From Allochromatium tepidum (GTDB taxonomy: Bacteria; Pseudomonadota; Gammaproteobacteria; Chromatiales; Chromatiaceae): a stretch of DNA of 64,000 nt. Below the pieces are notes generated by a model, which was not told the DNA's origin, made no database searches, and worked only from the letters and a program-made list of their open reading frames with translations. Location of the stretch: contig NZ_AP024563.1 in the NCBI RefSeq assembly GCF_018409545.1, positions 2,254,001 through 2,318,000 of the forward strand. The letters run 5' to 3'. Shown piece after piece: positions 1 to 64,000 of the stretch. The stretch's first letter is position 1; each line of letters opens with the position of its first letter. A program made the position numbers and the translations under genes.

Positions 1-91
1 CCACCGGCTCGGTCGTGACGATGCGCACCACCTGCCCGGGCTCCAGGCCCGAGACGGCGGCGTTCTTCCGGATCTGTTCGAGCTTCAGCAC
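1..91 (-). CDS. Helicase-like protein, N-terminal 30 codons (runs off left edge)
   Basis: The minus strand from a GTG at 91 reads about 30 codons beginning [16 protein letters not shown], followed by a [13 protein letters not shown] stretch. I recognise this as the N-terminus typical of large SNF2/DEAD-type helicases found in phage-defence loci. An AAGGGG Shine-Dalgarno sequence sits six bases before the GTG, which supports this start. No helicase motif lies inside the window, so the assignment rests on the N-terminal signature and on the context downstream of a BrxR/CapW-type regulator. It could belong to another protein with the same leader domain. The rest of the gene lies to the left of position 1. 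Confidence 0.5.
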
Positions 92-209
92 GGTGCGCCC
101 CTTGTCAGGCCGATGACGCGCGTGGGTGTGTTCTCCTTGGCGAGTTGCTCGATCTGCTTGACATCTTCAGACGTCCATCGCTTGCCGTGGTTGGCGGGGG
201 CTTAGCCAT
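92..209 (-). pseudogene. Broken small gene with a SANT/Myb-like motif
   Basis: An ATG at 209 opens MAKPPPTTAS, which stops after about 34 codons. A one-base shift reads instead [19 protein letters not shown] followed by [10 protein letters not shown], a motif I recall from small conserved proteins of about 65 residues that often sit in defence or phage-related loci. After VIGL the similarity ends and the helicase gene begins. The gene therefore seems to carry a frameshift near its start and to have lost its C-terminal half. The function of the intact family is unknown to me; the tryptophan pattern resembles a SANT-type helix-turn-helix. Confidence 0.45.
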
Positions 210-264
210 GGTGGGGCTCCCTTTTGGGCGTAGGGGTTGAGGGCGATGCAGACCATGTGCGTCA

Positions 265-1158
265 TCACTCCTCGCCGCGACCCTCGTAGCCCGGCGCCAG
301 GATCAGGTTCGTCACGCCGTACAAGGCCTGGCGATTGCGAAGCCAGAGGTGGTACTCGCCGCCCTTGAGACTGTGGTCTTCGGTGCAGTCGACGTTCCAG
401 CGGCGCAGCAGGTAGCCCGCCATCGCAGCACGGGCCCGGACTTTGAGCACGCCGTTCTCCATGCCGTACTCGGCTTCGATGGTGTCGGGGTGCTGGACGT
501 TGGCCGGGTGCGGCACCAGCTCAAGCTCGGTAATCCGGTTCCACTGGATGTCCTGTGCGGGCAACTCGTGCTCGTTGACCGGGCCGGGCAGCATCTTGGC
601 GTCGGCCAGGCGCGCCAGGACGAAGTCCCGGAACTCGCCGCTGCGGCGATCGAAAGCGCGCACGTGCCGGCATTGGCCGTTGTCGGCGAGGGCGAAGGGC
701 ACGATCTCCCGGGTGGTCAGCCCGCTCGACAGCGCGCGGTAGGAGACCTCGACCGCCGCGTTGCGATGGATCGCCCGCGTCAGGACGGAGAGCATCTCCA
801 GGTCGAGCCGGCCCGGCAGGGCGGTGCCTTCATGCGGGACGATGCCCTTCCGGCGGATCGGCTCGCCGTCGCCGTAACCCTCGGACAACCAGGTCAGGAC
901 ACGCTCGGCGGGAAAGTCGAACAGCGGCCGGAACCAGGAGCCGCGGACGTAGACCTTGCTCTTGGTGTCGTACTCCATGTTGCGCGGCGCCAGCTCCTTG
1001 TACTGCGCGATGTCGCGCGTGGCGGCTGCCGCCTGGATGTCGAAGCGGGCGACCAGATCCCGGCGGCGGATCTCGCCAACGAACCGCAGGCGCAGATCGA
1101 CGAACGCGAGCCGGTCGCGTTGCGCTTGAGTCATCTCCGGGAGTCGGTCGCTGGACAT
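265..1158 (-). CDS. WYL-domain transcriptional regulator, BrxR/CapW type
   Basis: This 297-residue protein has the three-part layout of BrxR/CapW regulators. A winged helix spans about residues 10-75 (AQRDRLAFVDLRLRFVGEI, then RRDLVARFDIQAAAATRDI). A WYL domain spans about 125-205 (including CRHVRAFDRRSGEFRDFVLA). A C-terminal WCX-like domain spans about 215-290. BrxR and CapW are repressors at the head of BREX, CBASS and related defence operons and are thought to be relieved by a nucleotide or nucleic-acid signal bound by the WYL domain. Here it is first in a minus-strand series followed by a broken small gene and a helicase-like gene, which fits control of a defence operon. A palindrome on its own promoter suggests autoregulation. 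No catalytic domain is present. Confidence 0.75.
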   Translation of the reverse strand: MSSDRLPEMTQAQRDRLAFVDLRLRFVGEIRRRDLVARFDIQAAAATRDIAQYKELAPRNMEYDTKSKVYVRGSWFRPLFDFPAERVLTWLSEGYGDGEPIRRKGIVPHEGTALPGRLDLEMLSVLTRAIHRNAAVEVSYRALSSGLTTREIVPFALADNGQCRHVRAFDRRSGEFRDFVLARLADAKMLPGPVNEHELPAQDIQWNRITELELVPHPANVQHPDTIEAEYGMENGVLKVRARAAMAGYLLRRWNVDCTEDHSLKGGEYHLWLRNRQALYGVTNLILAPGYEGRGEE

Positions 1159-1185
1159 GGTTGCACTGGTTCGATGGCTTGATGG

Positions 1186-1216
1186 TGAGTATCACGGTAC
1201 TCAGATCGAACGTCAA
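1186..1216 (-). promoter_or_regulatory. Promoter of the WYL regulator with an overlapping palindromic operator
   Basis: On the minus strand a -35 hexamer TTGACG (1216-1211) and a -10 hexamer GATACT (1193-1188) are separated by 17 bases. A perfect inverted repeat, TGAGTA-N6-TACTCA (1186-1203), covers the -10 hexamer. This is the geometry of a repressor site that blocks RNA polymerase, and BrxR/CapW proteins are known to bind inverted repeats upstream of their own genes. The start codon lies 28 bases downstream. Binding by this protein is inferred. Confidence 0.65.
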
Positions 1217-1549
1217 TAAGAATTAAGATAATCCTAATGTATGTTGCATAATGATGATGATTTGGTCGGGCGAGGTGGGCGGCTCGGCTGGCCGGCCTCG
1301 GCGGCGAGGCTCGGTCACGAGACGGTTGGCGTTCTCTCGGGAAGGCGGGCGTGGCCGCTTCGTATAGATGGCCGCCCTCAAGGGCGCTGGGTTACCCGTC
1401 TTGCGCGAAAAGCCCCGCCGTTCAGGGCGGGGGAAGGATAGCGCGGACGGCGTAGCCGTCCTTGGTTTTTGCTTTGTGCGACAAAAACGCAGTGCCGTCC
1501 ATGCCTAATCTCTTTGCCATCGCTCATAGACCAAGAGTATGATTAAACT

Positions 1550-2773
1550 ATGAAAAGACGACTTCAAGCCTACAAGTACGAACTGCGGCCCAACGGCCGG
1601 CAAGCGCGGCAAATGCGCCGCTTTGCCGGTTCATGCCGCTTTGTATTCAACAAGGCGCCGGCGTTGCAGAAGGCGCGTTACGAGCAAGGCGAATCGAGGC
1701 TCGGCTATGCCGGGTTGTGCAAGCTACTGACCGAGTGGCGCAACGGCGCGGAAACGGTGTGGCTCTCCGATGCACCCGTCCATCCCTTGCAACAGGCGCT
1801 CAAGGATTTGGAGCGGGCCTACAGCAACTTTTTCGCCAAGCGGGCCGACTTCCCGCGCTTCAAGAAGAAAGGCCGGTCGGACAGCTTCCGCTATCCCGAC
1901 CCGAAACAGATCAAGCTCGACCAAGCCAACAGCCGCCTGTTCCTACCCAAACTCGGCCGGCTGCGCTACCGCAACAGCCGCGAGGTGCTCGGCACGGTGA
2001 AGAACGTCACCGTCAGCCGGTCTTGCGGCAAATGGTTCGTGTCGATCCAGACTGAGCGTGAGGTTGAACAACCGTTGCCGAAAGGCGGCGCGGTCGGCAT
2101 CGATATGGGTGTGGCACGCTTTGCCACGCTGTCAGACGGCACGTTCTATGCGCCGCTCAACAGCTTCAAGCGGCATGAAACGCGCTTGCGCCGTGCGCAG
2201 CAGGCGATGAGCCGCAAGGTCAAGTTCAGCAACAACTGGAAGAAGGCCAAAGCCCGCGTCCGGAAGATTCATTCCCGCATCGGCAATGCCCGCCGCGACT
2301 ACCTGCACAAGTGCTCCACCACGATCAGCCAAAACCACGCGATGGTGTGTATCGAGGACTTGCAGGTGAGGAATATGTCGAAGTCGGCGGCAGGCACAGC
2401 AGAGGCGCCGGGAAGAAACGTTCGGGCCAAATCCGGCCTGAACAAGTCCATCCTCGATCAGGGTTGGTTCGAGTTTCGCCGTCAACTGGACTACAAGTTG
2501 GCGTGGAGCGGCGGCCATCTCATTGCCGTACCACCGCAGAACACGAGCCGCACCTGTCCCTGTTGCGGCTATATGTCGGCGGAGAATCGCCGAACACAAG
2601 CCCGGTTCGAGTGCGTGGAATGCGGTTTCGAGGAAAACGCCGATGTGGTCGGCGCGATCAACGTTCTAAGGGCGGGACACGCCCGGTTAGCCTGTGAAGC
2701 GAGCGGTGCGGTAAGGCCGCCGGCCGCAGGAACCCACCGAAGCGACTCGGGGGTGGCTCAATGCCGCGCCTGA
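1550..2773 (+). CDS. tnpB: TnpB RNA-guided nuclease of IS605-family element (copy 1)
   Basis: This 407-residue TnpB/OrfB protein has the RuvC-like nuclease core. The first acidic motif is VGIDMGVARFATL, the second is MVCIEDLQVRNM, and a zinc ribbon of two CxxC pairs (CPCCGY and CVECGF) precedes the third acid in ENADVVGAINVL. TnpB proteins of this family are RNA-guided DNA endonucleases that help the element persist after excision. The length and catalytic residues look intact. The N-terminus (MKRRLQAYKYELRPNG) and a stretch around residues 175-200 differ from copy 2, while most of the C-terminal half is almost identical. The 3' end of the gene runs into the element's right end, where the guide RNA is normally encoded. 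Confidence 0.88.
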   Translation: MKRRLQAYKYELRPNGRQARQMRRFAGSCRFVFNKAPALQKARYEQGESRLGYAGLCKLLTEWRNGAETVWLSDAPVHPLQQALKDLERAYSNFFAKRADFPRFKKKGRSDSFRYPDPKQIKLDQANSRLFLPKLGRLRYRNSREVLGTVKNVTVSRSCGKWFVSIQTEREVEQPLPKGGAVGIDMGVARFATLSDGTFYAPLNSFKRHETRLRRAQQAMSRKVKFSNNWKKAKARVRKIHSRIGNARRDYLHKCSTTISQNHAMVCIEDLQVRNMSKSAAGTAEAPGRNVRAKSGLNKSILDQGWFEFRRQLDYKLAWSGGHLIAVPPQNTSRTCPCCGYMSAENRRTQARFECVECGFEENADVVGAINVLRAGHARLACEASGAVRPPAAGTHRSDSGVAQCRA

Positions 2774-2816
2774 GCGCCGTAGGAATCTCCGGCCTTCAGG
2801 CTGGGGAGGATGTCAA
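2670..2816 (+). ncRNA. Probable omega (right-end) guide RNA of tnpB copy 1
   Basis: In IS605-family elements the TnpB guide RNA comes from the 3' end of tnpB and the right end of the element, and its guide is the flanking DNA. The segment here includes the tnpB tail, the right-end hairpin (2789-2809) and TCAA. The expected guide would start at 2817 (gcaccgaaaggc). The 5' boundary is a guess; only the hairpin and the end signal are seen directly. Confidence 0.42.
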
Positions 2817-4788
2817 GCACCGAAAGGCATCCAAAGATGAAGGAGACGACCTATTGGCGCTGTTTGAGCAGGGTCGGCATGCGGATGCGGAAACCAAGGC
2901 ACGTCTCTGGACTGAAGATTATCCGCATGACGTCTTTGGCTGGAAGATATTAGGGGCGATCCTGACGACTACCCAGCGTCATCAGGAAGCTATTTCAGTT
3001 TTGGAAACAGCCCTGATGCTCTCGCCGGAAGACGCCGAATGTCTAAATATACTCGGCACTGCGCTCGAGGATGGAGGCCGACCGGAGGAGGCGGGTGTCT
3101 TTTATGCGCGTGCTGCTCGCCAAGCGCCTGGTTTCGTGGCTGCATTCTACAATCTGGCCAAGCTGCTTCAGAGATTGGGGCGTCTTGATGAGGCGCGATT
3201 TTATTTCGAGCACGCGTTGAGCATCAATCCACTCCATCTCAAATCGCTCAATAATCTGGGTTCACTGCTCCGTGACCTAGGGTGTACGCAGGAAGCATTG
3301 GACTGTTATCGGCGCGCTTTAGCCATAAATCCTTCTCAACCCGAAGCACTCACCAATCTGGGCAACCTGCTGCTGAGTCTCGGGCAACTGCATGAGGCCT
3401 TAGAGTGTCAAAAACGCGCGGCTCGTCTACAACCCGGATATCCCGAAATTCTGTCGAATCTCGGTAATGCTTTACAGCATCTAGGACGCCTTGACGAGGC
3501 ATTGGAAGTTTACCGCCAAGCATTGACGATCAGGCCGGATGATACGTCGATTCATAGCAAACTCCTCTTTACACTGAACTACCATCCGGATCAGAGTGCC
3601 GAACAGATCTTCAGCGCCTACCAGGAGTTCGACCGGCGCTTCGGCGCGCCGCATCGCCCCCGTCGGCCACCGCCGGCCAGTGACCGAGACCCCGATCGAC
3701 GCTTGCGTATCGGCTACGTCTCACCGGATTTTCGCTGTCACTCCATCAGCCATTTTCTCGAACCCGTACTGGCGCATCACGATCACCAGTCATTCGAGAT
3801 CACCGCCTATGCCGAACTGACCCGGGAAGACCGACTCACGGCACTCTATCGCGGGCTGGTCGACCGCTGGGTTCCGACGCATGGACTGAGCGATGATGCC
3901 CTGGCCGAGCGCATCCGTGCCGACGGCATCGACATCCTGATCGATCTGGCCGGACATACCGCCGGCAACCGACTGGGCGTATTTGCCCGCCGCCCGGCCC
4001 CGGTCTCCGTGACCTGGATGGGCTATGGCTATACCACCGGGCTGAGTGCGATCGATTACTTCCTCACCGATACGATCATGGCGCCTGCGGGCTGTGAGCC
4101 GCTGTTTGCCGAGCGTCTCTGGCGTCTGGACGCGCCGATCGGCGTCTATCGCCCCGTATCCGACATGGGCGAGGCCGGCCCCCTGCCCGCACTCACTCAC
4201 GGCACTGTGACCTTCGGCACGCTGACGCGCCATGTGCGCCTCAATCATCATGTCATCCGGGTCTGGTCGGAGATTCTCAGGCGACTACCGACAGCGCGGC
4301 TGATCATCGACAGCAAGGATTTTGCGACCGAAACCGTGCAACAGCAGCTGGCCGAGCGCTTCGCCGCGCATGGCATCGAACCCACACGGCTGAGCATCGG
4401 CTATCACAGCCCGCCCTGGGACGTCCTGCGCGCCATGGACATCGGACTGGACTGCTTCCCGCACAACTCGGGCGCCACACTGGTCGAGTCGCTCTACATG
4501 GGCGTGCCCTTCATCACCCTGGCCGCGCGCCCGAGCGTCGGTCGTTCCGGCAGTAGCGTACTCACCGGCGCGGGACATCCGGAATGGATCGCCGCCAGTG
4601 AAGCCGAGTATGTCGACAAGGCCGTGGCGCTGGCGAGTGACCTGGAGCAGCTGGCCGCTCTGCGTTCGCGCTTGCGCGCCGACTTCGAGGCCGGCCCCTG
4701 GCGCGACGAGGCCGGATTCGTCCGACGTGTCGAGCAGGCCTATCGGCAGATGTGGCAACTCTGGTGCAAGACGGAACCGGCAACCTGA
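2761..4788 (+). CDS. TPR-containing O-linked GlcNAc transferase-like glycosyltransferase (GT41/SPINDLY)
   Basis: The protein has about six or seven TPR units (residues about 50-265, with repeats of the LGNLLLSLGQLHEALEC type). A GT41 catalytic region follows from about residue 315 (RRLRIGYVSPDFRCHSISHF) through DILIDLAGHTAGNR and VTWMGYGYTTG to the C-terminal GLDCFPHNSGATLVE part. Enzymes of this type add sugars to Ser/Thr of proteins, and bacterial copies next to flagellin genes glycosylate flagellin. The ATG at 2761 lies inside the insertion sequence. A TTG at 2854 with AAGGAG eight bases upstream is an alternative start. Joining the DNA across the element restores a longer open frame from 1241. 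The true N-terminus is therefore uncertain, but the catalytic part looks whole. Confidence 0.8.
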   Translation: MPRLSAVGISGLQAGEDVKHRKASKDEGDDLLALFEQGRHADAETKARLWTEDYPHDVFGWKILGAILTTTQRHQEAISVLETALMLSPEDAECLNILGTALEDGGRPEEAGVFYARAARQAPGFVAAFYNLAKLLQRLGRLDEARFYFEHALSINPLHLKSLNNLGSLLRDLGCTQEALDCYRRALAINPSQPEALTNLGNLLLSLGQLHEALECQKRAARLQPGYPEILSNLGNALQHLGRLDEALEVYRQALTIRPDDTSIHSKLLFTLNYHPDQSAEQIFSAYQEFDRRFGAPHRPRRPPPASDRDPDRRLRIGYVSPDFRCHSISHFLEPVLAHHDHQSFEITAYAELTREDRLTALYRGLVDRWVPTHGLSDDALAERIRADGIDILIDLAGHTAGNRLGVFARRPAPVSVTWMGYGYTTGLSAIDYFLTDTIMAPAGCEPLFAERLWRLDAPIGVYRPVSDMGEAGPLPALTHGTVTFGTLTRHVRLNHHVIRVWSEILRRLPTARLIIDSKDFATETVQQQLAERFAAHGIEPTRLSIGYHSPPWDVLRAMDIGLDCFPHNSGATLVESLYMGVPFITLAARPSVGRSGSSVLTGAGHPEWIAASEAEYVDKAVALASDLEQLAALRSRLRADFEAGPWRDEAGFVRRVEQAYRQMWQLWCKTEPAT

Positions 4789-4872
4789 TGCTTACCGATT
4801 ACCCGTCTTGCGCGAAAAGCCCCGCCGTTCAGGGCGGGGATGGATAGCACCCGCTGTCGTCGCGGTTTCAGC

Positions 4873-5286
4873 TTAGTTCGGCGTCCGCTGCTGTTCGATG
4901 TATTGGCGCACGATGGCGATCGGCGCGCCGCTACAGCTTGAAGCGAAGTAAGAGGGCGACCACAGCGCGCCCTTCCAGTAGCGTTTCCGGATGTCGGGCC
5001 GCTCCTTGCGCAGCAAGCGGCTGGACACGCCTTTGAGACTGTTCACGAGGTTGGAGACGGCCACCTTGGGCGGATACTCGACCAGCAGATGCACATGATC
5101 GTCCTCGCCGTCCATCTCGACCAAACGGGCCTCGAAGCCGGCGCAGGTCTTGGTGAAGATGGCGCGCAGCCGGTTGATGGCGTCGCCGTCGAAGACTTTG
5201 CGGCGATACTTCGTCACAAAGACCAAGTGAACGTGCATTGCAAAAACGCAGTGCCGTCCGTGTCTAATATCGTTGTCATCGCTCAT
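4873..5286 (-). CDS. tnpA: TnpA Y1 (HUH) transposase of IS200/IS605 family
   Basis: This 137-residue protein is a single-strand transposase of the Y1 HUH class. The metal-binding HUH motif is His64-Val-His66 in DDHVHLLVEYP, and the catalytic tyrosine is Tyr129 in IVRQYIEQQ. Both positions match the IS608 enzyme closely. Such enzymes cut at TTAC and TCAA in single-stranded DNA and excise a single-stranded circle. The start ATG at 5286 lies 22 bases from the divergent tnpB start. The protein appears complete and could act on both elements in this window. Confidence 0.88.
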   Translation of the reverse strand: MSDDNDIRHGRHCVFAMHVHLVFVTKYRRKVFDGDAINRLRAIFTKTCAGFEARLVEMDGEDDHVHLLVEYPPKVAVSNLVNSLKGVSSRLLRKERPDIRKRYWKGALWSPSYFASSCSGAPIAIVRQYIEQQRTPN

Positions 5287-5307
5287 AGACCAAAGTATAC
5301 TTAAGAC

Positions 5308-6531
5308 ATGCAACGCTTCCAAGCCTTCAGATTTGAGTTGAAGCCCAACGGCGACCAAGCGCGCAACCTGCGCCGCTTCGCGGGGGCGTGCCGCTTCGTC
5401 TACAACCGGGCGCTGGCGTTGCAGAAGGCGCGTTACGAGCAAGGCGAATCGAGGCTCGGCTATGCCGGGTTGTGCAAGCTGCTTACCGAGTGGCGCAACA
5501 GCACGGAAACGGTGTGGCTCTCCGATGCGCCTGTCCATCCCTTGCAGCAGGCTCTCAAGGATCTGGAGCGTGCCTACGCCAACTTCTTCGCCAAGCGAGC
5601 CGGCTTCCCACGCTTCAAGAAGAAAGGCCGGTCGGACAGCTTCCGCTATCCCGACCCGAAACAGATCAAGCTCGACCAAGCGAACAGCCGCCTGTTTCTG
5701 CCCAAGCTGGGCCGGCTGCGCTACCGCAACAGCCGCGAGGTGCTCGGCACGGTGAAGAACGTCACCGTCAGCCAGTCCGGCGGCAAGTGGTTCGTGTCGA
5801 TCCAGACCGAGCGCGAAGCCGAGATCCCGGTTCATCAGGGCACGGCCGTCGGGATCGACCTGGGCATCGTCCGCTTCGCCACCTTGAGCGACGGGACGGT
5901 CTACGCCCCGCTCAATAGCTTCAAGCGGCATGAAACGCGCTTGCGCCGTGCGCAGCAGGCGATGAGCCGCAAGGTCAAGTTCAGCCGCAACTGGGAAAAG
6001 GCCAAAGCCCGCGTCCGGAAGATTCATTCCCGCATCGGCAATGCCCGCCGCGACTTCCTGCATAAGACCTCGACCGCGATCAGCCAAAACCACGCGATGG
6101 TGTGTATCGAGGACTTGCAGGTGAGGAATATGTCGAAGTCGGCGGCAGGCACAGCAGAGGCGCCGGGAAGAAACGTTCGGGCCAAATCCGGCCTGAACAA
6201 GTCCATCCTCGATCAGGGTTGGTTCGAGTTTCGCCGTCAACTGGACTACAAGTTGGCGTGGAGCGGCGGCCATCTCATTGCCGTACCACCGCAGAACACG
6301 AGCCGCACCTGTCCCTGTTGCGGCTATATGTCGGCGGAGAATCGCCGGACACAAGCCCGGTTCGAGTGCGTGGAATGCGGTTTCGAGGAAAACGCCGATG
6401 TGGTCGGCGCGATCAACGTTCTAAGGGCGGGACACGCCCGGTTAGCCTGTGAAGCGAGCGGTGCGGTAAGGCCGCCGGCAGCAGGAACCCACCGAAGCGA
6501 CTCGGGGGCGGCGGCTCGCTGCCGCGCCTGA
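5308..6531 (+). CDS. tnpB: TnpB RNA-guided nuclease of IS605-family element (copy 2)
   Basis: This is a second 407-residue TnpB with all catalytic motifs: VGIDLGIVRFATL, MVCIEDLQVRNM, the CPCCGY/CVECGF zinc ribbon and ENADVVGAINVL. Its N-terminus (MQRFQAFRFELKPNGDQ) has the more usual FVYNRALAL motif, where copy 1 has FVFNKAPAL. From about residue 270 to near the end the two copies are almost identical at both DNA and protein level. The last residues differ (GAAARCRA against GVAQCRA). It pairs with the divergent tnpA and is probably the autonomous copy. Confidence 0.9.
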   Translation: MQRFQAFRFELKPNGDQARNLRRFAGACRFVYNRALALQKARYEQGESRLGYAGLCKLLTEWRNSTETVWLSDAPVHPLQQALKDLERAYANFFAKRAGFPRFKKKGRSDSFRYPDPKQIKLDQANSRLFLPKLGRLRYRNSREVLGTVKNVTVSQSGGKWFVSIQTEREAEIPVHQGTAVGIDLGIVRFATLSDGTVYAPLNSFKRHETRLRRAQQAMSRKVKFSRNWEKAKARVRKIHSRIGNARRDFLHKTSTAISQNHAMVCIEDLQVRNMSKSAAGTAEAPGRNVRAKSGLNKSILDQGWFEFRRQLDYKLAWSGGHLIAVPPQNTSRTCPCCGYMSAENRRTQARFECVECGFEENADVVGAINVLRAGHARLACEASGAVRPPAAGTHRSDSGAAARCRA

Positions 6532-6574
6532 GCGCCGTAGGAATCTCCGGCCTTCAGGCCGGGGAGGATGTCAA
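6428..6574 (+). ncRNA. Probable omega guide RNA of tnpB copy 2
   Basis: The tnpB tail and the right-end hairpin (6544-6564) followed by GGATGTCAA match the place where TnpB guide RNAs are encoded. The expected guide starts at 6575 (cgaatcctcatc). The 5' boundary is approximate, and transcription is inferred from the family. Confidence 0.42.
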
Positions 6575-6608
6575 CGAATCCTCATCCACTCGCACGAGAG
6601 CTTAAATC

Positions 6609-7103
6609 ATGAACCAACGCCGCTGGCCGACCCAACTTGCCGCCTACCCCTATGCCCAGCCGCTGCTGATCGGATGGCAGATTGCCGATCGCGAACGAGA
6701 TGCCTACTGGAATGACTACGAGCAGGCGCTCGACGCCTATCTAGCCTCTCAGGATGAGACCCTGACCGACGAAGAACGCCGGAACTGGCTCCTGACTAGT
6801 CGCGAACGCTTTCAGGCTTTAGCCGCTAGGGGCGATCGGCATATCGGCACCAGCCTGGCTCTCATCCGCATTCACTCCGAACTTGGCGAACCGCAAGCCG
6901 TGATACAGGCGATCGAGCAGATGCTCGATATCATGCCCTGGCTCGCCGAGCCACTGCCTGATGAACTGGAGCTTCACGTCAACAGACCCTTTATCGCGCC
7001 GCTTGCCGACTTTGACCAAAAACAGGTTTTCGATAGCGATCTAGGTCAGTGGATTCAGTCGGGAGTCATGACCGCCCTGGAGACTGCCGACCGCACTGCA
7101 TAG
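6609..7103 (+). CDS. Hypothetical protein in the flagellin-modification region
   Basis: This 164-residue soluble protein has no signal peptide or membrane segment and is rich in Trp, Glu and Leu. I do not recognise a named family. It begins MNQRRWPTQLAAYPYAQPLL and has helical character throughout. It lies 35 bases to the right of the second insertion element. Before that insertion it would have followed the GT41 gene by about 48 bases, so it was probably its partner. Its 3' end overlaps the convergent methyltransferase gene by 38 bases. It may be an accessory protein for flagellin modification or the C-terminal part of a once larger gene; no catalytic motif is visible. Confidence 0.55.
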   Translation: MNQRRWPTQLAAYPYAQPLLIGWQIADRERDAYWNDYEQALDAYLASQDETLTDEERRNWLLTSRERFQALAARGDRHIGTSLALIRIHSELGEPQAVIQAIEQMLDIMPWLAEPLPDELELHVNRPFIAPLADFDQKQVFDSDLGQWIQSGVMTALETADRTA

Positions 7104-9465
7104 GCGACGACGTCGCTGCTTTTCGCACCCAGAACTGATACATCCCGGCAAAGGTCTTGGGGTGTGCCTGTTCGAACCGGTGCCAATGCTCCAGATTGGT
7201 CGCAGACGGATCATCCGGAAAACGCTCGGCATAGCGCGCCATGACTCGCTGATCGAGGATGAATCCCACCAGACTCAGTTCCAGCTCGTGCAGCACGTCG
7301 GCCAGTTGCGGCAGCGTGAAACGCTGTTCGCTGACATGGAACAGCAGATCGCGGCACCCGCTGAGGCTATAGAAATCGGCGCTTCGGGTCAGAGGCGCAT
7401 CATCGGACTCATCGTGCTGCCGGAGCAGTTGCTGCCGAAACGCGCGTATTTCTGTGGCGGTCGGTTGTCGGTTCTCGCGCGCAATCTGCTCGCGCACCCT
7501 GACTATGTCACGGCGCGCCCATTCGCTATAAAGCCCGATCGACATGAAACCGTCGGGACGCAGATGCGCAAGTAACGCCTTCCAACCGGCGATGGGGTCT
7601 TGCAGATGATGCAGCACGCCCACCGACTCGATCAGATCGAAAGACTCTTCGAGCTTGTCCAATCGCAGAATGTCGGCCTGAGCATAACGGACGTTGGTCA
7701 CGCCCAGCTCGTGCGTCTTGCGTTTCGCGTAGGCGAGACTAGCCAAAGACAGATCGACAGCTAGGATTTGCGCCTCGGGGTAGCGTCGGGCAACGTCGAG
7801 CGAATGCAGCCCCGTGCCGCAACCGGCCACCAGGATCGAAACCCGGCCATCCTGCCGGACTGGTGGATGAAGATGTGCGTTGGGGAATTGTTGGCGAACA
7901 TAGGCGGCGATGGTCGGGGCCGAGGGAACGATCCCAGCCCGCGTCCAGCGCGGATAGGGATGCTCCTCGTATTGCGCCCGCACCTCGACCGAAACGGAAT
8001 CGGCGATTGCAGTCAGACGCGGCATCGAGCGGCGATATTCCGCCTCCAGCAGCGGCTCGCGCACCTGTTCGATCAGCACCTGCATGACCGGCTCGGACCA
8101 GTCGTGCTCCAGCAACCCGGCCGGCTCCGGCAGCGTCAGCAGCGGTCGATAGGACGCCAGCGTGAGCAGATACGGCTCCGCGATCGGCGCCTGTTGGCGT
8201 AGCGCCGTCGACAACGCTCCATGCAGCGCCTCGATGCGCGCCGTTTCCGGATCGCTCTCCGCCCAGACGTAATCATTGAGATGGCATTGCCGCGCCAGCG
8301 CTGCCGGCAGACGCCGCGCCGTTGCGTCGAACAGCCGCATCGCCCCGTTCAGTGCCACCGCCTCCAGCAGCGCGCGCCGAACCTGGGTCAACAGCCGCTC
8401 CAAATCGGTATCTGCAATCGGGCAGGCTTCCAGCAGACCCATCAGCACGTCATCGTCGGCCAACCTGACCAATCCGGTCGTGCCGAACAGATCCGCCGCC
8501 GTCAGCGTCTCACCACCGTTGAGACGGGCAAGGGCGGACGCGATGAGCGGATTCAGGCGGATGAAACTGACGCAGGTAACCATGAGTTCATGCGGACGAC
8601 ACCAGGATTCGCGCAACGCCTGAACCAGCCGTGCGCGAATCTCGGGGCGATCCTGCGTGAAAGTCAGCCGCTTGAGACAGTGCGCATACTGGCTCTTGGC
8701 CAGGGGCCAGTCGGGTTTCAGGTCCAGGGCGCGGCCATAGTGTGCCAGCGACTCCTCGAAGCGCCCCAGGTCGCGCAGCACCGATCCCAGGTTGTGATGT
8801 GCTTCGGCGAAATCCGGTTTGAGTTCGATGGCGCGCGCATAGGCCGCGAGCGCCGCCTCCAGACGTCCGAGCGCCTTGAGTGCATGACCGCGATCATTGT
8901 GAGCACTGGCCGAGTCCGGCCTCAACGCCAACGCTCGGTCGAGACAGACCAGCGCCTCGTCGGCCCGTCCGAGTTGCACCAGGACATTGCCGCGATTGAT
9001 GAGTGCGCTGACGTAATCCGGGCGCAGACTCAGACCGCGCTCGATCATGTTCAGGGCGGCATCGAGCTGTCCCAGATCCTGAAGCGTCTTGCCCAGGCTG
9101 TTGAGCGATTCGCTGTCGCGCGGATTGAGCTTGAGCGCCTGTTGCAGCGCGGGCAGCGCCTCGCATTGACGGTCGCAGGCCAGCAGGAGCGTTCCCAGCG
9201 CCTTCCAGCTGAAGGCGGCTTTGGGATAGCGCCGGGTGAAATCGCGCGCCATCGCCTCGCCCTCGCTCAGACGTCCGGCGTTGAACAGCGCCACCAAAGC
9301 GTCCTGCTCGGTCGTGGATGGGCCGGATGCGCCGGCGGCGCGGCGCATTCCAGGACGGTTCGGGACATGCGAACCGGGCGGTCGGTTATTCTTGCGCATG
9401 GCTGGGAGAAAACGTTTGAGGAATGAATCGAAGCATTCTAGCCGTGATCGCGGCCTTCCCTTCAC
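7066..9465 (-). CDS. TPR repeat protein with class I SAM-dependent methyltransferase domain
   Basis: About 225 N-terminal residues (roughly 50-275) form TPR repeats of the same style as the nearby GT41 protein. A middle region of unknown fold follows. A class I methyltransferase domain starts near residue 540 with the SAM-binding motif ILVAGCGTGLHSLDVARR, then ILAVDLSLASLAYAKRK and FDLIESVGVLHHLQDP. The C-terminus has an FSL-type ending of unknown role. The GTG at 9465 gives 799 residues; an ATG at 9399 (MRKNNRPPG) is an alternative start. It is divergent from fliC with a shared upstream region. Methylation of flagellin or of its glycan is a reasonable guess from position, but the substrate is not shown by the sequence. 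Confidence 0.7.
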   Translation of the reverse strand: MKGRPRSRLECFDSFLKRFLPAMRKNNRPPGSHVPNRPGMRRAAGASGPSTTEQDALVALFNAGRLSEGEAMARDFTRRYPKAAFSWKALGTLLLACDRQCEALPALQQALKLNPRDSESLNSLGKTLQDLGQLDAALNMIERGLSLRPDYVSALINRGNVLVQLGRADEALVCLDRALALRPDSASAHNDRGHALKALGRLEAALAAYARAIELKPDFAEAHHNLGSVLRDLGRFEESLAHYGRALDLKPDWPLAKSQYAHCLKRLTFTQDRPEIRARLVQALRESWCRPHELMVTCVSFIRLNPLIASALARLNGGETLTAADLFGTTGLVRLADDDVLMGLLEACPIADTDLERLLTQVRRALLEAVALNGAMRLFDATARRLPAALARQCHLNDYVWAESDPETARIEALHGALSTALRQQAPIAEPYLLTLASYRPLLTLPEPAGLLEHDWSEPVMQVLIEQVREPLLEAEYRRSMPRLTAIADSVSVEVRAQYEEHPYPRWTRAGIVPSAPTIAAYVRQQFPNAHLHPPVRQDGRVSILVAGCGTGLHSLDVARRYPEAQILAVDLSLASLAYAKRKTHELGVTNVRYAQADILRLDKLEESFDLIESVGVLHHLQDPIAGWKALLAHLRPDGFMSIGLYSEWARRDIVRVREQIARENRQPTATEIRAFRQQLLRQHDESDDAPLTRSADFYSLSGCRDLLFHVSEQRFTLPQLADVLHELELSLVGFILDQRVMARYAERFPDDPSATNLEHWHRFEQAHPKTFAGMYQFWVRKAATSSPMQCGRQSPGRS

Positions 9466-9506
9466 TCGGGCCTAGGATCCGGAGGCGGGAGTATCGCCCA
9501 ACGCCC

Positions 9507-9522
9507 TGTGATCTACGTCACA
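9507..9522. promoter_or_regulatory. CRP/Vfr-like binding site upstream of fliC
   Basis: The sequence TGTGA-TCTACG-TCACA has both perfect half-sites of the CRP consensus, and the flanking C and G extend the palindrome by a base pair. Its centre (9514.5) lies about 60 bases before the expected start of the sigma-28 transcript, the class I activator position. It is also about 50 bases upstream of the divergent methyltransferase gene's GTG start. No crp gene is in the window, so the regulator is inferred. Confidence 0.6.
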
Positions 9523-9541
9523 GTCAGCACGACACATCGGC

Positions 9542-9568
9542 TCAAGCTTTCATCCGGCTGGCCGATAC
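9542..9568 (+). promoter_or_regulatory. Sigma-28 (FliA) promoter of fliC
   Basis: TCAAGCTT (9542-9549), an 11-base spacer and GCCGATAC (9561-9568) match the flagellar sigma-28 consensus TAAAGTTT-N11-GCCGATAA at 6 of 8 and 7 of 8 positions with the exact spacing. The fliC start codon lies 83 bases downstream. This is the standard late-class flagellar promoter. Confidence 0.82.
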
Positions 9569-9651
9569 CCAAGTCGGATCGAAGCGATTAAAACCAAGGC
9601 AGCGCTGGTGTTCAGCCGTCGGCCTGGGTCAACACAGATAGGAGAACAGTC

Positions 9652-11766
9652 ATGGCAATGGTCATCAACACCAACGTGATGTCGCTGAATGCCCAGCGAA
9701 ATCTCACCAAATCCCAGGGCGCCCTGGGGCAGTCGATGGAACGCCTGAGCAGTGGTCTGCGCATCAACTCGGCCAAGGACGACGCCGCCGGCTCGGCGAT
9801 CGCCAGCCGCCTCACCTCGCAGATCCGGGGTTTCGATCAGTCGGTGCGCAACGCCAACGATGGTATTTCACTGGTGCAGACTGCCGAGGGTGCGCTGAGT
9901 GAGTCGTCCAACATCCTGCAACGCATGCGTGAGCTGGCCGTGCAGTCGGCGAACGGCACCTACACCTCCGGCAACCGCACCACGCTCAACGCCGAGACCC
10001 AGCAGTTGATCAAGGAGCTGGATCGCATTTCGACCAGCACCAACTTCAACGGAATGAATCTGCTCGATGGTTCGGCGCAGGAGGTCAAGCTACAAGTCGG
10101 TGCCGAGGCCAATCAGACCATCAGCGTCCGGATCAGCGCCATGGACTCCTCGTCACTCGGCATCGAAAAGACCGCCGGCATCGGGTCGGTGGGACGCATC
10201 GGAACAGGTACAACGGCGGCCCTGGCCACAACCGCCGTCGGTCAGTTAGGTACCGGCGATCTGGTGATCAACGGCATCGCAATCGACGCAGCCGTCGCAG
10301 CGTCCGATACAGCGTCCTCAGCAGCCAAGGCTTCAAGCGCCATTTCGACCGCCGCCGCCATCAATGCCAAGACCGATCAGACCGGCGTATCGGCCGTAGT
10401 GGGCGAAACGCGGATCGGCGGCAACGCCATGGCCTCCAGTACAGCCGCCATAGGATCCATCACGCTGAATGGCGTGACGATTGATCTGAGTACCACCACC
10501 GATACCGCCACCACACGTGCGGCGATCGTACGGGATATCAATCTAAAATCCGACCAAACCGGAGTGACCGCCATCGACTCCGGCACGGACAATGGCGGCA
10601 TTACCCTGGTAGCCGCTGACGGGCGCAATATCGTTCTGGAAAACACGTCAGGCGGTTTGACGGCAGGCAACACCGGTCTGGGCTTGGCCGGCGCATCCGG
10701 GAATACCGCCATCGCCACCGGCACCGTGACCCTGGTCTCCGAGGGCAACAAACCCATCACCATCAGCTCGGGCGCGACCGGCAATGCCTCGGATGTCGGC
10801 TTTGCCGAAGGTACCTTCAACGGCTCCAAGGTCCAGGTGTCCTCGAACCTCGGCACCAACACTACAGCGATGGCGGCGGGCAATGTTTTCGTCAACGGCG
10901 TCTCGGTCGGCCCGTCCTATGCCACCGACGATACGGCGTCTTCGGCCGGCAATGACTTCAGCGCCATATCCAAAGCCGCCGCCTTCAACGCGGTTTCGGA
11001 TAAGAGCGGCGTCACGGCGGTAGTCAATCGGAACATCGCGAAGAACGCGACGGCTCAGGCCACTGCAAGTGCTGCTGTATCCGGCTCAATCAATGGTGTA
11101 GCGATCACCGGCTTTACGACAGTTGCAGGTGCGGAGAACAACAGCCTCAATCGTCAGTCGCTGGTCAACGCCATCAATGCCATTTCCAAGCAAACAGGGG
11201 TGAAAGCGATCGATACCGGTGAGGATGGCAGTACTTCCGGCGGCGGCGTCCAACTCATCGCCGAGGATGGGCGCAACATCGTAGCGAACATCACCAATGG
11301 AGCGAACGCCGGCTTCAACTCAGGTGCGGGAACCTATGTCGGTGAATTCACGCTGGTCTCCGACAAGGAGATCGTCATCACCCGCGGCACCAACGCCGAT
11401 CTCTCCAACTCGGGCTTCACGGTCGGTAAGTATGGCGGCGGCGAGAAGGGTCAGTCGCTCAAGAACATCGACATCTCCACGATCGAGGGCGCCAACAAGG
11501 CCATCGTCGCCATCGACAACGCCCTGGAGAAGGTCAACAACGTCCGCTCCGACCTGGGTGCGGTCAACAACCGGCTGGACTTCACCATCAACAACCTGAC
11601 CAGCATCTCGCAGAACGCCTCGGCCTCGCGCTCGCGCATCGAGGATGCGGACTTCGCGCTCGAAACCTCGAGGCTCTCGCGCTCGCAGGTGTTGACACAG
11701 GCCAGCCAGGCGATGCTCGCCCAGGCCAACTCGCAACCCCAGCAGGTACTGTCACTCCTGCGCTAA
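9652..11766 (+). CDS. fliC: Flagellin
   Basis: Flagellin forms the flagellar filament. The conserved N-terminal D0/D1 part (MAMVINTNVMSLNAQRNL to about residue 145) and C-terminal part (about 600-704, ending in QANSQPQQVLSLLR) match the family. At 704 residues it is longer than the common 300-500. The extra length lies in the variable surface region, which contains two copies of a module of about 190 residues (about 202-396 and 409-593). Each copy carries flagellin hook-IN-like motifs such as DQTGVSAVV or KSGVTAVV and GRNIV. The Ser/Thr-rich surface domain is a plausible target of the neighbouring glycosyltransferase. The start has AGGAGA about ten bases upstream. A sigma-28 promoter and a CRP-like site lie ahead of it. 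Confidence 0.95.
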   Translation: MAMVINTNVMSLNAQRNLTKSQGALGQSMERLSSGLRINSAKDDAAGSAIASRLTSQIRGFDQSVRNANDGISLVQTAEGALSESSNILQRMRELAVQSANGTYTSGNRTTLNAETQQLIKELDRISTSTNFNGMNLLDGSAQEVKLQVGAEANQTISVRISAMDSSSLGIEKTAGIGSVGRIGTGTTAALATTAVGQLGTGDLVINGIAIDAAVAASDTASSAAKASSAISTAAAINAKTDQTGVSAVVGETRIGGNAMASSTAAIGSITLNGVTIDLSTTTDTATTRAAIVRDINLKSDQTGVTAIDSGTDNGGITLVAADGRNIVLENTSGGLTAGNTGLGLAGASGNTAIATGTVTLVSEGNKPITISSGATGNASDVGFAEGTFNGSKVQVSSNLGTNTTAMAAGNVFVNGVSVGPSYATDDTASSAGNDFSAISKAAAFNAVSDKSGVTAVVNRNIAKNATAQATASAAVSGSINGVAITGFTTVAGAENNSLNRQSLVNAINAISKQTGVKAIDTGEDGSTSGGGVQLIAEDGRNIVANITNGANAGFNSGAGTYVGEFTLVSDKEIVITRGTNADLSNSGFTVGKYGGGEKGQSLKNIDISTIEGANKAIVAIDNALEKVNNVRSDLGAVNNRLDFTINNLTSISQNASASRSRIEDADFALETSRLSRSQVLTQASQAMLAQANSQPQQVLSLLR

Positions 11767-11842
11767 ACTCATGGCAAGTTAAGTGACGGATGCGGGCGGC
11801 GCTCCAGACGGAGACCGCCCGCGCGAACCAGGAGAAAAAGCG

Positions 11843-12313
11843 ATGGCCGGCGATCCCATGAGTGTCAGCAGAGCGACACAACCCATTCAATCCACCGGAG
11901 CCACGGGCGCACGGACGCCTTCGAGTTCCGAGATCCGTCCAAACGGCTTGCCGCCGCCCGACAACCGCAGCGACGCCATACAGGGCAGCGCCGCGCGCTT
12001 GGCGAACCGCCTCGAATCCGGTCAAACGGGCCGCACTGAAGACATCGGAACCGATCCGTCCCAAGGCGTGGCCGCAACCGACAAGGAGATGGTCGACAAA
12101 CTGACCGAAGCCGTCGACAAGATCAACGAAATGATGCAACAAGGAAAGCAAATGCTGACCTTCCAACTCGACGAAGACTCGGGGCGGATGGTGGTCCGGG
12201 TGATCGATTCCCAGACCAAGGAAGTCGTCCGCCAGATCCCGAGCGAAGAAACGCTCAACTTCGCCAAATACGTCGATGGACTGATCGGTCTGATTTTCAA
12301 CAAGAAGGCATAA
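11843..12313 (+). CDS. flaG: FlaG family flagellar protein
   Basis: The C-terminal 75 residues carry the FlaG domain (MLTFQLDEDSGRMVVRVID, then EVVRQIPSEETL). The N-terminal half is low-complexity and Ser/Pro/Gly-rich. FlaG proteins affect filament length and lie between flagellin and the cap gene, as here. I chose the ATG at 11843 because AGGAG lies eight bases upstream; a longer frame opens at 11783 without a good site. The protein is about 156 residues and soluble. Confidence 0.85.
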   Translation: MAGDPMSVSRATQPIQSTGATGARTPSSSEIRPNGLPPPDNRSDAIQGSAARLANRLESGQTGRTEDIGTDPSQGVAATDKEMVDKLTEAVDKINEMMQQGKQMLTFQLDEDSGRMVVRVIDSQTKEVVRQIPSEETLNFAKYVDGLIGLIFNKKA

Positions 12314-12376
12314 ACCGCCGGCCGCCGACGTGATGGGCGTGGCAGACCGGTTCGACGAGACACTGGAGCAACGGCC

Positions 12377-14431
12377 ATGGCCGACAACATCATCAGTTCA
12401 CTGGGCGCCGGTTCCGGCATCGACATCAAGAATCTCGTCACCCAACTGACCGCCGTCGAGCGCGCACCAAAGGAAGCACGCCTGAACACCCGCCAGGAGC
12501 AACTCCAGGCGCAGATTTCCGGCTATGGTCAACTGCGCAGCGCCTTCGACACCTTCAAAGGCTCCCTGACGGCCCTGAGCAACGGCGACCTCTTCAACGC
12601 CCGCTCGGCCACCGTACCCAACTCGGACGTCATCACCGCCAACAAGGTCGAACCCGGCGCCCAAACCGGCGCCTACAAGATCGAGGTACAGGAAGTCGCC
12701 AGTGCCCAGTCACTGGCCATGGCCTCGAACGCCGAGCGCAACGGAGCGCTCAACAAATCGGGCGCCCTGACCATCCGCTTCGGCGAATGGACCTACGATG
12801 GGGGAACGGGTGCCCCCACCGACTTCGCGCTCAATAGCGACCGTAATGCCCTGACCATCGACATCAAGGCCGGCGACTCACTCACCAGCATCGCCGACAA
12901 GATCAACGCGACCAACGCGGGTGTCCAGGCGGCGGTAATCAAAGTCGACGATCGGTTCCAGCTCATGCTGACCGCGCCTTCGGGCAAATCGAACGCCATG
13001 GAGATCACAGCCGGCCCGGGTTCGGTCGGCCTGGATGACTTCGCCTTCAACGCCGCGACCCAGAACGCCACCGAGACCCAACAGGGGCAGGACGCTCAAC
13101 TCAAGGTCAATGGCTTGACCGTGACCCGCCAGACCAACGAGATCGACGACGTCATCGCCGGCTTTTCCTTCACGCTCAACAAAAAAGGCACCGCCGGCGA
13201 GAGCCTGAATTTCTCGATCACCGCCGACAAGACTGCCGCCGATCAGGCGATTCGCAATTTCGTCGCGGCCTACAACACCCTCCAGAAGACCACCCAGGAA
13301 CTGGTCGGCTTCACCCGCGACAAGGACGACAATCCGGTGCGCGGCGGTCTGGCCGGCGACAGCACGGCACGGAACATGATCAACCGTCTGCGCGAACAGA
13401 TCGGCGGTATCCTTCCGGGCGCCCAGGGCGGTTTCACGGCCCTGACCAATGTCGGCATCCGCACCGAGCGCGACGGCTCGCTCACGATCAACGAAACCGA
13501 CTTCAAAAACGCCTTCAACGACAACTTCAACCTGCTCGAAGGCCTGTTCGCCGGCAAGATGAGCTCGACCAACAGCGCGGTCGAGGTCAAGGCCGGCACC
13601 TTCGCCTCGCGCGCCGCCGCCGGTACCTATGACGTCGAGATCACCCAGGATCCGACACGCGGCCGGATCACCGGCAACGCCCTGACGCACGACTTCTCAG
13701 CACCGCTGGATGCCTCGGACCCGGCCGCCGACTACAGCTTCAGGATCAATGTCGACGGCACCAATTCGGGGCTGATCCGGCTCACCGGCACCTACGCGAG
13801 CGCCGACGAACTGCGCGCCGACCTTCAGGCCCGCATCAACGGCGACTCCAGCCTGAAAGCGGCCGGCGTGGCCGTGGACGTCGAGTACGATACCGACACC
13901 AACCAGTTCAATTTCGTCTCGCGCGAATACGGCTCGGTCTCGAAGGTGAGTTTCACAACCGCCAGCGCCCAGATGGCCGAATTGGGGATCGAGACCGCGC
14001 TGACCGGAACCCAGGGCCTGGATGTCAAGGGCACCATCAACGGCGTGGAAGGCTTCGGCGCCGGAAACGTCCTGCTGCCGGCCGTCGACTCGCCCGCCTA
14101 TGGTCTGAACCTGACCGTCGGCGCAGGTGCGACCGCCCAGGGTAAGTTCCAGATCAGCTTCTCGCGCGGCGTGGCCGGCGAACTGGCCAACATGATCGAC
14201 AACTTCATCGGCAGCACGGGTTCGATCAAGACCCGCGAATCCAGCATCCAGAAGCAGCTCGACGGCATCAAGGAGGAGCGCAGTGCACTCGACCGGCGCA
14301 TGGAGGGTTTCCAGGCGCGACTCATGACCCAATTCATGGCCATGGAGAACATCGTCAACAGCCTGAAGGATACCGGCAAACAACTGGACGGCATCAACGA
14401 CCGCCTGCCCTTCACTGCGTCCTCCAGGTAA
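12377..14431 (+). CDS. fliD: Flagellar filament cap protein FliD (HAP2)
   Basis: FliD forms the cap at the filament tip that guides folding of exported flagellin. The N-terminal signature ISSLGAGSGIDIKNLVTQL and the coiled C-terminus (residues about 600-680, MIDNFIGSTGSIKTRESSI and onward) are characteristic. The middle has a flagellin hook-IN-type repeat near residue 250. At 684 residues it is longer than the usual 450-500, so its surface domains are enlarged, as in the flagellin. It lies 63 bases after flaG and probably shares its transcript. GGAG lies upstream of the ATG. Confidence 0.93.
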   Translation: MADNIISSLGAGSGIDIKNLVTQLTAVERAPKEARLNTRQEQLQAQISGYGQLRSAFDTFKGSLTALSNGDLFNARSATVPNSDVITANKVEPGAQTGAYKIEVQEVASAQSLAMASNAERNGALNKSGALTIRFGEWTYDGGTGAPTDFALNSDRNALTIDIKAGDSLTSIADKINATNAGVQAAVIKVDDRFQLMLTAPSGKSNAMEITAGPGSVGLDDFAFNAATQNATETQQGQDAQLKVNGLTVTRQTNEIDDVIAGFSFTLNKKGTAGESLNFSITADKTAADQAIRNFVAAYNTLQKTTQELVGFTRDKDDNPVRGGLAGDSTARNMINRLREQIGGILPGAQGGFTALTNVGIRTERDGSLTINETDFKNAFNDNFNLLEGLFAGKMSSTNSAVEVKAGTFASRAAAGTYDVEITQDPTRGRITGNALTHDFSAPLDASDPAADYSFRINVDGTNSGLIRLTGTYASADELRADLQARINGDSSLKAAGVAVDVEYDTDTNQFNFVSREYGSVSKVSFTTASAQMAELGIETALTGTQGLDVKGTINGVEGFGAGNVLLPAVDSPAYGLNLTVGAGATAQGKFQISFSRGVAGELANMIDNFIGSTGSIKTRESSIQKQLDGIKEERSALDRRMEGFQARLMTQFMAMENIVNSLKDTGKQLDGINDRLPFTASSR

Positions 14432-14622
14432 AGCCGGCGTTTTCATGCCTCCCGAATCTTGGCGTGAACCCGATCACAACTCACCGACCGCCCTGCCTCA
14501 AGAAATCCGGCTCAGTGTCGTTACAGTCCCCAAGAGCGCAGCCAACCCCGTCGATTCAGGGTTGGAACGCTCCCCCACTTTCAACGACCGACAGAGTCAT
14601 CCGGTATTCGTCGAGGTAGGCC

Positions 14623-15024
14623 ATGTACGCGATGCGCAGAGAACTGAACCAATACCGTCAAGCCGGTCCGATCGCCGAGATCGCCGTGGCCGATCCCCAT
14701 CGCCTGACACAGATGCTGTTCGAGGGCGCGCTGGAGCGTATCGCCGTAGCGCGCGGCGCCATGATGCAAGGCAATGTCCCGCTCAAGGGCCAGAAGATCG
14801 GTCAGGCGATGGACATCATCGAAGGCCTGCGCGGCGCGCTCGACTTCGAACGCGGCGGCGAGCTGGCGGCCAATCTGGACGCGCTCTACGACTACATGAT
14901 CCGCCGTCTGGTCACCGGCAACGCCCGCAACGAACCCGAGGCGCTGGAAGAGGTCTCGACCCTGCTGCGTGAGATCAAGGCCGGCTGGGACGGCATCCCC
15001 GAGCAGATGCGCAAAGCGTCCTGA
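14623..15024 (+). CDS. fliS: Flagellin export chaperone FliS
   Basis: FliS binds the C-terminus of newly made flagellin and keeps it unfolded for export. The 133-residue, mostly helical protein has the family start (MYAMRRELNQYRQAG) and the core PHRLTQMLFEGALERIAVAR, with a conserved YDYMIRRLVTGNARNE helix. A GAGG site precedes the ATG. The 190 bases between fliD and fliS hold no gene I can support. The fliC-flaG-fliD-fliS order is the standard filament set. Confidence 0.93.
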   Translation: MYAMRRELNQYRQAGPIAEIAVADPHRLTQMLFEGALERIAVARGAMMQGNVPLKGQKIGQAMDIIEGLRGALDFERGGELAANLDALYDYMIRRLVTGNARNEPEALEEVSTLLREIKAGWDGIPEQMRKAS

Positions 15025-15045
15025 ACCGACCGAAGTCCCCCTTCC

Positions 15046-15094
15046 ATCGCGGCTGCAAGCCACTCCCACACGGGAGACCGGTTGCAGCCGCGAT
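15046..15094. repeat. REP doublet (REPIN-like inverted repeat)
   Basis: Perfect 13-base arms, ATCGCGGCTGCAA (15046-15058) and TTGCAGCCGCGAT (15082-15094), flank a 23-base loop that itself contains CTCCC-ACAC-GGGAG. Read on the minus strand, the left half is GTGGGAGTGGCTTGCAGCC followed by GCGAT, close to the GTRG-type REP sequence widespread in gammaproteobacteria. Two REPs in inverted order form a long hairpin. It sits between the convergent fliS and cobT-like genes and may also end transcription, but there is no U-run. Confidence 0.6.
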
Positions 15095-15118
15095 CAATGA
15101 AAAAGCGTGCAACCCGTC

Positions 15119-15805
15119 TCAAAACAGCCCGACACCATCGGTCGATGCGCTTCTCGGCCGAAGCCGGTTCCACTTGGGGACGAGCATAGGACAGAGGTGC
15201 GACAGACCGAGTCGCGGCTGAGGTATCGCGCCCGGTGAGTCGATGAGCCAGTCGCGGACGCCCGGATTGAGTGCAAGCGCCAGCTCGGCAGCAAATCGCG
15301 CTTGACGGCCGCCTGGATACGCCTGAAGTCCCATCTGCGCGCCGGCGATCAGCGCTCCGGTGAGGGCGGCGATCTCGAAGCGGGCGATCCGGCGCAGTCC
15401 GGCATAGGCGGCTTGGCGCGTCGGTCTCGATGTAGCGAACGGTTGCCGGTCATCCAAAGCGTCGTCGGCGCCGATGCCCAGACAGAGCAGCTTGCAACAG
15501 CCGGCCAGCTTCGCCCGCTCGGCCGCATGCCGTCCCCGGCTCAAGGCGACATCGAGCCGATGGCGATCCAACGGTTCGTCGGCGTGAGGTACAAAGGGAA
15601 TCAGACTGCCCGGATCGACGAACTCGCAGCGATCCGCACGCACCCGAGAGTCCGGATCGAACCCAGTCGTCGACAAGCGCCGTAAGTGCTCGGCCGGCAT
15701 GGGATCAGCGACGAAACAGAGACATCCGATGCGTTTCGGTCCCCTCGACTCATACCCGCGACTCACTTCGGCCACCGGAACGGTCAGCCATTCGGGCAGT
15801 CCCAT
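15119..15805 (-). CDS. Short CobT-like protein (nicotinate-nucleotide:DMB phosphoribosyltransferase family, divergent)
   Basis: This 228-residue protein resembles the C-terminal half of CobT, which makes the lower-ligand nucleotide of cobalamin. The resemblance is in the segment FEIAALTGALIAGAQMGL to NPGVRDWLIDSPGAI, which parallels the ALTGAMLAAA to APAVRPYL region of CobT. True CobT is about 350 residues, and the expected C-terminal catalytic glutamate region is not recognisable here. The start ATG at 15805 overlaps the cobD stop by one base (TGATG), indicating translational coupling with a cobamide gene. A CobT-derived protein with altered function, or a degenerate enzyme, are both possible. 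Confidence 0.45.
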   Translation of the reverse strand: MGLPEWLTVPVAEVSRGYESRGPKRIGCLCFVADPMPAEHLRRLSTTGFDPDSRVRADRCEFVDPGSLIPFVPHADEPLDRHRLDVALSRGRHAAERAKLAGCCKLLCLGIGADDALDDRQPFATSRPTRQAAYAGLRRIARFEIAALTGALIAGAQMGLQAYPGGRQARFAAELALALNPGVRDWLIDSPGAIPQPRLGLSHLCPMLVPKWNRLRPRSASTDGVGLF

Positions 15806-16869
15806 CAACGCCCGTCCAGTGCCGCGAGCGCGTGCTCCAGACGCTCCCACTCCGCTTCGCATCCCGGCAGACCGAACCTCAGACTGGCCGGCTGCGCAAA
15901 AAGCCGTGTCAGGATTCCCCGTTCGCACAGCCGCTCATGGAAGCGCTCGGCCTGTGGTTTCCGCACCCATTGAAAGAGTGCGGTTCCGCCCGCCGGGGTC
16001 AGACCCCGACGGCTCAGGAGTTCGGCCAGCCGCTCCGAGGCCGACGGCAACGCGGCGCGCATCGCCGACTGCCACTCCCGATCCTCCAGCGCCGACCGCG
16101 CGATCCAGCGCGAGGGACCGCTCAGGGTCCAGGGACCGAGCGCGTGTGCGGCCCGCTCACGCAGTTCAGGCTCGGCGAACAGGAACCCGACCCGCGCCCC
16201 GGCCAGCCCGAAGAACTTACCGAGCGAGCGCAGCACCACCAGCCCCGGCCGTCCCAGATACGGCAGCACACTCTCGGCGGGCGTGACGTCCATGAAGGCT
16301 TCGTCGACCACCAGCCAACCGCCGCGCGCCGCCAGATGCGCGTGCCGGTCGAGCAGGGTCGCCACCGGCCAACGCCGTCCGGTCGGATTGTTGGGATTGA
16401 TGACCACCAGCACATCGAGCCGCTCGTGCTCCGGGCCGTCGTCGAGCCAGTCACCCGGATCGCCGTCGGGCAGGCTGATCACGCGATGCCCGGCGCGATG
16501 CCAGGCATGGGCATGTTCGCGATAGCCGACCTCGGGAATCCCGACCCGACCGGGCGGACGCAGGGTCGGCAGAAGCCGGATCGCGGCCTGTGAACCGGCC
16601 AGCGGCAGCGCGCCCGAAGCGGCGTAGTAGCGCTCGGCGGCGACCTCCAGCCCATCGTCGTCCTCGGGCAGACGCGCCCAGACGCCGGGCGGCACAGCCG
16701 GCACCGGCCAGCCGTTGGGATTGATGCCGGTCGACAGATCGATCCAGTCTTCCAGCGGACGCCCGAAGCGCGCGGCGGCCTCACGCAGTCGTCCGCCATG
16801 CACGGGCGGCGCGGACAGCTCCCGGAGTTCCGCTCCCGGAACCGTCTCAAGCACAGCACTCACATTCAT
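15805..16869 (-). CDS. cobD: Threonine-phosphate decarboxylase (cobalamin biosynthesis)
   Basis: A PLP-dependent fold I enzyme of the histidinol-phosphate aminotransferase group. CobD (called CobC in Pseudomonas) makes aminopropanol phosphate for the cobalamin nucleotide loop. Visible motifs are HGGRLREAAARFG and DLSTGINPNGWPVP near the start, VVINPNNPTGRRWP, VVDEAFMD, and the PLP lysine in RSLGKFFGLAGARVGF. I chose the ATG at 16869 because the following sequence matches the family start and it lies eight bases after the upstream gene's stop. The protein is 354 residues. It is coupled to the CobT-like gene downstream. Confidence 0.85.
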   Translation of the reverse strand: MNVSAVLETVPGAELRELSAPPVHGGRLREAAARFGRPLEDWIDLSTGINPNGWPVPAVPPGVWARLPEDDDGLEVAAERYYAASGALPLAGSQAAIRLLPTLRPPGRVGIPEVGYREHAHAWHRAGHRVISLPDGDPGDWLDDGPEHERLDVLVVINPNNPTGRRWPVATLLDRHAHLAARGGWLVVDEAFMDVTPAESVLPYLGRPGLVVLRSLGKFFGLAGARVGFLFAEPELRERAAHALGPWTLSGPSRWIARSALEDREWQSAMRAALPSASERLAELLSRRGLTPAGGTALFQWVRKPQAERFHERLCERGILTRLFAQPASLRFGLPGCEAEWERLEHALAALDGR

Positions 16870-16877
16870 GCACTCAC

Positions 16878-17987
16878 TCAACCCGTCGCGCGAACCGGAA
16901 TCGAACGACCCTTCCAGCGCACACTGTTGCGCACCAGAGTGAGATAGAGCGAGCGGGTGAAGATCGCCATGAAGAACAGCAGCGAGACCGGATAGCTCAG
17001 GGCCGTGAGCCAGCCGAAGTTGCCCAACCGCCGCAGCAGCCACCGGATCTGGAGCACATAGGCGCCATAGGCGATGCCTCCGGCCACCGTCCAGTTGGTC
17101 CAGCCGTCGTGCGGCCAGGCGCGGAAAGCATCGAAGGCCGACATGCCGCCCGCGATCCAGGCGGTGATCAGGAGCAGCATCACGAGGTCGGTGGTCATGG
17201 CCCCGCGCGCGACGTTCTTGGTCCAGCCGTCGGCCAGATCGCGCAGTCCGCCCGGATACATGCGGAAGGCAATCACCCCCTCGCCGATGAAATTGCGCGT
17301 CGGCACACCGCGCCGCGCCATCTCGCGCGCCAGCGCCACGTCGTCGATGATCTCCTCGCGCACCAGACGATGACCGCCGGTGCGGAAATAGTCCTCGCGC
17401 GAGCAGACCATGCAGGGTCCGAACGCCCCATTGGATTCCAGCCGATCACCCAGCAGCGTGAACGAGCGGATGCCGCCCATCATGATCAGCGAAAAGCCGG
17501 CCGAGAGCCGCTCATAGGCACGACGCATCCGGTGATAGGGCTGGATCGAGACCAGACCGCCATGCCGCGCCTGGGTGGCGACGATACGCCGCAGACCGCC
17601 GGGTTCGAGCTCGGTGTCGGCATCGAGGAAGACCAGCACCTCACCGCTCGCCGCACGCGCCCCGGCCCAGCAGGCATGCGGCTTGCCGATCCAGCCCGGC
17701 TCAGGCTCGGTCAGGCTCAGGGTCGTGACACCGGCCGCGCGCCCCAGCTCGGCGGTGCGGTCGCTGGAGTTGTCATCGACCAGGATGACCTCGAAATCGG
17801 GATGATCCTGAACCCGCAGCGAGGCCAGCAGCGGCGGCAGCCGCGCCTCCTCGTTGCGCGCCGGAATGATGACCGAGACACGCCGCTCGTCGAGCCGCTC
17901 GGGCAACGGCGGACAGCGGCGCATCCGTCCCAGGAAGACGAAGGCGAGCGCCCAGGGCGGGAGCAGCCAGAGCAGTTCGATAGGCAT
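16878..17987 (-). CDS. Family 2 glycosyltransferase, CrtQ-like membrane protein
   Basis: A GT2 glycosyltransferase with an N-terminal hydrophobic anchor (ELLWLLPPWALAFVFL) and at least three C-terminal membrane segments (from about 265). The catalytic region has RRVSVIIPARNEEARLP, VILVDDNSSDRTAEL, the metal-binding VFLDADTELEP, and EIIDDVALAREMARRG. This pattern, with SIQPYHR and FGPCMVCSREDY, is that of CrtQ-type carotenoid glycosyltransferases. In a purple bacterium a carotenoid or lipid substrate is possible but is not shown. The ATG at 17987 is preferred over a TTG at 18029. It ends eight bases before cobD and may be co-transcribed. Confidence 0.75.
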   Translation of the reverse strand: MPIELLWLLPPWALAFVFLGRMRRCPPLPERLDERRVSVIIPARNEEARLPPLLASLRVQDHPDFEVILVDDNSSDRTAELGRAAGVTTLSLTEPEPGWIGKPHACWAGARAASGEVLVFLDADTELEPGGLRRIVATQARHGGLVSIQPYHRMRRAYERLSAGFSLIMMGGIRSFTLLGDRLESNGAFGPCMVCSREDYFRTGGHRLVREEIIDDVALAREMARRGVPTRNFIGEGVIAFRMYPGGLRDLADGWTKNVARGAMTTDLVMLLLITAWIAGGMSAFDAFRAWPHDGWTNWTVAGGIAYGAYVLQIRWLLRRLGNFGWLTALSYPVSLLFFMAIFTRSLYLTLVRNSVRWKGRSIPVRATG

Positions 17988-18171
17988 GATGGTCTGTAAC
18001 TCGTTTATCGGATGGGGCCGACAGGTCAAGGTCGACCTGACCCAGGTTGAGATTCTTCAAATCCGTCGACAGCAATTTGCGCCAGACTGAAGGTGTCGAG
18101 GATCGAGCCACACGACTCCGACACCCCGACGGTCAATGCCGGCTTCAAGCAGCGTCAAAGAGGATTTTGCC

Positions 18172-19872
18172 ATGGCACAGCAAGCGCTCAAAATCGTCGT
18201 CATCGGTGGCTCGGCCGCCGGTCCCAAGGCCGCCGCGCGGGCGCGCCGTCTCGACGAGCACGCCTCCATCACCCTGATCCAGAAAGACCCGGATCTCTCG
18301 ATGGCCTCCTGCGGCTATCCCTACTATATCGGCGGCGTCTTCGACGATCGCAACCAGCTCATCTGCACCCCGGCCGGCATCGTGCGCGATCCGAACTTCT
18401 TCGAGAAGGCCAAGCGTATCGAGGCGCTGGTCCTGACCGAGGCGCTCGCCATCGACCGCGCGGCCAAGACCGTGACCTGCCGTCATCTGCCGAGTGGTGA
18501 GACGCGCGTCATCCCCTACGACCGTCTGGTGATCGCCACCGGCGCCACGCCGCTCTTCCCCCAGGTGCCCGGAACCGATCTGGCCGGTATCCATACCCTG
18601 CACTCGCTCGGCGATGCCGACTCACTGCGCGCCATCCGCGACCAGGGCCAGGTACGCCGTGCGGTGGTGGTCGGCGGCGGTCTGATCGGCTTCGAGGTCT
18701 GCGAGGCGCTGCATCTGGCCGGCATCAAGACCACAGTGATCGAGAAGACCGATTCCATCCTGCCCTTCCTCGACCCCGAGATCGCGCATCTGGTGGCCAA
18801 CCATGTGCGGGCCAACGGATCCGACATCATCACCGGCAACGGCGTCGCCGCCTTCCTCGGCGAGCATGGCCGATTGACCGCCGTCAAGCTCGACAACGGC
18901 ACCGAACTGCCGTGCGAACTGGCCGTGGTCGCCGTGGGCGTGCGCCCGAACATCGCCTTGGCTCAAGCCGCCGGACTGACGATCGGCGAACAGGGCGGCA
19001 TCGCGGTCGATGAATACATGCGCACCTCCGATCCCGACATCTATGCCGCCGGCGACTGCGTGGAGTGCACCTCGCTCATCACCGGACGCAAGGTGCGCGC
19101 GCCCTATGGCGACATCGCCAACCTTCAGGGCCGGGTCATCGGCCGGAATCTGATCGAACCCAACAGCGCCCGATTCCCCGGCGTCACCCACACCGGCATC
19201 TGCAAGATCTTCGACTACACGGTCGGCATCACCGGACTGAGCGCCCGTCAGGCACGCGCACTCGGCTTCGACATCGAGACCGCCACGATCGCCGGACTCG
19301 ACATCCCCGGCTACATGCACGGCCAGTTGCTGATCAGTCTGATGGTCGCCGAGCGCGGGAGCGGGCGCGTGCTGGGCTTCCAGTGTATCGGCCCCGGAGA
19401 TGCCAGCAAGCGCGTGGCCACCGTGGCCATGGCCATTCGCGGCGGACTGACGGTCGAGGATCTGGGCAACGCCGACCTGCCCTACGCCCCGCCCTACTCG
19501 CTCGCACTCGACCATGTCATCGTCTCGGCCCATGTGCTGGAGAACAAGCTGCGCGGTCTCATGCACGGGATCTCGGCGGCCGAGGTCAAACAGCGGGTCG
19601 ACTCGGGCGCCGACTGCTTCATCATCGACACCCGCACGCCTCAGGAGTTCGAGGAGATGCGACTGGGCATCGGTGAGACCCTGATCCCGCAGGGCGCACT
19701 GCGCGGGCGGCTGCACGAGCTGCCGTCGGACAAGGACCGTGAGATCATCCTCTACTGCAAGATCTCGCTGCGCGGTTATGAGTCGGCCGCCATCCTCCAG
19801 GCACACGGCTGGCGCAACGTCAAGGTGATGGAAGGCGGCGTCATGGCCTGGCCCTATCCGCGCGAAAAATAG
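18172..19872 (+). CDS. FAD-dependent NAD(P)H disulfide/persulfide reductase fused to rhodanese
   Basis: The N-terminal 450 residues form a CoA-disulfide reductase-type flavoprotein: FAD motif IVVIGGSAAGPKAAARARR, single redox cysteine in SMASCGYPYYIGG, NAD(P) motif AVVVGGGLIGFEVCEAL, and the second FAD motif DIYAAGDCVE. The C-terminal 100 residues form a rhodanese domain with the active-site loop YCKISLRGYESA. This fusion is known from NADH-dependent persulfide/polysulfide reductases, which cut S-S bonds and handle sulfane sulfur. The role in sulfur metabolism is a good inference for a sulfur-oxidising organism. The start has AGAGGA seven bases upstream. It is divergent from the glycosyltransferase. 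Confidence 0.82.
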   Translation: MAQQALKIVVIGGSAAGPKAAARARRLDEHASITLIQKDPDLSMASCGYPYYIGGVFDDRNQLICTPAGIVRDPNFFEKAKRIEALVLTEALAIDRAAKTVTCRHLPSGETRVIPYDRLVIATGATPLFPQVPGTDLAGIHTLHSLGDADSLRAIRDQGQVRRAVVVGGGLIGFEVCEALHLAGIKTTVIEKTDSILPFLDPEIAHLVANHVRANGSDIITGNGVAAFLGEHGRLTAVKLDNGTELPCELAVVAVGVRPNIALAQAAGLTIGEQGGIAVDEYMRTSDPDIYAAGDCVECTSLITGRKVRAPYGDIANLQGRVIGRNLIEPNSARFPGVTHTGICKIFDYTVGITGLSARQARALGFDIETATIAGLDIPGYMHGQLLISLMVAERGSGRVLGFQCIGPGDASKRVATVAMAIRGGLTVEDLGNADLPYAPPYSLALDHVIVSAHVLENKLRGLMHGISAAEVKQRVDSGADCFIIDTRTPQEFEEMRLGIGETLIPQGALRGRLHELPSDKDREIILYCKISLRGYESAAILQAHGWRNVKVMEGGVMAWPYPREK

Positions 19873-19896
19873 GGGCGCTCGGCGCGCCCCGGCGGC

Positions 19897-20556
19897 TCAA
19901 TCGAAGGGCAGGAAGTCGTCGACGGCGCGCTGATCGATCTTGAACAGATCCGGCTTGAGCGAGACGTTGCGCTGTGCACCCGTGAAGTTGAGCCGGGTCT
20001 CCTGACCGAAGCTGTCCTCCATGATGAGGCTGTCGAGCCGGTCCTGATCGAAGCCCAGCTCGATGCGTACCACGTCGGTTTCCGGATCCTTCGGAATCAG
20101 CTCGACCCAGTCGCGACCGTCGCTGCTCTCGATCGGACGCACCTCGAAATGCTGCTCGATCGGCTCGGCATTCGACAGCAGCAACGCCGGGGTACCGCGC
20201 AACGCCTTGGCCTGGCTCTGATGCGAGACCTGCTTCAGCTCGACGTCATGCACATAGACGCGCTTGCCGTCGGCGATGATGATCTGTTTGTCGGGGCCTT
20301 CGTACTCCCAGCGGAAGCGGCCGGGGCGCTGCAAATAGAGGGTGCCGCGCCGCTCCATCATCTGCGTGCGCTCGGCGTTGAAGGTGAACTGCTCGAAATC
20401 GGCCTTGAGACTGTTCAGACCCTTGAGATAGTCGTCGACCCGCTGCGCGCCCTCGGCGGCGAGCACGCCGCCCGAAGCGCACAGCGCGATCAGCGCCGGG
20501 ATCAGCCAATGGAAGACGCGCGGGCGCCTGGAGTCGGAACGAGACAGAGACAGCAT
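19897..20556 (-). CDS. lolA: Outer-membrane lipoprotein carrier protein LolA
   Basis: LolA carries lipoproteins through the periplasm from LolCDE to LolB. The 219-residue protein starts with a signal peptide (hydrophobic WLIPALIALCASGGVLA, cleavage near AAEG) and has the family pattern LNSLKADFEQFTF, RPGRFRWEYEGPDKQIIIAD and the C-terminal VSLKPDLFKI. It lies 70 bases after ftsK on the same strand, the usual ftsK-lolA order. The ATG at 20556 gives a normal signal peptide; longer frames upstream are not convincing. Confidence 0.92.
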   Translation of the reverse strand: MLSLSRSDSRRPRVFHWLIPALIALCASGGVLAAEGAQRVDDYLKGLNSLKADFEQFTFNAERTQMMERRGTLYLQRPGRFRWEYEGPDKQIIIADGKRVYVHDVELKQVSHQSQAKALRGTPALLLSNAEPIEQHFEVRPIESSDGRDWVELIPKDPETDVVRIELGFDQDRLDSLIMEDSFGQETRLNFTGAQRNVSLKPDLFKIDQRAVDDFLPFD

Positions 20557-20626
20557 GGATCGAGATACCTGGATGTGATTGGAGTCGGGTTGGACCGGGC
20601 ACGAGGCGCAAAGATCCGAACCCCGC

Positions 20627-23197
20627 TCAGTCGTCGTACTGCGGCGGCGGCGCGAGTACCTCGCGGTTGCCGTTGGTCTCGGCCGGGCCGACGATGCCGA
20701 TGCGCTCCATCTCCTCGACCATGCGCGCGGCGCGGTTGTAGCCGATCTTGAGCTTGCGCTGGACCCCCGAGATCGAGGCGCGCCGACTCTCGACCACGAA
20801 CTGCACCGCCTCGTCGAACAGCGGATCCGTGTCCTCGGTGTCGCCGCCGCGCGGTTCGGGATCGATACCGGGCAGCATCTCGGTCGGCTCGCGCAGCACG
20901 TCATGGATGTAATCCGGCTCGCCGTACTGCTCCTTGAGGAACTCGACCACGCGATGGACTTCATGATCGTCGACGAAGGCGCCATGCACGCGATGCGGGA
21001 TATTGCCGCCCGGCGGCAGATAGAGCATGTCGCCATGCCCGAGCAACTGCTCGGCACCCATCTGATCGAGGATGGTGCGCGAGTCGATGCGCGAGGAGAC
21101 CTGGAAGGCGATGCGCGTCGGGATGTTGGCCTTGATCAGGCCGGTGAGCACGTCGACCGAGGGCCGCTGGGTGGCGAGCAGCAGATGGATACCGGAGGCG
21201 CGCGCCTTCTGGGCCAGACGGGCGATGAGTTCCTCGACCTTCTTGCCGACCACCATCATCATGTCGGCCAGCTCGTCGATGATGACGACGATATAGGGCA
21301 GATGCTGGAGAGGCGGCGCCTCGCCGCCATAGGCCGGCAGATCCTCGGGCTTGATGGTCGGGTCCGGGATCGGCGTGCCGGCCGCCTCGGCCTCGGCGAT
21401 CTGACGATTGTAGCCGCCGATGTTGCGCACCCCGAGCTTGGCCATGAGCCGATAACGCCGCTCCATCTCGCCGACGCACCAGCGCAGGGCGTTGGCCGCC
21501 TCCTTCATATCGGTGACGACCGGCGTCAACAGATGCGGGATGCCCTCGTAGACCGAGAGTTCGAGCATCTTGGGATCGACCATGATCAGGCGCACGTCCT
21601 CGGGGCCGGACTTGTAGAGCAGGCTCAGGATCATGACGTTGATCGCCACCGATTTGCCCGAACCCGTGGTGCCGGCGATCAGGGCATGGGGCATGCGCGC
21701 CAGATCCGCGACCACCGGCAGACCGGAGATGTTGGTGCCCAGTCCGATGGTGAGCGGCGAGCTGGCGTCCTGATAGGAGGGAGAATCGAAGATCTCGCGC
21801 AGGAACACCATCTCGCGCTCGCGGTTGGGGATCTCGATGCCGATGAAGGGTTTGCCGGGGATGATCTCGACCACGCGCACGCTGACCACCGTCAGGGCGC
21901 GGGCCAGATCGCGCGCCAGACCCGTGATCTTGCTGGCCTTGATGCCGGGCGCCAGTTGCAGCTCGAACATCGTGACCACCGGGCCGGGATAGACCGCGAC
22001 CACCTGGGCATCGACGCCGAAGTGAGCCAGATTGGCCTCGACCTGACGCGAGATCTCCTCGATCTGTTCCTCGGAATAGCCGCGTCCGCTCTTGCGCGGG
22101 GCTTCGAGCAGGTTCAGCGGCGGGCGTGACTTGACCCCACCCTTGGCGGCGCCGGCGACCCCGGCGGAACGCGCGAATTTCTGGAAGAAACCGCGCTTCT
22201 CCTCGGGCGCGCGCTTCGTCTCCGGCTCGGGTTCGGGGGACACGGGAAGCGGCGCCTTGCCGAGCTCGCGGCGGACCGGGCTGCGATCGCGGTGCGCGCC
22301 ATCCGGGGCGACTCGCTCCCGCGGCTCCACCGCCGGCTCGGCGCTCGGCGGATCCGAGGCGTCGAACGCGAACGGCGCCGGATCGGTCAAGAGTGCCTGG
22401 ACCTCGGGAGGCAGATGCTTGGGCGGGCGCCGTGTGCGCGCGGAGCGACGCGGCGTCTCCTCCAGCACGGACCGGGCGTCGGTCGGATCGATCAGGCTGA
22501 GATCGCGCGGCAGTCCCGCCGGACGACGCCGACCGGGCGGACCCGACTCAGAGCGGCGCCAGTGCCGGGGTGCGCGGCTCAGGAACCGCCAGGCGATCTC
22601 CGAACCCTGGAGCACGCCGGCCCCGATCATGTCGATCAGCCTGAGCCAGGAGATGCCGAAGAAGAGCGTCAGACTGACGAGGAGCGTCCCGAGGAGCAAG
22701 AGGTTGGCGCCCATGACGCCAAAGCCTTCGAGCATGCGTCCGCTGACCAGCAGGCCGACCCCGCCGCCCGCGCCATTGGGCAAGTAGTCACCCTGAACGG
22801 CCAGATTGACCGAGGCGAAGCCGCAACCGGCGGCCAGGGTGACGAGGAAGCCGATCCAGCGCAGCGAGAGCACCCAGGTCTTGGCGCCTGTGCCCTCTCC
22901 GCGGCCACGAAAGAGCAACCAGGCGCTCCAGGCGATCATGAAGGGGAGCAGATAGGCGAGATAGCCGAAGAGATAGAGCGCGGCATCGGCGAACCAGGCT
23001 CCCGTTCGACCACCGGCGTTGGTCACATGCATGTCGTTGCCGACATAGGACCAGCCCGGATCCTGGGGCGAATAGCTGATCAGCGAGAGTGCCAGATAGA
23101 GGGACGCGCACATGAGCGCCCACAGGCCGCCTTCGCGCAGCGCGCGCTCGACATGATCGGTGAACGTCAGTTGCCCGTAGCGTGTTGCCTGTCCCAT
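20627..23197 (-). CDS. ftsK: DNA translocase FtsK
   Basis: FtsK couples division to chromosome segregation by pumping DNA toward dif sites. The 856-residue protein has four predicted membrane spans in the first 190 residues, a Pro/Arg-rich linker (about 200-370), and a motor domain with Walker [13 protein letters not shown] (near residue 507), Walker [14 protein letters not shown], and a C-terminal winged-helix gamma domain ([20 protein letters not shown]). The linker is short compared with E. coli FtsK (1329 residues), like many other homologues. The ATG at 23197 has GGAGAGG upstream. Confidence 0.95.
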
Positions 23198-23346
23198 GCG
23201 CCTCTCCAAAATGTTCCAGCGCATTATAGCCTTACGGGGGATTTTTCGCGCGGTTTCGCCGACATCGGCGCGCGCGGACGGAGGGGTTTCGTGCGACCGG
23301 GCCGCCCCGAACGAGGCGGCCCGGCGGAATCAGGTCGCGCGGCGCC

Positions 23347-23559
23347 TCAGTTCGGCGTCACGTTCTCGGCCTGCGGACCCTTGGGGCCTTGGGTGACTTC
23401 CATGGTCACTTGCTGACCCTCGGCCAGCGTCTTGCGACCCGCGCCATTGATCGCGCTGTAGTGCACGAAGACGTCCTTGCCGCCCTCGCGCTCGATGAAC
23501 CCATAGCCCTTCTCGTCGTTGAACCACTTGACCGTGCCGGAAATCAATTCGCCTGCCAT
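23347..23559 (-). CDS. Cold-shock domain protein (CspA family)
   Basis: A 70-residue single cold-shock domain that binds single-stranded RNA and DNA. The RNA-binding motifs are KGYGFIE (RNP1) and VFVHYSAI (RNP2). Such proteins act as RNA chaperones and transcription antiterminators. The GAGG site and ATG follow a small hairpin and T-run in the leader, and 555 bases of non-coding DNA precede the gene. Which Csp paralogue this is cannot be told from the sequence alone. Confidence 0.93.
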
Positions 23560-24115
23560 AACAACCTCATCGATAAAAACGCACCAACCAGGGTTGGTAT
23601 TGAATGACCCGACTTCACCTCGAAGACGGTGTCACGACCACTCGCGTTGGAGCGGAATCCATCAGCGGATGATCTCGATCGAGCCGGCGTCTCGCTGGAG
23701 AGCGCCGGCAAGTCATTGGAATGAAAACCATCCGAAACATTCATGTCTCGATCTCGATCCTTCGACGATCGAATATCCTTCGATATCCTGTACGGCACAT
23801 CAGCGGCCAGGTGCTCTCCCTGCTCGACAAGCACTTGGGGCGACGCGATGGAACGGATATCGATGAAGTCATTCGATTCAAGCGGGGAAGCCATTCATGG
23901 CGATCGACGAGGGAGATCAAGCGGTCATAACGGTGTAATGAAATCGGGCATTGGGAGGTCGAGTACGACTATTCGATCGGGTTCGAATTCAGGTCGACGA
24001 ACCAGACGCTGTCAGTTGCTCCGATTATCGCTCTTCGACACATTTATTGCTCGTTCGTGTTGGGCGGTGATTATACCCCAGAATTCGCGCGCGCAAAGAT
24101 CGATGTATGACCCAG
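23560..24115 (-). other. Long non-coding region upstream of the cold-shock gene
   Basis: About 555 bases carry no frame that looks like a real protein. The region is less GC-rich than its neighbours. It holds a small hairpin next to the cold-shock start (23583-23598) and, at its far end, a TATAAT hexamer on the minus strand (24075-24070) with a poor -35 at 17 bases (CTTTGC). A long leader is typical of cold-shock mRNAs, but I cannot fix the transcription start. Confidence 0.5.
23575..23598 (-). terminator. Candidate attenuator hairpin in the cold-shock leader
   Basis: On the minus strand ACCAACC and GGTTGGT form a 7-base stem with a minimal loop, followed by GCGTTTTTA, just before the GAGGTTGTT ribosome site. 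A weak intrinsic terminator at this place could give attenuation. The stem is short, so this is only a candidate. Confidence 0.3.
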
Positions 24116-24607
24116 TCAGAGAAGTCGATTATTCGAGTCAACCATAGTGATGCTCGGATACATGAGTCCCTGATGCGGCAGGCTCATGAAGTTGCCCTGA
24201 ATGGCATCGACCCCGGCGGCATGGAGCATCGGCATGAGCTCGTCGCCATACACGGCCAGCGCGATGACGCGAACGCCCCTGCTTGTGCGCGGTACGCACG
24301 AACCCATCCAGGGCCGTCTGCGAGGCCGGACCGTCGACCAGGCCGTGCATGATGTCGCGAGAGAGCTTGACGTGGGTGAGAATGCGGTGATGGCTCTCGA
24401 TGAAGGCACTGTCGCCGAGCCCGAGATCTTCGACCAGCAGTCCATGACGCCCCTTGGATATGAGCGCGAGCAACTGTTCCAGACCCTCGGCGGCCTCGTC
24501 GAAGGCGGACCGGCGTACTTCGAAGACCATCGAGCCGGGCAAGAGATCGGTCGTGGCGATGGCCGCACCAAGGGCCTCGATGATCTGTGGCGTTTGACTT
24601 TTTTCAT
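24116..24607 (-). pseudogene. Truncated, frameshifted EAL-domain gene
   Basis: Minus-strand frames give an EAL-like sequence in two pieces: VFEVRRSAFDEAAEGLEQLL through ILTHVKLSRDIMHGL to TAHKQG, then after a one-base shift in the C-run at 24276-24279, VRVIALAVYGDELM to GVDAIQGNFMSLP. EAL proteins hydrolyse cyclic di-GMP. The N-terminal half with the EAL signature is missing, and the acidic DD pair is ED here, so activity is unlikely even without the frameshift. It appears to be a relic. No partner gene remains nearby. Confidence 0.65.
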
Positions 24608-24728
24608 CCCGTGCCGGCCTTGATCCTGAATGTCCGAAAACGACGCCCGGCGCGTCGATAGGTCGAAACATACGTCGAGCGCGACGAAAGCGCAAGCCGT
24701 AAAACAGCGCCGGGCATGTCTGGATGGA

Positions 24729-25211
24729 TCAGGAACCGAGCAGGCTACGCAGCATCCAGGCGTTCTTCTCGTGGATCTGCATGCGCTGGGTCAGCAGATC
24801 GGCGCTCGGCTCGTCATGGGCTTCCTCGACCGCCGGGAAGACCGAGCGGGCCGTGCGGACCACGGTCTCCTGTCCGGCCACGAGCCGGCGGATCATCTCC
24901 TCGGCGTCGGGTGCGTCGTCCTCTTCCGGGATCTCGGTGAGGGCGGCATAGGCCTTGTAGGAACCGGGCGCCGGATGCCCCAGGGCGCGGATACGCTCGG
25001 CGATCAGGTCCACGGCCAGCGCCAGCTCGTTGTACTGGGTCTCGAACATCAGATGGAGCGTGTTGAACATCGGCCCAGTGACGTTCCAGTGATAGTTGTG
25101 CGTCTTGAGATAGAGGGTATAGCTGTCGGCCAGGAGCTTGGACAGCCCGGCGGCGATGGCGGCGCGGTTGGCCTCCGAGATACCGATGTCGATGGGCATG
25201 GGTTTGGTCAT
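24729..25211 (-). CDS. dps: Dps/ferritin-like DNA-protection protein
   Basis: Dps forms a 12-subunit shell that oxidises and stores iron and shields DNA. The 160-residue helical protein has the ferroxidase-site helices: [17 protein letters not shown] with the conserved His, [19 protein letters not shown], and a C-terminal [19 protein letters not shown] lies upstream of the ATG at 25211, so I prefer it to the ATG at 25238. The next gene on the minus strand side (DUF2061) starts upstream with 44 bases between them, so the two may share a transcript. Confidence 0.9.
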
Positions 25212-25255
25212 GGTCTGGCTCTCCTTGGGTTGCTTCATGGATTCAGGTTAGGGGA

Positions 25256-25465
25256 TCAGGCGGCGAACGATTCGGTCGCCACGGATGGGCGACGGCTCGC
25301 GCGTATCCGGTCCCAGGTCTTTTCGTGGAAGAAATAGGCGACCGTGTTGACCGCCGGCTCCACTAGGGCCAGGGCGCCGCCGATGACGACGCTTCCGGTC
25401 ATGAGATAGGCGACGGTGAAGGCTACGGTCATGTGAACGACGCCGAAGGTCAGGGTCTTGATCAT
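25256..25465 (-). CDS. DUF2061 small membrane protein
   Basis: A 69-residue protein with two hydrophobic segments (VVHMTVAFTVAYLMTG and VVIGGALALVEPAVNTVAYFF) followed by HEKTWDRIR. This is the DUF2061 pattern. The function is unknown. It lies just upstream of dps on the same strand. Confidence 0.82.
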   Translation of the reverse strand: MIKTLTFGVVHMTVAFTVAYLMTGSVVIGGALALVEPAVNTVAYFFHEKTWDRIRASRRPSVATESFAA

Positions 25466-25535
25466 GGCGGCTTCCTCCCGTGTGTGTTGGGAGAAAGTGT
25501 AGAGTCTGGACGATGAAAATCAAAATCGATTGATA

Positions 25536-27644
25536 CTAGGATTGCGATCGAATTTTACTATCGATGGCGGACGGTGTCGACGATCCGGGCGCGACACAAT
25601 GACAACACACTCGGCGCGTGGAGCCAAGTCGGGTCTCGACCGGGTAGTGGTGGCGACAGACCTCGATCGCCTCGGGACAGCGCGGATGGAAGTGGCAGCC
25701 CGACGGCGGGTGACGTGGCGAGGGCATGTCGCCTTCGAGTCGGATGACCTGGCGGCGCTGTTCCGGATCGACCACGGGCACGGCCGAGAGCAGCGCGCGG
25801 GTGTAGGGATGACGCGGGTCGTCGAGGACGTCGGCGACCTGACCATGCTCGACCACCCGGCCCAGATACATCACGGCGACCTCGTGGGCCAGATAAGACA
25901 CGACCGAGAGATCATGGGTGATGAAGAGATAGGCCAGCCCGAGCCGCTCCTGGAGATCCTTGAGCAGATTGAGGATCTGGGCCTGGACCGAGACGTCGAG
26001 CGCGCTGGTCGGCTCGTCGCAGACGATGATGCGCGGTTCGAGCGCCAGGGCGCGGGCGATGCAGAGGCGCTGACGCTGCCCGCCCGAGAATTCGTGCGGA
26101 TAGCGGTTGGCCGATTCGGGATCCAGGCCGACCAGTTCGAGCAGTTCGGCGACCCGGCGCATCCGTTCCGCCCGCTTGGGGGCGAGGCGCAGTGCCTGGA
26201 GTCCCTCGCCGATGATGTCGCCGACCAGCATCCGTGGGTTCATGGAGGCGAAGGGATCCTGGAAGACGACCTGCAAGTCCTTGCGGAATGGGCGCAGACG
26301 TCGATGGCTCAGACCGATGAGTTCCTGACCGCGATAGCGTACCGAGCCGCCGGTCGGCGGCACGAGTTGCAGCAGACCCTTGCCGGCGGTGGTCTTGCCG
26401 CAGCCGGACTCGCCGACCAGGGCCAGCGTGCGTCCGGCATAGAGATCGAGCGAGATGCCGTCGACCGCGCGCACATGGCCGACGACGCGACGCAGTACGC
26501 CCTGGTGGATGGGGAAATGGACCTGGAGTCCGCGCATGGTCAGGAGCGGGACTTGGGCGGTCTCGGTCGGGGTGTCGCCGCCGGTCGGTTTCGGATCATT
26601 GGTCGCGGTCAGTCGTTCGGGTGTCGGTGCGGTCGCTCGATCGGAAACCGGATGATCCGAAGCTTCGGCCGTATCCGGCTCGGCGAGATGACAGCGTACC
26701 CCCCTCCCCTCACCGAGCGCCCGCCATTCCGGAACCTCCAGACGACAACGCTCGATGGCCGCCGGACAGCGTTCGACGAAGCGGCAGCCTTGGAACGGCG
26801 TATCCGGCGACGGCACGCGGCCTGGAATCACCGCCAGCCGTCCGCCGCGCTTGCCGGCATCGGGCAGACTCTCCAGCAGATGACGGCTGTAGGGATGCAG
26901 CGGCTGGGCGAAGAACTCAGCCATGGGCGCGGTCTCGACGATCTGACCGGCATACATCACAGCCAGTCGCTCGGCAGTCTCGGCAACCACGCCCAGGTCA
27001 TGGGTGATCAGCAGCACCGCCAACCCGTTCGCGGACTGCACGGCCTTCAGCAGCCGCAGTACCTGCGCCTGGATGGTGACATCGAGCGCCGTGGTCGGCT
27101 CGTCGGCGATCAGGAGTCGGGGATTGCCGGCCAGGGCCATGGCGATCATGACGCGCTGTTTCATCCCGCCCGAGAGCTGATGCGGATACTCGTTCAGTCG
27201 CTGATCGGGGTCGGGGATGCCGACGGCACGCAGGAGTTCGACCGCCCGCTCGGCCCCGAGCCGTTGGCGCGTGTCGCCCTGATGCAGCCGCACCGCCTCG
27301 CCGATCTGGGTGCCGACGGTCAGCACCGGATTGAGCGAGGTCTGCGGCTCCTGGAAGATCATGGCCATCCGGCCGCCGCGCACCTGACGCATCTCGGCTT
27401 CGGTCAGGGTCAGGAGTTCGGTTCCGGCGAGCTGCACCGAACCGGCCGTGATCCGTCCGGACGGCGGCAGCAGACGCATCAGCGACAGTGCCGTCATCGA
27501 TTTGCCGCAGCCGGACTCGCCGAGCAGGGCGAAGGTCTCGCCGCTACGGATGTCGAGCGTCAGCCCATCGACCACGCGCGCGGGCCGGGCCGGATCACCC
27601 AGCTCGGTCGTCAGTCCCGTGACTTGCAGGAGCGGTTCGGTCAT
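25536..27644 (-). CDS. Oligopeptide ABC transporter, fused double ATPase (YejF type)
   Basis: Two complete ABC ATPase domains lie in one chain of about 702 residues. Domain 1 has Walker [13 protein letters not shown], signature LSGGMKQR and Walker [13 protein letters not shown]. Domain 2 has [27 protein letters not shown] and [12 protein letters not shown]. Each ends with the oligopeptide-type C-terminal region ([19 protein letters not shown]). It energises the two permeases just upstream. A single fused ATPase at the end of a binding protein-permease-permease-ATPase set is the YejABEF layout. The ATG at 27644 lies just after the permease stop; a GTG at 27656 overlapping that stop is an alternative. 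Confidence 0.88.
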
Positions 27645-27648
27645 GGAC

Positions 27649-29061
27649 TCAGACACCTCTCAACCTCGGATCGAAGGCATCCCGGACCACATCGGCGAAC
27701 AGATTCGCCGCCAGCACCAGGGTGAACATGAACAGGAACGCCGCCGCCAGCGACCACCAGACGATCGGATCGCGCGCCAGCTCCAGTCGCGCACTGTTGA
27801 TCATGTTGCCCCAGGAATTCATGGTCGGATCGACGCCGATGTTGACATAGGAGAGCACCGCCTCGGCCAGCACCAGTCCGCTGAAGTCGAGCACCAGGGT
27901 AATCAGCACGATGTGCATGACGTTGGGCAGGATGTGGCGGGCGATGATGGTGAAGTGGCCCACGCCCAGCGCCTGCGCGGCCTGGACGTAGTCGATCTCG
28001 CGCAGCTTGAGCGCCTCGCCGCGCAGCAGACGGCAGAGTCCGGTCCAACTGGTCACGCCCAAGATCAGGCACAGGAACAGTAGCCGCAGATCGGCGCGTT
28101 CGACCAGACTCGCGAACTCGTCGGCGTGGTTGCTCATGTAGACCTGGAGCATGAGGATGGTGGCCGCGATCAGGAGCACGCCCGGAATCGAGTTGAGCGT
28201 GGTGTAGAGATACTGGATCACATCGTCGACCCAGCCCCGGAAATAGCCGGCCATGATGCCGAACAGGATGGCGGCCGGGAGCATGATGAGTGTGGTCAGG
28301 GTGCCGATCAGCAGTCCGGTGCGGATGCTCTTCAACGCCTGATAGAGCACGTCCTCGCCGACCTTGTCGGTGCCGAGCACATGGTATTTGAGTGCCAGCT
28401 CGCCGATGACGAAGGTCAGAATCAGCACCGGCGCCAGGGTGCCGAGCGCGGTGCGCCAGGGGATCTGGGTCTGTCCCCGGAGGATGCGATCGCGAACGGT
28501 GTCGAACGGCTGTCCGTGATGACGGGCCAACCGCCGGATGAGACCGGCGGCGAGCAGCGCCCAGAGGATCAAGCCCTCGATCAGCCCGATCAGTGCGCGC
28601 CTGGCGATGTCCCAGGCGCGGTCGTGCTCGGGGTCGGCCAGATGCGCGCCGCCATGTTGCAGACGCGGATAGTCGCGGATCACCGTGCCGTCGGGCTGAT
28701 CGAGCGCCTCCTTGGCATGGAGATGGGTGGCGAAAGGCGCCGAATAGGTCTTCTCCTGCCGCTCGCGCAGTCCGCTCAGGGTGAGATCGAGCAGGCTCAG
28801 CACCTCGGGCGCATAACGCACCTCGCCCGACTCGTCCGCCCGGTCGAGCTTGAGCTTGAAGTGCAGGGTATCCAGCAGCCCGATCACGGCATAGGCCGAC
28901 AGCACCACCAGGGTCGCCACCCCGATGCGCGAGCGCACCACCCGACGCCAGGGTGCGCGCAGATGCTCATGACGCGCCGCCCAGACGGCAAACAGCGCCG
29001 TCACGGCCAGCAGCAGGAAGACCAGGGCATCGGTCCAGAGGACGACGGGGATCAACGGCAC
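27649..29061 (-). CDS. Oligopeptide ABC transporter permease (YejE/OppC type)
   Basis: A 470-residue permease. One membrane span near the N-terminus and another near residue 45 are followed by a periplasmic or linker region of about 120 residues. The BPD-type permease core (about 230-470) has the EAA-like loop around YVQAAQALGVGHFTII and the ending FADVVRDAFDPRLRG. The extra N-terminal region makes it longer than E. coli YejE (about 340). I chose the GTG at 29061 because GAGGAGG lies eight bases upstream; another GTG at 29091 overlaps the previous gene. Confidence 0.83.
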   Translation of the reverse strand: MPLIPVVLWTDALVFLLLAVTALFAVWAARHEHLRAPWRRVVRSRIGVATLVVLSAYAVIGLLDTLHFKLKLDRADESGEVRYAPEVLSLLDLTLSGLRERQEKTYSAPFATHLHAKEALDQPDGTVIRDYPRLQHGGAHLADPEHDRAWDIARRALIGLIEGLILWALLAAGLIRRLARHHGQPFDTVRDRILRGQTQIPWRTALGTLAPVLILTFVIGELALKYHVLGTDKVGEDVLYQALKSIRTGLLIGTLTTLIMLPAAILFGIMAGYFRGWVDDVIQYLYTTLNSIPGVLLIAATILMLQVYMSNHADEFASLVERADLRLLFLCLILGVTSWTGLCRLLRGEALKLREIDYVQAAQALGVGHFTIIARHILPNVMHIVLITLVLDFSGLVLAEAVLSYVNIGVDPTMNSWGNMINSARLELARDPIVWWSLAAAFLFMFTLVLAANLFADVVRDAFDPRLRGV

Positions 29062-29074
29062 GACGCGGGCCTCC

Positions 29075-30052
29075 TCATTGCAATCTGACACGCGGGTCGA
29101 CCAGTGTATAAGAGATGTCGGTCAGGATCAGGCCGAGGATATAGAGAACGGCGCCGAGGAAGACCATGGCGCGCACGATGGCGAAGTCCTGATTGCTGAT
29201 GGCATCGATGGTATAGCTGCCGAGTCCCGGAATGCCGAAGAAGGACTCGGTGATCAGACTGCCCATGAACAGCAGCGGCAGCACCACCACCACGCCGGTC
29301 AGGATCGGGATCAGCGCATTGCGCAGCACATGCCGGAACAGCACCACCCGTTCGCTCAGGCCCTTGGCGCGCGCGGTGCGCACATAGTCGCGTCCGATCT
29401 CCTCCAGAAACAGCGTGCGATACCAGCGCGTCCCCGAACCGATCCCGGCGACGACCCCGACGATCACCGGCAGGATCAGGAACTTCCAGGCGTTCAGCCC
29501 CTGGTCGTAGCCCGAGATCGGCACCAGATGCCAGAGCTTGCCGATCAGGAACTGCCCGCCGATGATGTAGAACAGCCCCGAGATCGACATCATGGCCACC
29601 AGCAGCACCACGCTTCCGAGATCGACATAGGTGGCGCGGAAGAAGACGATGAACAGCGCATAGCTGATGTTGAACGCCAGCCCGATCAGCAGCACCGGCA
29701 CCGCGATCGCCAGACTCGGCCACATGCGCTGCGAGATGTCGTAGCCGATGTCGCGCCCGTCGTCCGACGAACCGAACTGGAACACGAACAGCTTGACCGA
29801 CTTCTGGAACAGGATGGTCTCGGTCAGGCTCGCCAGACCCTCTGCTTCAGCGTTGTAGAGCAAGGGACGGTCATAGCCGCGCTCGGCCTTCCAGCTCCGG
29901 ATCGCCTCCTCGGTCACGCGCTTCTGACCCAGATGCATCCGCGCCATGTCGTCCGGCGAGTTGACGACGAAGAACAGCATGAAGGTCAGCAGATTGACCC
30001 CGATCAGGATCGGGATGGCATACAGCAGCCGACGCACGATATAGGCGGTCAC
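29075..30052 (-). CDS. Oligopeptide ABC transporter permease (YejB/OppB type)
   Basis: A 325-residue membrane permease that starts VTAYIVRRLLYAIPILIGV, the classic OppB-type opening. It has six hydrophobic segments, the EAA loop YVRTARAKGLSERVVLF, and the ending ILTDISYTLVDPRVRLQ. The GTG start at 30052 overlaps the stop of the binding-protein gene (GTGA), so translation is coupled. It forms the membrane channel with the following permease. Confidence 0.88.
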   Translation of the reverse strand: MTAYIVRRLLYAIPILIGVNLLTFMLFFVVNSPDDMARMHLGQKRVTEEAIRSWKAERGYDRPLLYNAEAEGLASLTETILFQKSVKLFVFQFGSSDDGRDIGYDISQRMWPSLAIAVPVLLIGLAFNISYALFIVFFRATYVDLGSVVLLVAMMSISGLFYIIGGQFLIGKLWHLVPISGYDQGLNAWKFLILPVIVGVVAGIGSGTRWYRTLFLEEIGRDYVRTARAKGLSERVVLFRHVLRNALIPILTGVVVVLPLLFMGSLITESFFGIPGLGSYTIDAISNQDFAIVRAMVFLGAVLYILGLILTDISYTLVDPRVRLQ

Positions 30053-32223
30053 AGGGCCGTACTCCTCTCGCGTCGACGCACCATCCACCAGGCCGGCAGC
30101 ACCAGCAGCACCAGCACCCCGCCGGCGGCCCACAGCGGCCAGAGGATGGGCGGATTCCAGTCGCGCCGCGCGGCCTGACGCTGTTCGGGATCGAGACGCC
30201 GGTACTTGAGTGTGTTGTTGGCCATCTGGTTGGGATGCGCGTTGAGCAGCCAGCGATGATGCAGGCTGAACGACTTGGGATGGAAGCCCCAGAGCCAGGG
30301 CGCGTCACGCCGGGCGATCTCGACCAACTGGTCGATGAGCGCCTGACGTTCGGGTCCGTCCTCCATGTATTTCATGGCGTCGAACAGCCGGTCGAACTCG
30401 GGATTGGCATAGTTCGAGGCATTCTCACCCTGATGCTCGACCTTGCCGTTGGGGCCATAGAGCAGGAACAGGAAGTTCTCGGGATCGGGATAGTCGGCGT
30501 TCCAGCCCCACATGAACACCTGCCCGGTGCCGTTGCGGATCTTTTCCTGGAAGCGGTTGTAGTCGGTCGAGCGGATGACCAGCTCGATGCCGAGCTTGGC
30601 GAACTGCTTACGCATCCAGTTCAGCCGCGCACGATCGTCGGGGCCGGTGGCGACGGCCTCGTAGTTGAGGCTGAGCGCGCGGCCGGTCTCGCGATCGACG
30701 CCGTTCGGATAGCCGGCCTGTTCCATCAGCACCCGCGCCTCGTTCAGACCGCGCCGCTCGGGTCGTCCATTGCACCATTCGTAGACGAAGGGATTGATGC
30801 CGGCCTCGCCCTCGCGATGACCGAAGATACCGGGCGGCAGCGGACTCTGGGCCACCAGACCGCGCCCGTTGGTGAAGATCGCGATGAACTCCTCGAAGTC
30901 GACCGCGATCGAGATCGCCCGGCGCAACAGACGCGCGCGCTCGGAGTCGCCGCCGATCACCGGGTCGAGCATGTTGAAGCCCATGTAGAAGATGGACGGC
31001 TCGACCGAGGTCAGCAACGAGATGCCGCGCTCGCGCATGACGTCGGTCAGCATCGGCTCGCCTGAAGCGTCGATCCGGATCGCCTGATCGAAGGCATCCG
31101 ACGAGATCCCGGAGGCGTCATAGTAGCCCTGGAGGAATTTGGTCCAGCGCGGGATGTCCTCTTTCTCCAGACTGTAGATGGCGCGGTCGATGAAGGGGAT
31201 CGGCCGGCCGGCGTCGTTCAGGATGCCCGAATCCCGATCCTCGGGCATCCCCTCGCTCGGATAGGTCTCGCCGTGGAAGTTGGGATTGCGCTCCAGCACC
31301 ATGCGCCGGTTGGGGTCGTTCTCGCTCAGCATGTAAGGGCCGGTGCCGACCGGATACCAGTCGAGCGTGATGTTGCGCTCGGCCAGTCCCGGCTGGGCGT
31401 AGAAGACATCGGCCTCCCAGGGCATGGGCGCGAAGAAGGGCATGGCGAGCCAGTACTGGAACTGCGGATACTTGCCTTCGAGACGGATGCGCAGCGTCCG
31501 GCTGTCCAGCACCTCGACGCCACTGAGAGTCGCCTGACGCAGAGCCGCGACCCGCGCCGGCGCGTCGGCCGACTCCAGACCCGCGAGCCGGTCGGCCAGT
31601 TCGCCGAAACCCCGGATATGCTCACGCATCAGTCCGGCGATCGGCGAATGCGACCAGGGCGCGGCCAGACGCTTGATCTGATGGGCGAAGTCATCCGCAG
31701 TCAGCTCGCGCGTACCGGTCTCTTTGAAGTCGGCCAGCCGGTTGACGCCCCTGAGATCCCTCGGACTCAGGCTGTGATAGCGATAACTGCCATCATCAGC
31801 CCGCGCAAAGGCCGGATGCGGCTGGAATTGGATACCGGGCTGGATACGGATCAGATAGTCGCTGTGGTCGATGGCCGCGACCGGCGCGTCCTCCGGCAGC
31901 AGGTTGCCGGCGGCGTCGAAATAGCGCGGCTCGGGTACCTCGGCCGCCGACAGCGGCACCAAACGATAGGGCCGGAGCAGAAAGTGATATTGCAGCGGCG
32001 GCTCGTAGATCTGCGCCAGGAAGGCGTACTCGTCCGAGCTGTAGGAGCGCGCCGGGTCCAGATGCTTGGGACGCTCGGCAAAGGAGCTGTAATAGACGTT
32101 CGCCTCGGCGTCCGCCGCCGGATAGGGATCGTTCCAGGCCGACTCGCCACAACCGGACAGCGCCAGGGCCAGGAACCCCAGCACACCAATCCATCCTCGT
32201 TCGACCCAGTCGCGCACGTCCAC
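30049..32223 (-). CDS. Oligopeptide ABC transporter substrate-binding lipoprotein (YejA type)
   Basis: A family 5 solute-binding protein of 724 residues. A short signal sequence ends in the lipobox LALSGCGES, so the mature protein should be a lipoprotein. The body has SFAERPKHLDPARSYSSDEY and later VGTGPYMLSENDPNRRMVLER and WGWNADYPDPENFLFLLYG, typical of peptide-binding proteins. A hydrophobic segment and a basic tail lie at the very C-terminus (GGVLVLLVLPAWWMVRRRERS), an unusual second anchor. It is first in the four-gene importer operon. The start is GTG (32223 or 32217). Confidence 0.83.
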   Translation of the reverse strand: MDVRDWVERGWIGVLGFLALALSGCGESAWNDPYPAADAEANVYYSSFAERPKHLDPARSYSSDEYAFLAQIYEPPLQYHFLLRPYRLVPLSAAEVPEPRYFDAAGNLLPEDAPVAAIDHSDYLIRIQPGIQFQPHPAFARADDGSYRYHSLSPRDLRGVNRLADFKETGTRELTADDFAHQIKRLAAPWSHSPIAGLMREHIRGFGELADRLAGLESADAPARVAALRQATLSGVEVLDSRTLRIRLEGKYPQFQYWLAMPFFAPMPWEADVFYAQPGLAERNITLDWYPVGTGPYMLSENDPNRRMVLERNPNFHGETYPSEGMPEDRDSGILNDAGRPIPFIDRAIYSLEKEDIPRWTKFLQGYYDASGISSDAFDQAIRIDASGEPMLTDVMRERGISLLTSVEPSIFYMGFNMLDPVIGGDSERARLLRRAISIAVDFEEFIAIFTNGRGLVAQSPLPPGIFGHREGEAGINPFVYEWCNGRPERRGLNEARVLMEQAGYPNGVDRETGRALSLNYEAVATGPDDRARLNWMRKQFAKLGIELVIRSTDYNRFQEKIRNGTGQVFMWGWNADYPDPENFLFLLYGPNGKVEHQGENASNYANPEFDRLFDAMKYMEDGPERQALIDQLVEIARRDAPWLWGFHPKSFSLHHRWLLNAHPNQMANNTLKYRRLDPEQRQAARRDWNPPILWPLWAAGGVLVLLVLPAWWMVRRRERSTAL

Positions 32224-32338
32224 CCTACCCTTTCACCGGATGACAAGATTCGGTACTGTTGCAATCACGGCCCCGAGTGTCAACGGGCACGACGATTTTT
32301 CAACCGTCCACTGAAGCTACGACAGAGACAAAACACCC

Positions 32339-33115
32339 ATGGGTTTCCTAGAAGGCAAGAAGATTCTGATCACCGGCGTGGCGAGCAACCGCTCGATCGC
32401 CTGGGGCTGCGCAGAGGCGATGCATCGTCAGGGCGCCGAGATCGCCCTCACCTATCAGAATGACAAGCTCAAGTCGCGCGTCGAGGAGATGGCGCACAAG
32501 TGCGGATCGGATATCGCGCTGCCGCTCGACGTGGCCCAGGATGCCGACATCGAAGCCCTGTTCAAGGCGCTCGGCGAGCGTTGGGACGGGCTGGACGGCA
32601 TCGTGCACTCGATCGCCTTCGCCCCGCGCGAGCAGTTGGAAGGTGACTATGTCGACGCCGTCACCCGCGAGGGTTTCAACACCGCGCACGAGATCAGCTC
32701 CTACAGCTTCGCGGCACTCGCCAAGGCCGGACGCGGCATGATGGAAGGCCGCAACGGCGCGCTCGTCACCATGACCTATCTGGGTGCGGTACGCGCGGTG
32801 CCGAACTACAACGTCATGGGCGTGGCCAAGGCGAGTCTGGAGGCCAACGTCCGCTATCTGGCCGCCTCGCTCGGCCCGCACGGCACGCGCGTGAACGCCG
32901 TCTCGGCCGGCCCGATCCGCACTCTGGCCGCCGCCGGCATCTCGGACTTCCGCGACATGCTCAAGAAGGTCGAGGAACGCACCCCGCTGCGGCGCAACGT
33001 CACCATCGAGGAAGTCGGCAATGCGGCGGCCTTCCTGTGCTCGGATCTGGCCTCGGGCATCACCGGCGACATCCTCTATGTCGACACCGGTTACAACATC
33101 CTCGGCCTGGGCTGA
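32339..33115 (+). CDS. fabI: Enoyl-ACP reductase (NADH)
   Basis: FabI carries out the last reduction in each fatty-acid elongation cycle. It is a short-chain dehydrogenase variant with the start [19 protein letters not shown], the [14 protein letters not shown] segment, and the active-site Tyr-Lys pattern [19 protein letters not shown]. The 258-residue length is standard. It is divergent from the importer operon and converges on ppiD, with a hairpin between them. Confidence 0.95.
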
Positions 33116-33132
33116 ATCGCGCTGAGGGTTCG

Positions 33133-33162
33133 CCGGCTCCCGCGCTCAGGCGTGGGAGCCGG
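33133..33162. terminator. Bidirectional hairpin between fabI and ppiD
   Basis: CCGGCTCCCGCG (33133-33144) and CGTGGGAGCCGG (33151-33162) form a 12-base stem with one G-U pair and a 6-base loop between convergent genes. There is no T-run, so termination is likely but not certain. The GTGGGAG core also resembles half of a REP unit. Confidence 0.5.
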
Positions 33163-33188
33163 ACCGTGACGCCCCAGCGTCCTCCCGC

Positions 33189-35135
33189 TTACAACGCCTC
33201 TTCGCCGGCTCGCGACGACGCCTTGCGCTCGATCTTGGCGCGCGACTTCATGTCGTCGAGCATGTTGATGTAGGCCTGACGCCCCATGATCTGGCTGATG
33301 ATGAAGGACTCGGCCGAGAAACCATCCGCACTGCCTTCCGCCTCCGCTTCGACCCGACCGTCCTCGACCTTGGTCAAACGCACCACGACCGCATCGCCAT
33401 CATCCAGGATTGCGGTTCCGACACTGACGGCCCCATCGGTCGGCACCGGCAGCTTGAAGGCCGCATCCAGCACGCCCGCCGGCACCTCGGTGCTCTGACG
33501 GTTGACCAGACCCGGCGACTCGGGCTTCAGCGCCTCACCAGCCGCCGACCAGTCGGAACCGTCACGCAGCTTCTCTGCCAGCGCTTCGGCCGCCGACTTG
33601 GCCGCCGAGCGTGCCTGTTCGTCACGGATAGCGGTGACGATCTCCTCGCGCACCTCGTCCAGCGGCTTGACGGACGCTTCGCGATGCCCGGTCACACGCA
33701 ACACCACGGCCTGGAGCCGATCGCGCTCGGGCTCGATCATGTCGCTGTTATGTCCGCCGACCAGGACGTCCTCGCTGAAGGCGGCTGCCAGCACCTTGGG
33801 GTGTGACAGCACGCCCTCGCCGCTACCGCCACCCTCACGGCCGATCCAGTCACTATGCCGGATGGTCAGGCCCAGCTCCTCGGCAGCCGGGTCGAGACTG
33901 TCGCGCGACTCATAGCAGATATTGGCCAGACGCTCGGCAAGATCGTAGAAGAGTCCCTCGGCGCGCTGCTTGGCCAACTCGGTACGCAACTGCTCACGCA
34001 CCTCCTCGAACGGCTTGGCCTCGGACGGCAGGATCTTGACTACCTCGATCAGGTGATAACCGAAGGGGGTGCGGACCGGCTCGCTCAACTCGCCGGCTTT
34101 GAGCGCAAAGGTGGCCTGATCGAATGCCGGAACCATGATGCCGGACTCGATGATCCCGAGCGATCCGCCCTTGGCGGCACTGCCCGGATCCTGCGACAGC
34201 GTCTTGGCCAGCTCCTCGAACGACTCACCCGCCTGAATTCGGGCGCGGATCGCCTGGATCTCATCAAGCACCGCCTGCGCTTTGGCCTCGTCGGCATCCG
34301 CATCGACCTTGAGCAACAGGTGGCGCACCTCACGCCGCTCGGGCTGGGCGAAACGCGCTTGATCGGACTCATAGAGCCGGTGCAGATCCTCTTCGCTCAC
34401 CTCGACCTTGGACGACAGGCTATCGGTGTCGAGCACCAGATAGTCGAGCTTGACCTGCTCGGGACTCTGGAAGCGCGCACGATTGGAATCGTAATAGGCC
34501 GTAATGCGCGCCTCGTCGATCGGCTCCTCGGTGCGATACTCGGCCAGCGGCAGACGCAGATAGCTGATCTCGCGCTTCTGGCCCATGAGGCGCTTGTAGG
34601 CGTCCAGCTCCGCGCGCGTGGCCAGCTCGCTGCTGGAGACGGCGCGGATCAACTGGGTCGCACTCATCTTCTGACGCAACTGCGCCTCGTACATCGCCGG
34701 GGTCAGACCCTGGAAGCGCAGCAGACGCTCGTAGGTTTCCTTGTCGAAACGACCATCTTTGATGAAAGCCGGATCGGAGAGGATCTGCATCTGGACCTCT
34801 TGATCCGAGACGCGCAGCCCGAGACGCTTGACGACGTCCATGAGCAGGGCTTCCTGGATCAAGGTTTCGAGCACCTCAGCCCGCAGCCTTTGGTCATCGT
34901 AAGCCGCCGGATCATAGGCGGCGCCCAGGCGTTCGCGCAGCTCGAAGCGCGTCTCCTGGACCCGTCGGTCCAGATCGCGCGCCGGGATCTCGACCCCATT
35001 GACGGTCGCGGCGATCGGCTCGCCGCCCACGCCCAGATAGGACTGAATCCCCCACAGGGCGAATGGAATACTGATCAGGATGACGATGGCCCAGGCGATC
35101 CAACCTTGGGCGCGTTCACGGATGGTCTGAAGCAT
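33189..35135 (-). CDS. ppiD: Periplasmic folding chaperone PpiD (parvulin type)
   Basis: PpiD is an inner-membrane-anchored chaperone at the Sec translocon exit. The 648-residue protein has one N-terminal membrane span (WIAWAIVILISIPFALWGI), a SurA-like helical region (about 25-230), and a parvulin domain near 255-365 (EVRHLLLKVDADADE to RTPFGYHLIEVV). The C-terminal part is helical. The ATG at 35135 precedes the span directly. An intrinsic terminator lies only 27 bases upstream of the start. Confidence 0.92.
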   Translation of the reverse strand: MLQTIRERAQGWIAWAIVILISIPFALWGIQSYLGVGGEPIAATVNGVEIPARDLDRRVQETRFELRERLGAAYDPAAYDDQRLRAEVLETLIQEALLMDVVKRLGLRVSDQEVQMQILSDPAFIKDGRFDKETYERLLRFQGLTPAMYEAQLRQKMSATQLIRAVSSSELATRAELDAYKRLMGQKREISYLRLPLAEYRTEEPIDEARITAYYDSNRARFQSPEQVKLDYLVLDTDSLSSKVEVSEEDLHRLYESDQARFAQPERREVRHLLLKVDADADEAKAQAVLDEIQAIRARIQAGESFEELAKTLSQDPGSAAKGGSLGIIESGIMVPAFDQATFALKAGELSEPVRTPFGYHLIEVVKILPSEAKPFEEVREQLRTELAKQRAEGLFYDLAERLANICYESRDSLDPAAEELGLTIRHSDWIGREGGGSGEGVLSHPKVLAAAFSEDVLVGGHNSDMIEPERDRLQAVVLRVTGHREASVKPLDEVREEIVTAIRDEQARSAAKSAAEALAEKLRDGSDWSAAGEALKPESPGLVNRQSTEVPAGVLDAAFKLPVPTDGAVSVGTAILDDGDAVVVRLTKVEDGRVEAEAEGSADGFSAESFIISQIMGRQAYINMLDDMKSRAKIERKASSRAGEEAL

Positions 35136-35160
35136 GGTGATTCGCGAAGATCCAGTGTCC

Positions 35161-35204
35161 GAAAACAAAAAAAACGGGGTATCCACTTGTGATGGATACC
35201 CCGT
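35161..35204 (-). terminator. Rho-independent terminator of the tRNA transcript
   Basis: On the minus strand ACGGGGTATCCA (35204-35193) pairs with TGGATACCCCGT (35185-35174) across a 7-base loop, followed by a run of eight T and more T-rich sequence. It follows tRNA-Asp by about ten bases. Confidence 0.92.
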
Positions 35205-35214
35205 TTACCGAAGT

Positions 35215-35291
35215 TGGCGGAGCGGACGGGGCTCGAACCCGCGACCCCCGGCGTGACAGGCCGGTATTCTAACCAACTGAACTACCGCTCC
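35215..35291 (-). tRNA. tRNA-Asp (GTC)
   Basis: The 77-base minus-strand sequence begins GGAGCGGTAGTTCAG and ends with CCGCTCCGCCA, giving a perfect acceptor stem. The anticodon loop CTGTCAC carries GTC for aspartate. The T arm has GGTTCGAACCC. CCA is encoded. It lies six bases after tRNA-Val and shares its terminator. Confidence 0.97.
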
Positions 35292-35297
35292 GAATTC

Positions 35298-35373
35298 TGG
35301 TGGGTGCTGCAGGGATCGAACCTGCGACCCTCGCCTTGTAAGGGCGATGCTCTCCCAGCTGAGCTAAGCACCC
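35298..35373 (-). tRNA. tRNA-Val (TAC)
   Basis: The 76-base minus-strand sequence begins GGGTGCTTAGCTCAG and ends GCACCCACCA. The anticodon arm CCCTTACAAGG carries TAC for valine. The T arm has GGTTCGATCCC, and CCA is encoded. It lies 15 bases after the HU gene stop, so it may be transcribed with it. Confidence 0.97.
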
Positions 35374-35388
35374 TTGTGAAGCGAATAA

Positions 35389-35661
35389 CTATTGTACCGC
35401 GTCTTTGAGTGCTTTACCAGCCTTGAATGAAGGCGTTTTCGATGCCTTGATTTCGATGGTAGCGCCCGTCTGGGGGTTGCGACCGGTACGGGCCGCGCGC
35501 TCTTTCAAAGAAAAGGTACCGAACCCGATCAATGATACAGTATCTCCTTCCTTCAGTGCAACAGCAATCGAATCGGTGAAGGCATCCAGGGCGCGACCGG
35601 CCGCAGCCTTGGAGATATCGGCGGCCTCGGCCATTTTTTCGATGAGTTCCGATTTATTCAT
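35389..35661 (-). CDS. hupB: DNA-binding protein HU
   Basis: HU bends and compacts DNA. The 90-residue protein starts [20 protein letters not shown] and has the HU signature [21 protein letters not shown], ending [10 protein letters not shown]. The position between lon and the tRNAs is the usual place for the HU-beta gene in gammaproteobacteria. Confidence 0.95.
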
Positions 35662-35849
35662 AGAATTCCCCTGTGAATCCCCAGTTTTATGCCTGAATGG
35701 TCAGCGTCGAGCTGCGCCCGGTCGCCGGATACGGTCTGGCCCTTCTCGATGGTCTGGAAAGGCCCGCGCGCCCCGCCGTGGGGCGCCTCGATCGTCCAAG
35801 CATCCTAATGCGCAGAGGGCGCGCGAAGCAACCATCAATTGCGCCCGAC

Positions 35850-38309
<2,460 letters not shown>

Positions 38310-38423
38310 GGAAACCTGTTCTCGTTAGAAGCGACGTTCCACCGGATGGGGGTTCGTGAGCCGTACCGGGGCAACGGTCACGGATCGAAGCACGGGACGT
38401 CGGGGTGGTGAGTATGCCGACAG

Positions 38424-38451
38424 GATCGGGGCTGGGGGCAAGCACTTCAAC
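38424..38451 (-). promoter_or_regulatory. Candidate sigma-32 promoter of lon
   Basis: On the minus strand GTTGAA (38451-38446), a 14-base spacer and CCCCGATC (38431-38424) resemble the sigma-32 consensus CTTGAA-N13-15-CCCCATNT. It lies about 115 bases upstream of the lon start. lon is under sigma-32 control in many gammaproteobacteria. Confidence 0.45.
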
Positions 38452-38565
38452 GCCTGGAACCCAGGATGACGGCGAGTCGATCGACCCGCGTCCGGCGATT
38501 GGATGGATATTGAAACCGCCAGGGCGCGTCAAGCGCCTTGACGGTTCAAAAACACAGCGTCCGGA

Positions 38566-39825
<1,260 letters not shown>

Positions 39826-40118
39826 CGGGCGTAGATCTCCGGGGGGCTGTGAGGGATGCGACTCCTGCATTCCCGAATGAGGCGGGCTCAATCATAACCA
39901 TTTGGGGGTATATGGCAAGAAACTTGAGCACGAACCTGGGACCCGGTCACGAATTTCGGCGGGATAGCCCCTGATCCGATCATTCGGGCCGGCTGGAGAC
40001 GCCTGGGTCGTTCCGGTTCTGGAAGGTCGTCCCGCGATCGAGGCGAATTCGATGGCGCGGGACGGGTCTTTCGATGGCTGTTTCAGTGTTTCGGATCCTG
40101 AAGGCCGGGCGGTGATTG

Positions 40119-40766
40119 TCAGGACTTCTTGGCAGGTGCCGGGCCGCGCTCGGTGATGACCTGATCGATCAAGCCGTATTCGCGCGCCGTCTCGCCGTCC
40201 ATGAAGCGGTCGCGATCCGTATCCTCGGCGATCTTCTCGATCGGCTGCCCCGTGTGATGGGACAGGATCCGATTGAGCCGCTCGCGGATGTAGAGGATCT
40301 CGCGCGCATGGATCTCGATGTCGGTCGCCTGACCCTGGAAGCCGCCGAGCGGCTGATGGATCATCATGCGCGAGTGCGGCAGACAGAACCGCTTGCCCGC
40401 CGCACCGCCGGCCAGCAGCAGCGCACCCATGCTCGCCGCCTGACCGATGCACATGGTGCTCACGTCGGGACGGATGAAGCGCATGGTGTCATAGATGGCC
40501 AGGCCGGCCGTGACCGAGCCGCCGGGCGAATTGATATAGAGATGGATGTCCTTGTCCGGATTCTCCGACTCCAGGAACAGCAGTTGCGCCACCACCAGAT
40601 TCGCCATGTGGTCCTCGACCGGACCGACGAGAAAGATGACCCGCTCCTTGAGCAGACGCGAATAGATGTCGAACGAGCGTTCGCCGCGTGCGGTCTGCTC
40701 GACCACGATGGGCACCAGGCCTAGACCTTGTGGCTGCCAATCGGTGCGACTCAGGGATGTGCTCAT
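40119..40766 (-). CDS. clpP: ClpP protease proteolytic subunit
   Basis: ClpP forms the 14-subunit chamber of ClpXP. The catalytic triad is Ser112 in [12 protein letters not shown], the His in MMIHQPLGG and the Asp in DTDRDRFM. The 215-residue length includes a short propeptide. It lies between tig and clpX, the classic order. Confidence 0.96.
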
Positions 40767-40891
40767 GGCTGGAATCTTCGATTGATCGTTGAAAAGAGAG
40801 GGACGGAAGAGCGCTATCGTAGCGGCGTTTGCACGGCGGAATGACTCTGCCGCTTGTCGCCGCCGCCGAATGCGCGGACTTGACGGACACC

Positions 40892-42175
40892 CTATTGCTC
40901 GGTGAGTTGCGCAAAGGTCAGCGACTCGTCCTCGACCTGAGCCTGTTCGAGCATCAGCTCGACCACCTGTTCCTCCAGGACCAGCGCACGGACCGAACTC
41001 AGACGGTCGGCATCGGCATAGTAGTAATCGATCACTTCCTGCGGATGCTCATAGATCGACGCCATACGCTCGACGGTCTCGCGCACACGCTGCGGATCGG
41101 CCTTGATGTCGTTGTCGCGGATGATCTGACCCAGGATCAGACCCAGGGCGACTCGACGCTTGGCACCGGACTCGAACATCTCGGGCGGCAGACGCATCTG
41201 ACCGCCGCCCAGGGCCTGACGCATCTGCTCGGCCATGGTGCGCGCCTCGCTCTCGACCAGCGCCTTGGGCAGCTCGACCGGGTTGGCGTCGTAGAGCATG
41301 TCCATCACCCGCTCCTTGGTGCGGGCGGTGAGACGCTCTTTCAACTCGCGTTCCATGTTGCGGCGCACATCGGCCTTGAAACGCTCGACGTCGCCGTCCT
41401 CGACCCCGAAGCTCTTGACGAACTCGGCATCGACCTCGGGCAGACGCGGCTCGGCGATCGATTCGATGGTCACGTCGAAGCGTACCGGCTTGCCGGCCAG
41501 ATGTTCGGTCTGATAGCCCTCGGGGAAGGTCAGGTCGAGCGTGCGCGTCTCGCCGACGGTGGCGCCGATCAGACCATCCTCGAAGCCGGGGATCAGACGA
41601 CCGGAGCCGAGTTCCAGCTTGAAGCCGTCGGTGGTGCCGCCCTCGAAGGGTTCGCCGTCGATCGTGCCGACGAAGCCGATGCTGAGCTGGTCGCCCGGCT
41701 GGGCCGGACGCTCGACGGACTCCCAGGTCTTGCGCTGTTCGCGCAGGCGCCGGATCATGTCGTCCAGATCGGTGTCGGTCAGCTCGCTCACCGGGCGCTT
41801 GACGACCTTGTCGTTCACCGGGGCCAACGTGATCTCCGGCATGACCTCGAAGGTCGCCGTATAAGCCATGCGACCGGCGTCGATGTCGAGATCGGGCTCG
41901 ATGTGCGGCATCCCCGCCGGCATCAGCGACTCCTGCTCGAAGGCCTTGTAGAGGGTCTTCTGCACCATGTCGCCGAAGACTTCCTGGTGCAGCTCCATGT
42001 TGTAGCGCTGACGCAGCACCTTCATGGGCACCTTGCCGGGACGGAAGCCCGGCAGCTTGGCGCGACGTGCGAGCTGCTGTAACCGCTTCTCGACCTCGGC
42101 ACCGACCTCATCGAACGGCAGGTCGACCCGCATCCGCCGCTTGAGTCCCTCGCCCGCTTCAACCGACACTTGCAT
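40892..42175 (-). CDS. tig: Trigger factor (ribosome-associated chaperone)
   Basis: Trigger factor binds nascent chains at the ribosome exit. The 427-residue protein has the ribosome-binding region ([18 protein letters not shown], near residue 42), a central FKBP-type domain ([19 protein letters not shown]) and the helical C-domain. The ATG at 42175 with GGGAGA upstream is the family start. It leads the tig-clpP-clpX-lon series. Confidence 0.95.
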
Positions 42176-42338
42176 TGAATTTCTCCCGCGGACGCCAAGC
42201 TGGTGCGCCACGCCTGTCAATAAAAATCTCGACGCCGCCCCGCATTCGCCTGGGCGGCGCCTTCAAAAGCCGGATAGTATAGCACGAACCGCGCACTTGA
42301 CAGCGGGCCGGAGTCGTCATCGACGCTCCCGGCCGCTG

Positions 42339-42362
42339 CTGGAGGCCGGTATGCGCCTCCAG
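42339..42362. terminator. Hairpin after hemN
   Basis: CTGGAGGC (42339-42346) and GCCTCCAG (42355-42362) form an 8-base stem 13 bases after the hemN stop. There is no T-run, so termination is only suggested. Confidence 0.35.
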
Positions 42363-42375
42363 CGTCCAGCCGTGC

Positions 42376-43761
42376 TCAGATGACCTTGGAGAAGCCGATC
42401 GGGCCGGTCTTGACCGCCAGATAGGCATCGAAGGCCATGCAGATGTTGCGCACCAGCAGCCGGCCACGCGCCTGGATGCGGATACTGTCGGCGTCGACCG
42501 TGACCAGGCCGTCCTCTTCCATACCCTTGAGCTTGGTGAGACTGTCGGCGAAGTAGTCGTCGAAGACGATGTCCCACTTGGAGGCGACCGAAGCTTTATC
42601 CAGTTGGAAGTGGCAGATCAGCCGGGTGATGACGTCGCGCCGGATCAGATCGTCACGGTTGAGTTCGAGACCCCGGAACACCGGCAACCGTCCGGCGTCG
42701 ATGTCGGCGTAGTACTCGTCCAGTTCGCGGCGGTTCTGGCCGTAGGTGTTGTCGATCATGCCGATCGAGGTCACACCGATGCCGATCAGGTCGCAATGGG
42801 CATGGGTCGAGTAACCCTGGAAGTTGCGGTACAGGGTGCCGGCGCGCTGGGCGACGGCCAGCTCGTCGTCGGGACGGGCAAAGTGATCCATGCCGATGAA
42901 GACATAGCCGGCCTCGGTCAGACGCGCGATGGTCGATTGCAGGATGTCGAGCTTGACCTGGGGTGCCGGCAGATCGGCCTCGTTGATGCGCCGCTGCGGC
43001 TTGAAGCGCTCGGGCAGGTGCGCATAGTTGAACACCGACAGACGCTGCGGATTGACCTCGATCACGCGCTCCAGGGTCTTCATGAAGCTCTCGACCGACT
43101 GGAACGGCAGGCCGTAGATCAGATCGATACTGGTCGAGCGGAAGCCCTCGGCGAGCGCGGCCTCCAGCACCGTCATGGTCTGGGCCTCGGTCTGGAAGCG
43201 GTTGACCGCCGCCTGGACCCGCTCGTCGAAGTCCTGCACGCCGAGACTCATGCGGTTGAAGCCGATTTGGCGCAACAGCTTGACCGTGGAGGCATCGGCC
43301 TCGCGCGGGTCGATCTCGATCGAGAACTCGCCGATGTCGTCATCGGCCAGGGTGAAGTGACGGCGCGTCACATCCATCAGCTCGACCATCTGGTCTTGGC
43401 TGAGGAAGGTCGGGGTGCCGCCGCCCCAGTGCAGTTGCTCGACCACGCGCGACTTGTCGAACAGCGACGACTGCATCTCCAGCTCGCGATAGACGCGCTC
43501 CAGATAGGGCGGCGCCAGCGAGCGGTCCTTGGTCGCGATCTTGTTGCAGGCGCAATAGAAGCAGACCGTGTCGCAGAAAGGGATGTGGAAATAGATCGAG
43601 AGCGGCCGACCGCTTTCGTTGCTGCGTGCGCAGGCTGCCTTGTAGGCCGCCTCGTCGAAGGACTCGTCGAACTCGACCGCCGTGGGATACGAGGTATAGC
43701 GCGGACCGCTCTGGTCGTAGCGACGAATCAAATCAAGGTCGAAGGAAACGCCTTGCTCCAC
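42376..43761 (-). CDS. hemN: Oxygen-independent coproporphyrinogen III oxidase
   Basis: HemN makes protoporphyrinogen IX without oxygen, feeding heme and, in phototrophs, bacteriochlorophyll. It is a radical-SAM enzyme with the 4Fe-4S motif CDTVCFYCACNK, the Gly-rich LHWGGGTPTFL and the C-terminal HemN domain. The 461-residue length is normal. The start is GTG at 43761 with GGAGG upstream. It follows prmB on the same strand. No clear FNR palindrome was found ahead of it. Confidence 0.94.
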   Translation of the reverse strand: MEQGVSFDLDLIRRYDQSGPRYTSYPTAVEFDESFDEAAYKAACARSNESGRPLSIYFHIPFCDTVCFYCACNKIATKDRSLAPPYLERVYRELEMQSSLFDKSRVVEQLHWGGGTPTFLSQDQMVELMDVTRRHFTLADDDIGEFSIEIDPREADASTVKLLRQIGFNRMSLGVQDFDERVQAAVNRFQTEAQTMTVLEAALAEGFRSTSIDLIYGLPFQSVESFMKTLERVIEVNPQRLSVFNYAHLPERFKPQRRINEADLPAPQVKLDILQSTIARLTEAGYVFIGMDHFARPDDELAVAQRAGTLYRNFQGYSTHAHCDLIGIGVTSIGMIDNTYGQNRRELDEYYADIDAGRLPVFRGLELNRDDLIRRDVITRLICHFQLDKASVASKWDIVFDDYFADSLTKLKGMEEDGLVTVDADSIRIQARGRLLVRNICMAFDAYLAVKTGPIGFSKVI

Positions 43762-43845
43762 CGTTCAATCCTCCAGCCGCGAGGAGCGCTTCCGGCTCCC
43801 GAGCGGCCCGTCGTGTAAAGCCTGTTCAGGCATCGTCCCCGCCGT

Positions 43846-43873
43846 GGCCGAATCCGGGCACTGGAATTCGGCC
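43846..43873. terminator. Hairpin between prmB and hemN
   Basis: GGCCGAAT (43846-43853) and ATTCGGCC (43866-43873) form a perfect 8-base stem with a 12-base loop, 30 bases after the prmB stop. It lacks a T-run. Confidence 0.35.
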
Positions 43874-43902
43874 TCTGGTGCGGCGGGATGTGGGAATGTC
43901 AA

Positions 43903-44835
43903 TCAGGAATAGAGCGCTTCCTCGATGAGCGGCCGGTATTCGAGGAGCTGCTCGCGCGTGAGCAGGAAGACCCCCTCACCGCCGCGCTCGAATTCGATCC
44001 AGGTGAAGGGCACGCCCGGCAGACGCGACTCCAGGAAGGGCAGCGAGTTGCCGACCTCGACGACCAGGATGCCGCGCTCGTTGAGATGGGCGGCGGCCTC
44101 ATCGAGGATGCGCATTACGATGTCGAGTCCGTCCTCACCGGCGAGCAGCCCCAGATGCGGCTCGTTGTGATACTCGGCCGGCAGCGCCTCGAACTCGGCG
44201 CGTGAGACATAGGGCGGATTGGAGACGATCACGTCGTAACGCTGATCGCCGAGCGCAGCGAACAGATCGGACTCGAAGACATGCACCCGGTCGCCGACGC
44301 CATGGCGCTCGACGTTGTCGCGGGCGACGGCCAGGGCCTCGGGCGAGATGTCGACCAGATCGACATCGGCATCCGGCAGATAGACCGCCGCCGCGATACC
44401 GATACAACCGCTGCCGGTGCACAGATCCAGCACCCGACCGACGCGATCGGCGTCGATCCAGGGATCGAACCCGACCTCGACCAGCTCGGCGATCGGCGAG
44501 CGCGGCACCAGCACCTGTTCGTCGACCCGGAACTCCAGTCCCGCGAACCAGGCGCGTCCGATCAGATAGGCCGCCGGCACGCGCTCGACGACCCGGCGCT
44601 CGATGAGCTCGCAGACGCGCACCCGCTCAACCGGGGTGAGCCGGCAGTCGCGGAAGTTCGCGGGCAGATTGGGGTCGAGGTGCAGGGCGCTCAACACCAG
44701 CAACGCCGCCTCGTCGATGGCGTTGTCGGTACCGTGCCCGAAGTGGAGACCGGCCGCATTGAAGCGACTCGCGCCCCAGCGCACGAAGTCCTGAATCGAG
44801 ATCAAACCGTCCGGCTGCTCTGCCATGGCGCCCAT
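43903..44835 (-). CDS. prmB: Ribosomal protein L3 N5-glutamine methyltransferase
   Basis: PrmB methylates a glutamine of ribosomal protein L3. The class I methyltransferase fold has the SAM motif VLDLCTGSGCIGIAAAVYLP and the catalytic NPPY motif in VIVSNPPYVSRAEFEALP, followed by the PrmB-type EYHNEPHLGLLAGEDGLD. The N-terminal helical domain is the usual substrate domain. The length (310) is standard. Two ATGs, 44835 and 44826, are equally possible. It lies between iscR and hemN. Confidence 0.9.
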   Translation of the reverse strand: MGAMAEQPDGLISIQDFVRWGASRFNAAGLHFGHGTDNAIDEAALLVLSALHLDPNLPANFRDCRLTPVERVRVCELIERRVVERVPAAYLIGRAWFAGLEFRVDEQVLVPRSPIAELVEVGFDPWIDADRVGRVLDLCTGSGCIGIAAAVYLPDADVDLVDISPEALAVARDNVERHGVGDRVHVFESDLFAALGDQRYDVIVSNPPYVSRAEFEALPAEYHNEPHLGLLAGEDGLDIVMRILDEAAAHLNERGILVVEVGNSLPFLESRLPGVPFTWIEFERGGEGVFLLTREQLLEYRPLIEEALYS

Positions 44836-44967
44836 ACATCGTCAAGCTGTGGTTGAAAAGGCCGAGCCGTCCGCCGATCGGGTCCGGCGGGCGGCCTGGA
44901 CAGAAGCTGTGAAGCATACCATTGCCGGGACGGTTTTTTCAGCGCCGGAAATGCGATCCCACGGCGA

Positions 44968-45438
44968 TCAGGCGGCGCGCCGCTGTTTTTCGGTTTCGAG
45001 CGTGACGCGCGGCGCGGCGAATTCGAGCTTGGGATGTCCGCCCCGATCGACCAGATCCTGAAGCGAGATGTCGCTGAGAAACTTGAAGATCTCGTCGCTC
45101 AACTGGTCCCAGAGATGATGGGTCAGACAGCGCTGGCCTTCGTGACAGTTCTGGCGTCCGCCGCAGCGCGTCAGCTCCACCCACTCGTCGACGGCACAGA
45201 TGATGTTGGCGATCGAGATCTCGCTCGGCGCACGGCCCAGATAATAGCCGCCGCCCGGACCGCGCACGCCGCGCACCAGCTTCTTGGCGCGCAGGGCGGC
45301 GAACAGTTGTTCCAGATAGGACAGTGAGATGCCTTGACTGGATGAGATGTCCGCCAGCGTCACCGGTCCCTTGCCGGCGTGCAGGGCCAGGTCGAGCATG
45401 GCGGTCACGGCGTATCTGCCTTTGGTCGATAGTCTCAT
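44968..45438 (-). CDS. iscR: Iron-sulfur cluster regulator IscR (Rrf2 family)
   Basis: IscR senses 2Fe-2S supply. The 156-residue protein has the Rrf2 winged helix ([20 protein letters not shown] and [19 protein letters not shown]) and the three ligand cysteines in [13 protein letters not shown] with the C-x5-C-x5-C spacing of E. coli IscR. A type 1 IscR site overlaps its promoter. Unusually, iscS, iscU and iscA do not follow; the next gene is prmB. Either the isc genes lie elsewhere or this is a stand-alone Rrf2 regulator of the IscR type. Confidence 0.88.
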
Positions 45439-45472
45439 GGTTGTGCTGCCTGCTTGGGGATGAGAATTGTCA

Positions 45473-45490
45473 TTGGACTAAATTAGTCAA
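45473..45490 (-). promoter_or_regulatory. Type 1 IscR binding site
   Basis: On the minus strand TTGACTAATTTAGTCCAA matches the type 1 IscR core, an imperfect palindrome GACT-N5-AGTC flanked by pyrimidines and purines. The TTGACT also serves as a possible -35 hexamer. It lies 35-52 bases upstream of the iscR start, fitting autorepression. Confidence 0.72.
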
Positions 45491-45538
45491 CAATTCCCTT
45501 ATTTCAAGCATGGCTCGCACATGAGCCGATCAGCGGTG

Positions 45539-46066
45539 CTATAAGGGCTGGGCGAGACAGGCAGGCGACGCGCCGGCAGCCGACGAGCGCCGCCCGTCGA
45601 TCGGGTTCGGATCGGGCGCGAAGCCATGCCCCTGACGCAGACAGAACATCAGCCATTTGGACAAGAACAGATTGGCCCGCCATTTGTCGGCCAGGGCCGG
45701 ATGGGCGTACCTGGTGCGCAGGGGCAGCATGGACTGACGCAGCTCCAGCACCTCGACCTGCCGGGCGTCGTGGTAGACACGCAGCCGGGCATCCGGGTCG
45801 GAATGGGTCTCCAGCGTCTCGGCGTCCGTGAAGCGATGGGTCAGATGCACCAGGGTGGTGTAGCGTGCCTGTTCCTCGATCTCCAGAGAGAGATCGACGG
45901 TTCCTGGACGCCGTGAAAGGCGCTGTCCGGCCGGATAGGCGTTCAGCTCCGGGGCCAGACGTCGCAGTAGAACGAAATTCTCCTCACACAGGCTCATCAG
46001 GGCGCCGACATCCGGGTGCCCCGCGATCAGTTTGAGGAGAAAGGTGCGGTCGAGCGCGAATTGCAT
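45539..46066 (-). CDS. DUF1249 family protein (YqiB-like)
   Basis: The pattern CEENFVLLRRLAPELNAY, ARYTTLVHLTHRF, RLRVYHDARQVEVLELRQ and LFLSKWLMFCLRQGHG matches E. coli YqiB (DUF1249). The 175-residue protein is soluble and its function is unknown. It lies between the divergent iscR promoter region and thioredoxin, all on the minus strand. Confidence 0.85.
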   Translation of the reverse strand: MQFALDRTFLLKLIAGHPDVGALMSLCEENFVLLRRLAPELNAYPAGQRLSRRPGTVDLSLEIEEQARYTTLVHLTHRFTDAETLETHSDPDARLRVYHDARQVEVLELRQSMLPLRTRYAHPALADKWRANLFLSKWLMFCLRQGHGFAPDPNPIDGRRSSAAGASPACLAQPL

Positions 46067-46146
46067 CGAGGGTGGAACGTGCAGAGCGCGACACGATCGA
46101 CCGGGGCGCTCACGCCCCGTCGTCTCGCGTCGTTGGCGTCAGCCGA

Positions 46147-46518
46147 TCAAGCCTGAGCGTTGGACTGCTCGGCGATCTGACGACGCACGTCGTCCATGTC
46201 GAGTTCGCCGGCCTTGGTGAGCAGATCGCGGAAGGAACCCTCGGGTAGCGCGCCGGCCTGCGAGAAGATGATGATCCGGTCGCGGAAGATCATCAGCGTC
46301 GGAATGGAGCGGATCTGGAAATGGCCCGCGATCGCCTGATGCTCTTCGGTGTTGAGCTTGGCGAAGACGATGTCCGGAAAGTCCTCCGAGACCTTTTCGT
46401 AGACGGGTGCGAAGGAACGACAGGGGCCGCACCAGGGCGCCCAGAAGTCGACGATCACGAAGGCGTTGTTCTGAATGGTTTGTTCGAAATTGGCGGTATC
46501 GAGCTCGACGACGGCCAT
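46147..46518 (-). CDS. Thioredoxin
   Basis: A single thioredoxin domain with the active site FWAPWCGPCRSFAPV and the cis-proline in IRSIPTLMIF. The 123-residue length includes about 15 extra residues at the C-terminus. It is cytoplasmic (no signal peptide) and acts as a disulfide reductant. Which thioredoxin paralogue it is cannot be fixed. Confidence 0.9.
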   Translation of the reverse strand: MAVVELDTANFEQTIQNNAFVIVDFWAPWCGPCRSFAPVYEKVSEDFPDIVFAKLNTEEHQAIAGHFQIRSIPTLMIFRDRIIIFSQAGALPEGSFRDLLTKAGELDMDDVRRQIAEQSNAQA

Positions 46519-46649
46519 GAGGCTCCCCCGTTGGATGAAAAGTTGAGCGAAAGACTAACAGAAACGGCAGTTCCCCGTGGCCTGACCCGGCTCGATGCGC
46601 GCAGGGTCGGGATTGGCAACGCGGCTGGGAAGACGCGCTGGCGGTCGAC

Positions 46650-49405
<2,756 letters not shown>

Positions 49406-49429
49406 CTTTGGGTACTTACCTTGCTGTGA

Positions 49430-51232
<1,803 letters not shown>

Positions 51233-51352
51233 CGGGGTTTACTTGCTTGTGGTGGAATAGACGAAGCGCGTCGCAATGAAAACGATGGGGCCGATCCGAA
51301 AATATTTACATTGGACCGATTGCAATCGTCGAAAATCATCTAAACTTCCATC

Positions 51353-51473
51353 CATGGTCACCGATACACTCGGGTGACGCACCGAATTTCCTGGCCGAGC
51401 CAGGTCACGCTGTCCTCCTCGTCTCTCTTCTGCGAGAGACTTTTCGACCCGGCACACCGCCGGGTCTTTTTTT
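51353..51473 (+). ncRNA. Candidate structured small RNA between pgm and hsp20
   Basis: Four hairpins lie in a row: GTCACC/GGTGAC (51357-51378, with a bulge), CCTGGC-CGA-GCCAGG (51390-51404), GTCTCTC-TTCTGC-GAGAGAC (51421-51440), and the terminator GACCCGGC-ACACC-GCCGGGTC with seven T (51446-51473). A pyrimidine stretch TCCTCCTC (51413-51420), complementary to Shine-Dalgarno sequences, lies unpaired between hairpins 2 and 3. A weak promoter (TTGCAA at 51320, TAAACT at 51341) precedes it. It could instead be the 3' untranslated part of pgm mRNA. Confidence 0.45.
51446..51473 (+). terminator. Rho-independent terminator
   Basis: GACCCGGC and GCCGGGTC form an 8-base stem with a 5-base loop, followed by TTTTTTT. 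It ends plus-strand transcription from pgm or from the candidate small RNA. Confidence 0.93.
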
Positions 51474-51483
51474 GCCTGAACGC

Positions 51484-51509
51484 AAAAAGGCCGGGGAACG
51501 ACCCCGGCC
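51484..51509 (-). terminator. Rho-independent terminator of hsp20
   Basis: On the minus strand GGCCGGGG and CCCCGGCC form an 8-base stem with a 5-base loop followed by TTTTT. It lies about 50 bases after the hsp20 stop. Confidence 0.85.
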
Positions 51510-51560
51510 CTTGGCTCGACGTATCAGCGATCAGCCGTCGTGCGTGTCAGCGGCTCAGGC

Positions 51561-52025
51561 TCAAGCGGCTTTGGCGGCGGCTGCATGCTCGATGGCCGGA
51601 TTGGCGCCGGCACCACGGATCTCGATGCGCCGCGGCTTCATTGCCTCGGGCACCTCGCGCACCAGATCGATGTGCAGCAGACCGTTCTCCAGACGCGCCT
51701 CCTCGACTTTCACATAGTCGGCGAGCTGGAAACGACGCTCGAAGGCCCGGTTGGCGATACCGCGATAGAGGAAATTCCCCTCGCTCTCGGTCGCCTGACG
51801 CTGACCATTGACGGTGAGCAGGTTCTCCTTGGCCTCGATGCTCAGTTCACCCTCAGTGAAACCGGCTACGGCGAGCGTGATGCGATAGCGATTCTCGTCG
51901 AGCAGCTCGACGTTGTAGGGCGGATAGCCGCCCGGCTCGGTGCGATAGGCCGTCTCCAGCGCATTGGCCAGACGATCGAAGCCGATCATGGAGCGGAACA
52001 GGGGCGAGAAGTCGAGCGTGGACAT
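51561..52025 (-). CDS. Small heat-shock protein, Hsp20/IbpA family
   Basis: Hsp20 proteins hold unfolding proteins during heat stress. The 154-residue protein starts [20 protein letters not shown], the IbpA-type N-terminus, has the alpha-crystallin domain ([20 protein letters not shown] to [15 protein letters not shown]), and the C-terminal IxI-type anchor RRIEI. The ATG at 52025 has GGAGGA upstream. Its promoter overlaps a CIRCE element, so it should be controlled by HrcA rather than only by sigma-32. Confidence 0.93.
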
Positions 52026-52121
52026 GACATATCCTCCAAATTGAGCAATATGGACAGACAGTTGGCGTTCGTGATGAACCGCCGGTTGGGCGATCCCCCG
52101 AGGGGCGATCACTTGCATGAA

Positions 52122-52150
52122 AATATAGGCATCGATTAGCACTCTGTCAA
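52122..52150 (-). promoter_or_regulatory. Sigma-70 promoter of hsp20
   Basis: On the minus strand TTGACA (52150-52145), a 17-base spacer and TATATT (52127-52122) form a near-consensus housekeeping promoter. The -35 hexamer lies inside the spacer of the CIRCE palindrome and one CIRCE arm lies in the promoter spacer. The start codon is about 97 bases downstream. Confidence 0.75.
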
Positions 52151-52162
52151 GGGGAGTGCTAA
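52136..52162. promoter_or_regulatory. CIRCE element (HrcA operator)
   Basis: TTAGCACTC (52136-52144), nine bases, and GAGTGCTAA (52154-52162) reproduce the CIRCE consensus TTAGCACTC-N9-GAGTGCTAA exactly. HrcA binds this site to repress heat-shock genes. Here it overlaps the hsp20 promoter, not the usual groESL or dnaK genes. Confidence 0.92.
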
Positions 52163-52341
52163 TTCTTGACGCCCTTGCCCCTGGTGGCCATCATGCGCAG
52201 TTACTCAGCGCCGTTCGTCATCAAAGTGTCATGCGCAACCTTTAGAGTTCGACCAAGGCGATCTCCAGCCCACACAGCCGCGCTTTGCGACCCGAGCGCG
52301 CCGTCTCCCCGACCCTTCCCCCACGAGTTTGCATAGATTCG

Positions 52342-53448
52342 ATGACAGACCTGGCCACACCCTATTACTTGATCGACGAGTCCCGGCTCAAGCACAACCT
52401 TGAGATCATCCGGCAGGTGCGCGAACGCTCCGGCGCCAAGTCGGTGCTGGCGCTCAAGTGTTTCTCGACCTGGTGTGTGTTCGATCTGATGCGCCGGTAC
52501 ATGGACGGCACCACCAGCAGTTCGCTCTACGAGGCGCGTCTGGGGTACGAGACGTTCGGCGGCGAGACCCACGCCTACAGTGTCGGCTTTTCGCGCGACG
52601 AGGTGCTGGCGGTGCGCGAGTTCGCCGACAAGCTCATCTTCAACTCGCTGTCGCAGCTGCGGCGGTTCCATCCGGACGTGGCGGGCCTGAACCTGGGTGT
52701 GCGCGTCAATCCGGGCATCAGCTATTCGAACTTCGATCTGGCCGATCCGGCGCGGCGCTATTCGCGGCTGGGCGTCAGCGACACGGCGGCGCTGGCCGAG
52801 GTCGCACCCTGGCTCAAGGGGCTGATGTTCCATTTCAACTGCGAGAACCCGGACGTCGACAACATCCGCGCCTCGCTCGAAACCCTCGGGCGCGAATACG
52901 GCGAGCTGCTGCACCGGATGGAATGGGTGAGTCTCGGCGGCGGGCTGTCCTTCACCCAGGACGGCTATGCGCTGGATGCCTTCTGCGAGGCTCTGCGCGC
53001 GTTCAGCCGGACGTTCGACATCCAGGTCTATCTGGAGCCGGGCGAGGCGGCCGTCACCCAGAGCACCGAGCTCGTGACCACCGTGCTCGACGTGGTGCAC
53101 AATGAGGTCGACATCGCCATCATCGACGCCTCGCTGGAGGCGCACATGCTCGACCACCTCGTCTATCGCACTCATCCCCGGCTCGCGAGTCCGCCGCCCG
53201 GCGAACATCGGATGATGGTCGCCGGACGCACCTGTCTGGCCGGTGACGTCTTCGGTGACTTCAAACTGGCCGCACCGCTGCAAGTCGGCGACGAAGTACG
53301 CATCGCCGATGCCGGCGGGTACACCATGGTCAAGGTCAACTGGTTCAACGGCGTGGCCATGCCCGCGATCGTGGTGCGTCGGCTCGACGGCACCCTGGAG
53401 CGCGTGCGCGCGTTCGGTTATGAGGACTTCAAGCGCAGTCTGTCCTGA
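52342..53448 (+). CDS. nspC: Carboxynorspermidine/carboxyspermidine decarboxylase
   Basis: The 368-residue PLP enzyme belongs to the alanine-racemase-fold decarboxylases. It begins LATPYYLIDESRLKHNL, has the PLP lysine in SVLALKCFSTW, the phosphate-binding VSLGGGLSFTQDGY and the catalytic EGR/EPGEA region (VYLEPGEAAV), with the substrate Cys-loop AGRTCLAGDVFG. It makes norspermidine or spermidine from the carboxy form. The ATG at 52342 matches the family start. It begins a three-gene polyamine cluster. Confidence 0.9.
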   Translation: MTDLATPYYLIDESRLKHNLEIIRQVRERSGAKSVLALKCFSTWCVFDLMRRYMDGTTSSSLYEARLGYETFGGETHAYSVGFSRDEVLAVREFADKLIFNSLSQLRRFHPDVAGLNLGVRVNPGISYSNFDLADPARRYSRLGVSDTAALAEVAPWLKGLMFHFNCENPDVDNIRASLETLGREYGELLHRMEWVSLGGGLSFTQDGYALDAFCEALRAFSRTFDIQVYLEPGEAAVTQSTELVTTVLDVVHNEVDIAIIDASLEAHMLDHLVYRTHPRLASPPPGEHRMMVAGRTCLAGDVFGDFKLAAPLQVGDEVRIADAGGYTMVKVNWFNGVAMPAIVVRRLDGTLERVRAFGYEDFKRSLS

Positions 53449-53518
53449 TCCGCACCCGCCGGCGACCCCTGTTTTCCAAGCCACTTTTCAACCACAGCAA
53501 CGTCCAATCGAGAACTCC

Positions 53519-54859
53519 ATGAAGAAAAACGTGCTGATCATCGGCGCCGGCGGCGTCGCGCATGTGGCCGCGCACAAGGCGGCGATGAACAATGACGTGC
53601 TGGGCGACATCTGTATCGCCTCGCGCACCCAGTCCAAGTGCGATGAGATCATCGAGAGCATCCAGCGCAAGGGGCATCTCAAGGATCCGTCCAAGAAACT
53701 CTATTCGCGCCGGATCGATGCGCTCGACATCCCGGCGACCGTCGAGCTGATCCGCGAGACCAACTCCGAGATCGTCATCAATCTCGGTCAGGCATTCCTC
53801 AACATGTCGATCCTGGAGGCCTGTCTCGAAACCGGCGTCGCCTATATCGACACCGCCATCCACGAAGATCCGGACAAGGTCTGCGAGGATCCGCCCTGGT
53901 ATGCCAACTATGAGTGGAAGCGCAAGGACCGCTGCGCCGAGAAGGGCGTGACCGCCATCCTCGGCGCCGGTTTCGATCCGGGCGTGGTCAACGCCTACTG
54001 CGCGCTGGCGGTCAAGCGTTACTTCGACAAGATCGAGACCATCGACATCATCGACGTCAACGCCGGCAGCCACGGTAAGTATTTCGCCACCAACTTCGAC
54101 CCCGAGATCAACTTCCGCGAATTCGTCAAGGTCTGGACCTGGATCGACCGTCAGTGGAAGGAGTATCCGACCCACACGGTCAAGCGCGTCTATGATCTGC
54201 CGGTGGTCGGCCCCTCGCCCATCTATCTCAACGGCCATGACGAGCTGCACTCGCTGTCGCAGAACATCGACGCCGAGAGCATCCGGTTCTGGATGGGCTT
54301 CGGCGATCACTACATCAACGTCTTCACCGTGCTGCGCACCCTGGGCTTCCTCAACCATCTGCCGGTCAAGCTCGCCGACGGTCAGGAAGTGGTGCCGCTC
54401 AAGGTGGTCAAGGCCCTGTTACCCGATCCCAAGACGCTGGCCCCAAACTACACCGGCAAGACCTGCATCGGCAACTTCGTCAAGGGAATCAAGGACGGCA
54501 AGCCGCGCGAACTGCTGATCTATCAGGTCTCGGACCACAAGGCGGCCTATGAGGAAGTGGAATCGCAGGGCATCAGCTACACAGCCGGCGTGCCGCCGGT
54601 CGCCGCGGCCATGCTGATCGCCGACGGCGCCTGGGACACCCGAACCATGGTCAACGTCGAGGAACTGGACCCGGAGCCGTTCATCGCCATCCTCGACCGC
54701 ATCGGCCTGCCGACCGAATTCAAGGAGATCGAACCGGGCAGCGCCGAGTCCTTCGACGGCACCGTGCGCGATCTGGAGACCGAGATCGCCGAGTCGACCG
54801 CGACCGTCACCATCTCGGCGGCCAATCCCATGATCGCCGTCGCGCCCAAGCCGCGTTGA
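53519..54859 (+). CDS. Carboxynorspermidine/carboxyspermidine dehydrogenase (saccharopine dehydrogenase family)
   Basis: The 446-residue protein has the NAD(P)-binding start KNVLIIGAGGVAHVAAHKAA and the saccharopine dehydrogenase pattern VINLGQAFLNMSILEACLET, AILGAGFDPGVVNAY and IDIIDVNAGSHGKY. It joins aspartate semialdehyde to diaminopropane or putrescine, giving the substrate of the decarboxylase just upstream. It lies 70 bases after nspC and ahead of a class III-type amino-acid decarboxylase that would supply the diamine. Confidence 0.88.
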   Translation: MKKNVLIIGAGGVAHVAAHKAAMNNDVLGDICIASRTQSKCDEIIESIQRKGHLKDPSKKLYSRRIDALDIPATVELIRETNSEIVINLGQAFLNMSILEACLETGVAYIDTAIHEDPDKVCEDPPWYANYEWKRKDRCAEKGVTAILGAGFDPGVVNAYCALAVKRYFDKIETIDIIDVNAGSHGKYFATNFDPEINFREFVKVWTWIDRQWKEYPTHTVKRVYDLPVVGPSPIYLNGHDELHSLSQNIDAESIRFWMGFGDHYINVFTVLRTLGFLNHLPVKLADGQEVVPLKVVKALLPDPKTLAPNYTGKTCIGNFVKGIKDGKPRELLIYQVSDHKAAYEEVESQGISYTAGVPPVAAAMLIADGAWDTRTMVNVEELDPEPFIAILDRIGLPTEFKEIEPGSAESFDGTVRDLETEIAESTATVTISAANPMIAVAPKPR

Positions 54860-54866
54860 TTGGTTA

Positions 54867-54896
54867 GCTTCCAGCGGTCAGCCGGCGGCTGGAAGC
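54867..54896 (+). other. Hairpin between the polyamine genes
   Basis: GCTTCCAGC (54867-54875) and GCTGGAAGC (54888-54896) form a perfect 9-base stem eight bases after the dehydrogenase stop. There is no T-run. It may stabilise mRNA ends or lower expression of the downstream decarboxylase. Confidence 0.5.
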
Positions 54897-54934
54897 CGGC
54901 AGCCGATTTCCTGACTCTCATCGAGGACAACGCG

Positions 54935-57187
54935 ATGCGTTTCCGTTTTCCAGTCGTCATCATCGACGAGGACTTCCGCTCCGAGAACGCGAGCGGTCTC
55001 GGCATTCGCGCGCTCGCCAAGGCGATCGAGAGCGAGGGTCTGGAGGTGCTCGGCGTCACCAGCTATGGCGATCTGACCTCGTTCGCCCAGCAGCAGAGCC
55101 GCGCCTCCTGTTTCATCCTGTCGATCGACGACGAGGAGTTCGGCAGCGGCTCGCCCGAGGAGGCGCTCGAAGCACTGGCGACCCTGCGCGCCTTCGTCCA
55201 GGAAGTGCGGCTGCGCAACGAGGACATCCCGATCTTCCTCTACGGCGAGACCCGCACCTCGCGCCATATCCCGAACGATGTGCTCAAGGAGCTGCACGGC
55301 TTCATCCACATGTTCGAGGATACGCCCGAGTTCATCGCCCGCTATGTGGCGCGCGAGGCGCGGGTCTATCTCGACAGTCTGGCCCCGCCCTTCTTCCGCG
55401 CGCTCACCCACTATGCCGCCGACAGCTCCTACTCCTGGCACTGTCCGGGACACTCGGGCGGCGTGGCCTTCCTCAAGAGTCCGGTCGGACAGATGTTCCA
55501 CCAGTTCTTCGGCGAGAACATGCTGCGCGCCGATGTCTGCAACGCGGTCGACGAACTCGGTCAACTGCTCGATCACTCCGGCCCGGTGGCCGCCTCCGAG
55601 CGCAACGCCGCGCGCATCTTCAACTGCGACCATCTGTTCTTCGTCACCAACGGCACCTCGACCTCGAACAAGATCGTCTGGCACTCGACCGTCGCGCCCG
55701 ACGACATCGTGGTGGTCGACCGCAACTGCCACAAGTCGATCCTGCACGCCATCATCATGACCGGGGCGATCCCGGTGTTCCTGATGCCGACGCGCAATCA
55801 TTACGGCATCATCGGCCCGATCCCGCTCGATGAGTTCAAGCCCGAGAACATCCGGCGCAAGATCGCCGCCAATCCCTTCGCCAAAGGGATCGATGCCAAG
55901 CCGCGTGTGCTGACCATCACCCAGAGCACCTATGACGGCGTGCTCTACAACGTCGACACCATCAAGTCGCTGCTCGACGGCGAGATCGACACCCTGCTGT
56001 TCGACGAGGCCTGGCTGCCGCATGCCTCCTTCCACGACTTCTATGTCGGGATGCACGCCATCGGCAAGGACCGCCCGCGCTGTCATGAATCGATGGTGTT
56101 CGCCACCCAGTCGACGCACAAGCTGCTCGCCGGACTCTCGCAAGCCTCGCAGATCCTGGTGCAGGAGTCCGACCAGCGCCGGCTGGACCGCAACAGCTTC
56201 ATCGAAGCCTATCTGATGCACTCCTCGACCAGTCCGCAGTACGCCATCATCGCCTCGTGCGACGTAGCGGCGGCCATGATGGAGCCGCCCGGCGGCACGG
56301 CGCTGGTGCACGAGTCGATCATGGAGGCGCTCGACTTCCGGCGCGCCATGCGCAAGGTCGATGCCGAGTTCGGCGAGGACTGGTGGTTCAAGGTCTGGGG
56401 ACCGGACTATCTGGCCGAGGAAGGCATCGGCGAGCGCGACGACTGGATGCTGCACGCCGACGACCACTGGCACGGCTTCGGCGAGCTGGCGCCCGGTTTC
56501 AACATGCTCGATCCGATCAAGGCCACGGTCATCACGCCTGGACTGAACATGGACGGTGAGTTCTCCGAATCGGGCATCCCGGCGGCGATCGTCACCAAAT
56601 ATCTGGCCGAGCATGGGATCGTGGTCGAGAAGACCGGGCTGTACTCGTTCTTCATCATGTTCACGATCGGCATCACCAAGGGCCGCTGGAACACCATGGT
56701 GACGGAACTCCAGCAGTTCAAACACGACTACGACCGCAATCAGCCGCTGTGGCGCGTGCTGCCCGAGTTCATCCAGGCCCATCCGCGCTATGAGAAGATC
56801 GGTCTGCGCGATCTGTGCGATGAGATCCACGGCATCTACAAGGCCAATGATGTCGCGCGCCTGACGACGGATATGTATCTGTCCGACATCGTGCCGGCGA
56901 TGAAGCCGGCAGTGGCCTTCGCCAAGATGGCCCATCGCGAGATCGAACGGGTCAGGATCGATGATCTCGAAGGGCGCGTGACCAGCGTGCTGCTGACACC
57001 CTATCCGCCCGGTATTCCGCTGCTGATTCCGGGTGAGCGCTTCAATGCCACCATCGTGCGCTATCTCCAGTTCGCGCGCGAGTTCAACACCCGCTTCCCC
57101 GGCTTCGAGACCGACATCCATGGTCTGGTCAAGGAGGAGAGCGGCGGCGAGGTCGGCTATTTCGTCGACTGCGTCAAACCGCTGTGA
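54935..57187 (+). CDS. Orn/Lys/Arg decarboxylase, AdiA-like
   Basis: A fold I PLP decarboxylase of 750 residues. It has an N-terminal receiver-like wing domain (about 1-130), a PLP domain with [45 protein letters not shown] and the PLP lysine Lys396 in [15 protein letters not shown], and a C-terminal domain ending in [14 protein letters not shown]. Overall similarity is to biodegradative arginine decarboxylase (AdiA). Arginine, ornithine or lysine could each be the substrate; motifs do not decide. In this cluster it probably supplies the diamine. It overlaps xthA by 14 bases tail to tail. Confidence 0.85.
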
Positions 57188-58016
57188 GGTCGGGGAGATC
57201 CAGGGTGATCCACACCGGGCAGTGGTCGGAAGGTTTGTCCATCGCCCGGATGGCATAGTCGATCCCGACGTCGAGCAGGCGCTCGCGCAAGGGCGCGGAG
57301 ACTAGGATATGGTCGATACGCAGACCATGTTTCGGCTCGCGCTCGAAGCCGCGCGAGCGGTAGTCGAACCAACTGAAGCGGTCGGCGGCTTCTGGATGGC
57401 GGGCGCGGTAGGCGTCGATCAGCCCCCAGTCGAGCAGGATCTGGAACCACTCGCGTTCCTCGGGCAGGAAGGCGCATTTCCCGGTGCGCAGCCAGCGCTT
57501 GGCGTTGTCGGCGCCGATCCCGATATCCAGGTCCAGCGGCGCGACGTTCATGTCGCCGAGCAGGACGAGGTTCTGGTCCGGGCGGAAGGCGGTGCGCAGA
57601 TAGTTCAGCAAATCGGCATAGAACTTCTGCTTGGCGGGGAACTTCAGCGGATGATCGCGGCCCTCGCCTTGCGGGAAGTAGCCGTTGATGACCGTGACTT
57701 CGTCACCGTCGGCGAGCCGATATTGACCTAATATCAACCGACGCTGGGCTTCTGCCTCGTCGTTCGGCAATCCCTTGATGACGGTGCGCGGTGCCTGTTT
57801 GCTCAGGAGCGCCACGCCATAGTGTCCCTTTTGACCGTGGATCTGGGTGTCATAACCAAGTTCGCGCGCCCAATCGAGCGGAAACTGCTCGTCGGCGACC
57901 TTGGATTCCTGCAGGGCGATGATGTCGGGGTCGAGTCCGGCCTTGAGCGCCTCGACCTGATGCGGGCGGGCGCGAACGCCGTTGATGTTGAACGAGACGA
58001 TCTTGAGCACCTGCAT
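57174..58016 (-). CDS. xthA: Exodeoxyribonuclease III
   Basis: Exo III is an AP endonuclease and 3'-5' exonuclease in base-excision repair. The protein has [42 protein letters not shown], and the catalytic His in [15 protein letters not shown]. The ATG at 58016 gives 280 residues. A GTG at 58010 with GGGAG seven bases upstream is also likely and matches the usual family start. It is divergent from the membrane methyltransferase. Confidence 0.93.
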
Positions 58017-58075
58017 TCTCCCGACGGATTCCAGAACCAAACGACACATCCCTTTGTAATCGATCGGAGACTCCA

Positions 58076-58567
58076 ATGTCACTGCCACAGGCGTTCAAAG
58101 GTCATCGCGGCGAGTATCTCGTCGCGCTCCAGTTCGTGCTGTTCTTCGCCTTCATCCTGGCGCCAAACTGGAATCCGCTGGCCAGCGCCGGGGTGCTGGC
58201 GGTGCTGGAGCCGGTGCGCTGGGCCGCGCTCGGCGCTCTGGGGCTGGTGGCGCTGGTGTTCGGCGGCTTCGGCGTGCTGCACATCCGCGACTATCTCACG
58301 CCCCTGCCCTATCCGGTCGACCACAGCCAGTTGGTCAAGCATGGCGTCTATGCCTGGGTGCGCCACCCGCTCTACAGCAGCCAGCTCTTCGCCGCGCTCG
58401 GCTGGACGCTCTACACCCTGAGCCTGACCCATCTGCTGATCCTGGCGATCGGCTTCGTCTTCTTCGACTACAAGGCCGGCAAGGAGGAAGCCTGGCTGAC
58501 CGAACGTCATCCCGAATATACCGACTATGCGCGTGCGGTGCGCAAGTTCGTGCCCTGGATCTATTGA
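58076..58567 (+). CDS. Isoprenylcysteine/phospholipid methyltransferase-family membrane protein
   Basis: The 163-residue protein has four hydrophobic segments and the C-terminal SAM-binding pattern of the ICMT/PEMT superfamily: [19 protein letters not shown], then [19 protein letters not shown] and [13 protein letters not shown]. The substrate is unknown; bacterial members often act on lipids or small isoprenoids. GGAGA lies upstream of the ATG. Confidence 0.82.
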
Positions 58568-58671
58568 GGCCGTCGGCTAGAATCAAGGCTGCTCCGAATT
58601 TCATAACCCAAGTTGCCGCCTTGAAGGGCGAGGTGCGGATCAGCACACTCTGAGCCGAGCATCGATCCGGA

Positions 58672-59036
58672 CTACAGGGTATGGGTCGGACGTTCGGAGG
58701 CGAGCGCGCCGGCCAGATATTCCTCGATCTTGCGCCGGGTGGCGCCCTTGTCCTGATCGTTGAACTGCACACCGACCCCGACGGCGCGATTGCCCTCGGC
58801 TCCGGTAGGCGTGATCCAGACCACGCGCCCGGCGACCGGGATGCGATCGGGCTCCTCCATCAACTGGAGCAGCAGAAAGATCTCGTCGCCGAGCTGATAG
58901 CTCTTATTGGTGGGGATGAAGAGCCCGCCATTCTTGATGAAGGGCATGTACGAGGCATACAGGGAACTTTTGTCCTTGATGGCGAAGCTCAGGATGCGTT
59001 GCTGACCACCGAGTCCGCCCAATGGATTGGGTGTGC

Positions 59037-59040
<4 letters not shown>
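58672..59040 (-). CDS. pilZ: PilZ-domain protein (type IV pilus assembly)
   Basis: The 122-residue single-domain protein resembles PilZ of Pseudomonas: LSFAIKDKSSLYASYMPFIK, GGLFIPTNKSYQLGDEIFL and VAGRVVWITP. This subtype lacks the RxxxR and D/NxSxxG c-di-GMP-binding motifs, and none is seen here. It is needed for type IV pilus assembly. Its ATG overlaps the holB stop (ATGA), as is usual. Confidence 0.88.
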
Positions 59041-61779
<2,739 letters not shown>

Positions 61780-61787
61780 CGGGTCGA

Positions 61788-62642
61788 TCACCCCGGCGTA
61801 CAGGCGGCCCGATACAGTCGATCGAGCAGATCCCAAGGAAGTTGCGCCGAATCGAACCGGCGTCGGCCCAGTTCGCGCACGGGCCAGACGCCGATGATCG
61901 AGTTGGTCAGAAAGAGTCCGCGCGCCTGATCGAGCGCGGCACGATCGAGGCGCGTGACCAGACAATCGATCCCCAGACGCGCCGCGAGTTCCAGCGTCAG
62001 ACCGCGCACGGTACCGGCGATGCCGCCGCGATCGACCGGCGGCGTCATCAGGCAACGACCATCCCACAGGAAGACATTGGTCATGGTGCCGCTGACCAGT
62101 TCGCCGGTCGACTCGAACATGAGCCCCTCGGCGATGGCCGGATCGTTCCACTCGGCGCGCGCCAGGACCGCGTCCAGACGGTTGAGATGCTTGATACCGG
62201 CGAGCACCGGATTGATCGACACGGGTGTCTGACAGTAGCGCACGACCACGCCCTGACGCCGGTCGCGTCCCTGAGCGGACGGCAAGGGATAGGTCAGGAA
62301 CAGACGCCGGGGCGAAGCCGGCACCGGCGGCGCATAGCCGCGTCCGCCCTCACCGCGTGACAGGATCAGCTTGAGGATGCCCTCGCGCTGTCCCCAGGTC
62401 ACTTCGGCCGCCTCGGCGGCGAGCAGCGTGGTATCCGGCATGTCGATGCCGAGACGCTCCGCGCCCAGGATCAGCCGGTCCATGTGGCGCTGCCACTGAC
62501 AGGGATAGCCGGCGGCGAGGCGGATGGTCTCGAACAGACCATCCCCGTAGTGCAGCGCCCGGTCGAGGACCGGGATCCGATCACCGGGCCGGCCATCGAT
62601 CAGGATCCGAGACGGGGCGCCGATTCCTGGCGTCATAGCCAT
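61788..62642 (-). CDS. pabC: Aminodeoxychorismate lyase
   Basis: PabC makes 4-aminobenzoate for folate. It is a fold IV PLP enzyme with DRALHYGDGLFETIRL, the PLP lysine in GIKHLNRLDAVLARAEW and the TMTNVFLWDG motif. The 284-residue length fits. ATGs at 62642 and 62636 are both possible starts. It lies eight bases before mltG and 50 bases after fabF. Confidence 0.92.
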   Translation of the reverse strand: MAMTPGIGAPSRILIDGRPGDRIPVLDRALHYGDGLFETIRLAAGYPCQWQRHMDRLILGAERLGIDMPDTTLLAAEAAEVTWGQREGILKLILSRGEGGRGYAPPVPASPRRLFLTYPLPSAQGRDRRQGVVVRYCQTPVSINPVLAGIKHLNRLDAVLARAEWNDPAIAEGLMFESTGELVSGTMTNVFLWDGRCLMTPPVDRGGIAGTVRGLTLELAARLGIDCLVTRLDRAALDQARGLFLTNSIIGVWPVRELGRRRFDSAQLPWDLLDRLYRAACTPG

Positions 62643-62691
62643 GCGTCCTGCCCGACCGCTACCCTGGTCCTGTCTCCGGACGGAGACCGGA

Positions 62692-63930
62692 TCAGAGACG
62701 CCGGAAGATCAGCGTCCCGTTGGTTCCGCCGAAGCCGAACGAGTTGGAGAGCGCGACATCGATCGTCATTTGACGCGCGGTGTTGGGCACGCAATCCAGA
62801 TCGCAGTCCGGGTCCGGCGTGTGATAGTTGATGGTCGGCGGCGCGACCTGATCACGGATGGCCAGGATGGTGAAGATGGCCTCCGCGCCGCCGGCCGCGC
62901 CCAGCATGTGCCCGGTCATGGACTTGGTCGAGCTGACCGCGAGCTTGTAGGCGTGATCGCCGAAGGCACGCTTGACGGCGCGCGTCTCGGCCACGTCGCC
63001 GGCGGGCGTCGAGGTGCCGTGCGCGTTGATGTACTGGACCTGCTCGGCGTTCAGCCCAGCGTCGTTCAGCGCGAGGTGCATGCACTCGGCTGCGCCCATG
63101 CCGTCCTCGGAGGGCGCGGTCATGTGATAGGCGTCGGAGTTCATGCCGACGCCGACCAGCTCGGCATAGATGGTCGCGCCGCGCGCCTTGGCGTGTTCGT
63201 ACTCTTCGAGTACCACGACACCGGCGCCGTCGCTGAGCACGAAGCCGTCACGATCCTTGTCGAAGGGGCGACTGGCGGCCTCGGGGTCGTCGTTACGGGT
63301 CGAGAGGGCACGCGCGGCGGCGAAGCCACCGAGACCGACCGGCGAGGTCGCCATCTCGGCACCACCGGCCAGCATCACGTCGACATAGCCGTGACGGATC
63401 ATGATCGCCGCCTCGCCGATGTTGTGCGTGCCGGTCGCGCAGGCCGAGACGATCGAATAATTGGGGCCCTTGAGGCCGAACTTGATCGAGAGATTGCCGG
63501 CCACCATGTTGACGATGTTGGCGGGCACGAAGAAGGGCGAGATACGACGCGGCCCCTTCTCGCGATAGACCTCGTAGTTGTTCTCGATGCCGGTGATGCC
63601 GCCGATACCGGAACCGATGGCCACGCCGATGCGCCGACAGTTGGACTCGTTGATCTCCAGTCCGGAATCGGCGATGGCCTGACAGCCGGCCGCCAAGCCG
63701 TAATGGATGAACTTGTCCATCTTCTTGGCGTCTTTTTCCGAGACATAGGGACTCGGATCGAAGCCATAGATCGGACCGCCGAAGCGGGTACTGAACGGGG
63801 CGATATCGAAATGGGTGATCGGTTTGATGCCGCTCTTTCCGGCGAGGATGTTGTCCCACGCGGACTTGACGTCCAGACCAACCGGTGCCACGAGGCCCAA
63901 TCCGGTGACTACTACCCTTCTGCCTGCCAT
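62692..63930 (-). CDS. fabF: 3-oxoacyl-ACP synthase II
   Basis: FabF elongates fatty acids and is important for long and unsaturated chains. The 412-residue protein has the nucleophile Cys in [14 protein letters not shown], the histidines in [11 protein letters not shown] and [11 protein letters not shown], and the typical C-terminus [17 protein letters not shown] 63933 and ATG 63930 are adjacent; AGAGGT lies upstream, and I use the ATG. acpP would be expected just to the right of the window, but the last 66 bases show no gene. Confidence 0.95.
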
Positions 63931-64000
63931 CACTTACCTCTATCGTCGTTCAGAACGCCACGTTCGACGAGCCCATGCCGCGCCCTCGTGTCAAGGCCGA

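What the first reader, a model, noticed from the sequence alone, without database searches (positions are those of the whole stretch)
1..1158. Edge of a likely phage-defence operon led by a BrxR/CapW-type WYL regulator
The protein at 265-1158 has the wHTH-WYL-WCX layout of BrxR/CapW repressors. The next complete start on the same strand opens a protein whose first 30 residues resemble helicases found in defence loci. Only the edge is in the window, so the effector genes to the left are unknown and could form a known or new system.
Basis: partly seen in the sequence, partly recalled or inferred. Interest (0 to 1): 0.7.

Follow-up and report, generated by a model that had tools for sequence, protein, structure and literature searches.

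The report
Regulator heading a known phage-defence operon
The genes at the left edge of the window are a BrxR-type regulator and the start of a complete, already described anti-phage operon (Hma: helicase, DNA methylase and ATPase) that also carries a known embedded ATPase-nuclease pair, so the locus is ordinary in kind, though the steady pairing of this regulator with Hma seems to be little described.

Summary
Window 265-1158 (minus strand) encodes a full-length BrxR/CapW-family WYL regulator; its best solved match is 7qfz, BrxR of Escherichia fergusonii (E = 3.6e-82). I read the chromosome left of the window. The frame at 1-91 is the start of a 1178-residue Snf2-type helicase with a C-terminal NOV_C (PD-(D/E)XK-like) domain, matching PADLOC HmaA at 2165 bits. 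Behind it on the same strand lie HmaB (DUF1156 adenine methylase), a HEC-02 ATPase plus small nuclease-like partner, and HmaC (DUF499 ATPase). This is a complete Hma system, also called Type-1 BREX-related, with a Hma-embedded candidate: known, not new. Among 71 close hmaA relatives with at least 1.5 kb upstream, 35 have this WYL gene directly in front of hmaA, and WYL and HmaA distances correlate (Mantel r 0.80). A TTGACG-N17-TATGCT-type promoter is conserved upstream of the WYL gene. A small gene lying between WYL and hmaA in 12 relatives is a wreck here. The genomic site, the 3' end of a hydrogenase protease gene, holds different defence genes in congeners. Control of the operon by the WYL protein is inferred, not shown.

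The parts
265..1158 (-). BrxR/CapW-family WYL transcriptional regulator, 297 aa, first gene of the operon
   Evidence: Pfam WYL; full-length phmmer match to BrxR 7qfz E=3.6e-82, CapW, BrxR 7t8k; same gene directly upstream of hmaA in 35 of 71 relatives
1188..1216 (-). Likely sigma-70 promoter of the regulator/operon: TTGACG (1216-1211), 17-base spacer, GATACT (1193-1188)
   Evidence: Equivalent -35/-10 pair at nearly the same distance from the start codon in most of 19 homologous upstream regions; alone it is not significant (shuffle chance 0.14)
1186..1203 (.). TGAGTA-N6-TACTCA inverted repeat overlapping spacer and -10; a candidate operator only
   Evidence: Seen in sequence; shuffle chance 0.21 and not conserved in the nearest promoters L014/L090, so unproven
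92..209 (-). Wreck of a small HTH-like gene (68 aa when intact) between regulator and hmaA: one-base deletion plus a deletion of about 150 bp removing its 3' half
   Evidence: Alignment with intact copies in L012, L037, L040, L090, L021; intact in 12 related loci
1..91 (-). 5' end of hmaA (GTG start at 91). The rest of the operon lies left of the window on locus L010 (window coordinate = L010 minus 19000), all minus strand: hmaA L010:15555-19091 (1178 aa), hmaB L010:12548-15439 (963 aa), HEC-02 ATPase L010:11491-12537 (348 aa), HEC-02 nuclease-like L010:10991-11488 (165 aa), hmaC L010:8146-10977 (943 aa)
   Evidence: PADLOC HmaA 2165 bits, HmaB 1755, HmaC 1581; HEC-02 models 537 and 158 bits; gaps 115, 10, 2 and 13 bases between successive genes

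Best explanation
This is a complete Hma (Type-1 BREX-related) anti-phage operon of about 12 kb, headed by a BrxR-family WYL regulator and carrying a HEC-02 ATPase-nuclease module between hmaB and hmaC. Likely working: the BrxR-like dimer sits on its own promoter and keeps the operon low; a signal bound by the WYL domain during infection relieves it. HmaB (adenine methylase with DPFAGGG and DPPY motifs) marks self DNA; HmaC (DUF499 AAA+ ATPase) and HmaA (Snf2 helicase with a PD-(D/E)XK-like NOV_C domain) find and destroy unmarked DNA. HEC-02, an OLD/ABC-type ATPase with a small PD-(D/E)XK-like partner, is a second, back-up effector. Shown here: gene content, order, motifs, family membership and the recurrent WYL-hmaA pairing. 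Inferred: repression by the WYL protein, the signal, the modification/restriction cycle, and the nuclease activity of the small HEC-02 protein.
For: Full-length PADLOC matches to HmaA/B/C and HEC-02; Pfam DUF1156, DUF499, SNF2/Helicase_C/NOV_C, AAA_21; catalytic motifs; tight same-strand spacing; same WYL-hmaA-hmaB-hmaC order in dozens of genomes; patchy presence, 8 of 55 searched genomes (the window's own included) with a helicase match at E<=1e-50, of which only some are true HmaA; BrxR of E. fergusonii shown to repress its defence island (PMC9122601); Hma described in PMC8565338 and placed with BREX in PMC12839542.
Against: No operator could be shown: the 18-base inverted repeat is within chance and not conserved. 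About half of hmaA relatives lack this WYL gene, so it is not needed for Hma as such. Fold search of the small HEC-02 protein gave no significant match. A 173-bp gap with a gene wreck separates regulator and hmaA, so a separate hmaA promoter is possible.
Confidence: 0.9

Rival explanations
1. The WYL protein is an activator or infection-triggered switch of the Hma operon rather than a repressor.
For: Distant WYL relatives PafBC and DriD activate on ssDNA (abstracts); no operator found here.
Against: Its closest characterised relatives, BrxR and CapW, match over the full length; BrxR is a shown repressor, CapW a transcription factor that controls CBASS (abstract).
Confidence: 0.1
2. The operon is no longer functional: decaying after loss of the small gene between WYL and hmaA.
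For: That small gene is broken here; a congener (G005) has a broken hmaA with an IS607-type element.
Against: All six main genes are full length with intact motifs; most relatives lack the small gene altogether.
Confidence: 0.07
3. It is a new defence system distinct from Hma because of the WYL regulator and the ATPase-nuclease pair.
For: The WYL gene is not part of the published three-gene Hma description.
Against: Core proteins match the Hma models over nearly their whole length and HEC-02 is itself a catalogued Hma-embedded candidate.
Confidence: 0.02

Closest known systems
Hma system (HmaABC; PADLOC 2021, PMC8565338), renamed Type-1 DUF499-centred BREX-related system (PMC12839542)
   Same: Helicase, DUF1156 methylase and DUF499 ATPase in one operon; helicase carries a C-terminal nuclease-type domain
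   Different: Here headed by a BrxR-type WYL gene, and HEC-02 sits between hmaB and hmaC; HmaC shows no extra N-terminal domain (the HmaC model matches from residue 1)
HEC-02, Hma-embedded candidate (PADLOC-DB; Payne et al. 2024 preprint cited in PMC12988326)
   Same: Both proteins match HEC-02 models and lie inside hma
   Different: No difference found; experimental status of HEC-02 itself not established in the papers read
BrxR / CapW WYL regulators (PMC9122601, PMC9122589, PMC9122588)
   Same: Full-length homology, first gene of a defence operon, key arginine kept
   Different: Controls (by position) Hma rather than BREX or CBASS; no convincing inverted-repeat operator

Membership tests
Hma system | HmaA helicase | tested here: met
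   PDLC00659, 2165 bits, 1-1175 of 1178
Hma system | HmaB methylase | tested here: met
   PDLC00660, 1755 bits; DUF1156 94 bits; DPPY motif
Hma system | HmaC ATPase | tested here: met
   PDLC00662, 1581 bits, 1-940 of 943; DUF499
Hma system | Genes in one operon | tested here: met
   Same strand, gaps of 2-115 bases between hmaA and hmaC; a shared transcript was not tested
Hma system | Protection against phage | not testable with these tools
   Needs cloning and phage challenge
HEC-02 | ATPase and small partner embedded in hma | tested here: met
   537 and 158 bits; located between hmaB and hmaC; same place in L018, L035, L047, L077, L086, and after hmaB in L071, L072
HEC-02 | Nuclease fold of the small partner | tested here: inconclusive
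   Invariant D24 D25 and ExKDYR (E58, K60) in 8 homologues; confident model, pLDDT 88, but no fold match below E 0.001
BrxR/CapW family | wHTH-WYL-WCX layout over full length | tested here: met
   7qfz E=3.6e-82 over 5-292
BrxR/CapW family | Binds inverted repeats at its own promoter | tested here: inconclusive
   One 18-base repeat, shuffle chance 0.21, not conserved
BREX (Types 1-6) | PglZ gene present | tested here: not met
   No PglZ among the operon proteins scanned
DISARM | DrmD above NCBI cut-off | tested here: not met
   385 bits against a cut-off of 610

The most novel reading that the evidence does not exclude
BrxR-family WYL proteins are a standing, co-inherited regulator of a large branch of Hma systems, often with a small HTH-like protein between regulator and hmaA, forming a control module not described in the Hma, BREX-related or BrxR papers read here.
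Probability: 0.5. Interest if true: 0.35.

Novelty: new member of a known kind. Interest (0 to 1): 0.22.

Why it matters
It names the system at the window edge and extends the BrxR family to a further, very widespread defence type. If the WYL protein does control Hma, it gives a handle on when a restriction-like system is switched on, and the variable site beside the hydrogenase gene is a place to look for further defence genes in this genus.

Tried and rejected
Operator search: the inverted repeat at 1186-1203 did not beat shuffles and is not conserved. DISARM DrmD, BREX BrxH and DpdE: weaker than HmaA by over 1700 bits, DrmD below its cut-off. The 228-aa ORF L010:10974-11660 first picked as a gene is a wrong frame over the real 165-aa HEC-02 partner. 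Fold search of that partner was inconclusive. The 68-aa small protein has no significant Pfam, NCBIfam or PDB match. Rfam on the left flank: nothing. The Halomonas HmaA experiment (Liu et al. 2024) could not be read and is cited only through PMC12839542.

Full report
Observation. The ORF at 265-1158 on the minus strand is a 297-residue protein. Pfam finds WYL. Against solved structures it aligns over nearly its whole length with 7qfz (E = 3.6e-82), which PMC9122601 names as E. fergusonii BrxR, and more weakly with CapW chains and BrxR 7t8k.

Left flank. The window starts at base 2254001 of contig 1 of its genome, so I fetched 59 kb to the left. The 1-91 frame is the start of a 1178-residue protein with SNF2, Helicase_C and C-terminal NOV_C domains. 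Next on the same strand are a 963-residue DUF1156 methylase, a 348-residue AAA_21 ATPase, a 165-residue protein and a 943-residue DUF499 ATPase. PADLOC calls these HmaA, HmaB, HEC-02, HEC-02 and HmaC with high scores. Spacing is 115, 10, 2 and 13 bases. Past HmaC lies a convergent hydrogenase maturation protease gene.

Known system. Hma was proposed by Payne et al. 2021 (PMC8565338) and is treated as a Type-1 DUF499-centred BREX-related system in PMC12839542, which cites an experiment showing phage defence by the helicase. Payne 2021 calls HmaB an m5C methylase; the motif order DPFAGGG then DPPY and PADLOC's own label fit an adenine methylase, as PMC12839542 states. Hma-embedded candidates are described through a 2024 preprint cited in PMC12988326; some, including HEC-06, were tested there; I found nothing on HEC-02 itself.

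Regulator and operon. I collected 80 related hmaA loci. HmaB was found in 70, HmaC in 60, the WYL gene in 37 and HEC-02 in 7-8, placed behind hmaB and, where both are on the contig, in front of hmaC. Of 71 loci with enough upstream DNA, 35 have the WYL gene on the same strand within 700 bases of hmaA. WYL and HmaA distances correlate (Mantel r 0.80, p 0.001, n = 34), which is what joint inheritance would give, though host relatedness may contribute. These loci are the closest homologues, so the fraction must not be read as that of Hma in general. A TTGACG-N17-TATGCT-like promoter lies 58-68 bases before the WYL start in most of 20 aligned loci, including this one. An operator could not be shown. 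Repression is inferred from BrxR. The BREX-related and BrxR papers read do not mention this pairing in the main text as far as term searches show; supplements were not available.

Small gene wreck. In 12 loci a 68-residue HTH-like ORF lies between WYL and hmaA. Here it has lost one base near its start and about 150 bases at its end, which brings hmaA closer to the regulator. A relative lies among tail genes in a Pseudomonas aeruginosa plasmid record, so the small protein is not tied to Hma. 'HTH-like' is a reading of the sequence by eye; no family or structure matched.

HEC-02 partner. Eight homologues share invariant D24, D25, E58, K60, D61, Y62 and R63, a PD-(D/E)XK-like pattern. AlphaFold2 gives a confident model, but no PDB match passes E 0.001; several of the weak best matches are nucleases of that class. 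Nuclease activity is therefore an inference.

Site. In three congeners the hydrogenase genes and the protease gene are conserved at about 92-96% identity, and homology stops just after the protease gene. What follows differs: an OLD nuclease in G001, a BsuBI/PstI-type restriction-modification pair in G002, and phoU with no defence gene in G004. The 3' end of this gene thus looks like a variable defence site in the genus, on four genomes. The IS607-type element between the hydrogenase large-subunit gene and the protease gene is absent from all three, which gives its empty site. A close WYL relative is not found in the other seven genomes of the genus.

Verdict. Observation and interpretation are both right. 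The system is a new member of a known kind.

Noticed in passing
window 92-209: Wreck of a 68-aa HTH-like gene that is intact between WYL and hmaA in 12 related loci; a relative is found in a P. aeruginosa plasmid record with phage tail genes.
   Followed up: yes
L010:7658-8113 and the DNA after it: 3' end of a hydrogenase maturation protease gene is a variable defence site in the genus: Hma here, OLD nuclease in G001, BsuBI/PstI-type RM in G002, none in G004.
   Followed up: partly
L010:5781-7575: IS607-type element (MerR-resolvase plus TnpB) inserted between the hydrogenase large-subunit and protease genes; three congeners show the empty site.
   Followed up: partly
L113 (G005) 9839-13327: Congener with a broken hmaA (one stop, truncated) abutting an IS607-type element, 85-89% identical to the window's hmaA protein.
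   Followed up: partly
window 1383-1500, 1550-2773, 5308-6531: Two closely similar TnpB genes; the DNA before the first (GCCCCGCCGTTCAGGGCGGGG hairpin) recurs some 20 times in the genome, as expected for transposon ends or guide-RNA-like pieces.
   Followed up: no
window 2761-4788 and 7066-9465: Two large TPR proteins, one resembling O-GlcNAc-transferase-like proteins, the other joined to a methyltransferase-like domain (by eye only).
   Followed up: no
L012-L091, between hmaA and hmaB and between hmaB and hmaC: Many relatives have 0.7-3 kb of extra DNA at these two junctions, where this locus has only 115 bases at the first and HEC-02 at the second; likely other embedded genes.
   Followed up: no
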